Translations under genes and position numbers: made by a program
Shown here: positions 1-64,000 of the stretch, piece after piece
Layout: each line of letters starts with the position of its first letter
Numbering within the stretch: the first letter of the stretch is position 1
Source: Acinetobacter lwoffii
Lineage (GTDB): Bacteria; Pseudomonadota; Gammaproteobacteria; Pseudomonadales; Moraxellaceae
NCBI RefSeq assembly: GCF_019343495.1
Contig: NZ_CP072551.1
Coordinates: forward strand, 1-64,000
Direction: 5' to 3'
Length of the DNA stretch: 64,000 nt
Notes under the pieces: generated by a model
Seen by the model: the letters and a program-made list of their open reading frames with translations, nothing else
What the model was told of the DNA's origin: nothing
Database searches by the model: none

Positions 1-17
1 CTTTGGAGATTCAAGAA

Positions 18-311
18 ATGGCTAAACGTTTTAGTCCCGAATTTAAACAGCAAGCGATTGATTATGCACTTTCAAACTCACACGAGTCTGTAGCTGCAAT
101 CGCCCAGAAATTAGGTGTGGGTTATTCAACATTAGATAAATGGATTCGTGAAACCAATCCGGCAGGTTCAAGCAAACGTCAACTTTCACCAGAACAACAG
201 CGGATCGTGGAATTAGAGAAAGAAGTCAAACAGCTCAAGGAAGCCAATGACATCTTAAAAAAAGCGCATGTGTACTTTCTAACAGATCATGCCAAGAAAA
301 GTACACGGTAA
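18..311 (+). CDS. IS3-family transposase OrfA (helix-turn-helix subunit)
   Basis: This is the first frame of the IS3 element, about 97 residues. It begins MAKRFSPEFK at ATG 18, with GGAG at 5-8 as ribosome binding site; the frame stays open to a TTG at 3. A helix-turn-helix (about residues 20-50, VAAIAQKLGVGYSTLDKW) recognises the IS ends. It is followed by a leucine-zipper-like stretch (IVELEKEVKQLKEAND) used for multimerisation. An A-run at 257-263 (A AAA AAA) lies in the right phase for a -1 ribosomal shift into OrfB. The OrfB frame is open from there to its ATG, so a fused OrfAB transposase can be made, as is usual for IS3 elements. Confidence 0.85.
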   Translation: MAKRFSPEFKQQAIDYALSNSHESVAAIAQKLGVGYSTLDKWIRETNPAGSSKRQLSPEQQRIVELEKEVKQLKEANDILKKAHVYFLTDHAKKSTR

Positions 312-325
312 TTCAAGATCTAGAT

Positions 326-1177
326 ATGAATGAAGTCACCGTATCTTCTGCCTGTAAATACCTAGGTGTCAGCACTTCAGGCTATTATGCCTGGCGAAAA
401 CGTCAAGCCAATACGGCACAGAAATATAATGAATTAAAAGCCGTATATTGGCAGCATCATGCACGATTGGGTGCACCTTCATTAGTACATGACATACATG
501 ATTTAGGTTACAACATGAGCGAACGTACTATTGGAAGGATGCTAAAAAAGCTTGGTTTACGTAGCAGGATTGCACGTAAATACAAGCATACGACTGATTC
601 AACCCATCGTTTGCCTACAGCACCCAACTTGTTGGATCGCCAATTTACAGTTACTCAGCCTAATAAAGTCTGGACAACAGACATTACCTATATCCGCACT
701 AAAGAAGGTTGGTTGTATTTATGTGTGATGCTAGATTTATTTAGCCGTCGTATCGTGGGGTGGCAAACCAGCCATCGAATAGACCGCCAGTTGGTGTGTG
801 ATACGTTTAACTATGCAATGGCTCGTCAGGGTTATCCAACTGGTGTTATGGTTCATTCGGACCAAGGCTCACAGTACTGTAGTCGTGATTTTAGAGCGCT
901 GTTACTGAAAAATGATTGTACTCAGAGTATGTCTAGACGTGGAAACTGTTGGGATAATGCAGTGACTGAAAGCTTCTTTCATACATTAAAAGGTCATGTG
1001 GTACATGGCAGTGTGTTTTCGACTCGAAAAGAAGCGAATGCTGTCTTGTTTGACTATATTGAAATTTATTACAATCGAGTCAGAAGACATTCTGCAAACG
1101 GCTGGTTAAGTCCAGAAGCCTTTGAACAGAAATATATTAAAAGTTTAGAGGGGCTGGTTGTCCACGATACTGTCTAG
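326..1177 (+). CDS. IS3-family transposase OrfB (DDE integrase domain)
   Basis: The 283-residue frame has the IS3 OrfB layout. An HTH_21-type region (SERTIGRMLKKLGLRSR) is followed by an rve-type catalytic core with TTDITYI (first Asp), VHSDQGSQY (second Asp) and the NAVTESFFHTLK block (Glu). It catalyses cut-and-copy transposition after being produced as an OrfAB frameshift product; this frame is -1 relative to OrfA. It looks intact, so the element may be active if its left end is whole. Confidence 0.88.
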   Translation: MNEVTVSSACKYLGVSTSGYYAWRKRQANTAQKYNELKAVYWQHHARLGAPSLVHDIHDLGYNMSERTIGRMLKKLGLRSRIARKYKHTTDSTHRLPTAPNLLDRQFTVTQPNKVWTTDITYIRTKEGWLYLCVMLDLFSRRIVGWQTSHRIDRQLVCDTFNYAMARQGYPTGVMVHSDQGSQYCSRDFRALLLKNDCTQSMSRRGNCWDNAVTESFFHTLKGHVVHGSVFSTRKEANAVLFDYIEIYYNRVRRHSANGWLSPEAFEQKYIKSLEGLVVHDTV

Positions 1178-1179
1178 GA

Positions 1180-1944
1180 TCAATGGTCATACCCTTCTCT
1201 TAGGTTAAGTGTAAGAGGATATTCTTGTTCCAAACAAATATCACTAAGAAGCTTAGGCCTTAACTGTTCTTCAAGAAAATCATCAGCTGTTCCCTGATCG
1301 ACTAAAATAGGTAAATGAACTTCAGCGTTTTTGATTAATTCAATCGCATCATAGCTTTTCCATAAAGTTTCGGTTTCACCTAGATAGTGTGTAAAAGCCT
1401 TTTTCCCCCAAGGTACTTGGCTAGGTGCAACAATTGGTGCAAAAGCAGAAATACTTTTATACAGCTCAGGGTTTTTTAAACCAATTACTAATGCACCATG
1501 ACCACCCATGCTATGCCCCATAATACTTTGGACTTGATTGGTCGGAAAATTCAGGTCAATCAGATTTCTGAGCTCCTCCACAATATAATCATACATTTTG
1601 AAATGCTGTGACCAGGGTGCTTGTGTTGCATTCACATAGAATCCTGCGCCTTGGCCTAAATCATAATCTGCATGATCTGGTACATCCTCTCCACGTGGGC
1701 TAGTATCTGGTGCAACAATAATGACTTTATGTTCAGCCGCATACTTTTGTGCTCCGGCTTTAGTAATAAAGTTCTGTTCGTTGCAAGTCAGTCCTGATAA
1801 CCAATATAAAACTGGCAACCGCTCATCTTTGTCATGAGGTGGCAGATATATTGAGAATTTCATTGAACAGTTTAATGCTATTGACTGATGGCGATACACT
1901 TGTTGCGATCCACCAAAAGAAGCATGTTTCTCAATTATTTCCAT
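1180..1944 (-). pseudogene. fghA: S-formylglutathione hydrolase, C-terminus cut off by IS3
   Basis: The encoded esterase hydrolyses S-formylglutathione to formate and glutathione, the step after AdhC in glutathione-dependent formaldehyde oxidation. The alpha/beta-hydrolase nucleophile motif GHSMGG is present, as are the acid region (VDQGTADDFL) and the REGYDH motif holding the catalytic His. The usual roughly 280-residue protein is cut after that His. The next codon, TGA, is the first three bases of the IS end (1180-1182). About 25 C-terminal residues are lost. The ATG at 1944 has an AGGT upstream and is preferred over an in-frame TTG at 1950. The triad is nominally complete, but loss of the last helix probably destabilises the protein (inference). 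Confidence 0.85.
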
Positions 1945-2118
1945 AATCAATTACCTATGTTGAGCAAGACTTCATGAGAAATCAAGTAAACAAAGAGTCT
2001 GACATTCTCCACAGAGAATAGTGATAAAGAATTAAAATGTAGGCAGGTTTATTGAACCTATACACGATGCCTACACAGATAGATCTGTTTTACAGATAAT
2101 GTACCGTTTTAGAGGATT

Positions 2119-2150
2119 CCATGCATGTCAATCATGATTCACATGCATGG
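2119..2150. repeat. Inverted repeat in the adhC-fghA gap
   Basis: CCATGCATGT (2119-2128) and ACATGCATGG (2141-2150) form a perfect 10-bp stem, with a loop that itself contains ATCATGAT. It lies just after the adhC stop in a 229-bp gap before fghA. There is no clear T-run on either side, so it may be an mRNA stabiliser or weak terminator separating adhC from fghA. Nothing else was recognised in 1945-2172. Confidence 0.5.
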
Positions 2151-2172
2151 AAAAGCATAAGGTCTGACGCAA

Positions 2173-3306
<1,134 letters not shown>

Positions 3307-3582
3307 CTATTTTAAATATGATTTTAGAATCTTGGCGATTTCAGCCAATTCTTCTTTTCGTTGTTGTTCTGTGGTTTCACCTGATACTAAAGTGTCCTTT
3401 AAATGAACCTCCAACATTTCATTCATCAAACCATTAATAGCACCACGCACAGAGCATATTTGTTGCAGAATTGCACCACATTCCACATTGTCTTCTAACG
3501 CTTTTTCAATCGCTTGCGTCTGACCTTTGATCTTTCTGACGCGTAGAAGAATCTTTTTTTTGTCTTCAACCTGATTAGGCAT
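3307..3582 (-). CDS. frmR: FrmR-type formaldehyde-sensing repressor (CsoR/RcnR family)
   Basis: This 91-residue all-helical repressor belongs to the DUF156/CsoR-RcnR family. It has Pro2 after the start Met, Cys35 and His60. In characterised FrmR proteins, formaldehyde crosslinks Pro2 and Cys35 of neighbouring subunits and releases DNA. The gene is first in frmR-adhC-(fghA), and a fitting palindrome lies upstream (3608-3629). The Cys/Pro pair and the dehydrogenase partner favour an aldehyde sensor over a nickel/cobalt or copper sensor of the same fold. Confidence 0.9.
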   Translation of the reverse strand: MPNQVEDKKKILLRVRKIKGQTQAIEKALEDNVECGAILQQICSVRGAINGLMNEMLEVHLKDTLVSGETTEQQRKEELAEIAKILKSYLK

Positions 3583-3607
3583 CAGACCTCCTTATTAGCT
3601 AGCATTA

Positions 3608-3629
3608 ATACTATACTACCCCATAGTAT
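3608..3629. promoter_or_regulatory. Probable FrmR operator
   Basis: ATACTAT (3608-3614) and ATAGTAT (3623-3629) are perfect 7-bp arms around a centre that contains CCCC. AT arms around a C/G tract are the operator form of the CsoR/RcnR/FrmR family. It lies 26-47 bp upstream of the frmR start. Confidence 0.75.
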
Positions 3630-3711
3630 AAAAAAAGCAATATTTTTTATAAATCGAAAATCAAAAAGCTCTTTAGCGAAAATTTTCTATTCCTGTTTTT
3701 AGTTTTTTTTA

Positions 3712-3739
3712 AATTAACATCATAGAGCTTATGCGAAAG
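3712..3739. other. pdif site (XerD/XerC recombination site)
   Basis: The 28-bp layout is 11-6-11. The XerD-like half AATTAACATCA (9 of 11 to ATTTAACATAA) is followed by spacer TAGAGC and the XerC-like half TTATGCGAAAG (9 of 11 to TTATGCGAAGT). Orientation is D then C, left to right. Such sites move gene modules between Acinetobacter plasmids. It bounds the frmR-adhC-fghA block on its right; a left partner would have lain where the IS3 element now is, or further out. Confidence 0.75.
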
Positions 3740-3745
3740 TCACAA

Positions 3746-3773
3746 AAAAATGGGACTTTTAGCTCCCATTTTT
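3746..3773. terminator. Intrinsic terminator next to pdif
   Basis: AAAAATGGGA and TCCCATTTTT form a 10-bp stem with an 8-base loop, T-rich on both strands. It begins 7 bp past the XerC half of the pdif site. No gene ends here on either strand, so it is an orphan terminator. Near-identical hairpins follow the other D/C pdif sites at 24209 and 28077. The rest of 3774-4050 shows no gene beyond a probable promoter for the next reading frame. Confidence 0.8.
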
Positions 3774-4050
3774 TATTTTGTCTCATGTTCTTTGTAATGC
3801 TGTGACCTTTTAGAATTATGTTTTAAATTTTAGCCACCTTGTAGATATTTTGAACGTTTCAAGCCTTGAAAATACTACCGAAAGTTTAGATTAAACTGCC
3901 TTTACAGACTCTAATAGAATATTTTTAGTGAGCGGATGATATTTATTATTCATTATTAAGGAATTATTAAATCCTATAAATATCATTTATTGGATTAATT
4001 TACTTTGGTACTGTGCACATCATCCCCCAGTTAAAAAATAAGGAACAATT

Positions 4051-5046
4051 ATGAATAAGATGATGAATGCTCTTATCTTAGAAAATTTTGGTGATCATGA
4101 ATTTAAACGTGTAGAACTGCCTATACCTCAACCAGAGGCTGGGCAAGTTCTAGTACGTATTCATGCTAGTGGTGTAAACCCTATTGATTATAAAATTCGT
4201 CTTGGTGAAGCACCATATGCTATGCCAGAGCTTCCTGCCGTGTTGGGAACAGATATGGCTGGGGTTGTCACTGCTGTTGGTGAAGGTGTCACCCACTTCA
4301 ACGTTGGAGATGAAGTTTACGGTCTGATTGGTGGCGTTCGTGGTCTTCAAGGATCTTTAGCAGAATATGTTGTAGCAGATGCCGATCTGATCGCATTAAA
4401 GCCACGCAATATCTCTATGCGTGAGGCAGCAGTACTACCATTGACGTTCCTCACCGCTTGGGAAGGTTTAGTGGATAATGCGAAGGTCCAACCAGGGCAA
4501 ACTGTACTGGTTCAGGGTGGTGCTGGTGGCGTTGGTTATATGGTTGTTCAGCTTGCAAAAGCACTTGATGCAAATGTTTGGGCGACTGGTCGTACAGCTG
4601 ATCAATCACTGATTTCAGAACTCGGTGCAACACCTCTCGATTACACAACAGCATCTTCCGATGACATTATTGCTGCAAGCCCTGAGGGTCAAGGTTTTAA
4701 CATTGTTTACGACACTGTGGGTGGTCCAGTACTCGAAGCTTCACTTTCCATGACAACTCACTATGGCCACATTACCAGCTGTGCTGCATTTGGTAATCAT
4801 AATTTAGCGAGTTCATCTCTACGGTGTGCCACAGTGTCTGGCGTATTCGTCCTAATGCCGATGTTAACAGGCAATCGCCGTGCTCATCATGGTGATATCC
4901 TTAAGATCGCGACTCGTCTTGTTGAGGAAGGTAAACTGCGTCCTATTGTTGATCCTCGTCATTTTACTCTAGACCAAGCGATTGAGGCTCATGATGCTGT
5001 TCAAGATCGCTCTGCCAATATTAAGGTCGTGATTGATGTCATTTAA
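4051..5046 (+). CDS. Zinc-free MDR oxidoreductase, NADPH:quinone reductase-like
   Basis: The 331-residue protein belongs to the medium-chain dehydrogenase/reductase superfamily, quinone oxidoreductase branch. An N-terminal GroES-like domain (HASGVNPIDYKIR, GTDMAGVV) precedes a Rossmann domain with GGAGGVG at about residue 155. No zinc-ligand cysteines are seen, so it likely reduces quinones or alpha,beta-unsaturated carbonyls with NADPH rather than oxidising alcohols. AAGGA at 4041-4045 supports ATG 4051. Its end overlaps the start of a second MDR gene, so the two are co-translated. Confidence 0.85.
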   Translation: MNKMMNALILENFGDHEFKRVELPIPQPEAGQVLVRIHASGVNPIDYKIRLGEAPYAMPELPAVLGTDMAGVVTAVGEGVTHFNVGDEVYGLIGGVRGLQGSLAEYVVADADLIALKPRNISMREAAVLPLTFLTAWEGLVDNAKVQPGQTVLVQGGAGGVGYMVVQLAKALDANVWATGRTADQSLISELGATPLDYTTASSDDIIAASPEGQGFNIVYDTVGGPVLEASLSMTTHYGHITSCAAFGNHNLASSSLRCATVSGVFVLMPMLTGNRRAHHGDILKIATRLVEEGKLRPIVDPRHFTLDQAIEAHDAVQDRSANIKVVIDVI

Positions 5047-5836
5047 CGCACTTCAGGCCAAGACTTGGCGCTTCAATAGTATTGGAGATACAGATGTTCT
5101 GACATTAGAAACACTTCCTGTTGCTTTACCAGCAGCAGGAGAAGTTCTAATCCAGATGAAAACGATCGGACTCAACCGGGCTGATGTAATGTTTCGGCGT
5201 GGTAATTATATTCAAAAGGCAGTATTCCCTTCTCGTCTCGGATATGAAGGAGCAGGCATAGTTCTTGCGATAGGTGAAGGTGTACGCCAATTTTCTCCAG
5301 GAGATGCAGTATCGATTCTTCCGACTGACAATCTAGCCAAATATGGGACATATGCGGACAAGCTCCTGATTCCAGAAACTTTTTTAGTTCACAAACCCGA
5401 TAGTTTAAGCTGGGAAGAAGCTTCTTCAATCTGGATGCAGTATTTGACGGCTTGGGGTGGTGTAATCCATGCTGGTGGAGTTTCGAAAGGAAAAACGATC
5501 TTGATCACAGCAGCTTCAAGTAGCGTAGGACTAGCTGCGATACAGATAGCTGAAGCAGCGGGAGCTAAGGTCATTGCAAGTACACAGACGATAGAGAAAA
5601 AGCAACGTTTACTGGATCTCGGTGTTAAAAATGTTATAGCCACTGAAGATGAACCAGATTTGTATGAGGCGCTTGTATTACGTTTAGGTGGAGAACATCT
5701 TGATGTCGCCTTCGATGCTGTAGGAGGGCCTCATATTGAACAGATTGCAAAAGCGATGTCTGTGGGAGGAACTATGGTTATGCATGGTGCACTTAGCCCG
5801 GAGATCACACCATTTCCCCTTAAAGTTGCATTATGA
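5036..5836 (+). pseudogene. Second quinone-reductase-like MDR gene, cut by IS3
   Basis: About 266 residues remain of a usual 320-330. The GroES-like half (IGLNRADVMFRRGNY, GYEGAGIV) and most of the nucleotide-binding domain (TAASSSVGLAAIQIAEAAGA) are present. The frame stops at TGA 5834-5836, which are the first three bases of the inserted IS3 element. ATG 5036 lies inside the previous gene's last codons. The remainder is not found on the other side of the IS, so insertion was accompanied by a deletion or rearrangement. Confidence 0.8.
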
Positions 5837-5872
5837 ACCGTACCGGGTTTGTCGGAGACTTTTTTATTTAAG

Positions 5873-6775
5873 TTAGGCCACCTGACCTAACGGGTTAATC
5901 TTATCATAGTACATTGCTTCAAACTCAAAAGGCGACTTGTAACCCAATGCACTGTGTACACGCTCTTTATTGAACCAATCTACCCAGTTGAGTGTCGCAA
6001 GTTGTACATCCGCTAAACCTTGCCAATCTGCTTTTAAATATTCAATCACCTCTGTTTTGTATAAGCCATTCACTGTTTCAGCCAAAGCATTATCGTATGA
6101 ATCACCAGTTGTACCGACTGACGCTCGTAAATTTGCTGCTTCTAGACGATTGGTATAGCGAATGGAAAGATATTGCACACCTCTATCGGAATGATGAATT
6201 ACATTCTTTGGCATACCTCGATCATGCAAAGCTTGTTCTAATGCATCAAGCACCATATCTGTATTCATACGTGTTGATACTTTCCATCCAACAATTGCTC
6301 GTGAAAACACATCAATAATAAATGCGGTATAGACCCAACCTGACTTGGTTTGAATATACGTAAAGTCACTGACCCACAGCTGATCTGGATGATCAGCACT
6401 AAAATTACGTTTCACTAAATCATTCGCTCGTTTTTGATCATCTCGGCTACGGGTGGTTTGTTTGTTCTTACCTCGCCAAACACCTTGTATACCTAGCTTT
6501 TTCATTAATCGAGCAACAGTACAGCGTGCAATAATATAGCCTTCACGTTTCAGTTTTTGCCAGACTTTACGTACACCATACCGACCTGAACTTTCCTTCC
6601 AAATTCGTTTAATCTCCTCAGCATGATGCAAGTCATGTAAATCTCGCTTTGCTCGATGTTCTGGATTTTCGCAGAGATCTAGAGTCCGGTAATAGGTTGA
6701 AGCTGCGATCGGTAAAATCCTACAAATCGCATCAACACCATATAAGTCTTTATTGTTATGGATGAAATCCACCAT
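5873..6775 (-). CDS. IS3-family transposase OrfB
   Basis: The 300-residue frame contains the HTH_21 region (ARCTVARLMKKLGIQGV) and an rve integrase core with WVSDFTYI, HHSDRGVQY and DNALAETVNGLYKTE as the D, D and E blocks. Its first base is the last base of orfA in the -1 frame, so production as a frameshift fusion is expected. No damage is seen. Confidence 0.9.
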   Translation of the reverse strand: MVDFIHNNKDLYGVDAICRILPIAASTYYRTLDLCENPEHRAKRDLHDLHHAEEIKRIWKESSGRYGVRKVWQKLKREGYIIARCTVARLMKKLGIQGVWRGKNKQTTRSRDDQKRANDLVKRNFSADHPDQLWVSDFTYIQTKSGWVYTAFIIDVFSRAIVGWKVSTRMNTDMVLDALEQALHDRGMPKNVIHHSDRGVQYLSIRYTNRLEAANLRASVGTTGDSYDNALAETVNGLYKTEVIEYLKADWQGLADVQLATLNWVDWFNKERVHSALGYKSPFEFEAMYYDKINPLGQVA

Positions 6776-7092
6776 TATTTGTGTGGGCGGTCGAGCTCCG
6801 CCTGGGCGAAAAAAGCGGCTGCTTTACGTAGAATTTCATTCGCACGTTGCAGTTCTTTATTTTCGCGTTCCAGTTGTTTGATACGTTCTTGGTCTGAAAG
6901 CTGCTGTACTTTAATAGGATTTTGCTGATCTAAATGCTTTTGATGCCAGGCACGAAGTGTTTCAGGAGTACAACCAATCTTAGGCGCAATTGCTGTGATT
7001 GCAGCCCAAGTAGAAGGATAATCTTTTTCAGATTCAATCAATAATTGAACCGCTCTTTCTCTGATTTCAGGGGTATATTTTAATTTTGTCAT
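6775..7092 (-). CDS. IS3-family transposase OrfA
   Basis: The 105-residue protein carries a helix-turn-helix (about residues 30-55, AIAPKIGCTPETLRAWH) and a C-terminal leucine-zipper-like helix (QERIKQLERENKELQRAN). The slippery heptamer T TTT TTC lies at 6808-6814 (read on the minus strand) and is in phase for a -1 shift into orfB. It looks like the IS51-type group of IS3 elements. Confidence 0.88.
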   Translation of the reverse strand: MTKLKYTPEIRERAVQLLIESEKDYPSTWAAITAIAPKIGCTPETLRAWHQKHLDQQNPIKVQQLSDQERIKQLERENKELQRANEILRKAAAFFAQAELDRPHK

Positions 7093-7154
7093 CGGGATAG
7101 TCTCTCAGAATATTGACTCTCCGACAAACCCGGTACGGTTCATAATTTTCAAGC

Positions 7155-7346
7155 TTAATCTATACAGGTATATTTTGTTGAATTACGTTTTTTTATTAAG
7201 ATATTTAAGGGAAAATTCTTACGGAAAAAATGTTTTTTATCACTGAACCATATACAAGTAGCTAAATTATCGTGCAATTTTTCAACCATCATTGGATGAC
7301 TACCGTAAACTAGGTAAACAATATCACCAATATAGATATTATTCAT
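7155..7346 (-). CDS. Small DUF2158 (YodC-like) protein
   Basis: The 63-residue protein resembles the short DUF2158 family. GDIVYLVYGSHPMMVEKL at the N-terminus matches the family's GD-V-LKSGGP-MTVE pattern, and CIWF matches its C-WF motif. The family is an SH3-like small barrel of unknown role, frequent on plasmids and near phage genes. It ends just outside the IS3 element and appears intact. Confidence 0.6.
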   Translation of the reverse strand: MNNIYIGDIVYLVYGSHPMMVEKLHDNLATCIWFSDKKHFFRKNFPLNILIKKRNSTKYTCID

Positions 7347-7440
7347 CTTTAGTCAGCCAAGCATAAGATCAAAATTCTGAAACTTCTGATAAATAAATTA
7401 ATGCCATCAATTGAGAACTTTTTTTAAGCTGAGAAAGCAT

Positions 7441-7560
7441 TTATAAAGTCCAATTAAGTCCTTGTCCCATTTCATAAATAATGAGTATTAATGCAATTAC
7501 CATTAGTGAAATGACAATGGCTTCGACCTTAGTGAGAATCTTAAATTCTCCACCTTTCAT
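7441..7560 (-). CDS. Possible 39-residue single-pass membrane peptide
   Basis: A short frame begins MKGGEFKILT and continues with a hydrophobic segment (IVISLMVIALILIIY, about residues 15-29), ending GLNWTL. A basic N-terminus before one transmembrane helix fits a small inner-membrane protein. The ribosome binding site is weak (AAAAG). There is no family assignment; the composition argues for a real gene, but the evidence is modest. Confidence 0.35.
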   Translation of the reverse strand: MKGGEFKILTKVEAIVISLMVIALILIIYEMGQGLNWTL

Positions 7561-7667
7561 CTTTTATATAATAAACAAAGTGAACAATAAATAACAATAA
7601 TGTTACAAAAAAATTACTGGATGTTACAAAAATAAGGCTGGTAAAGAAAAATCTCTCAAAGGAGGTG

Positions 7668-7898
7668 CTAATTCTTTTCAAACTTAACCTTATGTACTAG
7701 GCGATTTCCTGTATAAGACTCATGACCTACTGCGATCATATCAACACCACCTTCTTCTTCTAAACTTAATAAGAAAGTATGGAAACCCCGCATGTCATTT
7801 AACTCAATATTATTGCTGATCCATTTCATCGTACCTGGTTCCATATTGTTTATGTCTTCTTGGATTTTATTGTAGGGGGGATTACCGCAGTTGACCAT
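7668..7898 (-). CDS. Hypothetical protein
   Basis: A 76-residue acidic frame with no recognised motif. The central part (NDMRGFHTFLLSLEEEGGVDMIAVGHES) looks like a compact folded unit. A weak AAAGAG precedes ATG 7898; an internal Met (MEPGTMKW) is an alternative start. Its neighbours are other small unknown genes between IS remnants. Confidence 0.4.
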   Translation of the reverse strand: MVNCGNPPYNKIQEDINNMEPGTMKWISNNIELNDMRGFHTFLLSLEEEGGVDMIAVGHESYTGNRLVHKVKFEKN

Positions 7899-8144
7899 TT
7901 GCTATGCTCTTTTTATAATTTGCCATTAAATTATCTTCGCTATAAAAGATTTTTAAGAAAATCGGTCTGTATTTGGCCAATTAACGCTACAAAAAAAACT
8001 CATCCGATAAGTATTCTTACCTAAACCCAAGGTTCTATAACTTGGATCCTGAATATCTTACATACGCAGACATAGCTCATACATCGGAATTTAAACTTAG
8101 CCTCTACACTGAAATTAAGTTTTAGAAACATAGAGGAAATTCAG

Positions 8145-8318
8145 ATGGAAAAGTATTCAAAGATTCTAATCCTGAGCTTATTTGGATTTACTGGAACAGT
8201 AGCTATTGCAGATGAATCCATTCCAATAGAAGCAACTGCCGCCGCCGAAGCACAACAGGTTGCTTTAGATTATGGAAATGAGAAAGACAAAAAATCTGAA
8301 TCATCTGAAAGCCCTTAA
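8145..8318 (+). CDS. Small secreted or periplasmic protein with signal peptide
   Basis: The 57-residue frame starts at ATG 8145 after a good AGAGGAA (8132-8138). A positively charged start, a hydrophobic core (ILILSLFGFTGTVA) and a likely cleavage after AIA before DES give a mature peptide of about 35 residues. The mature part is rich in Ala, Glu, Lys and Ser and ends KKSESSESP. It is followed 8 bp later by a good terminator, so it is a complete monocistronic unit. The family is not recognised. Confidence 0.65.
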   Translation: MEKYSKILILSLFGFTGTVAIADESIPIEATAAAEAQQVALDYGNEKDKKSESSESP

Positions 8319-8325
8319 TTAAAGG

Positions 8326-8357
8326 AATGCCGGTCAGTTAAGAAATTGACTGGCATT
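8326..8357 (+). terminator. Intrinsic terminator of the small secreted protein gene
   Basis: AATGCCGGTCA (8326-8336) pairs with TGACTGGCATT (8347-8357) with one G-T pair, and TTTTC follows. Confidence 0.8.
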
Positions 8358-8405
8358 TTCTTGGGTATTTCTGTGGTGTCCCTTTCATAACTCGTGGGCA
8401 ACTCC

Positions 8406-8847
8406 TCACTCCCTCTCAGGCAAAACATATCTCTTAGATTTTTCCAGTAAACTTTCTAAATGTTTAGGTAAATTACCTGCGGAGTCTAAAGAGTCGAATC
8501 TTAATATATTCAGAATGCCAATAGATGCAATATGAAAGCTGGTTCTCAAAGGACTGACTTTTGCACGTTGAGCCATATGTTTCATTGTCTTCTTAGAATA
8601 TTATAGGCAATACCCCCCATAATTCTTGATAAACTAAATCAGGTTGCTTGCTCCTCAAATGCTTGCCCTCCTGTAAATCACTTTTGATTTCTCGGTAACA
8701 CATTTTTATTTCCCAGCGCTGAGCATAAAGCTTCGCCAAGCCTATCAGTGGATATGTCTTTGGGTCCATTAATAAAGTGATATAACGTCTAATTTTCCCT
8801 GCCTGCTTAACCTCAATCAAACGCGCTTCCCAATACCCTGTTGCCAT
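8406..8847 (-). pseudogene. IS4-type transposase remnant (C-terminal part, frameshifted)
   Basis: The frame starting at 8847 encodes YAQRWEIKMCYREIKSDLQ, the Y-R-E-K signature region of IS4-type DDE transposases. After a stop near 8593 the homology continues in another frame (KVSPLRTSFHIASIGI...) to a stop at 8406-8408. The N-terminal half is missing. It is a dead remnant. Confidence 0.75.
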
Positions 8848-8884
8848 TAGAGGCCAAAAGCCGCTGTAAACTGGATCCTGAACT

Positions 8885-9070
8885 AAAAATCTATAATCAG
8901 GAAATCAATAAAGAAGAATAGAAATTAAGTATGGATTGGCAGTCTAAAAACTTTCAAAATGCTTTCAGAACGTTATCGCAATAGAGCTAAACGCCCCCCT
9001 TTTGAGATTCAATCTAGTTGCTGGAATTTATAATTTGCAACTGAGTAAGAATGATTTATGAAGGCGGTCT
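8885..9070 (+). pseudogene. IS5-type transposase C-terminal remnant
   Basis: With frameshifts, the + strand encodes FKMLSERYRNRAKR and then AGIYNLQLSKN, the closing segment of an IS5-type transposase. A similar end, better preserved, lies at 53384-53655 (FKILAERYRN, GIYNFELSKK). Only the 3' tip remains here. Confidence 0.6.
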
Positions 9071-9083
9071 AATGCTAATCTAA

Positions 9084-9126
9084 GAAAATAAAAAAAATCC
9101 TAAAACCATTTAACTTCTTAGGATTT
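9084..9126 (-). terminator. Terminator of the GntR gene
   Basis: On the minus strand AAATCCTAA (9126-9118) pairs with TTAGGATTT (9103-9095), followed by a run TTTTTTTATTTTC. It lies 25 bp after the GntR stop codon. Confidence 0.85.
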
Positions 9127-9151
9127 GAATGGGCAGGATATAAATATAAGC

Positions 9152-9841
9152 TTATGCTTGAATATCTAAGGTCATTTCAATTTTGTCCTGTGACCAGATT
9201 TCGATGTCATATTCAATCACTAGATCATCTGATTTTGAAATACGTTCAATATAAGTGGCGGTTTGACTTAAAGGAATACCTAAGTGCTGGCTCTCAAAAT
9301 GAGACACACCGGTATTTTTAATTTTTAACTGACTACTCGTGTAATTATAATGAAAGTGATTTTTAATGACATCTTGTACCGAAGTAATCACATCATAATT
9401 CAGCACATTTGGAAACAGCGCAACAGGTAAATAATTATATTCTAGAAGTACAGGTACATCATCAGCATAACGTAAACGAATAATTTCAATAAAGCCCAAT
9501 TTACGATTTTCTTCACTAAAAAGATTACTGTGATCCAATCGCTCCAACTGTCTGGTCGAGATTAGTTCAGTTCTGACATTAAAACCCTGTGCCTTCATAT
9601 AAGAACGAAAATTTTCAATTGAGTTTGGAGAATATTGAATTTTTTTATTACTCACGAACCAGCCGAGATTTTGCCGTTTGAAAATTTTATCTTCGGCACG
9701 AAGCTGTTCATAGGCCTTACGCACTGTTTCCCTTGAACAGTCAAACTTTAATGCCAAGTACCGTTCGGATGGAATCATTTGATTAGAACTATAATTTTTC
9801 AATTCAGCCTCAATCAAATCTCTGATTTCCATATACTTCAT
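9152..9841 (-). CDS. GntR-family regulator with UTRA domain (HutC type)
   Basis: The 229-residue protein has an N-terminal winged helix-turn-helix (residues about 10-70; IPSERYLALKFDCSRETVRKAYEQL) and a UTRA ligand domain (about 85-225; YLPVALFPNVL, ATYIERI). HutC-type GntR proteins bind small metabolites and repress neighbouring genes. No intact catabolic target is adjacent: upstream is about 0.8 kb without genes and downstream are IS remnants. The regulator is therefore probably orphaned from its regulon (inference). Confidence 0.85.
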   Translation of the reverse strand: MKYMEIRDLIEAELKNYSSNQMIPSERYLALKFDCSRETVRKAYEQLRAEDKIFKRQNLGWFVSNKKIQYSPNSIENFRSYMKAQGFNVRTELISTRQLERLDHSNLFSEENRKLGFIEIIRLRYADDVPVLLEYNYLPVALFPNVLNYDVITSVQDVIKNHFHYNYTSSQLKIKNTGVSHFESQHLGIPLSQTATYIERISKSDDLVIEYDIEIWSQDKIEMTLDIQA

Positions 9842-10677
9842 TCAGTGAATCCAGTGAGTGCTCATAAATGATAAAGATAGTACTAAATTAAAGAACAGAG
9901 GAAAATTAAAAACAAGGTACGATCAGTAAAAAGATGCATTCCTTTGTTTTAATGAGAATGTTTAGCAGCATGATTAATACGTGATTCTGAGAGAATATCG
10001 TTGTCCATTCATAATGTTATCATTTATGCAAAAAGAATAGACTAAATTTGTCTAGGAGAGTGGTGACGGTTCAATCTAACTAAAAGGCATCTACCAAATG
10101 GCGGCTATTCGTAATAGTCGACTGAGAAAATCACGTACCTTGATTCTAAGCAGTTATTGCCCACCTCCATACTAGCACGTTTCCTGGCACAGTCCCTATC
10201 TGTACACTTGAATGCCTTTGACTATCTAAAGGTAATCTTTAAGAAAATGGGATTTATAGGGCAATATACTAAGATCTCTAGATCTGTTGAATTCGGCAAG
10301 CTCACTGAGTGTGGTTCCGTAACGTGACACTAGGTAACGTCTTGGGCTGCTGTCTGTAGGCAAAAATTAAAGCTGTGGTTTAAGGCTGGCATATTTTAAG
10401 ATTTATTTTAATTTACCACTGATGTCTGGATTTTTAGCTAATTATACCATATCCAAAAAACATATATTTACTAATAATTGCTTAGGCTATTTATTATAAA
10501 AAACAACCATATATCATTGATATATGAACATTTATTTCTATTTTTTCTATAGACATAAATTAATTAATTTTTTAGGCCCCCATACACTATCTAAGCTGAG
10601 TCAATTAAAACCTGGTATAAGTCAATGTCACATTGACTTATAGAAATAATATTTAAAAACCTTTTTTTATTTTGAAT
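9842..10677. other. Gene-free stretch between GntR and an IS5 remnant
   Basis: About 835 bases were read in all frames without a convincing gene. It probably holds the GntR promoter near its left end, and a perfect 11-bp inverted repeat (TATAAGTCAAT, 10616-10626; ATTGACTTATA, 10632-10642; loop GTCAC) close to the IS5 end. The rest looks like eroded sequence. Confidence 0.5.
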
Positions 10678-11461
10678 TAGGGTGTCATCAATTAGCTTGA
10701 GAAAATCCTACCGGTCCTCATAATTTCTTCATGAATAAACGCTATGCATTAATAGATGATTGGTGGGAACAGGTTAAAGATCTGTTACCTGGACGAATGG
10801 GTACTGTTGGAGTAACGGCCAAAGATAACCGACTATTTGTTGAAGCGCTATCGTTCAGGTATCCCGTGGCGAGACTTACCCGAACGCTTCGGTGATTTTA
10901 GAGTAGTGCATACTCGTTTTAGTCTTTGGGCTAAAACAGGTGTGTGGCAGAGAGTCTTTGAAGTGCTGTCACATGACCGTGACAATGAATATGTGATGTT
11001 AGACTGCACCCCATTGTACGTGCTTACCAACACAGCGCTGGGAGGAAATCAGGCGAATAGGCGCAGTAAAGGGGGCTTAAGCACCAAAATTCATGCCCGT
11101 ACTGATGCTTTAGGCAACCCGACAGGATTTTATCTCACGGATGGGCAGGTTCATGACTTAAACGGTTCAGATGTGTTGCTGGACTTATCGTTGAGCCAGA
11201 CCTGGCTTATGGATAAAGCCTACAACTCCAGGGATCGGGTCATTGATCTAATTTTAGAGGCGAAGGGTCAAGTTGTGATGCCAGCGAAAAGTAATTCTAT
11301 TGATCAGCGTGATTATGATTGACATATCTACAAGGCAAGACATCTGATCGAGAATTTTTTTGCCAAGCTCAAACAATATCATGCTATTGCCACACGCTAT
11401 GATAAATTGGCTCAAAACTTCTTATCAGCGATCTTTCTGGCTTAATTGATAACACGTCCTA
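10678..11461 (+). mobile_element. Decayed IS5-family element (IS427-like)
   Basis: Imperfect terminal repeats (TAGGGTGTCATCAATTA at 10678; complement of TAGGACGTGTTATCAATTA ending at 11461) enclose a broken transposase gene. The size, about 784 bp, fits small IS5-family elements. It abuts the plasmid partition genes. Confidence 0.65.
10731..11445 (+). pseudogene. IS5-family transposase, frameshifted and stopped
   Basis: MNKRYALIDDWWEQVKDLLP starts at 10731. The frame shifts near 10840, and the main part (SGIPWRDLPERFG, VMLDCTPLYV, WLMDKAYNSRD) continues to TGA 11320-11322. After that stop the same frame continues HLIENFFAKLKQY, the Glu block. At least one frameshift and one nonsense codon make it inactive. 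Confidence 0.8.
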
Positions 11462-11479
11462 GTTTGAGATTGTCAAAAA

Positions 11480-11506
11480 AAGTGTAGCAACTTGCTACAC
11501 TTTTTC
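11480..11506 (-). terminator. Palindromic terminator at the parB end
   Basis: AGTGTAGCAA and TTGCTACACT, flanked by A and T runs, form a strong hairpin that overlaps the parB stop (GTG TAG). The same 20-odd bases with flanking runs recur at 15226-15256 just after rep, so the two bracket the replication-partition module. Confidence 0.8.
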
Positions 11507-12406
11507 ACTTTTCTGAATAAGCTGTTTTAAAAAATCTTCTAGTTGTAAGAGACTAGCTTCGTCAATTTCCGAGATATTCAGAGAAACCTTAAGCTGTTTT
11601 TGATTGAGTTTGATATTCCCCGCAATCTTACCTGCATATTCAATTTTTCTAACCACAGATGTTGTGGTCAGTTTTCCTGGATCCTGACTCAATATTTTTT
11701 CAGCATAGGCAGTAACTTTACTTTGCTCTAGTTTTTTGTCTTTTACTTTTTCCCAAGCCCCTAGCAAAGCCTTTTCGGCCTCAGAAAGTTGCTCTATATG
11801 ATCCGACAGAAATTTTTTGAATGCAGTTGCAGCAGTACGACCTAGTAGGCCTGGTTCCACATCAAGGTCATTTAAAATTACTTGAGGCAGTTTTTCGTAT
11901 GCTAAATACTTGTACATATCTTCGCGATTTAAACCCAGTGAATTGGCTAAACGTTGCTTGTTTTTCTTTAACTTCTCATCAAGTGAGTTCAGGCCAATAA
12001 AAATTTCATAATCTGTCAGGTCCTGACGCTTTAAATTCTCTGCTAAGGTTAACAAAGATGCTTCTACATTATTCGCATCAATGATAATCGCTTCAATCAC
12101 AGACTTGCCGAGTAAATGGTGCGCCCGTAAGCGCCGCTCGCCTGCAATGAGTTCATATTTCAGATTATCAAGTTTACGTACTGTAATGGGCTGCAACAGA
12201 CCGACTTCATTAATGGAATCCGCCAGTTCTTTTAATTGTGACTCTTCAAATAATTTACGCGGCTGGTTTGGACTGCGGCTAATATCCTCAATAGGAACAT
12301 TACGTCTAAACTCTTTCAGCTCTCTAATATTGTCTTTCTGTGCTTGCTGATGTTTTTCTGTATTCTGTTTCAGTTTCTGAGCTAAAAGCTCTTTGGTGCT
12401 TGCCAT
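11495..12406 (-). CDS. parB: ParB-family plasmid partition protein
   Basis: The 303-residue protein binds centromere-like parS sites and works with ParA to segregate plasmid copies. It has the ParB N-terminal domain (about residues 35-130) with the box LIAGERRLRAHHLLG and the upstream NQPRKLF motif. The central HTH region (RQDLTDYEIFIGL, KNKQRLANSLGLNREDMYKYL) and a C-terminal dimerisation part follow. It starts 13 bp after parA. parS was not identified by eye. Confidence 0.92.
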   Translation of the reverse strand: MASTKELLAQKLKQNTEKHQQAQKDNIRELKEFRRNVPIEDISRSPNQPRKLFEESQLKELADSINEVGLLQPITVRKLDNLKYELIAGERRLRAHHLLGKSVIEAIIIDANNVEASLLTLAENLKRQDLTDYEIFIGLNSLDEKLKKNKQRLANSLGLNREDMYKYLAYEKLPQVILNDLDVEPGLLGRTAATAFKKFLSDHIEQLSEAEKALLGAWEKVKDKKLEQSKVTAYAEKILSQDPGKLTTTSVVRKIEYAGKIAGNIKLNQKQLKVSLNISEIDEASLLQLEDFLKQLIQKSEKV

Positions 12407-12419
12407 AATACTCTCAGGT

Positions 12420-13193
12420 TTAAACTTTAGCTACAATTTCATTGGCAAGGCTTTCAAAAGCCTTACGTACTTTTGAATTTTTTTCTACATTCAAAAGTGA
12501 TTGTTGCAGAATCGCTGCTTGATTAACTTTAGTACTTTGAGGAATGGTGGTCTCTAAAAGTTTTCCTACCTGTTTTAAGGCTTCATTCCGAATCAGCTTA
12601 CAGACATTCTGACGTTCATCATGCTTAATTAGTAAAGCGCCTAAAAGCTCTAAATCTGGATTAATACGTTTGATCTTTTCAAGATGATTTAAAAGATCTG
12701 TTACCCCATACAATCCATATTGTGATCCGGATTCGATAGGAATAATGACATGTGTTGAAGATGCCAGGGCATTGCTGGTTAATAATTTAAGACTAGGTGG
12801 ACAGTCGATCAATATAAAATCATAAAGATCTTTTAACAGTTCTAACTTGATATTTAACTCTTCAGAAGGACGGGGAGCTTCTTCTTTTAGTTGGTCTTCA
12901 GTTTTTCCTAAATTCAAGGAACCATAAATTAATGATACTTTTTCAAAGTTCGTTTCTTCTTGTAATGCATCTGCCAACAACGAAATATCGCCCACTAGTA
13001 ATTCTGCTGTAGTCACAACAATTTCGCTTGGATGTTGGATCCCAATGTGTAAACTTGCGTTTGCTTGAGGATCTAAATCAATGACTAAAACCTTGTTGCC
13101 CAGATTGGCAAGTTCTGAGGCTAGGTGCACAACAGTCGTTGTTTTGCCACATCCGCCTTTATGATTAGCAACAGTAATAATTTTTGCAGACAT
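12420..13193 (-). CDS. parA: ParA-family partition ATPase
   Basis: The 257-residue deviant Walker ATPase carries NHKGGCGKTTT (Walker A with signature Lys), DLDPQAN and LIDCPPS. It forms dynamic filaments or gradients on the nucleoid that pull the ParB-parS complex. There is no N-terminal HTH, so autoregulation would rest on ParB or another factor. It is transcribed away from the iteron origin, in an operon with parB. Confidence 0.95.
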   Translation of the reverse strand: MSAKIITVANHKGGCGKTTTVVHLASELANLGNKVLVIDLDPQANASLHIGIQHPSEIVVTTAELLVGDISLLADALQEETNFEKVSLIYGSLNLGKTEDQLKEEAPRPSEELNIKLELLKDLYDFILIDCPPSLKLLTSNALASSTHVIIPIESGSQYGLYGVTDLLNHLEKIKRINPDLELLGALLIKHDERQNVCKLIRNEALKQVGKLLETTIPQSTKVNQAAILQQSLLNVEKNSKVRKAFESLANEIVAKV

Positions 13194-13420
13194 GCGTGTC
13201 AGATGCTTCCGTATTTGAATGTTTAGTAATATAAATAACTTTCACTCATCTTACTATAGTTTTAAAATTTATAAATCCTATTTGTTCAGATGTAAAACAG
13301 CTTAAAAATAAATCTTTAACTAAGCTAGCTTAATTAATAATTAGAATAATTAGTTATTTAGCTAATTAATAATTAAGAGTGTATTTTTATTATATAAAAC
13401 AAATGCTTAGAGTTTTAAAA
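13194..13420. other. AT-rich part of the replication origin
   Basis: Between parA and the iterons lies very AT-rich sequence with near-repeats of TTAATTAATAATTA (around 13331-13378). In iteron plasmids such a tract next to the iterons is where the duplex opens. It must also hold the parAB promoter. Confidence 0.55.
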
Positions 13421-13566
13421 GTGGAAGCTTTGTCACTCTAAAGTGGAAGGTCTGTCACTCTAAAGTGGAAGGTTTGTCACTCTAAAGTGGAAGGTCTGTC
13501 ACTCTAAAGTGGAAGCTTTGTCACTCTAAAGTGGAAGGTCTGTCACTAGGGTGGAAGGTTTGTCAC
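13421..13566 (+). repeat. Iteron array of the plasmid origin (7 tandem copies)
   Basis: The 16-bp core GTGGAAGSYTTGTCAC, with C in place of T at one position in some copies, starts at 13421, 13443, 13465, 13487, 13509, 13531 and 13551. The spacing is 22 bp except for the last step, which is 20. TCTAAA-type linkers separate the copies. Two turns of helix per unit fits cooperative binding of a Rep_3 initiator on one DNA face. Copies alternate between AAGCTT, AAGGTC and AAGGTT variants. Confidence 0.95.
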
Positions 13567-13657
13567 TGCTATTTTTTAAACCGCTATTTTTATTTAAAAA
13601 TAATTTAAAAAACAATTATTTAATATGTTAATAAAGTCTCGTAACTAAGCCTTAAAG

Positions 13658-13968
13658 GTGGAAGGGTTGTCACTGTATATTCTTAACCTGTGGATAATCT
13701 GTTTTTATTGGATATTTCCTGATGATTATATGTGCAGTTATACCTTTCGAATCTAACTGAAAGGTGGAAGCCTTGTCACATCAGGGTTTCTATTTAACTT
13801 AACCTATCTGAATGTGGGTGAAAAAAGTAAAAATAGTCATTCTAAACTGTAATTTCGGGGGCTAAAGGTGGAAGGTCTGTCACTGTAGGGTGGAAATACT
13901 GTATTTAATTCCACTTTAAAGGCAAAAAACCGGATAATAACGCTTTTTTTTGATGACGGACCTTCCAC
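13658..13968. repeat. Outlying iterons, including an inverted copy near the rep promoter
   Basis: Further direct copies of the core start at 13658, 13764 and 13868, with a partial one at 13890. An inverted copy (GACGGACCTTCCAC) lies at 13955-13968, about 85 bp upstream of rep. In Rep_3 plasmids an inverted pair near the rep promoter binds Rep dimers for autorepression, so this group is the probable control site. Confidence 0.8.
13689..13697 (-). promoter_or_regulatory. DnaA box
   Basis: TGTGGATAA is the perfect complement of the consensus TTATCCACA. It lies between the tandem iterons and rep, as expected for a host-DnaA-assisted iteron origin. Confidence 0.75.
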
Positions 13969-14050
13969 TTTTAGAATCTTGTGGTGAAAGTCTTGAAAGT
14001 TTTTCCACTTTTGTATATAAAAACTAAGTCAAATTATAAATATCACGGTT

Positions 14051-15223
14051 ATGACAGAATCTGAACCATTGCAAGAAGAAACGAATTATATTCCCTACTG
14101 TATAGGCAACATTCGCCATAATGGCGTTGTCAGTACCAGTAACCGCTTAATTCGCCCAATCGAGTTGTCATCCAATGAATATAAGGCACTTCTATATGCA
14201 ATGGCGGTTGCGAATTATAGTGAGAAAAATAGGGTAGATGGTGAAATTACCGAACAAACTTATATTTATTTGTATAAGGATGATTTGGCAGATTTACTAG
14301 GATTAAATAAACGTAACTCAATTAATGTTGCAATAGATCGGATCTATAAAGAGCTTTCATCCCGGGTAGCTCATTTTATTATTGAGGAGCCTGCTGATAA
14401 TGGTAAGAGAAAGACTAAAAAAGTACATTCTGTCGTTCCCATTATCCGTGAGTTAAGATGGGAAGATGACTCTAAAAATGCGATTCAGATTCGTTTTACT
14501 AGTGAGGTGTTGCCGTATTTCACTCAACTGGCTGGGGGTAATTTTACTACCTATCAGCTAAAACATCTTTTTGCCCTAGATTCTGTTGCCAGTATGAGTC
14601 TTTATACTTATTTCATTAAAAACGAATTTAAGTACGCCAATCAAAAGAGTTATGAAGTGCCATTACTTTTAGAAAACTTGAAAGCACTGATTGATATTAA
14701 TGAAACCAAATATGATCGCTGGGTAGATTTTAGACGCTATGTATTAGACAAAATAGTGGCAGAAATTAACGAAAATACAGATCTACAATTAGAGTATGAA
14801 ACCGTTAAGAAAGGCCGTCCAATTGTAGGTGTGAATTTTAAACTGCATCATCGGATTGCTGATAAGGCACTGGATGAAATTGCAGTGATCGAAAAAATCT
14901 ATCTTGATGTTCCATTTGAAGACAATGCATCCGTAAAAGAATTAGGGGCTAAATTCGATACGAATGTACGTTCTTGGTATATTTTTAATAATGATGAAAA
15001 TTATCAGCAGTTCAAGAAGTGGTTTAAAAAAGTAGGATGCCTCACTGACTCTCAAGCAAATATTGTCATTAATGACACTTTATTCCAAATGGATTTTGCT
15101 GAAATTGGTATGGGGCTGAATGACTTTAAACGAAATATGAAGCATAAACTTAAAAACAATCCGGAATTCGTTCAAAGTATTCGTGAAAGACTGAATGATA
15201 TTTTTGGTAAAGAGCTGATCTAG
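14051..15223 (+). CDS. repB: Rep_3 replication initiator with C-terminal DUF5710 domain
   Basis: The 390-residue protein starts plasmid replication by binding the iterons just upstream. Residues about 30-275 form the two winged-helix domains of the Rep_3 family (RPIELSSNEYKALLYAMAV, TYQLKHLFALDSVASMSLYTYF). Residues about 283-325 (IYLDVPFEDNASVKELGAKF then WYIF) match the DUF5710 pattern, a small domain better known from primases and relaxase-linked proteins. A lysine-rich tail of about 60 residues ends the protein. The usual Rep_3 length is 300-320, so the tail is an addition. Confidence 0.9.
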   Translation: MTESEPLQEETNYIPYCIGNIRHNGVVSTSNRLIRPIELSSNEYKALLYAMAVANYSEKNRVDGEITEQTYIYLYKDDLADLLGLNKRNSINVAIDRIYKELSSRVAHFIIEEPADNGKRKTKKVHSVVPIIRELRWEDDSKNAIQIRFTSEVLPYFTQLAGGNFTTYQLKHLFALDSVASMSLYTYFIKNEFKYANQKSYEVPLLLENLKALIDINETKYDRWVDFRRYVLDKIVAEINENTDLQLEYETVKKGRPIVGVNFKLHHRIADKALDEIAVIEKIYLDVPFEDNASVKELGAKFDTNVRSWYIFNNDENYQQFKKWFKKVGCLTDSQANIVINDTLFQMDFAEIGMGLNDFKRNMKHKLKNNPEFVQSIRERLNDIFGKELI

Positions 15224-15225
15224 CG

Positions 15226-15256
15226 AAAAGTGTAGCAACTTGCTACACTTTTTTAG
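15226..15256 (+). terminator. Terminator after rep, twin of the one after parB
   Basis: AAAAGTGTAGCA and TGCTACACTTTT, followed by more T, form a hairpin 3 bp after the rep stop. It is the same sequence as at 11480-11506. Confidence 0.85.
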
Positions 15257-15304
15257 ATATATGTTCGTAAAGAATACAAGTGGTAAGGACCCTAGGATAA
15301 AAAC

Positions 15305-15440
15305 GACTCTGTTGCATAAAGGCTTTAGAGATAGATCTTCCCTAAGTTATCCAAATTCAAGTGACAACTTGGGTATGAGGTCTGCCTAATTTCTTAAATC
15401 TATTCAAAACGTAAGCGTTCGCTGAACACACCTTATGAAC
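15305..15440 (-). mobile_element. IS5-type 3' end remnant
   Basis: The stretch starts with CTGTTGCATAAAGGCTT, an IS5-type end, and on the minus strand encodes a LGRPHTQV-like tail of such a transposase in broken frames. About 85 bases are closely similar to 44582-44670, which is the end of a longer copy of the same element. Confidence 0.65.
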
Positions 15441-15512
15441 TCATCCTATAAGCCTTAATTTAGTCCCTACTTAAAAACAAGTGGGGACTAAATTTATGAC
15501 TACAAATAACTA

Positions 15513-16290
15513 GGGTCTGTTGACATTTACTGTTCATAACTGGCAAAAGTTGAAAGTTATTCTGCGTAATTTATCCATTCACCACAACTCAAATTTACGC
15601 AATTTTATTGAAGCTATTCTCTATAGAATTAGAACAGGCTGTCCGTGGCGAGATATTCCTTGTTGTTTTGGTCATTCAAACTCTATTTTCAAACGTTTTA
15701 ATCGTTGGTCAAGCAGCGGTAAGTTACTTAGATTATTCAAATTACTAGCCTCATGCCCCGATATGGAGTGGATTTTTATTGATGGCTCTCATGTACGTGC
15801 TCATCAACATTCTGCCGGCATAGCGAATCAATCTATTTCTAAAAGTGTAGGAGGAAACTCCTCAAAAATACATTTGATTGTTGATGCACATGGCAATCCT
15901 ATTGATTTCATGATTACCGATGGAACCACACATGATGTTAAAGTTGCACCTGATTTAATATCAACATTAGATTTAAAAGAGACAAAAGTGGTATGTGCAG
16001 ATAAAGGCTATGATTCAGAACCACTGCGTGAACAGATCAGGAAAACAGGGACTAAAGCGAATATACCAAAGAAAACAAATAGCCAATCGAACAATGACCA
16101 TATGGACTGGTATTTATATAAAATCAGGCATTTAGTTGAAAATATGTTTTGTAGATTAAAGCAATTTAGAGGAATAGCTACTCGATATGACAAGCTCAAA
16201 AGAAATTATCAAAGTTCTGTTGCTTTAGCCTGTATATTTTTATGGCTACCTTTATAGGGTTAATTATGAACAGTAAATGTCAACAGACCC
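15513..16290 (+). mobile_element. Complete IS5-family element with TA target duplication
   Basis: Perfect long terminal repeats (GGGTCTGTTGACATTTACTG at 15513, complement ending at 16290) enclose one transposase frame. TA lies on both sides (15511-15512 and 16291-16292), consistent with a 2-bp target duplication. It sits between rep and the mobilisation genes. Confidence 0.9.
15520..16257 (+). CDS. IS5-family transposase
   Basis: The 245-residue frame has the N-terminal DUF4096-like region (TGCPWRDIPCCFGHSNSIFKRF) and the DDE blocks FIDGSHVRAHQ, CADKGYDSEPL and RHLVENMFCRLKQF. There is no ATG near the N-terminus. TTG 15520 lies inside the inverted repeat, so the start is uncertain. It otherwise looks intact. 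Confidence 0.88.
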   Translation: MTFTVHNWQKLKVILRNLSIHHNSNLRNFIEAILYRIRTGCPWRDIPCCFGHSNSIFKRFNRWSSSGKLLRLFKLLASCPDMEWIFIDGSHVRAHQHSAGIANQSISKSVGGNSSKIHLIVDAHGNPIDFMITDGTTHDVKVAPDLISTLDLKETKVVCADKGYDSEPLREQIRKTGTKANIPKKTNSQSNNDHMDWYLYKIRHLVENMFCRLKQFRGIATRYDKLKRNYQSSVALACIFLWLPL

Positions 16291-16306
16291 TAATCTTTTT
16301 ATGATT

Positions 16307-16336
16307 TAGCCTAAGTATAATTCTTAGGCTATTTTT
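16307..16336 (+). terminator. Intrinsic terminator right of IS5
   Basis: TAGCCTAAG (16307-16315) and CTTAGGCTA (16323-16331) form the stem, and TTTTT follows. It reads out of the rep side and faces the end of the relaxase gene. Confidence 0.75.
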
Positions 16337-16382
16337 ATAAACTATGATTCAAATTGCATAAAAATTTGTTTAGGCAATTGTC

Positions 16383-19250
16383 TTAAAAACTAGGTCCGTA
16401 ATTGTAACTATTTTCTGGCGTGGACTCTTTGCGACTGCCACTTGATTGCACCGATTGATTTTTATAGAAATTATCAGCTCTATCTTCCTTATTTAATATA
16501 CTAGGATCTTTAGGTTCTAAACTTAATCCTTTCATTGGAGATTTTGGTGAAGCACTGTCATTTTTAGCAGCCGAATCAACAGCTGGACTATTCTCAATTG
16601 ACGTATTCACTTTTTGCTGAAGGGTAGTTTCAAATTTAATTTTGATATCCTCTGAATCAGCAATTTGTTGTACTTGCTTTTTAAACTCATCTGTTCCAAA
16701 AACTAAAACAACACCAAACTTTGCTCTCGCTAGGAATAAAGCATCACGGATATGCTCATGTTGATGACTAACAACTGTAATTTCTGATGTGTTTTTCGTT
16801 TCAAAAAATGCAACTTTTTTTTGGTCCAGATAAAATTTTTGTCCAAATTTGTATTCGATTACATAGTCTTTTCTAAAAAGAGATGTCATTTGGGATTGCT
16901 GATGAGATGTAGACATTTTCTTTGAAGATTCTAATGTATTCAAGCGTTCTCCTTCTTGTTTTTTCTGAAGCTTGAGTCTTCGAGTGTATTCAAAGTATTG
17001 CAGCATTTGCTCAAACTCAGATTCAGCTAAATTTTCAGGAAGTTTGATTGTTCTTTTTTTCTCAACCTTAGGCACGAGCTCTAATTCTAGTGTTGAAGAT
17101 GAAGACTGAGAGTTGTGCTTTTGTTCTTTTGGCTGCTTGAGTGGAGAAATATGTAGATTAAAATAAAGTTGCCAACATTGTTCAATCTCAGATGAATTGA
17201 AATATTGCTTATTTAGTTCTTTATGCTGAGTATAAATCAGATTTTGGATCCTAAGCATGAGGAGATCCTGATCTTGCTTATTAATATCAGGCAACTTCTT
17301 TTCATCAACACATTTTTTTAATGTTGATTGCAGTGACTCCATTGGTAAACCGCAACAATTTAAGAGCAAACAAGTTTTAATAATGGCTGTACTTTGATTT
17401 GTGTGCGTGGATCTAAATTTTTTAAAGAGTTCAGTAAAACACGACTCGATATTGTTTTGAGAAAGACGTTCGAAACTTGGTAATACTCTCTCATGGTTTG
17501 TGTCGATAATCTGTTCTTTTTCTTTGAGATCTTTTACAGTGGCGTGGAACAATTCTTTAAATTCCGACGTACCCCTGAGCGTTCCTTTCTTTTTAGAATC
17601 AAGTGCTTTTATACATTGTTGTAGTCGGGTCACGGAATAATTACTGAACACCAGGATCCCATATCTATTTTGAATGGCTATCGGTTCATTCTGATCAAAG
17701 AGGATTTTTGCTTTTTCAATCTTAGGGTTATCTTGGCAAATAAAATTTTTAGATTGACGCTGATCAAATAAAAATTGTTGTTGCATAACCAAGTGATGTG
17801 AGAGGGGAAAAAGTTTTAAAAAATCTGGGTAAGACGTTATTTTCGAGGAATCAAAGTTTGGAGAAAGTGAAAAGTTTTTTTGTAGTGCTTCAGATGTCTC
17901 TTTACTCAAGCTTTTATGTTGATCGTTATATTCTTCTCTTTGTAATACTCTTGAATTTATTTGATCAGCATAGTGCTGGTAATGCAGCAGAGTAGAAATG
18001 ACATCAGATGATTGCTCTGGAAATTTCTGCTGCCATTGTTTTAAAAAATAATTTTTATTGTGCTTATAAATTTCATTTTCAAATACAATTTCTTGATATT
18101 CATTTTTACGATTTTTACTGATTGAATCTTTTTCTACTTTTAGTTTTAGATAAATGTCATGAAGATCTTTAACTAGAAAATCTTCATTTTTAAATAAATG
18201 GTAAGAATGTAGCGTCGCTTTTGCTGATTGCACGTGCTGAACAGTATCACTTAATTTGATTAGAGGAATTATTTTGTGATCGACATCATGATGAGTAAAA
18301 TCCCCCCATTGTTTTTCTAAGCTTTTTAGAGTGACTTGTTTATTACAAAATAAAGAGGCTTTAAAGGTGAGTGTTCGTTTTTCATTTGTCTGAATTTTAA
18401 AAATACTACCACTGCGTTTTTTTTCATACAAAATTCCAATTTTGGCTAATCGTTGGTGCCAGTCTTGCCAGTTTTTAGCACTGCTCATTACCTGCTGAAT
18501 ATCACGTTCAATATCGTATTGATAGTTTGTTGACTCTGCGATTTCACTACTTATTCGACTTTTTTGTTGATGTCGATATTCTTGATCTCTAATTTTTGAA
18601 TAAATTTTTTCAGCATCAGGCTGAGGTAAATAATCTGGATTTTTTTCACATTGTCCCGTGTCATGCTTATAGATAAACATTGGATTAGGCTCTGGTTCCC
18701 AGCCCTGTTTGGCTTCAATTTCTGCAGCAGCTCGATGTACAGCGTTATAAATCCAACCACCTCCTAAATCGATAGCTTCATTTTCACTGTGTTTATTTTT
18801 TTTGTAGGGATGAACTTTATTGACGATTAAATGAAAGTGCACGTTGTCTGTATCTATATGCATTGCATATTGCATTTGCAGTTCTTCTGCACCCAGATGC
18901 TTCACCAAAATATCAATTTGTTCTTCTAATTGTTCAGTGGTTGGAACTTCAAATTTTTTAAAACTTCCGACCATATGTACGATTGGGTCAATCACACGAG
19001 AGTTCAAACTGGCCGTTTGTGACATTTCTATTTTTTGATAGTGAGGATCATCATCTAAAAAATTTCTCGAGTTTGAATAGACACATTTTTCAGAGAGTAA
19101 ATTTTCATCAAAACCAGGATGAAGCTGATGAATATATTCAGACAAATGGTGAGCACGTGTCTGCTTCGGATGGTGAATATAATCCGATAATCCAGTCACC
19201 CGTTCTTCTACTGAAGACCCGATCATATTCGGAATGACTTTAATAATCAT
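16383..19250 (-). CDS. MOBP-type relaxase with LPD7-like C-terminal domain
   Basis: This 955-residue protein nicks oriT and pilots the strand during conjugative mobilisation. The relaxase domain covers about residues 1-250. The metal-binding three-histidine motif is visible as HIDTDNVHFH (H131, H138, H140), followed by LIVNKVHP; Tyr24 (LSDYIHHP) is a candidate nicking residue. Residues about 790-865 (DYVIEYKFGQKFYLD, FGVVLVFG) resemble the LPD7 domain common in such relaxases. The middle 500 residues are Lys/Gln/Glu-rich and low in motifs. Its start overlaps the partner gene's stop by 4 bp. Confidence 0.88.
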   Translation of the reverse strand: MIIKVIPNMIGSSVEERVTGLSDYIHHPKQTRAHHLSEYIHQLHPGFDENLLSEKCVYSNSRNFLDDDPHYQKIEMSQTASLNSRVIDPIVHMVGSFKKFEVPTTEQLEEQIDILVKHLGAEELQMQYAMHIDTDNVHFHLIVNKVHPYKKNKHSENEAIDLGGGWIYNAVHRAAAEIEAKQGWEPEPNPMFIYKHDTGQCEKNPDYLPQPDAEKIYSKIRDQEYRHQQKSRISSEIAESTNYQYDIERDIQQVMSSAKNWQDWHQRLAKIGILYEKKRSGSIFKIQTNEKRTLTFKASLFCNKQVTLKSLEKQWGDFTHHDVDHKIIPLIKLSDTVQHVQSAKATLHSYHLFKNEDFLVKDLHDIYLKLKVEKDSISKNRKNEYQEIVFENEIYKHNKNYFLKQWQQKFPEQSSDVISTLLHYQHYADQINSRVLQREEYNDQHKSLSKETSEALQKNFSLSPNFDSSKITSYPDFLKLFPLSHHLVMQQQFLFDQRQSKNFICQDNPKIEKAKILFDQNEPIAIQNRYGILVFSNYSVTRLQQCIKALDSKKKGTLRGTSEFKELFHATVKDLKEKEQIIDTNHERVLPSFERLSQNNIESCFTELFKKFRSTHTNQSTAIIKTCLLLNCCGLPMESLQSTLKKCVDEKKLPDINKQDQDLLMLRIQNLIYTQHKELNKQYFNSSEIEQCWQLYFNLHISPLKQPKEQKHNSQSSSSTLELELVPKVEKKRTIKLPENLAESEFEQMLQYFEYTRRLKLQKKQEGERLNTLESSKKMSTSHQQSQMTSLFRKDYVIEYKFGQKFYLDQKKVAFFETKNTSEITVVSHQHEHIRDALFLARAKFGVVLVFGTDEFKKQVQQIADSEDIKIKFETTLQQKVNTSIENSPAVDSAAKNDSASPKSPMKGLSLEPKDPSILNKEDRADNFYKNQSVQSSGSRKESTPENSYNYGPSF

Positions 19251-19588
19251 ACTTTATCCAATCTATCATTGAGTTTACGCACAGTCATTTTGATCTCAGT
19301 GATGAGCTGTTCTATTTCCTCTAATTCATTCAAAATGAGTCGTGTATCTTTGAGTTTTTCCAAAATTTTTGTCAGCATAATTCCGAGGACTCTCACAGCA
19401 TGAATGTTTCGTTGATCTAAAAACTTGGGCTGAGCATCAGTGAAAATTTTCAAGCGTATATAGTCCGATTGACTCATATGCAACGTCTCATAGGCATTCT
19501 TCATCTGTTGATATTCATCTTCTGTAATGCGAATAATGATTTGTTTTTTTCTTAATGATTTGTCTTTCATTTTTTCTACTGTATGCAA
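19247..19588 (-). CDS. MobC-like relaxosome accessory protein
   Basis: The 113-residue protein has an N-terminal ribbon-helix-helix-like region (QIIIRITEDEYQQMKNAYETLHMSQSDYIR in pattern) and a C-terminal helical, coiled-coil-like part (LNELEEIEQLITEIK). Such small proteins bind oriT next to nic and load the relaxase. It is the first gene of the mob operon; the oriT-like sequence begins 39 bp upstream of its start. Confidence 0.75.
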   Translation of the reverse strand: MHTVEKMKDKSLRKKQIIIRITEDEYQQMKNAYETLHMSQSDYIRLKIFTDAQPKFLDQRNIHAVRVLGIMLTKILEKLKDTRLILNELEEIEQLITEIKMTVRKLNDRLDKV

Positions 19589-19626
19589 ATTGAGACCGAG
19601 CGGAGCGAGCTCGAGATTTGTGAAAT

Positions 19627-19656
19627 GGACGATGTGATATACATCGTCCCATCCTG
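19627..19656 (+). other. oriT: oriT with R64/RP4-like nic site
   Basis: GGACGATGT (19627-19635) and ACATCGTCC (19641-19649) form a 9-bp inverted repeat around GATAT. They are followed at once by CATCCTG/T (19650-19657), the nic consensus of the R64/RP4 (MOBP) group, with the expected cut after G 19656. Placement between the divergent mob operon and a small + strand gene is standard. Confidence 0.85.
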
Positions 19657-19846
19657 TATATTTTTAGCGGTCAATGAATGAACTGAAGATGATGAAAATC
19701 ATGCTTGTTTTTTCTTTTTTTTCTTAGCGCAAAAAGTTACATTCTTCAGTAATTTAAAAATCAAAAAAGGGTCATATTTTGCCATTTTTCTCAAAGTAGA
19801 TATTTCGAATAATGATCTTGTAAATTTATTTTCAGGAAAAAATTTA

Positions 19847-20218
19847 ATGCAAGATCAGAGTATTTTAAAATTCGATAGTGAAAATCAGGATGACAAAAGT
19901 CTTAAATTTTCAACAGATAATTCTTTTGAAGATAAAGTTCAAAAAGAAGAAAAGCATTCAAAACTTGTTGAGAAGAATCAAAAAATATATAGCAAAAATG
20001 ATTCTAAAAACTTTGAAAACATTCTTCTTTGTTATATAAAAGAATTGAATGAAAAGACCATTACACGGAATCAATTGCTTACTCAGCATAAGAAAACTTT
20101 ACTTCAACTCTTTGGTCTTGGTGCAACAACCGGAGAAGTACTAGACTTTCTAAAAAGAAACAATTTTGTGGGTATTACTGAGGAAACTTTAAAAGAGTTT
20201 TTAAAGAAGAAAAAATAA
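19847..20218 (+). CDS. Lysine-rich protein beside oriT, possible mobilisation accessory
   Basis: The 123-residue protein is not recognised. The N-terminal half is highly charged and low in complexity (KFDSENQDDKSLKF, VQKEEKHSKLVEKNQK). The C-terminal half (ITRNQLLTQHKKTLLQLFGLGATTGEVLDFLKRN) looks like a helical DNA-binding module: GATTGEVLDFLK recurs in small proteins near plasmid relaxase genes. AGGAAAAAAT precedes ATG 19847. Its position, divergent from the relaxase operon across oriT, suggests a relaxosome or copy-control role (inference). Confidence 0.55.
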   Translation: MQDQSILKFDSENQDDKSLKFSTDNSFEDKVQKEEKHSKLVEKNQKIYSKNDSKNFENILLCYIKELNEKTITRNQLLTQHKKTLLQLFGLGATTGEVLDFLKRNNFVGITEETLKEFLKKKK

Positions 20219-20830
20219 ATTATGGTGTGAAGTAATCAATAAAAATTGCTTCACACAAAGCAATTGATCCCAACTGAAATAATTCTGTGTCAGCTTAATT
20301 CTAGACATATTCCAGGCTCTGTTCGGTAACATACTTGCACCGAGTGAAAGCTTTGCTTTGCCGAACCTACCATGTATCTGCTCGAGTGAATCCATGAAGA
20401 TATTGTCTAAACCAACCCGCTTCATATCTGTGAACAAATCATAAGTATGCTTGGCTTTAGGCTCAAGACAAGTCAGTATCACGCCACACTTCTTGAAGCC
20501 AATATCTTTCTGATATAAGTCATCTATCATCTCAGTGGCGATCTTGCACAGCGTTAATACATTGTCGGTTGGCTCTGGCAAAGTGAGCGCTGCAGACTTG
20601 CTGTAATATGGAAATGTTTATCTGTATTAACTGGATTGTACGAAACCAATCATGTAACCACACAACAATCTTTCACCTCTTAGCCGAGATACCGCATCTT
20701 GTACATAGAACGCCATTGCTTCTTTCAGAGCGTCAATATGGTAAATCCTTTGACCAAAGGAACGACTCGCAAAAATTTGTTTTCTAGGGGCTTGAGTAGC
20801 TGCATACCAAGTAGCTCCGAATGTGTATTA
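20201..20830 (-). pseudogene. umuC: umuC (DNA polymerase V) C-terminal remnant
   Basis: Two frames join to a UmuC C-terminal half. GATWYAATQAPRKQIFASRSFGQRIYH-type sequence runs from about 20830 to a stop near 20615. It then resumes as SAALTLPEPTDN, with the DUF4113-like end (GFKKCGVILTCLEP, MDSLEQIHGRFGKAKL). The catalytic N-terminal palm is absent and a frameshift or stop lies between. The real homology ends near 20240; the ORF stop at 20201 is fortuitous. UmuDC-type genes are common on Acinetobacter plasmids. Confidence 0.8.
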
Positions 20831-21093
20831 GAAAGATTTAGATCCTGCAATAAAGCTGCTTCTTAAGGAAACTTTGAAGCTTTAGAATTATACGTATTCA
20901 CGACTTTTGTAATTCCTTTTAATGCCTCCATTAGATCTGCTTCGACATATGAAAGGGAAGGCTGCTCAAGGTAATAACCCACATATTTGAGTGTTTCTTC
21001 GGATCACATCACTTTATAGCTATAATTTTTTTGTTCAAAAGTACCTCCTGAAGATATTTTTATGGACCGCTAGCTTTATAGGAATTGAGGTAT

Positions 21094-21362
21094 CTAAACC
21101 TTATGCTGAAGAGATTCTACAGTATTGAGTACGGAAAGCAGCCCACTCATACTTTCCAGTTGTTCTATAGGAATTCCTCCAGTCAATAGATTGGGCGAGT
21201 TGAGAAAATGGTGCATCCACTTGATATCACCACCATTCAGATGATATAGAGCCTTGTAAATCCGAATGAGGATTAATGCTATTTCTCCTTGTTTAGAATT
21301 AGGATCTAGCATTAGACTTGAATCAGATAAAACCATATCAACGCATTCAAGATGCAGAATTC
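21094..21362 (-). pseudogene. DUF2384 (MbcA/ParS-type) antitoxin-like gene, N-terminus lost to IS6
   Basis: The remaining frame ends with GGDIKWMHHFLNSPNLLTGG and then PIEQLESMSGLLSVLNTVES. This matches the DUF2384 C-terminal pattern W-L..PN..LGG.PLE.L. Such proteins are antitoxins of RES-type toxins or plasmid regulators. The 5' end is replaced by the IS6 terminus (GCAACAGTGCC), so the N-terminal HTH is missing. No RES toxin was recognised downstream; 20880-21093 holds only short broken frames. Confidence 0.6.
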
Positions 21363-22181
21363 GGCACTGTTGCAAATAGAGATTTGAGTCGATGATGTTC
21401 CCTTTAAAAAGTACTTAGAGACCGAAAACCCTGTTGATTAGACACACTTCACCCTGAGGCTGACCATAATAAAATGACGATGCTTGTCCTTTACGTAGTG
21501 CACGCATGACTTCAATACCTTTAATTGTGGCATAAGCCGTCTTCATAGATTTGAATCCTAATGTGGCCCTGATGATCCGCTTTAGCTTGCCATGATCACA
21601 TTCAATCACGTTATTTTTATACTTAATCTGCCTGTGCTCAAGGTCTGGTGGACATTTACCTTCCCGTTTTAACCGTGATAAAGCACGTCCATATGTGGGT
21701 GCTTTATCCGTGTTGATCACTTGTGGAATTTGCCACTTCTTCACATTATTTAAAATTTTTCCAAGAAAACAATATGCTGATTTGGTATTACGTCTAGAAG
21801 AAAGATAAAAATCAATGGTATCGCCACGTTGATCGACTGCACGATACAGATAAGACCATCGTCCATTCACTTTTACATAGGTTTCATCAATATGCCACGA
21901 GCTCAGATCTGTAGGATTACGCCAATACCAGCGTAAACGTTTTTCTATTTCAGGAGCATAACGTTGAACCCAACGGTAAATAGTCGTGTGATCAACATTC
22001 ACACCCCGTTCGGCCAGCATTTCCTGCAGTTCACGATAGCTAATGCCATATTTACAATACCAGCGCACAGCCCAAAGAATGATTTCGCCCTGAAAATGCC
22101 GACCATGGAAAGGATTCATATGCTGCACCTTTAGCTAAAACAGTCTTAAGCTTACCATTCGTGGTTATTTGCAACAGTGCC
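21363..22181 (-). mobile_element. IS6-family element (IS1006/IS1008-like), copy 1
   Basis: Ends GGCACTGTTGC at 21363 and complement ending at 22181 give an 819-bp element. The flanking 8-mers CAGAATTC and CTTACTTC differ, so there is no target duplication, as expected after IS6-type cointegration or adjacent deletion. It is in the same orientation as copy 3 (28612-29430), and its transposase is identical to that copy's. Confidence 0.93.
21415..22119 (-). CDS. IS6-family transposase, copy 1
   Basis: The 234-residue product starts at MNPFHGRHF (ATG 22119 with AAAGGTG upstream; an in-frame GTG at 22128 is possible). It has the HTH (YRELQEMLAERGVNVDHTTIYRW) and the DDE core blocks SWHIDETYVKVNGRW, VINTDKAPTY and KYKNNVIECDHGKLK. 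It catalyses replicative cointegrate formation. It is intact. Confidence 0.95.
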   Translation of the reverse strand: MNPFHGRHFQGEIILWAVRWYCKYGISYRELQEMLAERGVNVDHTTIYRWVQRYAPEIEKRLRWYWRNPTDLSSWHIDETYVKVNGRWSYLYRAVDQRGDTIDFYLSSRRNTKSAYCFLGKILNNVKKWQIPQVINTDKAPTYGRALSRLKREGKCPPDLEHRQIKYKNNVIECDHGKLKRIIRATLGFKSMKTAYATIKGIEVMRALRKGQASSFYYGQPQGEVCLINRVFGL

Positions 22182-22182
22182 C

Positions 22183-23463
22183 TTACTTCAAAGCCAAAAT
22201 TTTTCGGGCACCATTAAGTACGAATAAAGAAACCAGTATGCCAATGATTAAGTCTGGATAAGCTGATCCGGTCCACGCCACGAGTACACCGGCAAATATA
22301 ACGCCCATATTTACGACAACGTCATTCGCCGAGAAAATCCAACTGGCTTTCATATGTGCGCCATCTTCTCGATGACCAGAAATAAGATATAAGCATGTCA
22401 CGTTAGCTATAAGTGCGAGCAGGCCAATAACAATCATGAGCGTTGATTCTGGCTCGCTTCCAAACATGAATCGTCTAATGACATCAACAATCACGATAAC
22501 AGCAAGTAATAACTGAATCCAACCTGCGAAATGGGCTGCTTTTATTTGATATTTCGCAGCTTTTCCGACGGCATATAGTGCAATACCATAAACGGCTGCA
22601 TCGGCAAACATATCTAGAGAATCAGCAATCAATCCTGTAGACGCAGCAATAATACCGCTGATGAATTCTATAAAGAAAAGTAGAGCATTAATACCTAATA
22701 ACAGTTTAAGTACTTTAGCTTGTCTCACAGGATCAGGTTCATTAGGTATATCGCCTGAAGAAAGCTGTATTTCATCAAGTTTCGCCCCAAAACCCAGTCC
22801 TTCGAGTTTAGCCGTAATTTGCTGAATCCCTTCATTATGGAAGACTTTCAGTTTTCGATTGGGAAGATCAAAAGTAAGACCTTTAACTGCTTCAATATCT
22901 GCAAGAGCCATACGGACCATTTGCTCTTCAGCAGAGCAATCCATTTTAGGAATGGTGTAGGTACTTGTTTGCTTAGCCTGTTGATTGCTTATATAAGTTT
23001 CAGTCTTCACAAGCTTTGCACCAAAACCCAAAGCTTCAAGTTTGGTGGTTATATTTTCATCTTTTTGATTATGTAGAACCTTTAAAGAACGGTTAGGTAA
23101 ATCAAAGATGAGTTTTTGAACACCATCAATTGAAGATAGCGCCATACGAACCATCTGTTCTTCCGCAGAACAATCCATTTTGGGAACTAAGTATTCACTC
23201 ATGTAGTGCGAATCTTTTAAAACGTCTTCAGTGCTTAAATTTTCTTTGGGATCAGAACCACAACAGGATTGAGCGGTATCTTCACAACTGTTTGAAGTGT
23301 TACAGCAAGGAGATGAAGATTTTTTTTCTTCCTCTTCACCACAACAGCTAAGCGTATTATCACAATTCTTTGAATTGTTTGCTTCTGCAATTGATGGATG
23401 ATTTTCTTGTTGAGATTTCTTATCTTCGCATGGTGTTTCTTTACTACATCCACAACCACTCAT
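22183..23463 (-). CDS. CDF-family heavy-metal efflux protein with Cys-rich tail and two HMA-like domains
   Basis: A 426-residue inner-membrane cation/proton antiporter, probably for Cd, Zn or Pb. The N-terminus (about 1-75) is cysteine-rich (SGCGCSKETPC, SCCGEEEE, SPCCNTSNSC). Two tandem metal-binding-like domains follow, each opening with PKMDCSAEEQMVRMAL (about 90-155 and 165-230). A membrane part (about 250-425) has DSLDMFAD in the second helix. It is divergent from cadR across a shared MerR-type promoter. ATG 23463 is preferred over ATG 23475. The stop lies 2 bp from IS6, but the end (NGARKILALK) looks natural. Most CDF proteins lack such N-terminal repeats. Confidence 0.85.
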   Translation of the reverse strand: MSGCGCSKETPCEDKKSQQENHPSIAEANNSKNCDNTLSCCGEEEEKKSSSPCCNTSNSCEDTAQSCCGSDPKENLSTEDVLKDSHYMSEYLVPKMDCSAEEQMVRMALSSIDGVQKLIFDLPNRSLKVLHNQKDENITTKLEALGFGAKLVKTETYISNQQAKQTSTYTIPKMDCSAEEQMVRMALADIEAVKGLTFDLPNRKLKVFHNEGIQQITAKLEGLGFGAKLDEIQLSSGDIPNEPDPVRQAKVLKLLLGINALLFFIEFISGIIAASTGLIADSLDMFADAAVYGIALYAVGKAAKYQIKAAHFAGWIQLLLAVIVIVDVIRRFMFGSEPESTLMIVIGLLALIANVTCLYLISGHREDGAHMKASWIFSANDVVVNMGVIFAGVLVAWTGSAYPDLIIGILVSLFVLNGARKILALK

Positions 23464-23508
23464 AATTATACCCATTAAAAAAATTATAAACTTTGAATAT
23501 TAGAATCC

Positions 23509-23523
23509 CTATAGTTACTATAG
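23509..23523. promoter_or_regulatory. MerR/CadR-type operator in the divergent promoter
   Basis: CTATAGTTACTATAG is a perfect 7-1-7 palindrome extended by CC and AG, like the CadR/PbrR sites CCCTATAGTnnCTACAGGG. On the minus strand it sits between TTGACT and TAATAT, so CadR would twist the elongated spacer to activate the CDF gene. Confidence 0.75.
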
Positions 23524-23552
23524 AGTCAAGAATCTTTGGAAATACTAACTCA

Positions 23553-23945
23553 ATGCATTTAAAAATTGGTGAACTCTCTAAAAAAACCTCATGTTCAGTA
23601 TTAACAATTAGGTTTTATGAAAAGGAAGGTTTAATTCCGGAACCGGAAAGAACGGAAGGAAATTACCGCCTTTACGATGTAGGCTATGTTGAGCGAATTA
23701 AATTTATTTTGAATTGCCGAACTTTAAATATGAGTTTGAATGAAATTCGTCAATTACTTACCTATAAAGACAAACCTGAGAAAAATTGTTCAGATGTGAA
23801 TGAATTAATTGACTTACATGTCAGTGCTATCAGAGAAAATATAATCAAGCAACAAAAGCTTATTGAACAACTATCTGATTTAAGAGGTACTTGTGATGGT
23901 TTATGTACAATTGACCAATGTGGGGTTTTAAAAAATCTAGCTTGA
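23553..23945 (+). CDS. cadR: CadR-type MerR-family metal-sensing regulator
   Basis: The 130-residue MerR protein has an N-terminal winged HTH (residues 1-40, IGELSKKTSCSVLTIRFYEKEGLI) and a coupling helix. The cysteines needed for soft-metal binding are Cys in PEKNCSDVNEL and the C-terminal loop GTCDGLCTIDQCG. This pattern fits Cd/Pb/Zn sensing. ATG 23553 (MHLKIGELS) is the correct start; the open frame upstream runs through the operator. It controls the divergent CDF pump. Confidence 0.88.
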   Translation: MHLKIGELSKKTSCSVLTIRFYEKEGLIPEPERTEGNYRLYDVGYVERIKFILNCRTLNMSLNEIRQLLTYKDKPEKNCSDVNELIDLHVSAIRENIIKQQKLIEQLSDLRGTCDGLCTIDQCGVLKNLA

Positions 23946-23976
23946 TTATCTAGACCTATGCTTTTTTCAAAAAATC

Positions 23977-24200
23977 GGCACTGTTGCAAATAACCACGAA
24001 TGGTAAGCTGAAGACTGTTTTAGCTAAAGGTGCAGCATATGAATCCTTTCCATGGTCGGCATTTTCAGGGCGAAATCATTCTTTGGGCTGTGCGCTGGTA
24101 TTGTAAATATGGCATTAGCTATCGTGAACTGCAGGAAATGCTGGCCGAACGGGGTGTGAATGTTGATCACACGACTATTTACCGTTGGGTTCAACGTTAT
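23977..24200 (+). mobile_element. IS6-family element copy 2, truncated after 224 bp
   Basis: It begins GGCACTGTTGC at 23977 and carries the transposase start (ATG 24039) as far as VDHTTIYRWVQRY, then ends abruptly at 24197-24200. It is inverted relative to copies 1 and 3. The junction falls on TTAT, the first four bases of an XerC-like half-site (24197-24207). The transposase is dead. Confidence 0.9.
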
Positions 24201-24207
24201 ACGAATC
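24197..24207. other. Half pdif site (XerC arm only)
   Basis: TTATACGAATC is a diverged XerC arm (8 of 11 to TTATGCGAAGT). It is followed by the same terminator as the intact D/C sites at 3712 and 28048. The XerD arm is replaced by IS6 sequence. It is therefore the cut remnant of the left border of the higBA module. Confidence 0.6.
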
Positions 24208-24208
24208 T

Positions 24209-24237
24209 AAAAATGGGAGCCTATAGCTCCCATTTTT
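24209..24237. terminator. Terminator beside the half pdif site
   Basis: AAAAATGGGAGC (24209-24220) and GCTCCCATTTTT (24226-24237) form the stem around CTATA. It is bidirectional and serves the end of the higBA transcript (minus strand), 4 bp past the higA stop. Confidence 0.88.
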
Positions 24238-24241
24238 ATTG

Positions 24242-24544
24242 TTAAACGTTGAATCCTATATGTTTTCCTGTTGGAAGCTCTACATCAATACGGAGCTTCC
24301 CACCCATTGCCTCAACATACTTTTTCATGGTTGAAATCTTAAGATCATTGCCACGATTTTCTATTGCTGAAAGCGATGGCTGTTTTATTCCCAAAGTTTC
24401 AGCAAGTTCTTTTTGAGAAATTTCAAGTTCTTCACGAATAAGATGAAGCTGATTTTCTAGCAGTAATTCATCTGCCATTTTTTGAATACGGGCTTGGCTC
24501 TCTGGAGAGCGGCTAGCTAACAATTCTTGCAGAGTCTTAGCCAT
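24242..24544 (-). CDS. higA: HigA-type antitoxin (XRE family)
   Basis: The 100-residue protein has a helical N-terminus (residues 1-35) and an XRE HTH (about 38-90, REELEISQKELAETLGIKQPSLSAIE). It neutralises the HigB toxin and represses the operon at the palindrome at 24903. The gene lies second in the operon and overlaps higB by 8 bp, the toxin-first order typical of higBA. Confidence 0.85.
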   Translation of the reverse strand: MAKTLQELLASRSPESQARIQKMADELLLENQLHLIREELEISQKELAETLGIKQPSLSAIENRGNDLKISTMKKYVEAMGGKLRIDVELPTGKHIGFNV

Positions 24545-24893
24545 TAGATTTATCTCCTAGGGTGGTGAGATGAAGTTGGTATTGTTCATCTGCAATATCC
24601 AGCATGTCTTTATAAAAACGCTTTTTACCGCCTTTATCAGCAATACATAGAACAATAGCCTGTCGTAAGGGATCAAATGCGAAGAAAGCTCTCAGTGGTT
24701 TACCTCGATGTTGAACACGAAGCTCTTTCATGTTGGTAAATTTAGAGTCATAGACAGTATCTACTAAAGGGCGGCCTAAACTTGGTCCTTGCTGCTGTAG
24801 AACAACCAGGGCAGCCAGAACCTTCTCTTGTGTTGATTCGTCTTGCTGTTCAAGCCACTGATTAAATAGATCTGTCGTAATGACTGTCCACAT
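24537..24893 (-). CDS. higB: HigB/RelE-like toxin (Gp49-like family)
   Basis: The 118-residue protein shows the HigB/phage-derived Gp49-like pattern: LGRPLVDTVYDSKFTNMKELRVQHRGKPLRAFFAFDP in outline, then IVLCIADKGGKKRFY. The family members are mRNA interferases that cut mRNA on the ribosome. It pairs with the downstream XRE antitoxin. Modules of this kind are often found between pdif sites on Acinetobacter plasmids, where they stabilise the replicon. Confidence 0.85.
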   Translation of the reverse strand: MWTVITTDLFNQWLEQQDESTQEKVLAALVVLQQQGPSLGRPLVDTVYDSKFTNMKELRVQHRGKPLRAFFAFDPLRQAIVLCIADKGGKKRFYKDMLDIADEQYQLHLTTLGDKSNG

Positions 24894-24902
24894 ACCACAA
24901 CC

Positions 24903-24928
24903 AAAATATAGATTATAGTCTATATTTT
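24903..24928. promoter_or_regulatory. higBA operator-promoter palindrome
   Basis: AAAATATAGA (24903-24912) and TCTATATTTT (24919-24928) are perfect 10-bp arms around TTATAG. On the minus strand the centre supplies TATAAT, so antitoxin binding would cover the -10 box 10-35 bp ahead of higB. Confidence 0.8.
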
Positions 24929-24971
24929 AGGAGCATTATGCTTGTTTTGCAAATGAGAAAGGATAAACAAT

Positions 24972-25002
24972 AAAAAACCCCGGCATCCTGCCGGGGTTTT
25001 TT
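24972..25002. terminator. Strong bidirectional terminator upstream of higB
   Basis: CCCCGGCA, loop TCC, TGCCGGGG, with A6 before and T6 after. It would shield higBA from outside transcription. The sequence to its right (25005-25170) holds a small hairpin TGTACGC/GCGTACA (25149-25166) but no convincing gene. Confidence 0.88.
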
Positions 25003-25180
25003 GTATTGGTTCGCTCGGTATAACTCCTGTCGTACCTTACAGTCCTTGTGCTTATCTCTTGTTATTCTTGTATGGAACTTCCTGTTCCCGATGAGTTCAT
25101 CATAGGAAAATTCCACTGTCCCAGGTAGCCGCAAAGGGCCGAGATTTATGTACGCCAGAGCGTACAAAATAGCCTAAATT

Positions 25181-25203
25181 TTATCCACAAAAAATGTGGA
25201 TAA
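25181..25203. promoter_or_regulatory. Inverted pair of perfect DnaA boxes
   Basis: TTATCCACA (25181-25189) and TGTGGATAA (25195-25203) face each other across AAAAA. AT-rich DNA follows to about 25290. This could be a vestigial or accessory replication origin carried by the higBA-side module. No iterons or rep gene are next to it. Confidence 0.55.
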
Positions 25204-25298
25204 TTTTAAGCATTCAAGCATTGATAAAATTTAAAAAATCGCAAAATCGACTACTTTTTAAACAAATTTATTGGCAAGAACTATCAAAACTGCTCATA

Positions 25299-25330
25299 AA
25301 AAAGCCGACTTGTTTCAAAATCGGCTTTTT
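25299..25330. terminator. Intrinsic terminator
   Basis: AAAAAGCCGA (25299-25308) and TCGGCTTTTT (25321-25330) form the stem. On the minus strand it lies about 85 bp past the GlxA-type regulator's stop, outside the pdif cassette. Confidence 0.8.
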
Positions 25331-25392
25331 GCGGTTTTTATGATCAGGATGAATTTTTTAAGTTATTGATTTAAATGTTAATATACAAGTGT

Positions 25393-25420
25393 ATTTCGTA
25401 TAATCGCCATTATGTTAAAT
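25393..25420. other. pdif site, left border of the GlxA/MBL/isochorismatase cassette
   Basis: XerC arm ATTTCGTATAA (9 of 11), spacer TCGCCA, XerD arm TTATGTTAAAT (11 of 11). Orientation is C then D. The stop codon of the regulator gene (25415-25417) is inside the XerD arm, so cassette and site are tightly joined. The opposite-facing site is at 28048. Confidence 0.9.
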
Positions 25421-26386
25421 GGGTGGATTATTTTCATTAATGATCCCAAAAGCTTTTCTCCATGCCTGAGGGCTGGTGCCATATTTTTCACGAAAATTTT
25501 TTCTAAATGACACGGTATTATTAAAACCTGAAAGCTCGGTTATCTTTTCGATAGACAAGTTTGTCGTTTCTAAAAGTTCACAACTTAATCTGATTCTTTC
25601 AGTATTCAGCCAATCGACTAGGGTCATGCCTGTCGCTTTCTTAAAATGCCGTGTGAACGTCCTGCGTGTCATATGTGTCCGTTCAGCGAGGCTTTCAATA
25701 TTATGTTGTAAAGCTAAATTCTTTCTTAAAAAATCAAGTAATACATTAATTTGTGCATCTTGGCTCGATTCTGCGACTGGCTGTTCAATAAACTGAGCTT
25801 GCCCACCTTCACGGTGAGGCGGGATCACCATTACTCTAGAGACTTTATTCGCAATTCGTGCATTATAGATTTCTCGTACCAAATATAGGCAGCAGTCTAA
25901 TGCTGCACCTGTTCCAGCAGAGGTTACAATCCTTTGGTCTTCTACATACAGGGCATCATGATCAAGTTGAACCTGTGGAAACCGCTCACTGAAATCTTGT
26001 TCAGCCATCCAGTGCGTAGCTGCTTTTTTATGGTCAAGTAAACCAGCATATGCCAGTGCATAAGTTCCATAGCATAACCCTACAATTCTAATTCCAGTCT
26101 GATATGCACAATTTAGGGCATCGATAAGTACTTGTTCAGGCTCGTGATTAAAATCATCCCACCCAGGAATAATAATAAGATCCGACTCTTTAATGAGCTC
26201 GACCCCACCATCAGGGATAATCATCATAGACTGTTCTGTTGTTACGGGCTGGCCATCTATAGAAAAAATTTTCAGATCAAATAAGGGTTTATCTTCAATC
26301 TTGATATTGAAAATGATATGGGGGATAGAGAAGTGAAATGGATTTATATTGGGATAAACGAACAATCCAATCACTGGTATAGCCAT
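25415..26386 (-). CDS. GlxA-type transcription regulator (DJ-1/PfpI domain plus AraC HTH)
   Basis: The 323-residue regulator has an amidase-like DJ-1/PfpI sensor domain (about residues 1-190; ELIKESDLIIIPGWDD, GIRIVGLCYGTYALAYAG with the elbow Cys) and a C-terminal AraC double HTH (about 215-315; NIESLAERTHMTRRTFTRHF, ITELSGFNNTVSFRKNFREKYG). ATG 26386 with GAGGT upstream is chosen; the frame is open for 35 more codons. It is divergent from the secreted MBL-fold gene across paired TTGTCC sites, so it probably controls that gene and the isochorismatase. Confidence 0.88.
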   Translation of the reverse strand: MAIPVIGLFVYPNINPFHFSIPHIIFNIKIEDKPLFDLKIFSIDGQPVTTEQSMMIIPDGGVELIKESDLIIIPGWDDFNHEPEQVLIDALNCAYQTGIRIVGLCYGTYALAYAGLLDHKKAATHWMAEQDFSERFPQVQLDHDALYVEDQRIVTSAGTGAALDCCLYLVREIYNARIANKVSRVMVIPPHREGGQAQFIEQPVAESSQDAQINVLLDFLRKNLALQHNIESLAERTHMTRRTFTRHFKKATGMTLVDWLNTERIRLSCELLETTNLSIEKITELSGFNNTVSFRKNFREKYGTSPQAWRKAFGIINENNPPI

Positions 26387-26421
26387 TCGATCTACCTCTC
26401 TAAAATAATAAATATAGCATG

Positions 26422-26459
26422 TTGTCCCAATAGTTTCGATGATTGTCCTTAAGGACAAT
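26422..26459. promoter_or_regulatory. Probable AraC-type operator in the divergent promoter
   Basis: TTGTCC recurs at 26422 and 26443, exactly 21 bp apart, the usual spacing for the two HTH modules of AraC dimers. The second copy is half of a perfect 18-bp palindrome, ATTGTCCTTAAGGACAAT (26442-26459). The element lies between the regulator and the MBL-fold gene. Confidence 0.65.
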
Positions 26460-26518
26460 TTTTTTGTTTGATGATTTCTATCATGATTCAAGTATGACTA
26501 AATGATTGGATCTAGAAC

Positions 26519-27403
26519 ATGAATAAAATTTTAAGTAGCTCTGTTATTGCACTCTCTCTGGCAATGGCTTCAGTCCATTTATATGCGAATGATAAAGTGG
26601 TTCAGCGAGATACCTCTAAAGTGACGCATATACAAGAAATTCGCAATGCAACGATTAAAGTAACCTATGCTGATACGACTTTTTTAATTGACCCAATGTT
26701 TGCTAAAAAAGGGTTCTATGAAGGTTTTCCTGATACTCATCGTAGCTATTTACGGAATCCATTAGTCGATTTGCCTATTAAGCCTGAAACGATTTTAGAA
26801 GGTGTAGATGCGGTAATCGTGACCCATACACATTTAGATCATTGGGATGATGCAGCACAAGCGACTATTCCGAAAAACATGCCGTTGTTTGTACAAAATA
26901 CAGAAGACCAAAAAGTCATTCAGTCACAAGGCTTCAAAGATGTTCGTGTATTAACGCAAGCAACTTTTGAAGGGATTAAGCTCACTAAAACTGGTGGTCA
27001 ACACGGTACTGATGCCATGTACCGTATTCCTAAGCTTAAAGCTGGATTAGGCGAAGCAATGGGTGTGGTATTTGAAGCTGCGGGCCATGAAATGGTTTAT
27101 GTAGCTGGTGATACCATCTGGCGTTCTGAAGTTGATCAAGCGATTCAAACATTTAAACCTGATGTGATTGTATTGAATACAGGTAACGCCTTGGTTAATG
27201 GCTTTAAAGAATCCATTATTATGGGTAAAGAAGATACTTATCGCGCAACTCAGAAAGCACCAAATGCCAAAGTTATTGCTGTTCACATGGATGCCATTAA
27301 CCACATGTCGGTAACACGTGCTCAGCTTGCAGAATATGTAAAAGACAAAGGAATTCAAGATAAGGTTTTAATTCCTATCGATGGTGAAACACTTTCTTTC
27401 TAA
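26519..27403 (+). CDS. Exported metallo-beta-lactamase-fold hydrolase (UlaG-like)
   Basis: The 294-residue protein begins with a signal peptide (SVIALSLAMASVHLYA, cut about residue 23), so it acts in the periplasm. The zinc motif HTHLDHWD at about residue 101, GQHGTD, VAGDT and the later His in VHMDAINH are the MBL-fold metal ligands. The overall pattern is closer to the UlaG/L-ascorbate lactonase-like group than to true beta-lactamases, so the substrate is open. It is followed by the isochorismatase-like gene on the same strand (84-bp gap) inside the same pdif cassette. Confidence 0.85.
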   Translation: MNKILSSSVIALSLAMASVHLYANDKVVQRDTSKVTHIQEIRNATIKVTYADTTFLIDPMFAKKGFYEGFPDTHRSYLRNPLVDLPIKPETILEGVDAVIVTHTHLDHWDDAAQATIPKNMPLFVQNTEDQKVIQSQGFKDVRVLTQATFEGIKLTKTGGQHGTDAMYRIPKLKAGLGEAMGVVFEAAGHEMVYVAGDTIWRSEVDQAIQTFKPDVIVLNTGNALVNGFKESIIMGKEDTYRATQKAPNAKVIAVHMDAINHMSVTRAQLAEYVKDKGIQDKVLIPIDGETLSF

Positions 27404-27487
27404 AGTAACTTAAAGAAATGGAATACTTCCACTTCTTTAAAAACCTAAGTAGAACAAAACAAATATTAGTTAAGTAAAGGAACAGAT

Positions 27488-28030
27488 ATGTCAAAATCAG
27501 CTTTATTAGTTATCGACTTACAAAATGAATATCTACCTACAGGTAAATTACCATTGGTAAATATTGAACAAGCTGCTGCTAATGCAGTGAAAGTAATTGC
27601 GAAAGCCCGTCAACAGGGTACTCAAGTGATTCATGTCCAACATATTGCTGATGCTGAATCTCCTATATTTGAACCTAGCTCAAATGGTATTGAATTTCAG
27701 GACACAGTTAAGCCGCAAGAAGATGAATCTGTGATCATTAAAAATCACATCAATGCGTTCTTAAACACGAATCTCAAAGAAATTTTAGATAGCAATCAAG
27801 TGACTGAGTTAGTCGTGATTGGTGCTATGACGCATATGTGTGTTGATGCTGCTGTTCGTGCTGCTTCTGATTTTGGTTATAAGGTAAAAGTGATACATGA
27901 TGCTTGTGCAACACTAGACTTGGAATTTAATGGCGTTAAAGTACCTGCTGGTCATGTCCATGCAACATTAATGGCCGCTTTTGAATTTGCATATGCTCAA
28001 GTAATATCAACTGAAGATTATGTTAGCTAA
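27488..28030 (+). CDS. Isochorismatase-like cysteine hydrolase
   Basis: The 180-residue protein has the catalytic triad pattern: Asp in LLVIDLQNEY (residue about 10), Lys in IIKNHINAF (about 87) and the nucleophilic Cys in GAMTHMCVDAA (about 118), preceded by a cis-peptide-type turn. These proteins hydrolyse amides or imides such as nicotinamide, carbamates or peroxyureidoacrylate. No siderophore synthesis genes are nearby, so isochorismate itself is unlikely. AAGGAACAG precedes ATG 27488. The gene ends 17 bp before the pdif site. Confidence 0.88.
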   Translation: MSKSALLVIDLQNEYLPTGKLPLVNIEQAAANAVKVIAKARQQGTQVIHVQHIADAESPIFEPSSNGIEFQDTVKPQEDESVIIKNHINAFLNTNLKEILDSNQVTELVVIGAMTHMCVDAAVRAASDFGYKVKVIHDACATLDLEFNGVKVPAGHVHATLMAAFEFAYAQVISTEDYVS

Positions 28031-28047
28031 AGACTAAGATTTCCTAA

Positions 28048-28075
28048 AATTAACATAATACACGTTATTCGAAGT
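28048..28075. other. pdif site, right border of the GlxA/MBL/isochorismatase cassette
   Basis: XerD arm AATTAACATAA (10 of 11), spacer TACACG, XerC arm TTATTCGAAGT (10 of 11). Orientation is D then C, opposite to the site at 25393, as expected for the two borders of one pdif module. Confidence 0.9.
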
Positions 28076-28076
28076 C

Positions 28077-28105
28077 AAAAATGGGAGCCTTTAGCTCCCA
28101 TTTTT
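28077..28105. terminator. Terminator next to pdif and the second antitoxin
   Basis: AAAAATGGGAGC (28077-28088) and GCTCCCATTTTT (28094-28105) around CTTTA. It starts 2 bp beyond the XerC arm. It can end both the isochorismatase transcript (+) and the antitoxin transcript (-). Confidence 0.88.
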
Positions 28106-28119
28106 ACTATATTTTTTAA

Positions 28120-28425
28120 TTAGCTAAGAGCTTCTCTAACAAAAGAAGGATCTTTGATAAACAGCTTAATTAAGGATTGTGCTGCTTTAGATGGTTTACG
28201 TACACCTTGTTCCCAACTTTCCAAAGTACGCACAGATACACCTAAAGTTTCGGCAAATTCACGTTGGCTTAACTCTGATTTTTGGCGAGCTAAAGCGACA
28301 TCAGTCTGAGTAATGGTATAAGTTTTGACTGGAGCATTGGCAAGCATTTCATCTACTGCCATAAGTAATTCAGCACCAATATCTCGTTCAGCATCACGGC
28401 TTACAATATCATTTGAGCGATTCAT
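28120..28425 (-). CDS. XRE-family antitoxin, toxin partner truncated
   Basis: The 101-residue protein has a helical N-terminal region and a C-terminal XRE HTH (about 45-95; ALARQKSELSQREFAETLGV, TLESWEQGVRKPS), as in HigA/RelB-like antitoxins of RelE toxins. It overlaps the upstream toxin frame by 17 bp. Since IS6 removed the toxin's start and the operon promoter, it may be silent or expressed from the IS. Confidence 0.8.
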   Translation of the reverse strand: MNRSNDIVSRDAERDIGAELLMAVDEMLANAPVKTYTITQTDVALARQKSELSQREFAETLGVSVRTLESWEQGVRKPSKAAQSLIKLFIKDPSFVREALS

Positions 28426-28611
28426 TTAACTTCTCCACTAAAGCACGTAGTACTTTTTTATCGAGTTGATCAACAGCAGATTTCCCATAAATGGTAAGTA
28501 ACCATATTTGTCCATTAGCTAGACGGTTGTAATAGATTACTCTGACTCCACCGCTTTTACCTGTCTTACCAGATCCCCAACGAACTTTACGTATTCCTCC
28601 TGAGTTAGGTT
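28409..28611 (-). pseudogene. RelE/HigB-like toxin, 5' end removed by IS6
   Basis: The surviving frame encodes a RelE-type end: RKVRWGSGKTGKSGGVRVIYY and then ANGQIWLLTIYGKS. The usual roughly 110 residues are reduced to about 67; the first bases of the open frame are IS6 terminal sequence. The toxin is almost certainly inactive. Confidence 0.8.
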
Positions 28612-29430
28612 GGCACTGTTGCAAATAGAGATTTGAGTCGATGATGTTCCCTTTAAAAAGTACTTAGAGACCGAAAACCCTGTTGATTAGACACACTTCA
28701 CCCTGAGGCTGACCATAATAAAATGACGATGCTTGTCCTTTACGTAGTGCACGCATGACTTCAATACCTTTAATTGTGGCATAAGCCGTCTTCATAGATT
28801 TGAATCCTAATGTGGCCCTGATGATCCGCTTTAGCTTGCCATGATCACATTCAATCACGTTATTTTTATACTTAATCTGCCTGTGCTCAAGGTCTGGTGG
28901 ACATTTACCTTCCCGTTTTAACCGTGATAAAGCACGTCCATATGTGGGTGCTTTATCCGTGTTGATCACTTGTGGAATTTGCCACTTCTTCACATTATTT
29001 AAAATTTTTCCAAGAAAACAATATGCTGATTTGGTATTACGTCTAGAAGAAAGATAAAAATCAATGGTATCGCCACGTTGATCGACTGCACGATACAGAT
29101 AAGACCATCGTCCATTCACTTTTACATAGGTTTCATCAATATGCCACGAGCTCAGATCTGTAGGATTACGCCAATACCAGCGTAAACGTTTTTCTATTTC
29201 AGGAGCATAACGTTGAACCCAACGGTAAATAGTCGTGTGATCAACATTCACACCCCGTTCGGCCAGCATTTCCTGCAGTTCACGATAGCTAATGCCATAT
29301 TTACAATACCAGCGCACAGCCCAAAGAATGATTTCGCCCTGAAAATGCCGACCATGGAAAGGATTCATATGCTGCACCTTTAGCTAAAACAGTCTTAAGC
29401 TTACCATTCGTGGTTATTTGCAACAGTGCC
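28612..29430 (-). mobile_element. IS6-family element (IS1006/IS1008-like), copy 3
   Basis: Ends GGCACTGTTGC at 28612 and complement at 29430, 819 bp. The flanks GTTAGGTT and AAATTTTC do not match. With copy 1 it bounds 22182-28611 as a direct-repeat segment that could move as an IS26-type translocatable unit. Confidence 0.93.
28664..29368 (-). CDS. IS6-family transposase, copy 3
   Basis: The protein is identical to that of copy 1 (21415-22119), with the same start choice (MNPFHGRHF) and complete DDE core. Identity of two copies 6.4 kb apart points to recent spread. Confidence 0.95.
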   Translation of the reverse strand: MNPFHGRHFQGEIILWAVRWYCKYGISYRELQEMLAERGVNVDHTTIYRWVQRYAPEIEKRLRWYWRNPTDLSSWHIDETYVKVNGRWSYLYRAVDQRGDTIDFYLSSRRNTKSAYCFLGKILNNVKKWQIPQVINTDKAPTYGRALSRLKREGKCPPDLEHRQIKYKNNVIECDHGKLKRIIRATLGFKSMKTAYATIKGIEVMRALRKGQASSFYYGQPQGEVCLINRVFGL

Positions 29431-29529
29431 AAATTTTCTTGGTGAAAAGCCTTCTTTTCTTGACTCAAGCATTAATGCAGTACGATCTTCAAAGTTAAGA
29501 TGATGGTATGACAATTTTATATACTCCAT
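29431..29529 (-). pseudogene. IS30-type transposase N-terminal fragment
   Basis: About 33 residues (MEYIKLSYHHLNFEDRTALM...) resemble the start of IS30-family transposases, whose N-terminus carries Y-x-LS-x-EER-type sequence before the HTH. The frame runs straight into the IS6 end, which removed the rest. Confidence 0.45.
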
Positions 29530-29654
29530 ACCCTTTAAATTAATTAGGTGGTTTATGTCGCACTTCAAGTTTTACTCTGCCTTGCCTCTAATATTATTGA
29601 GAAACTGATTGATCAAAGTATTTCAAATTAAGAAATAAATAATTTTATATTTAG

Positions 29655-29686
29655 CTCTGATGGGATAACCATCAGGGTATTTTTTT
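29655..29686 (+). terminator. Orphan intrinsic terminator
   Basis: CTGATGG (29657-29663) and CCATCAG (29669-29675) form the stem, and GGTATTTTTTTG follows. The gene it once served has been lost to IS activity. Confidence 0.75.
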
Positions 29687-29719
29687 GTCATTAAAATCTA
29701 ATTTGAGACATCATTATGA

Positions 29720-30000
29720 ATGATTTTTTTTAGAAACGAATCGAAGCATCAAAATCAATGACATTGAAGTTCGTCAGATACAGATGAAAGACTTCGATAC
29801 CTGGGCAATCCATACTGAGCCGTTAAAGAACTTCATTAAAGACCAAAATCATTCAAGTGTACAACCATGGCATGTGTTACTGATCTGAACAATGAATCAC
29901 TGGTAGAATTTGCTGCTGAGGAACATGGATTTAAAGAGCTACTTAGTGAAGTCATGAAAATGAATTACGGTGCATTTCAAAACTATGTTATCGCTTGAAC
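29720..30000 (+). pseudogene. Decayed small reading frames, possibly phage-derived
   Basis: Frames such as INDIEVRQIQMKDFDTWAIHTEP, stopping near 29888, and then NNESLVEFAAEEHGFKELLSEV in another phase look like one broken gene of about 85 residues. The composition suggests a phage or plasmid accessory protein, but no family is recognised. The rest up to 30295 shows no gene and no TPP-riboswitch-like motif. Confidence 0.35.
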
Positions 30001-30295
30001 TGAGGATCAGAAAGCTTGTTTGAATTGATGTATTTCATCCGCAGATTATGCGCGAATGCTAAGAAATCTGGAGTTCGAATATTAACCAAAAAGAAGATCA
30101 TTTCTTGATTTATGCGAGAGATCTATTTTATTTTTATATTTATAAGGCTAAACTTGCCTTCAATTTAATACTGGTATGTACCACTTAATTTTAGGGTGTG
30201 TCTTCAATATTAAATGTATTTAAAAATACTGTTTTGCATGTTCGCCTAAACGATGATTTTCCATTATTAGATAATGATCTAGCTCAGGAATAGTG

Positions 30296-31504
30296 ATGAT
30301 GACCATAATTACCAATGATTTAGGTCATGGTATGGGCAATGCCTGGGAAAATAAAGACTGGGCACATATTTCTGATCCAGAATTACAAAGCCTGCAGCAG
30401 CATTATTCCTGTTTACAAGGTCATATTCAGATTTTGTGGTGTAGTCCCCGGCCATTTTCATCTGCGGCGCTGGTCAAGGTGGAGCAGGATTTTGTGAGCA
30501 GGGATGAAGCAGTCGCGCATCAGTATTTGATCAAGCGCAGTCATTGTTCATTTCGTCGTGCCCACGATATTTTACAGGAGCATGCCGTTCTTCAGCATTT
30601 AGCCAGCAAAGAAATTCCTGTTGCAGCATTGATTAGGTCAAATCAAGATCTGACTGCTTTAGAGGTGGGTGACTGGACCTATGAAGTTTATGCAAAAGCA
30701 GCCGGTTTAGATCTGTATGCAGATCAGCAATCCTGGAAACCTTTTTTCTATGCTGAACATGCCGCCAAGGCAGGGGCTTTACTGGCCAGACTACATCTGG
30801 CGATGCAGGATTTTCCCGAACAGCAGGGCAGATCAGCATCTTATTTGGTTTCCAATCAGCAGCTTTTAGACAGTGAAAATATCATTACAGCCATTCAACA
30901 GCGCATTGCAAACAGTTCAGAATTAAGCCGTTATTTTGCCGATAAAAATTTAGATCCTTACTTTTTAGATCGAATCTTACAGGTTCACCAGCGTATTCAG
31001 CCTGTATTGCAACAGGCAAGCAAAATTTGGACCCATAACGATTTACACGCTTCTAATCTGTTTTGGTCAGCGCCGGATGCCAAAGCTGAAATTACTGCCG
31101 TAATTGATTTTGGTTTATCTGACCGAAACTCTGCACTTTATGATCTGGCTGTGACGATTGAACGTAATTTCATTGATTGGTTGGAATTAGAGCAGAGCCC
31201 ACATATTCAGATTGATGAAGCTGGTTTAACCGCCTTTCTACATGCTTATTTTTCTGAAGTACATCCACAAGAAGATTTTAGTATTTTGCCAGAACTACTG
31301 AAAATCGTGCATTTGGATTTCGCTTTTTCAGAGCTTGAGTATTTTGTTGGGATTACTCAAAACCAGCAACATGCAGATGCTGCTTATTACGACTGGATTA
31401 TCGGTCATGTGGACTGGTTCTTTGGCGAACAAGGTCAACAATTTACCCAGACCTTAACCCGGCCCATTCAAGATGAATTGCAATCTTCTCAATGCTCTCT
31501 CTAA
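30296..31504 (+). CDS. APH-family small-molecule kinase, first gene of the PnuC operon
   Basis: The 402-residue protein has the aminoglycoside phosphotransferase/choline kinase fold: nucleotide-binding N-lobe (about 60-150), catalytic loop THNDLHASNLFW (Asp and Asn) and the metal-binding IDFGLSDRNSALYDLA motif. AGGAA (30286-30290) fits ATG 30296. It is followed at 40 bp by a TonB receptor and then PnuC. A kinase that traps the imported vitamin-like substrate (for example thiamine, as ThiK does) is the likely role (inference). Antibiotic modification is unlikely from context. Confidence 0.8.
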   Translation: MMTIITNDLGHGMGNAWENKDWAHISDPELQSLQQHYSCLQGHIQILWCSPRPFSSAALVKVEQDFVSRDEAVAHQYLIKRSHCSFRRAHDILQEHAVLQHLASKEIPVAALIRSNQDLTALEVGDWTYEVYAKAAGLDLYADQQSWKPFFYAEHAAKAGALLARLHLAMQDFPEQQGRSASYLVSNQQLLDSENIITAIQQRIANSSELSRYFADKNLDPYFLDRILQVHQRIQPVLQQASKIWTHNDLHASNLFWSAPDAKAEITAVIDFGLSDRNSALYDLAVTIERNFIDWLELEQSPHIQIDEAGLTAFLHAYFSEVHPQEDFSILPELLKIVHLDFAFSELEYFVGITQNQQHADAAYYDWIIGHVDWFFGEQGQQFTQTLTRPIQDELQSSQCSL

Positions 31505-31544
31505 ACCCAGCATCATCACCCACTTCACAGACATAAGGTTTCGT

Positions 31545-33728
31545 ATGAACACTCGTCAACTCAAACAGAATGTATTAACTCGATCTTTAAATATGATCAT
31601 TCTGTCGCAGCTGTGTTTAGCCCCGCTGACTTATGCTGAAGACGCTGTGCAACAGCTTGACACGATTGTTATCACCGCCGATCAAAGCATTCCTTACTCG
31701 AGTGCCAAAGTGAATGTTGAAGGATTTGCTACGAACAGTCTGCAAAAACTCCCTGCATCGGTCTCTATCTTGACTGCCGATCTCATTGCTGAACAACATG
31801 CTCGTGTGCTGAGCGATGTGGTAAAAAATGATGCAGCCATCGGTGAGGGCTATGCTGCAATTGGCTATTATCCAAACTTTGTCTCGCGTGGCTTTGCACT
31901 CGATTTGGCATCAAGCTACCTCATTAATGGCAATGTGATTCGTGGTGAACAAAATGTTGCACTTGAAAACAAAGAACGTGTGGAAATTTTAAAAGGCATT
32001 TCCGCGATTCAAAGTGGTATGTCGACCCCGGGTGGTGTGGTCAATTATGTCACCAAGCGACCTAAAGATATCCAGGCCCTGACATTCTCTGCTGATCAAC
32101 ATGGACAGTTTTCAGTGGCAACTGATCTAGGTGGTTTTTGGGGTGATGAGCAACAATTCGGATATCGCATCAATCTGGTGAATGAACAGATTGAGTCTTA
32201 TGTCGATCATGTGGATGGTGAACGCTATTTAGCGGCATTGGCCTTAGATTGGAAAACATCTGAGCAATCTAAATTGGAATTTGATCTTGAAGCACAGCGT
32301 TCCGAACAAAGATCAGTGCCAGGCTATCAATTACTCGATGGCAAAGTCCCAGAAAATGTGAAATGGGATCGATTGCTGGGTTACCAGACTTGGGGCAAAC
32401 CGGTCACGATCGATAGTCTGAATAGCAGTTTAAAATATAGCTATGCTTTGAATAGTGACTGGAACCTGGGACTCGTTGCAGCACACAGTAAATCCAGAGT
32501 TGATGACTATTCAAGCTTTGCTTATGGTTATTATCGGGAAGGCTGTCTGGAAGAGTATTCCTGTAACACGTTTGGTAAAGCTGGCGAGTATGATATTTAC
32601 GATTATCAGAATCCAGATGAAACCTTTAAAACCAACCAATTTAAAGTCAAACTAGATGGGGTGATTGATACCAATTGGGCGCAACATTATCTAAATTTTG
32701 ATATTACACAAACCAATAAATCGCGAGATCGTTTTGCTGGTGTCAATGAATGGATTGGTGTAGGTAATATTTATACAGAAACCATAGATTTTTCCCCAGT
32801 AACAGCGAATGCTGGACCAAAATATCAAGCACTTAAAAGTAAACAAACTGCATTTACAGCATTAGACCGTATTGAATGGAATGAACATTGGACCACTTTA
32901 ATTGGCGGAAAATGGATCGAGCTTGATGAGCAAGCACATGCTTATGATGCAGAGGGTAAGCAGGTAATAAAAGTCCGCGATACCGATTTAGCTAAATTTT
33001 TACCGCAATTCGCAATCAGCTATAGCCCCTTGGAATCGACTACCGTCTATGCCTCGTATGCCAAAGGCTTGTCAGATGGAAAATCAGCACCTTGGTTTGC
33101 AGAGAATGCTGCTGAAACCCTAGCACCGATCTACTCAGAGCAATATGAAATTGGTTTCAAACAACAGATCCATGATTTCCTGTTGACTGCAGCCGTTTTT
33201 GATTTACGTCAGGACAATCAATATAGCAAGCCGATTTCAGGACTTCGCTATTTTATTGCGGAAGGCGAACAGCATAGTCAGGGCCTGGAATTAGGACTAA
33301 ATGGTGCATTAACCGACCATCTGGCCTTAACTTCATCTTTAGCCTTGATCAAAGCCCGTTTAGAAAATGTGGAAGCGGTTGAATATGGCCATCATCAAGC
33401 GCAAAACGTGCCAAAAGCTCGTTTCGCAACACATCTTCGCTATAACGTACCGAGCATTGCAGGTTTCACTGTTCTAGCAGGTGGTCAATACAGTTCCAGC
33501 AAATATGCCAACAAAGAGGGTGCTGCGAAAGTTGCAGGTTATAGTGTGGTTGATTTAGGCGCTGCTTATCAATTTAAGCTAAATACGACCGATGCATTGC
33601 TGCGCTTGAATATTAATAATCTGTTCAACAAGAAATACTGGCGTGATGCAGGTGAATTTTTGGGTGACGATTATTTATTCTTGGGTTCGCCGCGTACAGC
33701 AACCTTGTCATTCAATCTGAACTTCTAA
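31545..33728 (+). CDS. TonB-dependent outer-membrane receptor
   Basis: The 727-residue protein has a signal peptide (IILSQLCLAPLTYA), a plug domain (about 45-160; LPASVSILTADLIAEQHAR, ERVEILKGISAIQSGMSTPGG) and a 22-strand barrel ending in LSFNLNF with terminal aromatic residue. ATG 31545 with AAGG upstream is chosen over an upstream in-frame start. Siderophore-receptor-like in sequence, but placed between a kinase and a PnuC transporter and without a Fur box, so a vitamin or nucleoside substrate is more likely. Confidence 0.88.
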   Translation: MNTRQLKQNVLTRSLNMIILSQLCLAPLTYAEDAVQQLDTIVITADQSIPYSSAKVNVEGFATNSLQKLPASVSILTADLIAEQHARVLSDVVKNDAAIGEGYAAIGYYPNFVSRGFALDLASSYLINGNVIRGEQNVALENKERVEILKGISAIQSGMSTPGGVVNYVTKRPKDIQALTFSADQHGQFSVATDLGGFWGDEQQFGYRINLVNEQIESYVDHVDGERYLAALALDWKTSEQSKLEFDLEAQRSEQRSVPGYQLLDGKVPENVKWDRLLGYQTWGKPVTIDSLNSSLKYSYALNSDWNLGLVAAHSKSRVDDYSSFAYGYYREGCLEEYSCNTFGKAGEYDIYDYQNPDETFKTNQFKVKLDGVIDTNWAQHYLNFDITQTNKSRDRFAGVNEWIGVGNIYTETIDFSPVTANAGPKYQALKSKQTAFTALDRIEWNEHWTTLIGGKWIELDEQAHAYDAEGKQVIKVRDTDLAKFLPQFAISYSPLESTTVYASYAKGLSDGKSAPWFAENAAETLAPIYSEQYEIGFKQQIHDFLLTAAVFDLRQDNQYSKPISGLRYFIAEGEQHSQGLELGLNGALTDHLALTSSLALIKARLENVEAVEYGHHQAQNVPKARFATHLRYNVPSIAGFTVLAGGQYSSSKYANKEGAAKVAGYSVVDLGAAYQFKLNTTDALLRLNINNLFNKKYWRDAGEFLGDDYLFLGSPRTATLSFNLNF

Positions 33729-33756
33729 ATTGGCTGCTTAATCAGGTTATATTGCT

Positions 33757-34326
33757 ATGGAAAATATAGAAATTGCAGCGTTCATTTTAAACGTTTTAGG
33801 TGTCTGGTTGACCTCCAAACAATATAAAGTCTGCTGGTTGGTGAATATTATCGCTGTATTTTCATATATGATTATTTTTTATCGTGTCAATTTATTTGTA
33901 GACGCAGCATTACAAGCCGTATTTATCTTGATGCAACTGTATGGCTGGTATAGCTGGTCGAAGAAAAATCATGACCAGGCTATCACCGTGCAGATTGGCT
34001 ATTTGAATAAAAAAATCTGGGTATATAGCCTGATTGTGGGTATCGTCGCGGGTCTGGTGATTGGCGCCTTATTTGCTCATTTCACCGCAGCGTCACTACC
34101 TTGGTTGGATTCCATGTTAGCCTCTTTTAGCTTGGTGGCAAGTTATTGGGCGGCAAAAAAATATATTGAAAGCTGGGGATTATGGTGTGTTCTAGATGTG
34201 ATTTATGTTGGCATGTATAGCTATAAGTCACTGTATTTAACAGCCGTACTTTATTTTATTTTTATTCTTCTGGCACTGAATGGCTGGAGAATGTGGCGAA
34301 ATCTTTATAGAGTGAAATTATCTTGA
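33757..34326 (+). CDS. pnuC: PnuC-family vitamin/nucleoside transporter
   Basis: The 189-residue inner-membrane protein has about seven hydrophobic segments and the PnuC-type motifs LQAVFILMQLYGWYSW and ESWGLWCVLDVIYVGMYSYKSLYLTAVLY. PnuC proteins are facilitators for nicotinamide riboside (PnuC), thiamine (PnuT) or riboflavin (PnuX) and depend on kinase trapping. The APH-type kinase in the same operon argues for a substrate phosphorylated by that fold, thiamine being the best guess. The gene ends directly at an IS6-like scar. Confidence 0.88.
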   Translation: MENIEIAAFILNVLGVWLTSKQYKVCWLVNIIAVFSYMIIFYRVNLFVDAALQAVFILMQLYGWYSWSKKNHDQAITVQIGYLNKKIWVYSLIVGIVAGLVIGALFAHFTAASLPWLDSMLASFSLVASYWAAKKYIESWGLWCVLDVIYVGMYSYKSLYLTAVLYFIFILLALNGWRMWRNLYRVKLS

Positions 34327-34405
34327 AATGACACTATTGCAAATAGAAATTTGAGGTGATGCTCTTTCCTTTAAAAAAAGTATTTATAGACTAAAAACTT
34401 TATTT
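34327..34405. mobile_element. Diverged IS6-family end (scar)
   Basis: CACTATTGCAAATAGAAATTTGAG and the following 50 bases track the left end of the IS6 copies (GCACTGTTGCAAATAGAG...) through CCTTTAAAAA, AGTAxTTA, AGAC and AAAAC, with many substitutions. Only the terminal 80 bp survive. It marks an old junction between the pnuC operon and the aldehyde dehydrogenase block. Confidence 0.7.
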
Positions 34406-34457
34406 GAATTGGCCGCAGCTTGAAGATGTTGCTGATATTTTGTGAAAGCTAGCTACC

Positions 34458-34495
34458 ATACATTCAAAGCGAACCGAAGTTCGCTTTGAATGTAT
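34458..34495. terminator. Long hairpin after the aldehyde dehydrogenase gene
   Basis: ATACATTCAAAGCGAAC and GTTCGCTTTGAATGTAT form a perfect 17-bp stem around CGAA, 8 bp past the dehydrogenase stop (minus strand). The T-run is poor, so it may terminate by strength of the stem or protect the 3' end. Confidence 0.75.
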
Positions 34496-34503
34496 TTCAC
34501 TTC

Positions 34504-36015
34504 TTAAAAGAACCCGGCTGGTTTGGTCGAATAGCTGACTAGCAAGTTTTTAGTCTGCTGATAATGATCCAGCATCATTCTGTGATTCTCACGCCCAATC
34601 CCTGACTTTTTATAACCGCCGAAAGCCGCATGCGCAGGGTAAATGTGATAACAGTTGGTCCAGACCCGACCGGCCTGAATGGCTCGACCGGCACGGTAAG
34701 AGGTATGCGCTGAGCGTGACCAGACACCGGCACCGAGTCCATAAATCGTATCATTGGCGATCTTGATCGCATCATCAAAGTCTTTAAAGGTGGTCACAGC
34801 CAATACAGGCCCGAAGATTTCATCCTGGAAGGTCTTCATGTCATTGGTGCCTTTAAAGATAGTCGGCTCAATATAGAAACCTTGACCCACTTCCTGACGT
34901 GCTTCACCACCAGTCAGGATCTGTGCGCCTTCTTCACGACCAGTGGCAATACAGCCCAGAATCTTGTCCTGCTGTTCCTGTGAGGCTTGCGCGCCAATCA
35001 TGGTGTCAGTATCCAGCGGATGCCCGGTTTTAATCCGTTTCACCCGTTCAACGGCACGCGCCAGAAATTCGTCAGCAATACTTTCCTGGATCAGCGCACG
35101 CGATGGACAGGTGCAGATTTCACCTTGGTTCAGGGCAAACATGGCAAAACCTTCCAGCGCTTTGTCCAGATAATCGTCTTCCTGATCCATAATGTCGGCA
35201 AAGAACAAGTTTGGTGATTTACCGCCAAGTTCCAGAGTCACCGGAATAATATTTTCAGTCGCATATTGCATGATCATCTGACCCACTGCGGTGGAACCGG
35301 TAAAGGCAATCTTGGAAATACGGGGATTGGTCGCCAGTGGACGGCCGACTTCGACCCCGTAGCCATTGACGATGTTCAACACGCCCGGTGGCAAAATATC
35401 CTGAATCAGTTCAGCCAGCACCAGAATGCTGACCGGAGTCTGTTCTGCAGGTTTCAACACAATGCAGTTGCCCGCAGCCAGGGCAGGTGCCAGTTTCCAG
35501 GCAGCCATCAGAATCGGAAAGTTCCACGGGATAATCTGACCCACGACGCCCAACGGCTCATGAAAATGATAAGCAATCGTATCTTCATCAATTTCGGAAA
35601 TGCCGCCTTCCTGCGCACGAATACAGCCGGCAAAATAACGGAAATGGTCAATAGCCAGCGGAATATCGGCAGCCAGCGTTTCACGGATCGGTTTGCCATT
35701 GTCCCAGGTTTCTGCCACTGCCAGCAGTTCCAGATTTTGTTCCAGACGATCGGCAATTTTCAACAGAATATTGGAGCGGGTGGTCGGCGATGCTCTGTTC
35801 CATTGTTCTTTGGCTTTGTGCGCTGCATCCATGGCCAATTCAATGTCTTCTACAGAAGAACGCGGAACCTTGGTAAAGACTTTGCCATCTACCGGAGAGA
35901 TGTTGTCAAAGTATTCACCTTTGACCGGAGCGACCCATTCGCCGCCAATAAAATTCTCGTATTGTGCTTTAAAATGAACTTTTGAATCAGGTTGATTAGG
36001 ATCGACGTAACGCAT
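34504..36015 (-). CDS. NAD-dependent aldehyde dehydrogenase (ExaC/AldB type)
   Basis: The 503-residue enzyme is full length. It oxidises aldehydes such as acetaldehyde to acids. Motifs are [17 protein letters not shown], the Glu motif LELGGKSP, the nucleotide-site FTGST, and the active-site stretch [11 protein letters not shown] with catalytic Cys. The ICTCPSR form is typical of the ExaC/acetaldehyde group. It is divergent from a GAF regulator and lies near an iron alcohol dehydrogenase, so the block probably oxidises ethanol or related alcohols to acids. Confidence 0.92.
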
Positions 36016-36064
36016 ATTTATTTCCTTTGCTTATTTTCGTATGGCAAAACCGCTTCTACAGCTT

Positions 36065-36115
36065 TGGTATAAGGTACTTCTGCACCTTATTTGATTAATA
36101 TAACTGGTATAAGGT
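36065..36115. repeat. Direct repeat in the divergent promoter region
   Basis: TGGTATAAGGT occurs at 36065-36075 and again at 36105-36115, 40 bp apart, between the aldehyde dehydrogenase and its regulator. The first copy also pairs with ACCTTA (36083-36088). It is a likely activator site. Confidence 0.55.
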
Positions 36116-36216
36116 TGGAAAAAGGTTGGGGCTAGCATGTTCACGATATTTTCATCCATTTTAAAAAAATAACGATTACAGCGGATGTAAATCATGAATT
36201 GTTGTGAGAATAAGGA

Positions 36217-37398
36217 ATGATGACAAAACAAGATTTGATGGAAAAAAGGCACAATACTGATCAGCTTCGGCAAAACAGCAGTTTGTCTCCCTTACATGCA
36301 GAACAGCTGGGACAGAGTATTGCCAGCTCCTGGCAACGTTCATCCTCGGCTGAAATCCCGAAGAATCGTTTAGCAGCACCGCTGACGGATTTAAAAAAGA
36401 CCACTTCTTCCTCAACTTTAGCCCAAGCCCTGCAACATTGTGCTCAGGATTTAAAACATATTGCCGAGCAATCTTCTATGGTGCTGGCGGTCGGAGATAT
36501 CGGCAGCACCATCATTTGGGCAGCTTCTAGCCCACAAATGCAAAGTGCCGCAGAAAGTGTACATTTTATTGAAGGTGGGCAATGGCGCGAAGAGCTAGTC
36601 GGAACCAATGCATTGGCATTATCCTTAAAAACTCAACAATCCAGCTGTGTCTTTTCCAGTGAACATTACATGTCCTCCATTCATGATTGGGTTTGTTACG
36701 CTGCCCCGATTATTGATCCCTATTCAAAACAGGTCTTAGGTGTCATTGATCTGTCGACTACCTGGCCAAAGCATAACAGTTTAGCACTACTAGCTGCGGA
36801 GCGCTGTGCTACGATCATCCAGTCGGCTCTACTAGAATGCCAGAAGCAGCGCCTGTTTATTCGGGCTTTTTCAGTACCTCAAGTGCTGTTTAATGGCAAG
36901 GTGCTGGTTCTGACTCCTCGACAGATTGAAATTCTGACCATTCTAGCCTTATGTCCGCAGGGTCTGAGTCTAGATATCTTGCATCAAGCCTTATATGGCG
37001 AGCGCAAGGTCAGTATGGGGACTTTAAAAGCAGAAATGTCACAGTTACGCGATGTATTAGGTGGTATGCTGGGTTCCAGACCCTATCGTTTATTGGCGCA
37101 TGTAGAGGCTGATTTTTTAATGACAGAGCAATCTTTAGATGCTGGGTATATCGATTCAGCCTTGAAATTATGTACCGGCGTATTTCTGGCCAAAACAGAA
37201 AGTCCATTTCTATGCGCTTGGAGAGATTGTCTGGAATCACGCCTGAGCGATGCCATTTTCAAGGCTAATGAAACCGATGTCTTGCTGAAACATGTGGCAC
37301 ATTTTCCTGAAGCGATTGATGCTGTAGAACGCCTGATTGAACTGATGCCCAAAAACCATCCCGTTCATCAGACTCTGTTAAAATATAAAAATCTTTAA
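36217..37398 (+). CDS. AcoR-like GAF-domain regulator without AAA+ domain
   Basis: The 393-residue protein begins like AcoR-type activators (SPLHAEQLGQSIASSWQRS) with a GAF-type sensor (about 70-200; ELVGTNALALSL, VCYAAPIIDPYSKQVLGVIDLS). The sigma-54 AAA+ ATPase expected next is absent. Instead a winged helix-like region follows (about 225-300; LTPRQIEILTILALCPQGLSLD). It therefore probably acts with sigma-70 polymerase on the divergent aldehyde dehydrogenase and the iron alcohol dehydrogenase. AAGGA touches ATG 36217; ATG 36220 or 36238 are alternatives. Confidence 0.78.
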   Translation: MMTKQDLMEKRHNTDQLRQNSSLSPLHAEQLGQSIASSWQRSSSAEIPKNRLAAPLTDLKKTTSSSTLAQALQHCAQDLKHIAEQSSMVLAVGDIGSTIIWAASSPQMQSAAESVHFIEGGQWREELVGTNALALSLKTQQSSCVFSSEHYMSSIHDWVCYAAPIIDPYSKQVLGVIDLSTTWPKHNSLALLAAERCATIIQSALLECQKQRLFIRAFSVPQVLFNGKVLVLTPRQIEILTILALCPQGLSLDILHQALYGERKVSMGTLKAEMSQLRDVLGGMLGSRPYRLLAHVEADFLMTEQSLDAGYIDSALKLCTGVFLAKTESPFLCAWRDCLESRLSDAIFKANETDVLLKHVAHFPEAIDAVERLIELMPKNHPVHQTLLKYKNL

Positions 37399-37903
37399 AG
37401 CTGATGTAACTGTCGGTACAAAGCTAAACAGTTAAAATAGGAATATTCTGGAATATTAAGTATTATCCTTGCTTACTGTGAGTTTACTTATTAATTTAGA
37501 CTGAACCTGATCCTAAAATTTTTATCAGTGGCTACCCAGTTTGCTGTTTGCCTAGATGCTTGATATCAGCTACGCTCACCTTCATGTCATTTGAAGGACG
37601 CGCAGTTTATTCCTCAGGGATCAAATATAATCGTAAGATAATACGCTATGAAATTTTATTTATGGCTAGAACGGGCTAAAAAAATAGTGGCATTTTTCTA
37701 CCATGGGATTAATGTCGATATTCATAATGAAAGGGGCCTGATAAAAAAGAAACACCCCCCGCTTTTATCCTCTTATGAAGGCAAAAGGATCAGCCAGGAA
37801 CAGGAAAATGCATGTCTGCTCTTGGCACACTTCCTCAGGAAGTGAAACAGGGGCTGTTGAAAATGTAAGTCAGATACTTGGAGAGAATACTTACATTGAG
37901 GTA
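37399..37903. other. Gene-poor gap between regulator and iron alcohol dehydrogenase
   Basis: About 500 bases. A 65-codon frame (37648-37845) has no family resemblance and poor initiation signals, so it is not called. The sequence looks like eroded spacer, with no IS end recognised. Confidence 0.45.
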
Positions 37904-39076
37904 CTACATCGCCGCTTTAAAAATATCTACCACTTGGGCATGGTTGGCTTTACGTGGATTGGTCAACATGCAGGCATCTTTTTGTGCATTTTCCGCCATG
38001 ATGGCCAAGTCAGCTTCTTTTACATTCAATTCCGTCAGCCCAGATGGAATACCAATTGAAGCCGAAAGCTGACGAATGGCGCCAATCGCTTCATAAGCTG
38101 CTCCAGTTACGGTTAAACCTTCTGTATTCACCCCCATCAATTGGGCAATTTTGGCATAACGTTCAGGACAAGCAATCAGGTTAAATTCACAAACATGGGG
38201 GAGCAGAATTGCATTACAAACACCATGCGGCAAGTTGTAGAAGCCTCCGAGCTGATGTGCCATCGCATGCACATATCCTAAAGAGGCGTTGTTAAAGGCC
38301 ATTCCGGCAAGATATTGGGCATAGCTCATGGCATCCCGTGCTTCCAAATTATCCCCATTCGCCACTGCCAGGCTAAGCCATTCGCTGATCATGGTAATCG
38401 CCTTTTCTGCACAGGCATCAGTGATTGGATTTGCTGCCGTAGACACATAAGCTTCTATTGCATGCGTCAAGGCATCCATACCTGTTGCCGCAGTCAGCCC
38501 TGCAGGTTTGGCCAACATAAGTTTAGGGTCATCAATCGCAATGAGTGGTGTACAACGCCAATCTACAATCGCCATTTTCACATGGGTATCGGTATTGGTA
38601 ATGATACAGAAACGTGTCATCTCCGAAGCTGTCCCTGCCGTGGTATTGATTGCAATCAGTGGTGTCATCGGGACGGTACTTTTATCAATCCCTTCATAAT
38701 CACGGATATGTCCGCCACCTGCAGTGACTAGGCCAATGCCTTTGGAACAGTCATGTGATGAACCCCCACCTAACGATACAATAAAATCACAGGCATTTTC
38801 ATTATAAGCTGTAACTCCATGATGCACGTTAATATCAGTTGGATTGGGTTCCGCGCCTGAGAAAATATAACTGTCAACACCCGCCTCTTTCAAATAATTT
38901 GCAATCTCATCTGCAACACCAAATTTAAACAGCCCCGCATCAGTTACAATCAGCGCTTTCTTGGCACCTAAATTTTGTGCTTTTATCCCGATTTCTTTAG
39001 CACAGCCCGGACCAAAAAGTGAAACACAGGGAATATAAAAACCGTTAGTTTGATCTGAAATTTTTTTAAAAGCCAT
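37904..39076 (-). CDS. Iron-containing (group III) alcohol dehydrogenase
   Basis: The 390-residue enzyme has the NAD-binding GGGSSHDCSKGIG and the metal-ligand region with HAIEAYVS, HAMAHQLGGFYNLPHG and a further His. It interconverts alcohols and aldehydes with NAD(H). With the nearby aldehyde dehydrogenase it would form an alcohol-to-acid route. Two CCTACCAA repeats lie in its promoter region. It has its own transcription unit on the minus strand. Confidence 0.9.
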   Translation of the reverse strand: MAFKKISDQTNGFYIPCVSLFGPGCAKEIGIKAQNLGAKKALIVTDAGLFKFGVADEIANYLKEAGVDSYIFSGAEPNPTDINVHHGVTAYNENACDFIVSLGGGSSHDCSKGIGLVTAGGGHIRDYEGIDKSTVPMTPLIAINTTAGTASEMTRFCIITNTDTHVKMAIVDWRCTPLIAIDDPKLMLAKPAGLTAATGMDALTHAIEAYVSTAANPITDACAEKAITMISEWLSLAVANGDNLEARDAMSYAQYLAGMAFNNASLGYVHAMAHQLGGFYNLPHGVCNAILLPHVCEFNLIACPERYAKIAQLMGVNTEGLTVTGAAYEAIGAIRQLSASIGIPSGLTELNVKEADLAIMAENAQKDACMLTNPRKANHAQVVDIFKAAM

Positions 39077-39162
39077 GGCGTGATTCCTTCTACCATTAAT
39101 TGATTATTTTATCGGTGACCCTCACCGTAATATAAGTATTGGATGAAGTGAAAAAGAATCCT

Positions 39163-39182
39163 ACCTACCAAATACCTACCAA
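39163..39182. repeat. Direct repeats upstream of the iron alcohol dehydrogenase
   Basis: ACCTACCAA occurs at 39163-39171 and 39174-39182, an 11-bp period (one helical turn), about 90 bp ahead of the start codon. A CGGTGA/TCACCG hairpin lies closer to the gene (39113-39127). The repeats are candidate activator sites. Confidence 0.5.
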
Positions 39183-39331
39183 TTTAAATTTCTGATTCTA
39201 GCCAAAATAATAAATCTGAAATATTTAAAAGTAGGTTGGCAAGGTTTAGCAGATACTGAGTAGATTGGTTCAATAGAGGGCATGTAAGTAGCGCACTAGG
39301 CTGTTTACTACTTTCTGATTTTAAATAAATA

Positions 39332-39604
39332 CTAAAATGCTTTATTCATTTTTAAGATAAAGATAAACAGTACAGGGCTTAGAAATACCCATAAAGCCAC
39401 AAAGCTAATACTGGAGCTAAACTGGGTACGTAATAAAAACATCGCGACGAATAAGAAAATACCCGCAGTGAATTTAGTGTGCGTAGGAAAATTAGCTAAA
39501 AAAGCGTAACGAGATTTTCGGGTTTTTAGGATCTGCTTTGCACTTACCGCATAAAAGGCAAAGCAGCTTAGCCAAAGCAGACCGATCACTGCAATCCATA
39601 TCAT
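39332..39604 (-). CDS. DUF3325-type inner-membrane protein
   Basis: The 90-residue protein has about three hydrophobic helices (IAVIGLLWLSCFAFYAV; FTAGIFLFVAMFLL; FVALWVFLSPVLFIFIL) and fits DUF3325, the last gene of many siderophore-uptake blocks. It overlaps the PepSY gene by 4 bp (translational coupling). Its role is unknown; it is probably a small partner of the PepSY reductase. Confidence 0.7.
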   Translation of the reverse strand: MIWIAVIGLLWLSCFAFYAVSAKQILKTRKSRYAFLANFPTHTKFTAGIFLFVAMFLLRTQFSSSISFVALWVFLSPVLFIFILKMNKAF

Positions 39605-41160
39605 GTGGAAGACTCCTGCTGTACGGCTTTCAGTTTGGTCTGGATTTTCTTAATAGCCTTTTGCTGAATGGGCGTAATTTTCTGGTGTAACAATAGGGCG
39701 AGAAGTGCCAAGCTCCACAACATCAGATCAATACGCAAAAAAGGCCAATAAGTCGCAAAAGAATCAACATATTGCTGGGAAACTAAATAATAAATATCAA
39801 TCAGGGGAATTATAAAGGCAGTACCAATCAGGATTTTAAGCTGAATTTTCCATAAATATTGCTGCGGTGTTAAACATGCCAGAATGAAACTGCCGAGCCA
39901 AATACTGAAAAAACTATAAATCTCATAATTTGGTGCACCTACAGGGATGCTGATAAAACGATTCGCATAGAGATAAGCCAGCATGGCAATCGGCAAGCCA
40001 AGTATCATGGTGATATTCAAGCGGTTCACCAAATAATGTCCGAGATGAAACCGCGCTGATTTTTTCTGCATCTGGCGTTTCAGACTCCACAGCAGCAGAC
40101 CGGAGGCAATCATGGCGCAGCCCAATAGGCCAGAAAAAAACAGTCCTAAGCGTAAGACTGGCTCGGCAAAACGTGCCATATGCAAACCATACATGCCGGC
40201 ATTGAGTGTGGCAATTGCACTTTCATTGCGTGTACTTTCAAGCAATTTTCCGGTAGCTGCATTTAAAATAAGCTGTGCCTGATTTCGGGTAATGGAATGA
40301 TCTTGGAGTTGGGTTAATGTTATTTGTGCCAGCTGGGTATTGGGCTGCTTGACCGTGATATTGTCAAATTCCGCATGTCCCCAGTGTTGCTGCGCCGTGC
40401 TAATAAAATGTTGAATTGGCAGCATCTCGGTTTTCACCGGAACCACAGAGTTGGCCAATACATTGACTGTGCGAATTTCTTCAAAATACTGAAAGGGATT
40501 GTCTGGATAGAGTTTTTTCATGCCGGAAGGCAGTACGATATAAAAGAAAATCGCCAGCCCGGTAAATGTCATGGTCAAAAAGAACGGCAGGGCAATCACT
40601 GAACTAACATTATGAAAATCCAGATAGGAGCGCTGCCCCTTAAATGCTCTTAAGGTAAAAAAGTCTGTCAGGATTTTTTTATGGGTAATGATTCCTGAAA
40701 TCAGAGTCAATAACATGATAAAGGCAGCAATCGTCACAATCAGCCGACCAATGGTGTAGGGCATACCATAGAGCTGAAAATGAAAATTATAGAAAAAATC
40801 TCCCCCTTGGGTGGCCGAGAGGTTTAATTCTTTTCCTGTCGAAGCATCCAGGGTTTTGACTTCATAGCCACCATCCGCTTTTTGCCAGTAGACTTTATTC
40901 ACAGGTGAATCTTGATTGGCGACTCCGATATACCAGTTTTGGGCGTCCGGTGCATGCTGCTGTAAATAGCTGTAAGCAGATTTTAAGGCAGTTTCCTGAT
41001 TGACTTGTATTGAGGCAAATTCAGGCTGCATCCATATACTGATTTCATGCCGGTAATAGGTGACCGCGCCTGTTAAAAAGATCGCGAAGAGCAGCCAGCC
41101 AAAACTTAAACCTAACCATGAATGTAGCCATGCCATGGATTGACGGACAGATTTATGCAT
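39601..41160 (-). CDS. PepSY-associated membrane protein, putative ferric-siderophore reductase
   Basis: The 519-residue protein has an N-terminal transmembrane anchor (WLHSWLGLSFGWLLFAIFLTGAVTYYRHE), a large periplasmic PepSY part and three to five further membrane helices. Membrane histidines (HSWLG, FHNVSS, HMARF) could bind heme or iron. FpvG of Pseudomonas, a related protein, reduces ferric pyoverdine in the periplasm. Here the gene is downstream of a Fur-boxed receptor, so release of iron from an imported siderophore is likely. Confidence 0.82.
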   Translation of the reverse strand: MHKSVRQSMAWLHSWLGLSFGWLLFAIFLTGAVTYYRHEISIWMQPEFASIQVNQETALKSAYSYLQQHAPDAQNWYIGVANQDSPVNKVYWQKADGGYEVKTLDASTGKELNLSATQGGDFFYNFHFQLYGMPYTIGRLIVTIAAFIMLLTLISGIITHKKILTDFFTLRAFKGQRSYLDFHNVSSVIALPFFLTMTFTGLAIFFYIVLPSGMKKLYPDNPFQYFEEIRTVNVLANSVVPVKTEMLPIQHFISTAQQHWGHAEFDNITVKQPNTQLAQITLTQLQDHSITRNQAQLILNAATGKLLESTRNESAIATLNAGMYGLHMARFAEPVLRLGLFFSGLLGCAMIASGLLLWSLKRQMQKKSARFHLGHYLVNRLNITMILGLPIAMLAYLYANRFISIPVGAPNYEIYSFFSIWLGSFILACLTPQQYLWKIQLKILIGTAFIIPLIDIYYLVSQQYVDSFATYWPFLRIDLMLWSLALLALLLHQKITPIQQKAIKKIQTKLKAVQQESST

Positions 41161-41163
41161 GGT

Positions 41164-41445
41164 TTAACCTATGAAGCGGGAGATGGTAAATAAGCTAAGG
41201 AAAGGAAGCAGGCTATAGACCGAAAGCTTTTTTAAACTCTGGATACAGAAGATGCCAATCACAAAACAGACATAAAAAATCAGGGCAATAACGGCGGCCA
41301 AATAGACGGATTCTGCTTTGGGCAGAAAAGCCTGTAGAAAGTAAGCCAGATCGAGTGCGATCAAATAACTGCACAAGTAGCCCATCCCAAAGCTCATGCC
41401 TAAGCGATAGAAAATGGCGAGTGGCTGCACTACAACAGACATCAT
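41164..41445 (-). CDS. DUF3649-type small membrane protein
   Basis: The 93-residue protein has three hydrophobic helices (MGYLCSYLIALDLAYFL; YLAAVIALIFYVCFVIGIF; LLPFLSLFTI) and fits DUF3649, found next to PepSY reductases in iron-uptake blocks. It starts MMSVVV; either Met may be used. It is separated by only 3 bp from the PepSY gene. Confidence 0.7.
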   Translation of the reverse strand: MMSVVVQPLAIFYRLGMSFGMGYLCSYLIALDLAYFLQAFLPKAESVYLAAVIALIFYVCFVIGIFCIQSLKKLSVYSLLPFLSLFTISRFIG

Positions 41446-41487
41446 ATTTGGCCTTGAATAAATCTATACTGATGAAAATCTAAAAAC

Positions 41488-42099
41488 TTAATAAACAAAA
41501 CTTAAAGTCGTGACCAGATACTGTTTTTTATAGGCCTGCTGATTCAATTTTCCGGCCTTGTCTGCTTCTTTGCCAACTTCAATGACATATTGACCTTTCC
41601 ATGGCGTGGCGATCGTAATCTGGCCTTGGCCGTTGGTGGTGTATTTTTTTAGCCAAAATTGCGGGGAAAAGACTGTGACTTCAACATCCGCAGCAGCTTT
41701 ACCCTGATACAGTACCGTAAATGTATTGCTGTTGATCTGGGTCGGGACAATATCCAGTTCGGACTCTGCTTTCAAGTTTTGTCTGCCGGATTTGGCATGA
41801 TAGCTCAGCAATGATTCTCCATAGATCAATTCATGAGTGAGCTGGACATCGGTCTGGCCTTGGGTTGTATAGAGCAAATGATCCTGTTGCATTTGAGGAC
41901 TAAATGTTTTTTTGGCCTGAACGGCCTTTGCCTGATTGAAAGACTTGAGGGCACCTTGCTGCGTTTCTTTGAGCTGTTCACTATATTCACCAAAGAACGC
42001 ATGAGTCTGCTGATTTGTGCCACGTTCTAGCCAAAGCATATGCGCCTGAGCTGAAAGTGTCATAGACAGTCCAAGGGTCAAAGCGATCATTTTTTTCAT
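41488..42099 (-). CDS. DUF4198-type exported protein
   Basis: The 203-residue protein begins with a signal peptide (MIALTLGLSMTLSAQA, cut before HMLW). The first mature residue is His, as in many copper-handling and DUF4198 proteins. The C-terminal part is an Ig-like beta domain (GKAAADVEVTVFSPQFW, NGQGQITIATPWKGQYVIEV). Members accompany TonB receptors and may bind metal or the siderophore in the periplasm (inference). Confidence 0.72.
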   Translation of the reverse strand: MKKMIALTLGLSMTLSAQAHMLWLERGTNQQTHAFFGEYSEQLKETQQGALKSFNQAKAVQAKKTFSPQMQQDHLLYTTQGQTDVQLTHELIYGESLLSYHAKSGRQNLKAESELDIVPTQINSNTFTVLYQGKAAADVEVTVFSPQFWLKKYTTNGQGQITIATPWKGQYVIEVGKEADKAGKLNQQAYKKQYLVTTLSFVY

Positions 42100-42170
42100 T
42101 TGTTTTACCTATTTTTGTGTATGTAGTGATGATTTAGCCCTGAACATGTCATTAAGGCTAAGCTTGAAAA

Positions 42171-44327
42171 TCAGTATTTAAATTTCACGGCAACGCTGTA
42201 ATTCGCTGGTGCACCATAAAAACCTTGCTGATTGGGGAAATTGAACAGATATTTTTCATTGGTCAGGTTATTACCATTGGCTTGCAAGGTCATATGCTCA
42301 TTCAGCTCATAGCTGGCCATTAAGTTCACGAGCGCATAAGCATCCTGCTCAATGATTCCAGCTTTCTGGGTAATCACTCCATTGGCGGTTGCTTCAGGCA
42401 CATCTAGATAGGTCTGATCTTGCCACTGCACACCAAGGCCCAGTTTCAGTTTTGGAAGTTGCGGCACCTGATAGGTAGTTAAAAGATTAAAAGACTGGGT
42501 TGGATTGAAGGTACGCGCATCACCGCCATTGATCAGATCTTTCAGGCTAAATTGGGTATAACCAAAGCTTAAGTTAAAATGGTCGGTCAGTTGTCCCGCC
42601 AAGCCAAACTCGTAGCCTTGGGAACGTAGGTCACTGACCTGAGTTGTGCGTAAAGTCGGGATACCATCAGAATCACGAAGCGGATAATTACTTTGCTCCG
42701 TTCTGAACACAGCCATGGTGGCGGTAAGCTTGTCATCTAGCCAAGAACCTTTGACTCCGACTTCATAGCTTTCACCTTCGATCGGTTTGTTAATGCTGCC
42801 ATCATCTGCTTTGGTGGTTTGCGGACGGAAAATCGAGGTATAACTCAGATAGCCTGTATATTCAGGGCTAAAGTTATAGGTCAAACCGGCATAGGGTAAA
42901 ACTTTATCTTCATCATAAATGGTGTCGGTCCCATAACTGCTACCACTGCTTTCAGCCTGAACATAGTTCGCACCTAAAAGCAGTTTCAGATCATCATTCA
43001 GATGCAGTCGGGTCGCAGCATAAAGGCTCTGGTTCTTCTGCCGGATATGCATTTCCCCACTGGTTTTCGATAGATCCCAGCTTGGTTCTTCTGGTGTAAA
43101 GCTGGCTAAATCTGTGGTCAGCGGATTGACAAAGCTGCCAGCATAACCCAATTCATCCAGACGATTTTTGGCCCAGACATAGCCCAATGAGGCTTCATGG
43201 CGTTGTCCCCAAAGCGGATAGGTGCCGCTAAAACTCAGGCTGGCTTGTTGTTCTGTATTGTCATCAATATACATGCCTGGGTAGAGGAAGATACCTGAAG
43301 TGCCATTTGCGCCAGGTTTGCCGGACAGAAACAAGAGCTTTGAATCGCGTTGTGTACGTTTTTCATCATAGGTCAGTTTGGCTGTCCAGTCGCCACCCAG
43401 TTTTTGTTCAAGCTCGGCAAAGTAACTTTTAATATTGCTATCCCAGTGGGCCCAGCTTGGACTGTAATTATAATTCCGTGAGTAACTGAGCTGCTCGCCT
43501 TCAGTATTGATCAGTGGATTAGAACCCCAATTCACACCATTCGGCTTGTGATTGGTTTCGGTATAGCCTGCGGTCAATAGGGTTGTGTCAGTTACATCTG
43601 CCTCCACAACAGCACCTATGCCGTTTTTTTCCAGTTCATAACGATCCAGATAACTGTCACCATTCTGTTGATAGCCAAATACACGGCCTCTGATTTTTCC
43701 ATCCTGGGTGAGAGGAGAGGATATATCTGCTTCATAGCGCTGCGTATTCCATGAACCGTAACTGGCATTCAAGGCTGCCTGAAGTTCCTGAGTAGGGCGT
43801 TTGCGAATCATGTTAATGGTTGCACCAGGATCGCCAATTCCATTATTTAAGGCATTTGCGCCTTTCACCACTTCGATACGGTCAAACAAAAAACTGTCCG
43901 GATTATCATTATTATAATTATAGCCTTCGAGTGGAATACCAACGCCATCCACTAAAACATTCGAAATCTCGAAACCTCGGGCAAGGTAGGAGCTCCGTTC
44001 CGTTTCCTGATTGCTGACGATAATGCCAGGGGTATTGCGCAGTACTTCCCGGGTATTATCTAAGGCAAAGTCATCCAGTTGCTGGCGAGTGATGACATTG
44101 ACTGTTTGCGGCGTTTCCTTGAGTGGAATATTCAGTTTTGAGGCGGTTGACGAATTTTGGATGATATAAGCCTTACTCTGTTCGGAGCTGAGCTCACTCT
44201 GTTCTGATTCCGCTGTAACTGTAATCGTCGGTAATTGCTGAGTATCATCGGCAAAACTTTGCTGGGACACTAAAATTGCAAGACTAAGAAGAGAAAGCTT
44301 AAATGATGGAGGAACGGTATAAAACAT
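42171..44327 (-). CDS. TonB-dependent ferric siderophore receptor
   Basis: The 718-residue outer-membrane receptor has a signal peptide (LSLLSLAILVSQQSFA), a plug (about 55-190; LKETPQTVNVITRQQLDDFALDN in outline, FDRIEVVKGANAL) and a beta barrel ending YSVAVKFKY. The FhuE/coprogen-like pattern YLARGFEISNVLVDG suggests a hydroxamate-type siderophore, but this cannot be fixed from sequence reading. A Fur box precedes it. The minus-strand order receptor, DUF4198, DUF3649, PepSY, DUF3325 forms one iron-uptake block. Confidence 0.9.
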   Translation of the reverse strand: MFYTVPPSFKLSLLSLAILVSQQSFADDTQQLPTITVTAESEQSELSSEQSKAYIIQNSSTASKLNIPLKETPQTVNVITRQQLDDFALDNTREVLRNTPGIIVSNQETERSSYLARGFEISNVLVDGVGIPLEGYNYNNDNPDSFLFDRIEVVKGANALNNGIGDPGATINMIRKRPTQELQAALNASYGSWNTQRYEADISSPLTQDGKIRGRVFGYQQNGDSYLDRYELEKNGIGAVVEADVTDTTLLTAGYTETNHKPNGVNWGSNPLINTEGEQLSYSRNYNYSPSWAHWDSNIKSYFAELEQKLGGDWTAKLTYDEKRTQRDSKLLFLSGKPGANGTSGIFLYPGMYIDDNTEQQASLSFSGTYPLWGQRHEASLGYVWAKNRLDELGYAGSFVNPLTTDLASFTPEEPSWDLSKTSGEMHIRQKNQSLYAATRLHLNDDLKLLLGANYVQAESSGSSYGTDTIYDEDKVLPYAGLTYNFSPEYTGYLSYTSIFRPQTTKADDGSINKPIEGESYEVGVKGSWLDDKLTATMAVFRTEQSNYPLRDSDGIPTLRTTQVSDLRSQGYEFGLAGQLTDHFNLSFGYTQFSLKDLINGGDARTFNPTQSFNLLTTYQVPQLPKLKLGLGVQWQDQTYLDVPEATANGVITQKAGIIEQDAYALVNLMASYELNEHMTLQANGNNLTNEKYLFNFPNQQGFYGAPANYSVAVKFKY

Positions 44328-44340
44328 TTTAGTTAATGTA

Positions 44341-44359
44341 AATGATAATAATTATCAGT
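44341..44359. promoter_or_regulatory. Fur box of the siderophore receptor
   Basis: AATGATAATAATTATCAGT is a near-palindrome of the Fur GATAAT type, 14 bp upstream of the start codon. Iron-replete Fur would block transcription of the whole block. The remaining 44360-44580 contains no convincing gene. Confidence 0.85.
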
Positions 44360-44581
44360 AATATTATTGTTTAATATCTCTTAAAGCAATCTCAATATAA
44401 TAGGAAATCCAAATGAAAAATGAGTTAATGATAGGTAAATCTACAAATAAAAGTTTAATGTAAGAAGTAGGGAACAATAAAATATCACTGTTAAAAAAAG
44501 ATGTTATTACCTTACTTTTGTGCTCCTGAACCAATTTGTTTATATACTGCACTATAAATTTTCAAATCCTCAATCTGGAGT

Positions 44582-45045
44582 GACTTTGTTGCATAAAGGC
44601 TTCAGAGATAGATCTTTTCTAAGTTACTCGAATTCAAGTGACAACTTGGGTATGAGGTCGACCTAATTCCGTTAATTTATCGCCTAATAATTTAATGCAA
44701 TACATTTTGGTTTTGACCAAACTTCGCCGATGATAGCCTGACCATTTCTTCCATAGTGTCCTGCCTAAACATTTAACGGTTCGAAGTAATTCATTTCGCT
44801 CTTGCGAATGAACTTTTGTAGTTTTCTAAGGCTTTGCATTTTTTCTGGAGGGAACTACCGCATATGCTTACCGGTCTGCAATGACTTGACGGCATTGCTT
44901 GGTGTTATAAGCCTCGTCTGTATAAACTGAATCAATCTGTTCATCCAACGGAATTTGATCAAGTAACTCCCCAAGGATTCGTGAATCACTCACATTATTC
45001 GTTGTGAGCTGAACTGCTCGTATATGAAGAGTTTTAGCATCTATA
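44582..45045 (-). pseudogene. IS5-type transposase remnant with one IS end
   Basis: The minus strand carries IDAKTLHIRAVQLTTNNVSD and EQIDSVYTDEAYNTKQCRQ. Then, in shifting frames, the C-terminal part (KLLGDKL, LGRPHTQV-like) runs to an end with GCAACAAAGTC at 44582. The N-terminal half is missing and fused to the TolC fragment. The same IS end is at 15305. Confidence 0.8.
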
Positions 45046-45069
45046 GTGGGTATTGGTATGTTGAATGTA

Positions 45070-45560
45070 GTTCGGAAATTCTGTAATCGAGCCATGGCTT
45101 TGTAATAGGGTGGCCAGTGACATCACATATTTGTAGGCATTCAAGGCAGTTTCAGCTCGTAGTCCGCTCAGCATATTTTGTGCATCGATGACCTGTGTGG
45201 CGGTGCCCATATCTTCTTTAAAAGACAATTCTTGGATGCGTAAATTTTCCTGTGCGGCTTTCAAGTTTTGTGCCAGAAGTGCATCACTTTGCTGTGCACT
45301 GAGTGCTTCGCTATAAGATTTATAAATCAGATTTTCAATTTCTTGCTGGGTGCGTGCAGTGAGTAATTCTGTAGCAGAGCGTTTGAGTTCGGCAGCCTGA
45401 ATATTCTTGTTTTTATCGATCCCGGAAAACAGGTTATAGCGTGCGGCAACTCCGACAATCCAGTTTTCATTTTGATCCAGACTATATTCGCCAAAAGCAA
45501 AAACATTCGGTTTTTTTGCCGCTTGCTGGGCTTTCACATTGGCTTGAGCCAATTGGGTAT
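45070..45560 (-). pseudogene. TolC-family outer-membrane efflux protein fragment
   Basis: About 160 residues of the C-terminal half of a TolC-like channel: QAAKKPNVFAFGEYSLDQ, WIVGVAARYNLFSGID, then long helical heptads (LKAAQENLRIQELSFKEDMGTATQVIDAQ). Full proteins have 450-490 residues. Both ends are replaced by transposase remnants (IS5 at the 3' side, IS982 at the 5' side), so this is a leftover between two insertions. Confidence 0.82.
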
Positions 45561-45565
45561 GCATG

Positions 45566-46160
45566 AATTAGCTCTACATGCTTTACATGTGGCACTGATG
45601 AAAGGCCAAGGTACACAATATTTATGGGTTGATTCAACAACTCTGCCAATTTGTAAAAATCAACGTATTTAGCGTCATAAATCATTAATCCAAATTGCAT
45701 CACATGGTAGAAGCTCAATGGGCTGGTTTTATGGCTGTAAATTACGTATTGCGATGAATCAATTTGGTGAAATTGCCTGTTCTGCTTTATCGAATGGACA
45801 TGTTGCTAATATAAAAATGGTTGAGCAATTGGTTGCTGGTATAGAAGCAAAACTTTACGGGGATCGAGGTTACATCAGCCAAGAATTAAAAATTAGATTG
45901 AAAGATCAAGGTATTGATTTAATTACTTATCATCGGAAGAATATGCAGGCTATTCAACTCTGTGCATCAGATAAATATCACTTAAGACAACGCAAAAAAT
46001 AGAAATATTATTCGGCTTATTGAAGGGGCAATACAATTTAGTGACGAGTAAAGCACGTAGTCTTCATGGATTTCTGCGTGGAATTTACGCCTCACTATGT
46101 GCATATCAATTAACCCATCGAAATAAGCCAACAATTCAAATTAAGGAATCATCGGCTTAA
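45566..46160 (+). pseudogene. IS982-family transposase remnant
   Basis: The + strand encodes LWVDSTTLPICKNQRI, a stop, then SSMGWFYGCKLRIAMNQFGE and LYGDRGYISQELK. Further frames follow that match the tail SKARSLHGFLRGIYASLCAYQL. The N-terminal third is gone and several stops or frameshifts interrupt it. The pattern is that of IS982 elements. It ends about 150 bp ahead of bioB. Confidence 0.82.
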
Positions 46161-46308
46161 GCAGGATTCGGGTTAAATAAGCTTTCAAAAATAGCTTGAT
46201 ACACTAAAGCTATTTTAAGCAGGCAATGAATATGAAAGAAAACGTTAAAGAAAAATAAAAAAAACAGCGTATGATTTACTCAATGGAATTTTAGATGATG
46301 CAGACAAG

Positions 46309-47298
46309 ATGATCCGTAATGATTGGTCACGTGCCGAAATACAAGAAATTTATGACTTGCCTTTAATGGATTTACTGTTTCAGGCACAGCAAATTCATCG
46401 CCAAAACTTTGAACCGAATACTGTTCAGGTCAGTACTCTGCTTTCAATTAAAACGGGCCGTTGTCCGGAAGATTGTAAATACTGTTCGCAATCTGCACAT
46501 TACGATACTGATCTGGAAATTGAAAAACGCGTAGAAGTACAAAAGGCGATTGCTGAAGCCAAACAGGCCAAAGCTTCCGGTTCGACCCGTTTCTGCATGG
46601 GCGCAGCATGGCGTAATCCGCATGAACGCGATATGCCGTATGTGCTGGAACTGGTGCAGGAAGTCAAGAAACTGGGCATGGAAACCTGTATGACTCTAGG
46701 AATGCTGAATGCCTCACAAGCGGAACGTCTGAAAGATGCAGGGCTAGATTATTATAACCACAACCTTGATACCTCACGTGAATATTATGCCAATGTCATC
46801 AGTACACGTAGCTTTGATGACCGCTTAAATACGCTTGATCATGTACGTGATGCCGGAATTAATGTCTGTAGTGGCGGTATTGTCGGCTTGGGCGAAGGCG
46901 TACAAGACCGGGTCGGTTTGTTGTTTGAACTAGCGACTATGCCGATTCACCCGGGTTCGGTGCCCATAAATATGTTGGTTCCTATTGAAGGCACACCACT
47001 GGCCGATGTTGAAAAACTGGATGTGATTGACTGGATTCGTACTATTGCGGTAGCACGGATTATTATGCCGAAGAGTTATATCCGCTTGTCGGCAGGTCGT
47101 GAATCTCTCTCTGACTCTGATCAGGCACTGGCATTTATGGCTGGAGCTAACTCATTATTTTCAGGTGATAAATTGCTTACTGCCCCGAACAGTGGTGAAG
47201 GTAAAGACAAAGCCTTGTTTGCTAAATTAGGCTTAAAAGCTGAAGCTGCCAAGAAAACAGCTAAAGAATTGGCTGTAGATGCGATGCAACCTGCTTAA
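46309..47298 (+). CDS. bioB: Biotin synthase
   Basis: This 329-residue radical SAM enzyme inserts sulfur into dethiobiotin, the last step of biotin synthesis. It shows the CxxxCxxC cluster motif [27 protein letters not shown] and the [2Fe-2S] ligand region ([17 protein letters not shown]). The start at 46309 lacks a strong ribosome binding site. An IS982 remnant ends about 150 bp upstream, so the promoter may have been altered. It leads a bioB-H-A-F-C-D set on one strand. Confidence 0.96.
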
Positions 47299-47364
47299 TT
47301 AATCGTGTAACAAACAGGGATCATTTCAACTTGAATTGGTCCCTTTTTTATTGGAACAGACAAA

Positions 47365-48075
47365 ATGAAGATACTGATGATTACGGGTTGGGGGCTAGGA
47401 ACAGCGGTCTTAACCCCGTTTGTAGAACAGTTGCGGCAGCAGCATCAAGTTAAAGTATGGGATATTTTCGATCCTAACGTAGAAAGTCTTTTGGCCGAAA
47501 AAGTCAGGCAGGCGAGTTCGTTTGATGTCTTGATGGGGTGGTCTTTGGGTGGACAGTTGGCACTTTTGCTGGCTAATGAAATCCAGCAACAATTGAAAAT
47601 TGCCAAGCCAGTGATTTGCTGTATGTCAAATCCCTGTTTCGTGGCCAACGAAGCATGGCCACATGCAATGCCAGTTGAACAATATACACAATTTAAATCC
47701 TCCATACTGGCTGATCCAAAACGCGGGATGCAGCGCTTCTGTACCTTGGTCACTTTAGCTGGTGCAGCAGCGCGTGAACGTGCAAAATTATTGCACCAAC
47801 AGTTAAATAGTATTGATTTAAACTATCAGATTAAGCATCTTTATCTCTTGCATCAATTAAATCTGGTGGATATCCTAAAAAATCATTCAGTCAAGATGCT
47901 ATTTATATTTTCCGAGAACGACATGTTGGTTCCTTGCAAAGTTAGTCAAGAATCCGTGTTTTTAACAACCCAAAATCTGAATTTGGTAAAAATACAGGGC
48001 ACGCACGATGCCATCCTTTTTGATGCCAAGTTACTCGTTGAGCCAATTTTAAAATTTTTAGCCGATCTGGCTTAA
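47365..48075 (+). CDS. bioH: Alpha/beta hydrolase, probable pimeloyl-ACP methyl ester esterase (BioH role)
   Basis: The 236-residue hydrolase has the nucleophile motif GWSLGGQ (Ser about residue 60), the acid in FSENDMLVP and the His in GTHDAIL. The GWSLGG form is that of BioH, which removes the methyl group from pimeloyl-ACP methyl ester after BioC and FabI/B rounds. Its place between bioB and bioA supports this assignment, although overall sequence divergence leaves a BioG- or BioV-like substitute possible. Confidence 0.78.
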   Translation: MKILMITGWGLGTAVLTPFVEQLRQQHQVKVWDIFDPNVESLLAEKVRQASSFDVLMGWSLGGQLALLLANEIQQQLKIAKPVICCMSNPCFVANEAWPHAMPVEQYTQFKSSILADPKRGMQRFCTLVTLAGAAARERAKLLHQQLNSIDLNYQIKHLYLLHQLNLVDILKNHSVKMLFIFSENDMLVPCKVSQESVFLTTQNLNLVKIQGTHDAILFDAKLLVEPILKFLADLA

Positions 48076-48163
48076 GCAAAAAGAGATTGGTAGCTCTTGA
48101 CGTTTCATTTTCAGATTTAACGCGCTAAGATCAGTTTTAGTTTTAATAATTGGGGTAAATTCT

Positions 48164-49444
48164 GTGCAGGACGCTTTTGATCAACAGCATATTTGGCATC
48201 CTTATACCTCCATGACACAACCCTTGCCATGTTACAAAGTTAAAGCTGCAAATGGTGCAGTCATTGAACTTGAAGATGGTACCGAGCTGATTGATGGCAT
48301 GTCGTCCTGGTGGTGCACAATTCACGGTTATAATCATTCTGAACTCAATCAGGCCGTAACAAAACAATTAGAGTCGATGTCACATATCATGTTTGGTGGT
48401 TTGACTCATCAGCCTGCGATTGATGTGTCTAAACTGCTACTTGAGATCACGGCGCCTGAACTGGATAAAATTTTCTTTGCCGATTCCGGCTCGGTCGCGG
48501 TTGAGGTGGCGTTGAAAATGGCTGTGCAATATTGGAATGCACGTCAGCAACCACAAAAAACTAACTTTGTTACCACACGCTCTGGCTATCATGGCGACAC
48601 CTGGAATGCCATGTCGGTTTGTGATCCTGTAACTGGTATGCATCAAATTTTTGGTTCGAGTTTGCCGAACCGTTTATTTGTTCCGGCACCTCAAAGCCGT
48701 TTTGATGGGGCATGGCAACCCGAAGATATACAGCCACTTGAGCACCTGCTGGTACAGCAGCATCAACAGATTGCTGCCATGATCATTGAGCCGATTGTGC
48801 AAGGTGCAGGCGGGATGCGTTTCTATCATCCAGAATATTTAAAGCAAGCTAAGTTGTTGTGTGAAAAGTACGATGTACTGCTGATTTTAGATGAAATTGC
48901 CACCGGTTTTGGCCGCACTGGAAAACTATTTGCTTATGAACACGCTCAGGTCACACCAGACATTATGTGTATCGGTAAGGCATTGACTGGTGGTTATATG
49001 ACCTTGTCAGCGACCTTAACCACTCGCCATGTAGCAGAGACGATTTCAAGTGGTGAAGCGGGTGTGTTCATGCATGGCCCAACTTTTATGGCTAATCCGT
49101 TGGCCTGTGCGGTCGCATTAAAAAGTACCCAGCTGTTACTGGCTCAAGACTGGCAGACGCGTATTCAACAGATTGAAAGGACACTAGAACAATATTTACT
49201 GGATTTAAAATCCTTGGCACAAGTCAAAGATGTGCGTGTCCTCGGCGCAATTGGCGTGGTTGAGCTACATCAAACTATTGATTTGGCGCGTTTTCAGGCT
49301 GAATGTGTATGCCGTGGCGTCTGGATTCGTCCTTTTGGCCGTCTGGTCTATGTCATGCCGCCATATGTAATTTCAACACAGCAACTTGAAACTTTATTAA
49401 AGCATATGCGGGAGATGATTCAGCAGATAGAGGCAGTAGCATGA
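48164..49444 (+). CDS. bioA: Adenosylmethionine-8-amino-7-oxononanoate aminotransferase
   Basis: The 426-residue PLP enzyme converts KAPA to DAPA with SAM as amino donor. It begins at GTG 48164, which gives the usual N-terminus ([14 protein letters not shown]). Motifs are [44 protein letters not shown] and the PLP-Lys region [15 protein letters not shown]. It overlaps bioF by 4 bp. Confidence 0.95.
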
Positions 49445-50610
49445 ACCATCTTGAGCATTTCCAGCAGCAGCTAGATGACTTGAAACAGCAAGGGCAATAT
49501 CGCCAGTTTAAGTCCAATATTTCTAGCCAGCCACTATTGCAACTCAATGGCCAAGAGATGCTGAATCTGGCATCCAATGACTATTTAGGTCTGGCATCCA
49601 ACTTAACGCTACGTGAAGAATTTTTTGACCTCACGCCGATGTCTGAGCGATATATGAGTTCAAGCTCTTCACGTTTACTGACAGGAAACTTTCCCAATTT
49701 TGAACAACTTGAAGCACAGATGTCACAGGCTTTTGGACGTTCAGTACTGCTGTTTAATAGTGGTTATCACATGAATATCGGGATTCTTCCTGCGCTCAGT
49801 AATGCTAAAACCATGATCATTGCTGACAAACTGGTACATGCCAGTATTATCGACGGGATTCGTTTATCTAAAGCTGGCTATGTGCGTTACCGCCATAATG
49901 ACCTGCAGCATTTGACTCAGTTTTTAGAAAAATATCAGTCAGATGAATCTATCCAGCGCATCATTGTGGTAACTGAATCAATTTTCAGTATGGATGGGGA
50001 TGAAACAGATTTAGCTGCTTTGGTGGCATTAAAACAGCAGTTTGCAAAAGTCATGCTCTATGTCGATGAGGCACATGCAATTGGTGTGCGCGGTGAACGT
50101 GGATTGGGCTGCGCAGAACAGTATCAAGTATTGGATCAGATTGATTTCCTGGTCGGTACCTTTGGCAAGGCTTTGGCTTCAGTTGGTGGTTATCTGGTCT
50201 GTGCGCCAGTGATTCGTGACTATCTGATTAATAGCATGCGACCTTTAATTTTTAGTACCGCCCAGCCGCCACTATGTATGGCCTGGACTAGATTTATTTT
50301 TCAGAAGGTACAGCAGCTTCAGGCGGGACGAGTACATTTGGCAGCATTGGCTGTACGCTGTCAGCAGGGCATTCAAGACTTGGGATATCACTGTCCATCA
50401 ACCTCGCAAATTGTGCCGGTACTGATTGGTGAGGCAAAACGCACCATTCAGGCGGCTGAAATTATGCAACAGCAGGGATTTTATGTGCTACCAGTACGTC
50501 CGCCAACGGTTCCTGCCAACACCTCCAGACTCAGAATCTGCCTGAATCAGAACATTTCTGCGGATGAGCTGGACGCATGTCTGCAGGTGCTGAGGAATTT
50601 ACCGCGATGA
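49441..50610 (+). CDS. bioF: 8-amino-7-oxononanoate synthase
   Basis: The 389-residue PLP enzyme condenses pimeloyl-ACP with alanine. It shows [22 protein letters not shown], the [14 protein letters not shown] motif and the PLP-Lys stretch [13 protein letters not shown]. It is coupled by overlapping start and stop codons to bioA upstream and bioC downstream (ATGA). Confidence 0.95.
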
Positions 50611-51362
50611 ACAGCAAACAGATTGCCCAGCGTTTTGCTCAGGCAAATCTCAGTTATGAACAGCATGCGCTGGTACAAAGTACCGTAGCTGCAGAGTTGA
50701 TGCATTTCATGCAGCAGCATGTGGCACAACCACATTTGCAACGGGTATTGGAAATTGGCTGCGGTTCAGGATTGTTTACCCGGCTTTTTATGCAGCATTA
50801 TAGCTTTGATCATTTATTTTTAAATGACCTATATGTCGAAGTGAAGCAGCACTTCCCGGAAGCTAATCGGCTTTTGTGGGAGATTGGTAATATTGAAACC
50901 TTGCCACTGCCCCAGTCTCTGGACATGGTGTTGTCTTGTTCTGCATTGCAATGGATCTCGGATTTAAAAGCATTATTGCTCAACATTGCGCAGGCCTTAA
51001 ATCCCTCTGGGCATCTGTGTTTTGCCAGTTATACTGACAATAATTTAAAGGAAATTAAGGCACTGACCGGACAGGGCTTGGATTATCTGCCTTTAGCGAA
51101 GGTCTGTGAACTGCTCCAATCCTTAGGCTTTGACATTCTGCTGCAGATAGAAAAACAGATGACCTTATATTTTGAGCATCCGAAACAGGTGTTACAGCAT
51201 ATCAAAGCCACTGGTGTGCAGGCGACGGCACAGGGGTTTCGGTGGACAAAATCGTCATTACAGGATTTTTATACCGGCTATCAACAATTCCAAGATCCTA
51301 AAAGCAAACAGTATGTACTTACCTATCATCCGATTTATGTCATTGCACGGAAGACAGCATGA
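50607..51362 (+). CDS. bioC: Malonyl-ACP O-methyltransferase
   Basis: This 251-residue SAM-dependent methyltransferase starts pimelate synthesis by methylating malonyl-ACP. The SAM motif VLEIGCGSGLFTR lies at about residue 45, with DMVLSCSALQWISD further on. ATG 50607 overlaps the bioF stop (ATGA); upstream in-frame codons belong to bioF. It overlaps bioD by 4 bp. Confidence 0.9.
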   Translation: MNSKQIAQRFAQANLSYEQHALVQSTVAAELMHFMQQHVAQPHLQRVLEIGCGSGLFTRLFMQHYSFDHLFLNDLYVEVKQHFPEANRLLWEIGNIETLPLPQSLDMVLSCSALQWISDLKALLLNIAQALNPSGHLCFASYTDNNLKEIKALTGQGLDYLPLAKVCELLQSLGFDILLQIEKQMTLYFEHPKQVLQHIKATGVQATAQGFRWTKSSLQDFYTGYQQFQDPKSKQYVLTYHPIYVIARKTA

Positions 51363-52024
51363 GCGCACAGATTTATTTTGTCAGTGGCATTGATACCGCA
51401 ATTGGTAAAACCTTTACTACTGGTTTCTTGGCCAAAATTTGGAATGAGCAGGGTATTCGTACTATAACCCAAAAGCTGATCCAGACCGGAAATGTCGATA
51501 TATCAGAAGATATCGAACAGCATCGTGCAATTATGGGTTGTGGACTGTTACCGGAAGACCAGCAAAAACTGACCATGCCGGAAATTTTTACGTATCCGGC
51601 TTCACCGCATCTTGCTGCGCGTCTAGATGGGCGAGCCATTAATTTTGAACAGATTCAGCAGGCCACCGAACAGCTGGCTGCGGGCTATGACTGTATTTTG
51701 CTGGAAGGTGCAGGTGGTCTAATGGTGCCCTTAACCGAAGAGTTCCTAACTATTGATTATATTCAGACACATAATTATCCGGTGATTCTGGTCACTTCAG
51801 GGCGTTTGGGTAGTATTAATCATACCTTGCTGAGTCTTGAGTTGTTAAAACTCCGCGGGGTTCAATTATATGCCATTGCTTTTAATCATGCAGATAACTC
51901 CAAAGATCCCTTGATCGCTGAAGATACCATTGCTTATTTAAAACAGTATTTGCAGCGTGATTTTGCTGATACGACATGGGTTGATATTCCAGCTTTAAAT
52001 TTAGCCCTGTCTTCTCATAAGTAA
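51359..52024 (+). CDS. bioD: Dethiobiotin synthetase
   Basis: The 221-residue ATP-dependent enzyme closes the ureido ring of dethiobiotin. It has the P-loop GIDTAIGKTFTT at the N-terminus, the KLIQTG motif and EGAGGLMVPL. It is the last gene of the bio set. A broken histidine kinase gene on the opposite strand follows at once. Confidence 0.94.
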   Translation: MSAQIYFVSGIDTAIGKTFTTGFLAKIWNEQGIRTITQKLIQTGNVDISEDIEQHRAIMGCGLLPEDQQKLTMPEIFTYPASPHLAARLDGRAINFEQIQQATEQLAAGYDCILLEGAGGLMVPLTEEFLTIDYIQTHNYPVILVTSGRLGSINHTLLSLELLKLRGVQLYAIAFNHADNSKDPLIAEDTIAYLKQYLQRDFADTTWVDIPALNLALSSHK

Positions 52025-52039
52025 GTGATCCGCTTGCAG

Positions 52040-53222
52040 CGAGGCTGATGTGAATGCTTAAATATTGAGGTTGCGCCACTGTAAATTGAATCTGATAGCC
52101 ATATTTGTTTAACACCATTTTCATCAAATATAGGTCTAGCCCATGCCCATTTTGCTAGGGAGATTTATGCCAGAAACGCTGTCCCAAGTATGCATATCTT
52201 CAACCTTTGATTATCATTATGAATGATCAGCACACATGCAGCATAGCAATTGAAATGGTGTTTGCCTGTGCCTGCAATAGAGCATTGTTAAGTAGGTTTT
52301 TAAAGACGGTATCTAGTTCAAAATCGGGTAGGGCAATTCGGGTCAGGCTCGGTCAGTCAATTGTTAAACTGGGTTCAATTTCCGGATAAAGCGACTGTAA
52401 ATCGGCAATCACCTGAGTCAGGAGCCGTGCAATTTCAATACTGTACTACATATCACTCAGTACTTGATCGGTAGAGGAAAGTGCTAGAAGCTGTTCCAGT
52501 AGCTGGGTACATCGGCGGATACCAAGGTGTACCTGCTGCAAGCTCTGTTGCAATTTGGGCGAGCTTGCCTGTTGTTCTGCCATCAGTTGTGCAAGCTGAA
52601 TATGAGTTTTGATCGCGGTTAAAGGACTACGCAATTCATGGGCGGCGTATGAACTAAATACTTTTTCATTTTCCGGATTTTGATGCAGTTTATGTATTAA
52701 GTGCTTAGAGTTTTGGGCAAAGGACTGTACCTTGGAAGGCATTACTTTGGCATCTAAGGTTTTTAAATAATGAGTAGCATCATTCACTGATAAATTTGGC
52801 TGACTTAAAAGGTTGAAACTTCATCTAAGGCTTTAAGCTCTCGACGAATAATCAAAACGATTAAGTCTATACATAGCAATAAAGACAAAATTATTGGTAT
52901 TAATACCGATTATAAAATCTTTTTGAGCAATTATCCACGTAGGAACATCCGCTCTGCTGCCACCACTTGAATATCCTCACGACGTAACACATAACTGAGC
53001 CTCACCTTGTTGCTTTGTACTAAAGCCAACTACTTGGTGGCTTAAATCTTTCGGTGCACCTCGGGTTTTTGCTACCACATGCTGAACGACACTGACGTCA
53101 GAGTCAAATAAAGACACTTTATAGGCAATCAACTGCTCTTGATTGGTGGAATGAAGTTGTTGGGCTAGTACATTTTCATCCAAGTTTTGCATCGGCAGTT
53201 GTTGAGTCAATCGAGCGACCAT
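52040..53222 (-). pseudogene. QseC-like sensor histidine kinase, decayed
   Basis: Reading leftward, a periplasmic sensor part (52977-53222; DLSHQVVGFSTKQQGEAQLC) leads to a DHp domain (52446-52787; FSSYAAHELRSPLTAIKTHIQLAQL with phospho-His). After frame breaks the ATPase tail follows (GMGLDLYLMKMVLNKYGYQI near 52060-52150). Several frameshifts and a missing HAMP/linker show that it is dead. The response regulator gene that should precede it is absent; IS5-type remnants lie there. Confidence 0.82.
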
Positions 53223-53229
53223 TGGATGG

Positions 53230-53383
53230 CTGAATCAAACCAAATTGATGTATTTCCTTGACTGAGCAAGGCTTTATTGTAGGTAGATCAACTGGTTGTA
53301 CGATAGATCTTGGGTGCAGACCTCTTCATTTAGAAATTATATTCCCTAAGAAGCTTTCAGTGGTAGGTTTGTGCAACAAAGCC
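53230..53383 (-). mobile_element. IS5-type end remnant
   Basis: The stretch ends in GCAACAAAGCC at 53383 (inward GGCTTTGTTGCACAAA), the terminus of an IS5-type element, with CACCCAAGATC-like sequence resembling the ends at 15305 and 44582. No transposase frame is left. Confidence 0.5.
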
Positions 53384-53655
53384 TCTTGCAAATAAAGGCT
53401 ATCAAGGGATTTATACATTGTATCCAAATAGTTTATGGCCATTAAAAGCAAAAAAGCACTAAAAACCAGATCTCGAGCTAAAACTTTATAACCAAGAAAT
53501 CAATAAAAGAAGAATTGGAATTGAACAGGTATTTGGAACTTTGAAAACCTTCAAAATCCTTGCCGAGCGATATCGCAACCCTGGCAAAAGACTAGGATTA
53601 AGATTTAATTTAATTGTGGGAATCTATAATTTTGAGCTGAGTAAAAAGTGAATTA
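53384..53655 (+). pseudogene. IS5-type transposase C-terminal remnant
   Basis: NKGYQGIYTLYPNSLWPLKAKK and, after a frameshift, EINKRRIGIEQVFGTLKTF and LRFNLIVGIYNFELSKK before a stop. It is the end of a DDE transposase like that decayed at 8885. It abuts the lldPRD promoter region. Confidence 0.72.
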
Positions 53656-53697
53656 TGAAAGAAATCTAATGTATAAAATTTTAAGAGATTATAAAAA

Positions 53698-53710
53698 TTG
53701 GTCATACCAA
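53698..53710. promoter_or_regulatory. Upstream LldR operator
   Basis: TTGGTCATACCAA is the same core as the downstream operator at 53802-53814, 104 bp away. Paired GntR-type sites around the lldP promoter fit LldR-mediated looping repression, as described for E. coli lld. Confidence 0.7.
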
Positions 53711-53788
53711 AAAATAAATTAAATCTTTTATATTGTGTTTTTGGGCTAATATTACTAATATCGCTAATACAAAATGCACATTTTATCT

Positions 53789-53827
53789 CTTAAACACTAA
53801 ATTGGTCATACCAATTTAGTGTTTAAG
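53789..53827. promoter_or_regulatory. 39-bp perfect palindrome containing the main LldR operator
   Basis: CTTAAACACTAAATTGGT (53789-53806), centre CAT, ACCAATTTAGTGTTTAAG (53810-53827): 18-bp perfect arms. The TTGGT-CAT-ACCAA core is a GntR-type operator. It lies 49 bp upstream of lldP, probably over the promoter start. Confidence 0.8.
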
Positions 53828-53875
53828 TACAATAAACTGTTCAATCTAGTAGTTAAGCATTTCAAGGAGTAGACA

Positions 53876-55540
53876 ATGCTTCAACAGTGGCAACAAATTT
53901 ATGATCCTATAGGCAATATCTGGATTTCGAGTGCTATTGCGCTAGTTCCAATTATTTTCTTTTTTTTAGCGTTAGCTATTTTTCGCATGAAGGGTAGTGT
54001 AGCCGCTACAATTACCGTTTTTTTAGCCTTTCTGGTCTCATTATTTTTATACAAAATGCCAATTGGAATGGCATTAGCATCAATGGTCTATGGATTCTTC
54101 TACGGCCTGTGGCCAATTGCATGGATTATTATCGGTGCAGTTTTTATATATAAGATTTCAGTAAAAACAGGACAGTTTGATGTTATTCGTTCGTCTATTC
54201 TGTCAATTACAGAAGATCAACGTTTGCAAATGCTATTAGTTGGGTTTGCTTTTGGTACGTTTTTAGAAGGTGCGGCAGGTTTTGGTGCGCCCGTCGCAAT
54301 TACTGCGGCACTGTTGGTGGGACTCGGCTTTAAGCCTTTATATGCGGCTGGGCTATGCCTGATAGTTAATACTGCACCTGTTGCTTTTGGTGCAATGGGA
54401 ATTCCGATCATTGTCGCTGGGCAGGTTTCAGGTGTTGACACCATGGAAATCAGTCAAATGGTTGGTCGTCAGTTACCCTTTATGGTGCCAATTGTATTGA
54501 TCTGGATCATGGCAATCATGGATGGTTGGCGTGGGGTTAAAGAAACTTGGCCTGCTATTTTAGTTGCCAGCTTATCTTTTTCTTTAGCGCAATATCTAAC
54601 ATCAAATTTTGTTGGGCCTGAGTTACCCGATATCACTGCTGCAATTGCATCATTAATCAGTTTAACTATCTTGCTTAAGTATTGGAAACCAAAACATATT
54701 TTTCTTTTTGAGGACAAAAATATACAGGTAGATGAAACTATTATCAAGCAAGCTCGTAAACAATATAGTGTGGCACAGATAGCCAAAGCCTGGTCTCCAT
54801 TTCTGATACTTACAGCAATGGTGACGATCTGGAGCATCAAACCTTTTAAAGATTTATTTGTTAAGGACGGCCCATTAAGTGATTTAGTAGTTTCAATTAA
54901 AGTGCCGTATTTGCATCAATTGATTCAAAAGCTACCACCTGTCGTGCCTGAAATTAAAGATTATGATGCGATTTATAAGTTTGATTGGTTATCAGCAACG
55001 GGTACGGCGATTATATTGGCGGCATTGATCACGATTATTTATTTAAACATGAAACCTAAAGAGGCAGTTTCGACATTCTTTGAAACCGTGAATGAACTAA
55101 AAACCCCAATTTATTCGATTGGTATGGTACTGGCTTTTGCGTTCATTGCAAACTATTCAGGTCTGTCAGCGACGCTTGCTTTAGCACTGGCACATACGGG
55201 TCAGGCTTTCACGTTCTTCTCACCATTCTTGGGTTGGGTTGGAGTGTTTCTTACAGGTTCAGATACTTCAGCTAACGCATTGTTTTCAGCGTTACAAGCA
55301 ACTACAGCACAGCAAATCGGTGTGCCTGAAGTCTTGTTAGTTGCTGCCAATACCAGTGGTGGAGTAACAGGTAAGATGATTTCCCCTCAATCAATCGCGA
55401 TTGCTTGTGCAGCAGTGGGTTTAGTTGGTAAAGAATCTGATTTATTTAGATTTACAGTAAAACACAGCATTATCTTTACGGTGATGATTGGTATTATTGT
55501 GACCTTACAAGCTTATGTTTTCCCGTGGATGATTCCGTAA
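53876..55540 (+). CDS. lldP: L-lactate permease
   Basis: The 554-residue inner-membrane lactate/proton symporter of the LctP family has 12 or more hydrophobic segments and the motifs [27 protein letters not shown] in outline, [13 protein letters not shown] and [25 protein letters not shown] precedes ATG 53876. It is first of lldP-lldR-lldD, with two LldR operators upstream. Confidence 0.95.
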
Positions 55541-55557
55541 ACGGGTCAAGGAAAAAA

Positions 55558-56301
55558 ATGAAAGTCTCCGACAAAGTGGTACAGCGTTTACGTCTATTGA
55601 TTGAAAAAAATAATGTGCAAGTCGGAGAGCGATTGCCTGCTGAACGCCAACTCTGTGAACAGTTAGGTGTGTCTCGTAGCTCTTTACGTGAGGCGATTCA
55701 ACAACTGATTACCGCAGGGATTATTCAGAGCAAAGCGGGTGCAGGCACCTATTTAAAGCAGTTGCCTGCACATTGGTCACAGTATCAAATCGTTGAGCCA
55801 TTATCCGGTTTGATGGATCAGGATCCTGAATATCGTTTTGATGTACAAGAAGCTCGTATGGTGCTTGAAGGTGGTACAGCATGGTATGCCGCACAACGTG
55901 CCACACCCAGTGATTTGATCAATATTCGTCAATGTTTTGAGCAGATTAGCCATTTTCAGGCTTTAGGTGATGATGCCCACGCAGCAATAGCGGATGCGAA
56001 TTTTCATCTGGCGATTGCAGAAGCATCCCACAATCTAGTGCTGATCCAAATGATGCGTAGTTTGTTTGATTTATTGCAAGACAACGTGATGTTAGGGCGA
56101 CGTAAAGTTTACACCACACCACAACATTTTGAACAATTGCATGACCAGCATTTTGAGGTGATGGACGCAATTGAACGTCAAGACTCAGAGACTGCACGTA
56201 AGGCAGCTTGTGGGCATATTGAATTTGTTGTTCAACGCGTACGTATGATCGATGAAGAAGAAGCTCGTCGTCAACGTTCGAGTCGATTAAATAGGACATA
56301 A
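55558..56301 (+). CDS. lldR: GntR/FadR-family L-lactate regulator
   Basis: The 247-residue regulator has an N-terminal winged HTH (about 5-70; ERLPAERQLCEQLGVSRSSLREAI) and an FCD ligand domain (about 95-230; FDVQEARMVLEGGTAWYAA) with metal-binding His/Asp residues. ATG 55558 after AAGGAAA is chosen; upstream in-frame codons overlap lldP. It would release the TTGGTCATACCAA sites on lactate. Confidence 0.93.
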   Translation: MKVSDKVVQRLRLLIEKNNVQVGERLPAERQLCEQLGVSRSSLREAIQQLITAGIIQSKAGAGTYLKQLPAHWSQYQIVEPLSGLMDQDPEYRFDVQEARMVLEGGTAWYAAQRATPSDLINIRQCFEQISHFQALGDDAHAAIADANFHLAIAEASHNLVLIQMMRSLFDLLQDNVMLGRRKVYTTPQHFEQLHDQHFEVMDAIERQDSETARKAACGHIEFVVQRVRMIDEEEARRQRSSRLNRT

Positions 56302-56304
56302 GTT

Positions 56305-57450
56305 ATGATTATTTCTTCTGCAAATGACTATCGTGAAGCTGCGAAACGTCGTTTACCGCCATTTTTATTTGAATACATCGATGGTGGTGCCTATGCGGAA
56401 TATACTTTAAAGCGTAATGTAGACGATTTATCAAAAATCGCTTTACGTCAACGTGTGTTAAATGACATGTCTGAGCTGAGCTTAGAAACGCAATTGTTTG
56501 GTGAAAATTTGGCGTTGCCAGTGGCATTGTCACCTGTAGGTCTAACGGGTATGTATGCGCGTCGTGGTGAAGTTCAAGCCGCGGTTGCCGCAGATAAAAA
56601 GGGCATTCCATTTACCTTATCAACAGTTTCAGTTTGTCCAATTGAAGAAGTGGCACCTGCGATTCAACGTCCGATGTGGTTTCAACTGTATGTACTACGT
56701 GACCGTGGTTTTATGAAAAATGCCTTGGAACGTGCTAAAGCCGCAGGCTGTTCTACCTTAGTATTCACAGTCGATATGCCTGTTCCAGGTGCGCGTTATC
56801 GTGATGCACATTCAGGAATGAGTGGTAAAAATGCTGCAATACGTCGTTATATGCAATCGTGTATGCACCCACACTGGGCTTGGAATGTCGGTTTATTGGG
56901 TCGTCCGCATGATTTGGGTAACATTTCGAAATATTTAGGTAAGCCGACAGGTCTGGAAGATTATATCGGTTGGCTGGGAAATAACTTTGACCCTTCAATT
57001 TCTTGGAAAGATCTTGAGTGGATTCGTGATTATTGGGAGGGTCCCATGGTTATTAAGGGGATTTTAGATCCTGAGGATGCCAAGGATGCGGTACGTTTCG
57101 GAGCAGATGGAATTGTGGTCTCCAATCACGGTGGTCGTCAGCTTGATGGTGTTTTGTCTTCTGCTCGTGCGCTTCCTTCAATTGCAAGTGCGGTCAAAGG
57201 TGACATCAAAATTTTAGCAGATTCAGGGATTCGTAACGGTCTTGATGTGGTACGTATGTTGGCTATGGGTGCAGATATTTGTATGCTTGGTCGTGCATTT
57301 GTATACGCACTTGGTGCTGCCGGCGGTTCTGGGGTAAGTAATTTACTAGATTTGATTGAGAAAGAAATGCGTGTGGCAATGACATTGACTGGTGCAAGAA
57401 CCATTGCAGATATTACATCGGATTGCCTGGTCAAACTAGAGAAAGAGTAA
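56305..57450 (+). CDS. lldD: L-lactate dehydrogenase (FMN, quinone-linked)
   Basis: The 381-residue alpha-hydroxy-acid oxidase-family enzyme passes electrons from L-lactate to the quinone pool at the inner membrane. It has [31 protein letters not shown], the FMN Lys in GPMVIKGIL and the active-site [10 protein letters not shown]. It starts 3 bp after lldR. In related Acinetobacter operons a D-lactate dehydrogenase gene (dld) follows; here it is absent. Confidence 0.95.
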
Positions 57451-57613
57451 GCGATTTCATTACTCACATTACTAAGGCTTTGCCAACTTTCCTTTGGAAA
57501 AAGAGATTCTTATCTAAATAATTTGGGTAAACAAAGCTTCCTTTTGAAAAAAACCAACCTTGGTAAGAGTCACCAACATAAAATACACTAAATAACATAA
57601 TTGGTATGTTAGT

Positions 57614-57646
57614 AAACTCTATATATAACAGTTATATAGAGTTTTT
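57614..57646 (+). terminator. Terminator downstream of lldD
   Basis: AAACTCTATATA (57614-57625) and TATATAGAGTTT (57633-57644) with T-rich DNA after it (TTTTATTTTG). It closes lldPRD. Confidence 0.85.
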
Positions 57647-57803
57647 ATTTTGTGTGGTGTAATTTAATGTAGGGTGGGGTAATTTGATTTTTGGTCACTA
57701 ATTTATTGTGATAATCAACAATAATAACCAACATACATATGCTTAATCTAAAGGTATTTTACTGACTGGTATAATTTTATGATGAGAGGGGTGTTGCCTG
57801 GGG

Positions 57804-57955
57804 CTACGGTTTCTGTTTTGCTTTTTGACGTAACACGTACAAATATAAGCTTTCTACTTTTTCACGTGCCTAGGGTGTGGTACGCAAGAATCGCAATGAT
57901 GATTTAACACTTGGATCTATGCAAAAACATCTAACTTCAATTTTACGACTTAAAC
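57804..57955 (-). pseudogene. VF530/DUF2132 DNA-binding protein fragment with internal amber
   Basis: The minus strand encodes KIEVRCFCIDPSVKSSLRFL, RTTP, a TAG (57870-57872), then AREKVESLYLYVLRQKAK and a stop at 57804. The VF530 family pattern DPS-KSSL-FLR-TPWAREKVE-LYL is clear; the TAG sits where Trp (TGG) is conserved. The 5' half is replaced by the IS3 end at 57956. The gene is doubly dead. Confidence 0.65.
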
Positions 57956-58142
57956 TGAACCGTACCGGGTTTGTCGGAGACCAAACTTTCTGAGATGAGA
58001 CGCATTGCTTCGCAAGACGTAGCGAAGCGTAGTGATCCGATGAAAAACCTAAATATACCCCTGAAATCAGAGATATAGCGGTTCAATTAGAACTAAACCC
58101 AACTATCGCAACACTGGGCTTTGGAGAATCTCGTCGTTTCTT
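57956..58142 (+). mobile_element. Remnant of an IS3 element (end plus orfA start)
   Basis: TGAACCGTACCGGGTTTGTC at 57956 is identical to the ends of the complete element at 5834-7142. A little further a + strand frame reads KPKYTPEIRDIAVQLELNP, akin to the OrfA start (KLKYTPEIRERAVQLL), then runs out to a stop near 58155. The rest of the element is gone. It separates the lld and fru blocks. Confidence 0.75.
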
Positions 58143-58281
58143 AATTGCGTCGTAATAATGATTATCAAGATAAAATCAAAATATACAGATTTTTGTGTAA
58201 ATCCTGAGTAGAATTCGACTTTTATTTTTTCTCCAGTAAAAAGGCATAGCTTTTCACTATGCTATTTTGCAAGGACGCTTT

Positions 58282-61146
58282 ATGCTCGCGCTAGATATAC
58301 AACATATTCGAATGAAACAACACGCCACTGATAAAGCACAAGCGTTGCAATGTCTAGTCGATATCTTGGTCGAAGACCAATTGGTTACACCTGATTATAT
58401 TCATGGGTTGACCGGGCGCGAACAACAAAGTGCAACGTATTTAGGACAAGGAATTGCCATTCCGCATGGGACGCCTCAGTCTCGCCAATCTATTTTAAAA
58501 ACTGGGATTCGTCTGGCGCACTTTCCTGAAGGAGTTGTTTGGGACGGTGAAAATAAAATTTATTTAGCAGTAGTGATTGCTGCGAAATCAGATGAGCATT
58601 TGCAAGTCTTACAAATTTTGACGCGGGCTTTAATTAACGATGTCGCTGATCAAGTGAAACAGGCTCAATCTGCAGAGCAAATTATTGCATTATTACAAGC
58701 CCAACCCGCATCTTTGGCATTGCATGAAAATTTAATCGCCACTCAAGTTCCCGCACTTGATGTAGAAGATTTGATTTGGCAGGCAACACAGTTGCTGAAA
58801 CAGCAAAAAATGGTGGAGTGTGGTTTTCTGTCGGGTTTAAACCTAAACAGCATGATTCATTTAGGGGAGGGAGTGTGGTCGATCACTTCTAACCAGCATG
58901 TTTTGAGCCCAGCTGTAAGTTTGGTAAAAGCGGAACAGGTTTTAAGCCATCAGCAGGAAATGCTCAAGACTTTGGTGTGTATTGCCAGTAATGAGCAACT
59001 GGATATGCAACGGTTTCAACGGTTAATGGATATTTTGTTTGATACTGAACAAGTTCATACCCTTAACCAAGAACAAGATAGTCACCAGTTGGCGCAGTTA
59101 ATTGGTGCTGAACTGATTCCTGATTGGCCATCTCGTCGTATTGTCTTAGCTAACGCTCATGGTCTACATGCGCGTCCCGCGACACACTTGGTCAATATGA
59201 CCAAGAAATTTTCAGGGGATATTCTCGTTGCTGTAGATGAGGGGGCTTACGTTTCGGCAAAAAGTTTAACCAAATTATTAGCCATGGGATGTCGTCGTGG
59301 TCAAACTCTGACTTTTATTGCACAACCTGATACTGATGCTGTAGCAGGCTTAGAACAGATTATTGATGCAGTTCAACAGGGCTTAGGAGAAGAGGTTGAA
59401 GCTGTTGATCTTGTATCTCATCAGCACAGCAGTAGTGACCCAGTCGTAAATACTTTGGAATTAATGCCTTTTGAATCACATGGCGATACGGGTAGCTGCG
59501 GTATTGCGGCATCAACTGGCCTTGCTTTTGGTCCTGCACATGTGGTGAAGCCACATGAATTTAGTTATGAACGTCGCGGACAGAGTTTTAAAGCTGAGAA
59601 TGAAAAGCTTGAAATTGCGCTTCATCAGGTGAAAAATAGCTTACGTCAATTCATTGCACATACTGAATCTACTGCCATTAAGCAGATCTTCATGGCACAT
59701 TTGGAAATGCTGGATGATCCAGACCTCCTCCAAAGTGTACAACGCGGTTTAAAACAGGGGTTGTCTGCTGCTGCAGCTTGGCATGATCATATTGAAGTGG
59801 CTGCTACCGCACAGGCTGCACTTAGCGATCGTTTACTTGCAGAGCGTGCGGCTGATTTAAGGGATATTGGTGAGCGAGTTTTGGCTGTTTTGTGCGGTGT
59901 GGCCGATGTCACAGAACCCGAGCAACCTTATATCTTAATTATGCATGATGTTGGCCCGAGTGATGTAGCGCGTCTGAATAAAGATCGTGTTGCAGGCATT
60001 TTGACCGCGGTTGGTGGAGCGAGTGCCCATAGTGCTATTGTGGCACGTGCTCTGGCTATTCCAGCAGTCGTAGGTGCGGGTGTAGCTGTTTTAAATATTG
60101 AGAACCATGCCACAGTACTAATTAATGGGGATACTGGTGAGTATGTGGTCTCACCCGAGCAAAGTCAGATTGATCATGCCATTGCAGAGCGCCAACGCCA
60201 GCGTGAGTTGCGAGAACAAGCGGAACAGCATTGTTTAGAACCTGCCATGACACTGGATCAACATCAAGTTGAAATCGCAGCCAATATTGGCAAAGTGGGC
60301 GCTACGATACAGGCTGTGGCCGATGGGGCAGAAGCAATTGGTTTGCTACGCACAGAATTGGTCTTTATGTCACACAGCAGTGCGCCTGATGAGGCTACAC
60401 AAGAAGCCGATTATCGGGTGGTGTTAGATGCTTTGGCGGGTCGTCCATTGGTGGTACGTACACTTGATGTGGGCGGGGACAAACCTTTGCCGTATTTGCC
60501 TATTGAAAAGGAAGAAAATCCATTCTTGGGCTTACGTGGTATTCGTCTGACTTTACGTAAGCCAGAGTTGCTACGTCAACAATTGGTTGCTTTACTTAAA
60601 GCAGCGGATAATCGCCCATTAAGAATTATGTTTCCTATGATTGGGCGGGTTGAAGAATGGCGAGCAGCAAAAGCAATTTTGGATGAGGTTCGCATACAGC
60701 ATCCATGTGAAAACTTACAAGTTGGTATTATGATTGAGGTTCCTGCGGCAGCATTGTTGGCTCCAATTCTTGCTCAAGAAGTTGATTTTTTTAGTATTGG
60801 AACCAATGACTTGACTCAATATACTCTGGCGATTGACCGTGGTCATCCACTATTGTCTGCCGAAGCTGATGGCTTACATCCGAGTATTTTGCTATTGATT
60901 GATCAAACTGTTCGGGCAGCACATCAGCATGGTAAATGGGTGGGCATTTGTGGTGAATTGGCTGCTGATCCAAAAGCTGTGCCTGTATTGATAGGCTTGG
61001 GCGTGGATGAGTTGAGTATGTCGAGTACCAGTATTCCATTGGTGAAGGCGCAAATTCGTGGTTTGAACTATATAAATTGCCAACAGGTCGCACAGCAAGC
61101 CTTAAGTTGTGACAGTGCGTCTGCCGTACGTGCATTGGTGGAGTAA
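58282..61146 (+). CDS. fruB: Fructose PTS multiphosphoryl transfer protein (EIIA-HPr-EI)
   Basis: This cytosolic 954-residue protein carries phosphate from PEP to FruA. EIIA-Fru covers about 1-145 with phospho-His62 (GIAIPHGT). An unassigned linker follows. HPr covers about 283-370 with His296 (ANAHGLHARPATH). Enzyme I covers about 400-950 with active His583 (GGASAHSAIVARA) and a C-terminal PEP-binding part (IGTNDLTQYTLA, GICGELAAD). ATG 58282 with AAGGA at 58270 is used. A GCATAG/CTATGC hairpin followed by TATTTT sits just upstream (58244-58262). It heads fruBKA. Confidence 0.95.
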   Translation: MLALDIQHIRMKQHATDKAQALQCLVDILVEDQLVTPDYIHGLTGREQQSATYLGQGIAIPHGTPQSRQSILKTGIRLAHFPEGVVWDGENKIYLAVVIAAKSDEHLQVLQILTRALINDVADQVKQAQSAEQIIALLQAQPASLALHENLIATQVPALDVEDLIWQATQLLKQQKMVECGFLSGLNLNSMIHLGEGVWSITSNQHVLSPAVSLVKAEQVLSHQQEMLKTLVCIASNEQLDMQRFQRLMDILFDTEQVHTLNQEQDSHQLAQLIGAELIPDWPSRRIVLANAHGLHARPATHLVNMTKKFSGDILVAVDEGAYVSAKSLTKLLAMGCRRGQTLTFIAQPDTDAVAGLEQIIDAVQQGLGEEVEAVDLVSHQHSSSDPVVNTLELMPFESHGDTGSCGIAASTGLAFGPAHVVKPHEFSYERRGQSFKAENEKLEIALHQVKNSLRQFIAHTESTAIKQIFMAHLEMLDDPDLLQSVQRGLKQGLSAAAAWHDHIEVAATAQAALSDRLLAERAADLRDIGERVLAVLCGVADVTEPEQPYILIMHDVGPSDVARLNKDRVAGILTAVGGASAHSAIVARALAIPAVVGAGVAVLNIENHATVLINGDTGEYVVSPEQSQIDHAIAERQRQRELREQAEQHCLEPAMTLDQHQVEIAANIGKVGATIQAVADGAEAIGLLRTELVFMSHSSAPDEATQEADYRVVLDALAGRPLVVRTLDVGGDKPLPYLPIEKEENPFLGLRGIRLTLRKPELLRQQLVALLKAADNRPLRIMFPMIGRVEEWRAAKAILDEVRIQHPCENLQVGIMIEVPAAALLAPILAQEVDFFSIGTNDLTQYTLAIDRGHPLLSAEADGLHPSILLLIDQTVRAAHQHGKWVGICGELAADPKAVPVLIGLGVDELSMSSTSIPLVKAQIRGLNYINCQQVAQQALSCDSASAVRALVE

Positions 61147-61153
61147 TTACCGA

Positions 61154-62086
61154 ATGGCTAAGATATTAAGCATTACTCTGAATCCTGCAATTGACCTCAC
61201 CGTGCAATTGGATCAACTAAAAGTTGGCGAGGTCAATCGTCAGTTAACAGCCCAAAGCCATGCAGCAGGTAAGGGCTTAAACGTGGCACAGGTCCTTAAG
61301 GATTTGGGACATGAACTGATTGTGAGTGGCTTTTTGGGGCAAGAAAACCGTCAAATTTTTGACCATCATATCCAGCAAGAGCAATTTGATAACCAATTTA
61401 TTTATGTTGCAGGTCAAACACGACAAAACATTAAAGTTGCAGAAGCTTCTGGTCAGATGACTGACATCAATGGCAAGGGCTTTTTTGTAGATACCTCAGC
61501 AAAACAACAACTATGTGAACGTCTATCTCAACTGATTTTAGAGGTTGATGTGATTGTGATTGCTGGCAGTTTGCCACAAGGTTTTTCTGCAGAAGAGCTT
61601 TCGACACTGATTCTATGGTTACAATCTGCGGGTAAAAAAGTCGCAGTAGATACCAGTGGTGTTGCGTTGAAAGCAGCAATTGCTGCCCATCCTTGGTTGA
61701 TTAAGCCTAATACAGATGAGTTGACAGAAACCTACCATTTGCCAGCAGAAACGTTTGCAGAACAGCAGCATCTTTTTGCCAGTTTAAATAGTCAGATCGA
61801 ACATATTGTGGTCTCGATGGGTGAAAACGGGGTGAACTGGCTTCACCGCACGCAAACCCTGCATGCTACTGCACCGAAGGTCACCGTCCAAAGTACGGTG
61901 GGTGCGGGAGATTCCTTGCTGGCAGGTATGATTCATGGCTTGTTGAGTTCAACTTCCCCAGAAGAAACATTGAAAACAGCAACCGCAATTGCGAGCAATG
62001 CTGTGACCCAAATTGGGTTTGCCCTTCCAGACTTTGCTGTTATTGAAGATTTGAAATCGCAAATCTCAGTCCAATCATTGAGTTAA
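61154..62086 (+). CDS. fruK: 1-phosphofructokinase
   Basis: The 310-residue PfkB-family kinase converts fructose-1-phosphate to fructose-1,6-bisphosphate. It begins MAKILSITLNPAIDLTVQ, with GKGLNVAQVLKDLG and the catalytic STVGAGDSLLAGM near the C-terminus. ATG 61154 lies 7 bp after the fruB stop; a longer frame overlapping fruB is not needed. Confidence 0.95.
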   Translation: MAKILSITLNPAIDLTVQLDQLKVGEVNRQLTAQSHAAGKGLNVAQVLKDLGHELIVSGFLGQENRQIFDHHIQQEQFDNQFIYVAGQTRQNIKVAEASGQMTDINGKGFFVDTSAKQQLCERLSQLILEVDVIVIAGSLPQGFSAEELSTLILWLQSAGKKVAVDTSGVALKAAIAAHPWLIKPNTDELTETYHLPAETFAEQQHLFASLNSQIEHIVVSMGENGVNWLHRTQTLHATAPKVTVQSTVGAGDSLLAGMIHGLLSSTSPEETLKTATAIASNAVTQIGFALPDFAVIEDLKSQISVQSLS

Positions 62087-62090
62087 TACG

Positions 62091-63773
62091 ATGCAAGAGA
62101 TAAAACATATTTTATTTGTGCCACATAGTCCCGAGCAGCCGATTAATGCAGTGATTTTGGCCAAAAAACTGTCCAAAGCAGCAACAGCACTTGGTATTTC
62201 CAATGATGTGGCGACATCAGTTGAGCATCTCGATTTATCAAATGTTATTGATACGGTTGTTTTTGTTGGACAGAAGTCGGCAGATGCGACTCAACTGCGT
62301 GACAAGGTTGTGAAAGTCATTGGTTTGAATAACGCGCAACACGATGCGATCATGCTTTTGCAACAAGTTCTTGAGCATTCAGATGCTTTAGATGAAACTA
62401 TTGCAGCCAATGTAGGGGTTACACGCTTTGTCGCCATTACAGCATGTCCAACTGGTGTTGCGCATACGTTTATGGCGGCCGAAGCCTTACAACAAGGTGC
62501 AGTAAAGCACGGTTATCAGATTGATGTTGAAACCCAAGGATCGGTTGGGGCTAAAAATGTTTTATCGGCAGAAAGTATTGCCAAAGCAGATGTGGTGATC
62601 TTAGCAACGGATATTGAGGTTAATACAGATCGCTTTGTAGGCAAACGCGTATATCGCTGCAGTACAGGATTTGCCCTTAAGCAAACGGATAAGACTTTTG
62701 CAAACGCAATTGCTGAAGCCAAAGTGCTTGAAACGGGTAAGCAAACAGCCACTAAGACAGAAAATGAAAACAAAGAAAAAACTGGAATTTATAAACACCT
62801 TTTAACAGGGGTGTCTTTCATGCTGCCGATGGTGGTGGCGGGCGGTTTGATCATTGCCATCTCGTTTATGTTTGGCCTCAATCCTGTTGAAGGAAGCTTT
62901 GCCGCATCCTTAAAGCAAATAGGTGCTGCAGCATTTACTCTTATGGTACCTATGCTGGCAGGTTACATTGCTTATTCTATTGCGGATCGTCCGGGTTTAA
63001 CTCCAGGTTTGATTGGCGGTTTACTTGCAACACAATTAGAGGCAGGCTTTCTCGGTGGATTAGTTGCAGGTTTTATTGCAGGTTATATTGCGTTATTTTT
63101 ATCGAAACAGCTTAAACTCCCAAGTAGCCTAGAAGCATTAAAACCAATTTTGATTATTCCACTATTGGCCAGTTTAGCTGTTGGTTTAATCATGATTTAT
63201 GTGGTTGGACAGCCTGTTGCACAATTGTTTGAATTACTCACACACTTCCTTGCCAATATGGGGACGACCAATGCCATGATCATGGGGATTATCCTTGGGA
63301 GTATGATGTGTATTGATGTTGGGGGGCCAATAAATAAAGCGGCTTATGCCTTTACGGTGGGCTTACTTACGTCACAAACATACGGACCGATGGCGATTAC
63401 CATGGCTGCGGGTATGGTACCGCCATTGGGTATGGCAATTGCAACTTTTCTGGCAAAGCATAAATTTGCCAAACCTGAGCAAGATGCAGGGAAGGCTGCT
63501 GTAGTTCTGGGCCTATGTTTCATCTCGGAAGGGGCTATTCCGTTTGCTGCCAAAGACCCGATTCGAGTGCTTCCATGCGCGATCGCAGGTGGTGCTGTAA
63601 CTGGGGCTTTGGTTGCATTATTTAAATGTGAACTAGTCACTCCTCATGGCGGTGTAATGGTACTGATCATTCCGAATGCGATGAATTATCCATTAAAATA
63701 TTTATTGGCGATTGCGATTGGAAGTGTGGTGACTGGTGTAGCTTATGCCGTGATAAAACAACGGTTAGAATAA
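62091..63773 (+). CDS. fruA: Fructose PTS EIIBC permease
   Basis: The 560-residue membrane protein imports fructose as fructose-1-phosphate. Residues about 1-100 are a degenerate EIIB' domain and about 112-205 the active EIIB with phospho-Cys in TACPTGVAHTFMAAEAL. The EIIC channel (about 235-555) has about ten helices (LLTGVSFMLPMVVAGGLIIA, CIDVGGPINKAAY, SEGAIPFAAKDP). It starts 4 bp after fruK. Confidence 0.95.
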   Translation: MQEIKHILFVPHSPEQPINAVILAKKLSKAATALGISNDVATSVEHLDLSNVIDTVVFVGQKSADATQLRDKVVKVIGLNNAQHDAIMLLQQVLEHSDALDETIAANVGVTRFVAITACPTGVAHTFMAAEALQQGAVKHGYQIDVETQGSVGAKNVLSAESIAKADVVILATDIEVNTDRFVGKRVYRCSTGFALKQTDKTFANAIAEAKVLETGKQTATKTENENKEKTGIYKHLLTGVSFMLPMVVAGGLIIAISFMFGLNPVEGSFAASLKQIGAAAFTLMVPMLAGYIAYSIADRPGLTPGLIGGLLATQLEAGFLGGLVAGFIAGYIALFLSKQLKLPSSLEALKPILIIPLLASLAVGLIMIYVVGQPVAQLFELLTHFLANMGTTNAMIMGIILGSMMCIDVGGPINKAAYAFTVGLLTSQTYGPMAITMAAGMVPPLGMAIATFLAKHKFAKPEQDAGKAAVVLGLCFISEGAIPFAAKDPIRVLPCAIAGGAVTGALVALFKCELVTPHGGVMVLIIPNAMNYPLKYLLAIAIGSVVTGVAYAVIKQRLE

Positions 63774-63798
63774 GCCCTTCATAGAAGCTTTGTGAAAG

Positions 63799-64000
63799 CT
63801 ATTTAGTGCAATAAATGAATATTTGCTCAATCCTATTTTGGACCAGTTGGAGAGTCTCTGCTTGAATTTGTCCAGGTAATAGGTCATGAGCGATATTGCT
63901 GAATCGGATTGCAACCTTACAAATCGAGCCAATAATTTCATCGACTTCTTGGACACAAAGTTCCGCTTCCTGAGTACCAAGTTTCACAAGAGCTTGTCGA
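63799..64000 (-). CDS. Unrecognised protein, C-terminal part, runs off the window
   Basis: The minus-strand frame is open from the window edge to TAG 63799-63801, giving at least 66 residues: QEAELCVQEVDEIIGSICKV and HDLLPGQIQAETLQLVQNRIEQ. It looks helical and soluble. No family is recognised. It converges with fruA across about 25 bp. Confidence 0.4.
   Translation of the reverse strand, partial: RQALVKLGTQEAELCVQEVDEIIGSICKVAIRFSNIAHDLLPGQIQAETLQLVQNRIEQIFIYCTK

Follow-up and report, generated by a model that had tools for sequence, protein, structure and literature searches.

Gene content of the locus

The window analyzed here is a stretch of 64,000 nucleotides from Acinetobacter lwoffii (GCF_019343495.1, contig NZ_CP072551.1, positions 1 to 64,000, forward strand). 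It contained 2 inversely oriented pdif sites that enclosed 3 genes, with the gene for a regulator facing away from the gene for an MBL-fold hydrolase, which was followed by the gene for a cysteine hydrolase:

25393 to 25420, plus strand: left pdif site in C/D orientation, XerC arm outside and XerD arm inside
25415 to 26386, minus strand: saxC-like GlxA/AraC regulator of 323 aa, with a DJ-1/PfpI sensor domain and an AraC DNA-binding domain
26422 to 26463, no strand: predicted regulator operator, with two TTGTCC half-sites 21 bp apart and an inverted GGACAA
26519 to 27403, plus strand: saxA-like MBL-fold hydrolase, predicted isothiocyanate hydrolase, probably exported
27409 to 27441, no strand: hairpin between the 2 hydrolase genes (z -2.6)
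27488 to 28030, plus strand: saxB-like isochorismatase-family cysteine hydrolase, with D10, K85 and C118 conserved
28048 to 28075, minus strand: right pdif site in D/C orientation, XerD arm inside

The left site was ATTTCGTATAA-TCGCCA-TTATGTTAAAT and the right site, read on the minus strand, was ACTTCGAATAA-CGTGTA-TTATGTTAATT, which confirmed the enclosing pair of sites proposed in an earlier sequence-only reading. With up to 3 mismatches allowed, the pdif pattern matched 3 times in the window, the third match being located at position 3712, and had a mean of 0.00 matches in 100 dinucleotide shuffles of the window.

The regulator most likely starts with the ATG at 26386, compared to which the TTG at 26491 was disfavoured, and its stop codon falls within the XerD arm of the left pdif site. 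The HTH_18 and DJ-1_PfpI families were identified in this protein, in agreement with the DJ-1/AraC type previously assigned to it, while the second and third proteins belonged to the Lactamase_B_2 and Isochorismatase families. Purifying selection acts on all 3 genes, for which the median dN/dS values were 0.087, 0.094 and 0.18, as calculated from 28, 26 and 28 of the 28 distinct copies. The hydrolase gene was not intact in 2 of these copies (L012 and L020).

Boundaries and mobility of the module

In total, 126 plasmid records matched the module, 60 of which were listed. Large coverage was obtained for 22 copies, and the 14 examined were mainly complete, leaving out H9, H12, H15, H16, H18, H20, H21 and H22, some of which were truncated or split by insertions. 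Both sides were bordered by pdif sites in 13 of the 14, a proportion that is not an unbiased rate because mainly complete copies were chosen. The query used in this search had been cut at the sites, so the ends of its matches are uninformative about the boundaries. With a 14-kb query, 5 of the 14 copies lost homology no more than 12 bp from the left site and 7 no more than 12 bp from the right site, 3 of them (L011, L015 and L019) at both sites. In the remaining copies the match extended into adjoining sequence that the window has as well, and the right end of L017 was interrupted by IS1006.

In 31 copies (28 distinct, with unique junctions numbering 27 on the left and 23 on the right), the 30 bp beyond either site had a mean column identity of 0.39, compared to 0.65 on the module side of the left site and 0.90 on the module side of the right site, and the variation in the pdif spacers was clustered beside the XerC arm. 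The flanks, 30 on each side, fell into 12 classes to the left, the largest of which contained 15 flanks, and 16 classes to the right. The stop codon of the regulator gene was placed inside the left site by script in 27 of the 28 distinct copies; for the 28th, L018, the script picked up a second, duplicate copy of the site, and the gene as annotated ends inside the site.

The divergence of the module genes was also compared with that of rpoB in 13 comparisons. In G167, which was matched to A. towneri, rpoB was only 87.2% identical, whereas the genes for the regulator and the cysteine hydrolase were 99.8% and 98.7% identical. Conversely, the near relative G054 showed 98.7% identity for rpoB versus 95.1% for the regulator. 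The pdif-bounded unit thus crosses species lines.

The trio would not be expected to behave in this manner if it were a vertically inherited chromosomal operon next to which the pdif sites are incidental. It is true that pdif-like sites on both sides were found at 18 of the 21 Acinetobacter loci with a complete trio and not at L045, L046 and L051, so that delimitation of the trio by the sites holds for the former and not for these 3 loci, and that none of the 8 two-gene loci with regulator and hydrolase had clear pdif sites on both sides. Nevertheless, the site-bounded copies, the flank classes and the species discordance contradict such an explanation. Furthermore, the 12 loci for which wider flanks were inspected had almost no neighbors in common: a shared neighborhood was seen only in the related pair L069 and L071, and 2 single-gene families recurred at different positions (L065/L066 and L064/L066), which speaks against a fixed locus with conserved neighbors. 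We therefore consider inheritance as a chromosomal operon extremely improbable, and the earlier proposal of a cassette that moves as a self-contained, regulated unit is upheld by the pdif-bounded plasmid copies and the diversity of flank classes.

D modules have been defined by internal XerD arms in the available text of PMC13141974. The trio is bounded by inverse sites consisting of XerC arm, 6 bp and XerD arm, with the XerD arms internal and with breakpoints at the sites in varied surroundings, and it is thus a D module. The pdif order in contig C3 was D/C, C/D, D/C, D/C, D/C, and the C/D alternation was thereby not strict; fused modules are known exceptions to the alternation, according to the same partial source (PMC13141974). 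Catalysis by Xer recombinases presumably underlies the movement, in which exchange by XerC/XerD between pdif sites whose spacers match would transfer the complete unit among plasmids and chromosomes. Both spacers of the trio's sites also occur in the module at C1:638041-638697.

A conserved 42-bp intergenic element

Among the best 80 of 346 relatives, 71 had, like the window, a divergent AraC-type regulator within 600 bp. A 42-bp element, newly described here, was present between the divergent genes in all 72 regions tested (these 71 loci and L029; the other 9 loci had no such regulator within 600 bp). The seed of the position weight matrix was picked by eye, and each region was scored by leave-one-out against 60 mononucleotide shuffles and again against 200 dinucleotide shuffles; each scored above all shuffles, with a lowest z of 9.4 in the dinucleotide test. 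The search did not recover the element in the regions from Moraxella and Paracoccus (L010 and L006), where the scores were negative and at the level of the shuffles and where the cysteine hydrolase gene adjoins the regulator gene.

The strict Acinetobacter form occurred once per genome in 29 genomes, 96 to 97 bp upstream of the hydrolase gene, and was absent from the other 146 Acinetobacter genomes. Among the 32 genomes that encode a hydrolase of at least 75% identity, 3 (G087, G106 and G159) had no match to the strict pattern. No second site was detected in the 29 Acinetobacter or in 8 Pseudomonas genomes. The patterns were derived from the same loci, so that presence there is by construction and the informative result is the lack of second or outside sites. 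Because there is a single strict site in each of the 29 genomes and none in the 146 others, the element is probably the operator of a regulator with one target.

Predicted functions of the two hydrolases

The trio appears to match closely the known bacterial system for the breakdown of isothiocyanates (mustard oils). The zinc hydrolase aligned with the isothiocyanate hydrolase SaxA (6BRM) over residues 38 to 294 with an E-value of 9.2e-76, and scored even higher against 3RPC, a "possible metal-dependent hydrolase" (8.9e-84). The motifs HTHLDHWD, GQHG and GDT and a late His were kept, and H103, H105, D107, H108, H162, D198 and H256 were invariant across 6 aligned proteins. From general features of the MBL family, we take the residues of HxHxDH, GQHG, GDT and the late His to be candidate metal ligands. 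The MBL fold previously assigned to this protein was recovered, while its description as secreted depends on how the N-terminus is read; 64 of the best 80 of 346 relatives were flagged by a crude rule on hydrophobicity, and the protein is probably exported.

The zinc hydrolase and the regulator were 64% and 43% identical to their counterparts at the P. viridiflava locus L098. A saxCAB-like gene order was seen together with the 42-bp element at P. viridiflava and P. brassicacearum loci, and both species are reported, in sources available in part, to degrade isothiocyanates in a SaxA-linked manner. Strain 3D9 of P. viridiflava has saxC, saxA and saxB, and isothiocyanate raises saxA and saxB slightly (PMC12903958, available text). 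The isothiocyanate chemistry of SaxA has been described, and catalytic properties were preserved in all 5 SaxA clusters, according to the accessible part of PMC7036374. Family membership makes isothiocyanates a likelier substrate class than the lactones, imides and beta-lactams suggested before.

The same mobile module could instead contain a zinc hydrolase acting on another class, such as isocyanates, other heterocumulenes, lactones or amides, with the likeness to SaxA reflecting ancestry. MBL-fold enzymes in general switch substrate readily, the best solved match has no assigned function, and the carriers among the 60 of 126 records listed came from faeces, sewage, soil, permafrost and a hospital dispenser, the hosts being mostly not Brassica-associated. 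However, the similarity to SaxA is full-length with every candidate metal ligand kept, and the shared gene order and element in reported isothiocyanate degraders and the preserved catalysis across the SaxA clusters also argue against another class, which we regard as unlikely. Isothiocyanates are the likely substrates as judged from sequence relationships.

For the third protein, relatives with assigned functions were RutB, biuret and triuret hydrolase and N-carbamoylsarcosine amidase, while the listings for its closest relatives, 3LQY and 4H17, give no assigned function. It was 59% identical to the products of the putative saxB genes downstream at the P. viridiflava loci L098 and L105, and 28% identical to the third gene product of the P. 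syringae plasmid pB76-81. Within the best 80 of 346 loci, a third gene with at least 50% identity was located directly downstream in 28, elsewhere in the stretch in 5 and was absent from the stretch in 47. The isochorismatase-type enzyme is present as proposed earlier, but a strict two-step pathway is unsupported because of these 47 loci.

The assigned relatives act on ureido or amide groups to release nitrogen, as would suit a module for nutrient scavenging in which isothiocyanates or thiocarbamoyl compounds serve as nitrogen or sulfur source and the cysteine hydrolase performs the key step. No transporter or amine-oxidising gene lies between the 2 pdif sites, however, and we find this use quite improbable.

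Discussion

We consider it likely that the locus is a D-type pdif module with a saxCAB-like isothiocyanate detoxification operon as cargo. The boundaries, the interspecies transfer, the protein families and the conservation of their candidate catalytic residues, the 42-bp element and the purifying selection were computed, and an isothiocyanate is the putative substrate of the zinc hydrolase. Isothiocyanates would enter the cell envelope and be sensed by the DJ-1-type domain of the regulator, perhaps via reaction with Cys105, to which a Trp is aligned in the nearest solved sensor, 3GRA. With isothiocyanates as the presumed inducer and activation as the presumed direction of regulation, the regulator would activate the divergent promoter of the hydrolase gene from a single intergenic operator. 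The exported zinc hydrolase would convert R-N=C=S and H2O to an amine and carbonyl sulfide, and the cytosolic cysteine hydrolase may handle a related amide-like or thiocarbamoyl product.

Like other Acinetobacter D-type dif modules, the module has inverse pdif sites with the XerD arms inside and varied neighbors, and it occurs on plasmids and on chromosomes, frequently next to toxin-antitoxin genes, but its cargo is a three-gene saxCAB-like operon that includes a dedicated regulator and a predicted operator. The 7 modules named for permafrost strains in the available text of PMC6449649 do not include it, although pALWED2.1, a plasmid of a permafrost strain in that study, carries it. The cysteine hydrolase dif module of pAcsw19-3 is likewise a pdif module with an isochorismatase-family gene (PMC7693717, available text), but that protein is only 25% identical, and the 16 kb of pAcsw19-3 examined had no nucleotide match to the regulator or hydrolase gene.

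With Pseudomonas saxCAB, which is linked to survival in Arabidopsis extracts, the module shares the divergent AraC-type regulator, the SaxA-family hydrolase, the downstream hydrolase gene and the 42-bp element. In contrast, the Acinetobacter module lacks the saxF/D/G efflux genes, and no pdif-like site (up to 3 mismatches) was found in pB76-81 or the 65 non-Acinetobacter loci. SaxA of Pectobacterium (6BRM) and the saxA plasmid found in gut bacteria of the cabbage root fly correspond in family and probably in reaction, but the 6BRM chain and a close E. coli plasmid relative (L005:2131-2910) lack an export signal and start directly with the fold, and the available text of PMC5404199 describes tra genes and conjugation for the plasmids of the gut bacteria and does not present them as pdif modules.

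Plasmid-borne saxA in Acinetobacter is already in print, as indicated by citing papers, themselves available in part, and no description of a sax pdif module was found in the literature searched. Nor did that literature reveal overlap between work on pdif, mostly concerned with antibiotic resistance, and work on sax genes, concerned with overcoming Brassica mustard oils, which are joined here. A formerly unassigned cassette thereby gains a testable substrate and inducer and a predicted DNA site for its regulator, and a site-specific shuffling system is seen to carry a complete, regulated detoxification operon. Since a sax-like trio is located in a shared Acinetobacter cassette, plant-toxin defence appears to travel between plasmid and chromosome as a ready-made, self-regulated unit. 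A bolder version, which we hold to be possible but doubtful, is that a defence against plant chemicals has been domesticated as an Acinetobacter Xer cassette with a single dedicated operator and an isonitrile hydratase-like sensor that traps the isothiocyanate carbon on Cys105. If true, pdif modules would be a general route for the spread of tolerance to natural toxins, older than the use of antibiotics.

Module boundaries and sites

The sequence-only reading had described two pdif sites, three genes and a close fit between them, all of which were borne out on re-reading the window. The 28-bp pdif pattern (up to 3 mismatches) gave 3 matches in the window, against an average of 0.00 over 100 shuffled sequences. 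The regulator gene, whose most likely start codon is the ATG at 26386, ends with a stop codon within the XerD arm of the left pdif site. A script located the regulator stop inside the left site for 27 of the 28 distinct copies; for the remaining one (L018), the annotation places it there too.

A megablast search with the unit returned 126 plasmid records and, among the matches listed, 15 contained at least 80% of it in one place. Presence from pdif to pdif in plasmids, the check proposed earlier, was confirmed, with both sites in 13 of the 14 records examined. In L017, the module is truncated on its right side by IS1006. When a 14-kb query was used, homology ended no more than 12 bp from the left site in 5 of 14 copies and from the right site in 7, including L011, L015 and L019 where it ended at both; in the remaining copies it extended past the sites into neighbours common to the window. 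Junctions were aligned for 31 copies, three of them further records of a plasmid or strain already in the set. Column identity averaged 0.39 over the 30 bp outside either site; inside, it averaged 0.90 on the right and 0.65 on the left, where a length variant lowers the value. The spacer bases adjoining the XerC arm were variable, those adjoining the XerD arm far less so. With 30 flanks on each side, 12 classes were distinguished on the left and 16 on the right.

The XerD arms of both sites lie on the inner side, which makes the unit a D module in the scheme defined in the available part of PMC13141974, which also states that recombining sites have identical or nearly identical spacers. The host assembly contained 32 pdif-like sites, among them a pair on the largest contig (C1:638041-638697) that delimits a D module sharing both spacers with this one (left TCGCCA, right CGTGTA). 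About 100 bp past a pdif site on this contig is a transposase-like gene of 445 aa (L022:1640-2977; G000 C1, 638797-640134), possibly one of the insertion sequences targeting pdif that PMC10132070 describes.

Identity of the hydrolase and the third gene

Among solved structures, the hydrolase matched 3RPC ("possible metal-dependent hydrolase", E 8.9e-84) and SaxA (6BRM, E 9.2e-76), and all candidate metal ligands were kept in six aligned relatives. The third protein, a cysteine hydrolase, has kept D10, K85 and C118, which we take to be catalytic. The same gene layout was found in the P. syringae plasmid pB76-81 (identity 58% for the regulator, 55% for the hydrolase, 28% for the third gene), and identities to P. 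viridiflava L098 were 43%, 64% and 59%, respectively. Within the best 80 of 346 relatives, a divergent regulator was located no more than 600 bp away in 71; a third-gene relative (at least 50%) was directly downstream in 28, elsewhere in 5 and absent from the stretch examined in 47. When up to 3 mismatches were allowed, no pdif-like site was seen at any of the 65 non-Acinetobacter loci among the matches listed.

According to the available portions of the sources, the sax genes include the regulator saxC, the hydrolase saxA and the uncharacterised saxB, and 4-methylsulfinylbutyl isothiocyanate slightly raised saxA and saxB, not saxC, in P. viridiflava (PMC12903958); SaxA yields an amine and O=C=S (PMC7036374). 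Four gut isolates, one an Acinetobacter, were reported to degrade isothiocyanate and to carry near-identical plasmids, with saxA on one plasmid (PMC5404199); a saxA plasmid was credited to all four (PMC12710311, accessible part).

The gap separating the two hydrolase genes contains a hairpin (27409-27441) that scored better than shuffles (z -2.6); an inverted repeat was present there in several other copies, and the structure could tune third-gene expression.

Regulator and predicted operator

The regulator was closest to the FtrA model, yet below its cut-off (307.6 vs 425 bits). The nearest solved regulator sensor, 3GRA, has a Trp aligned with Cys105, and the nearest solved enzymes are isonitrile hydratases, whose presumably catalytic SVCTG cysteine aligns with Cys105. 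This residue was kept in 77 of 78 aligned regulators from the best 80 of 346 relatives, but favours a covalent sensor only weakly because a Cys at this position is common across the wider GlxA group.

In the intergenic region, an inverted GGACAA comes after the pair TTGTCC-15 bp-TTGTCC. The half-sites of this pair have a 21-bp spacing, and a spacing of about 21 bp is frequent among AraC-family repeats. Extended to other genera, the 42-bp element (26422-26463) has the consensus TTGGCCCAATnnTTTCGAnnATTGTCnTTCAGGCCAATnTTn. In leave-one-out scoring it beat all of 200 dinucleotide shuffles per region in 72 of 72 regions (lowest z 9.4), and in the window it scored 47.8 vs 4.8 for the next best site. 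The strict Acinetobacter pattern (up to 3 mismatches) occurred once per genome in 29 genomes, all hydrolase carriers, 96-97 bp before the hydrolase start by manual comparison, and was absent from the other 146 Acinetobacter genomes, 3 of which carry the hydrolase at 75% identity or more. The Pseudomonas form occurred once per genome in 8 genomes. As the patterns were derived from the same loci, the informative part is that there were no second sites. The element was not found in the Moraxella (L010) or Paracoccus (L006) region. Judged by these sequences, the regulator with its predicted operator is probably a one-target regulator, fitting a movable unit.

Distribution and transfer in Acinetobacter

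The hydrolase was identified in 40 of 175 Acinetobacter genomes (E <= 1e-20; identity at least 75% in 32, about 50% in 2 and about 31% in 6) and the third gene in 28 (E <= 1e-40). G026, G137 and G118 contained the cysteine hydrolase (85%, 89% and 55% identity) with no hydrolase match at E <= 1e-20. All three genes were complete in 21 of the 30 loci read; another of the 30 (L049) is truncated by its contig end. Pdif-like sites flanked both sides of 18 of these 21, counting two whose left site is weak, at 3 and 4 mismatches respectively, and not of L045, L046 and L051; L051 retains the left XerD arm and part of the right site, as if its sites had decayed. No flanking pdif was found at 8 loci with the regulator and hydrolase only. 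In wider flanks of 12 loci, a common neighbourhood was seen only for L069/L071, and two single-gene neighbour families recurred at differing positions (L065/L066 and L064/L066).

Two loci, one without pdif and the other a pdif-bounded module, contained an extra gene between the two hydrolase genes, assigned as SnoaL-like by a Pfam scan of the L061 copy:
L061:8573-9013, SnoaL-like gene
L068, 141-aa ORF at 9945, SnoaL-like gene

Identity of rpoB did not track that of the module across 13 comparisons. In G167 (matched to A. towneri L075), rpoB identity was 87.2% vs 99.8% for the regulator, 96.1% for the hydrolase and 98.7% for the cysteine hydrolase, whereas G054 (matched to A. lwoffii L074) had 98.7% for rpoB but 95.1% for the regulator. 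The G117 copy was a mosaic (cysteine hydrolase 98.3%, regulator 80.2%).

Related clusters and plasmid neighbours

On an E. coli IncHI1B plasmid (L005:1026-5780), two SaxA-family genes occur together with genes for a regulator and an MFS transporter, a few kb away from tet(B); one of the two lacks an export signal (520.6 bits to 6BRM) and the other has a signal-like N-terminus. A Moraxella osloensis plasmid (L010:3914-7703) encoded, in a row, a GlxA regulator, a cysteine hydrolase, an MBL hydrolase and a luciferase-like monooxygenase, flanked by cadmium resistance genes and mph(E)/msr(E), with one pdif-like site in the 10.5-kb stretch. ORF reading of the module's own plasmid gave formylglutathione hydrolase-, S-(hydroxymethyl)glutathione dehydrogenase-, aldehyde dehydrogenase- and alcohol dehydrogenase-like genes at these window positions:
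1180-1950
2173-3285
34504-36015
37904-39076

Selection and decay

Median pairwise dN/dS was 0.087 for the regulator (28 copies), 0.094 for the hydrolase (26) and 0.18 for the cysteine hydrolase (28). The hydrolase gene was not intact in L012 and L020, and the broken and decayed copies show that some hosts can do without the trait.

Among the matches listed, 35 of 60 plasmid records (H23-H57), including A. baumannii pMAC, matched the right module end only, over 157-268 bp that comprise the 3' end of the cysteine hydrolase gene and, in most records, the right pdif:
window 27808-28075, right-end match region
L194:2501-2657, right-end match region
L195:2501-2675, right-end match region
In both pMAC and pXMC5X702-13k, the matching end is part of a 670-bp D module that also contains a small, unrelated ORF, and it resembles a relic or a chimeric module end.

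Overall, the module is a well-supported mobile unit of an ordinary type whose cargo is unexpected and can now be named, its substrate assignment being putative. The parts were already known, and the combination of a pdif module with sax-like cargo is new within the literature searched.
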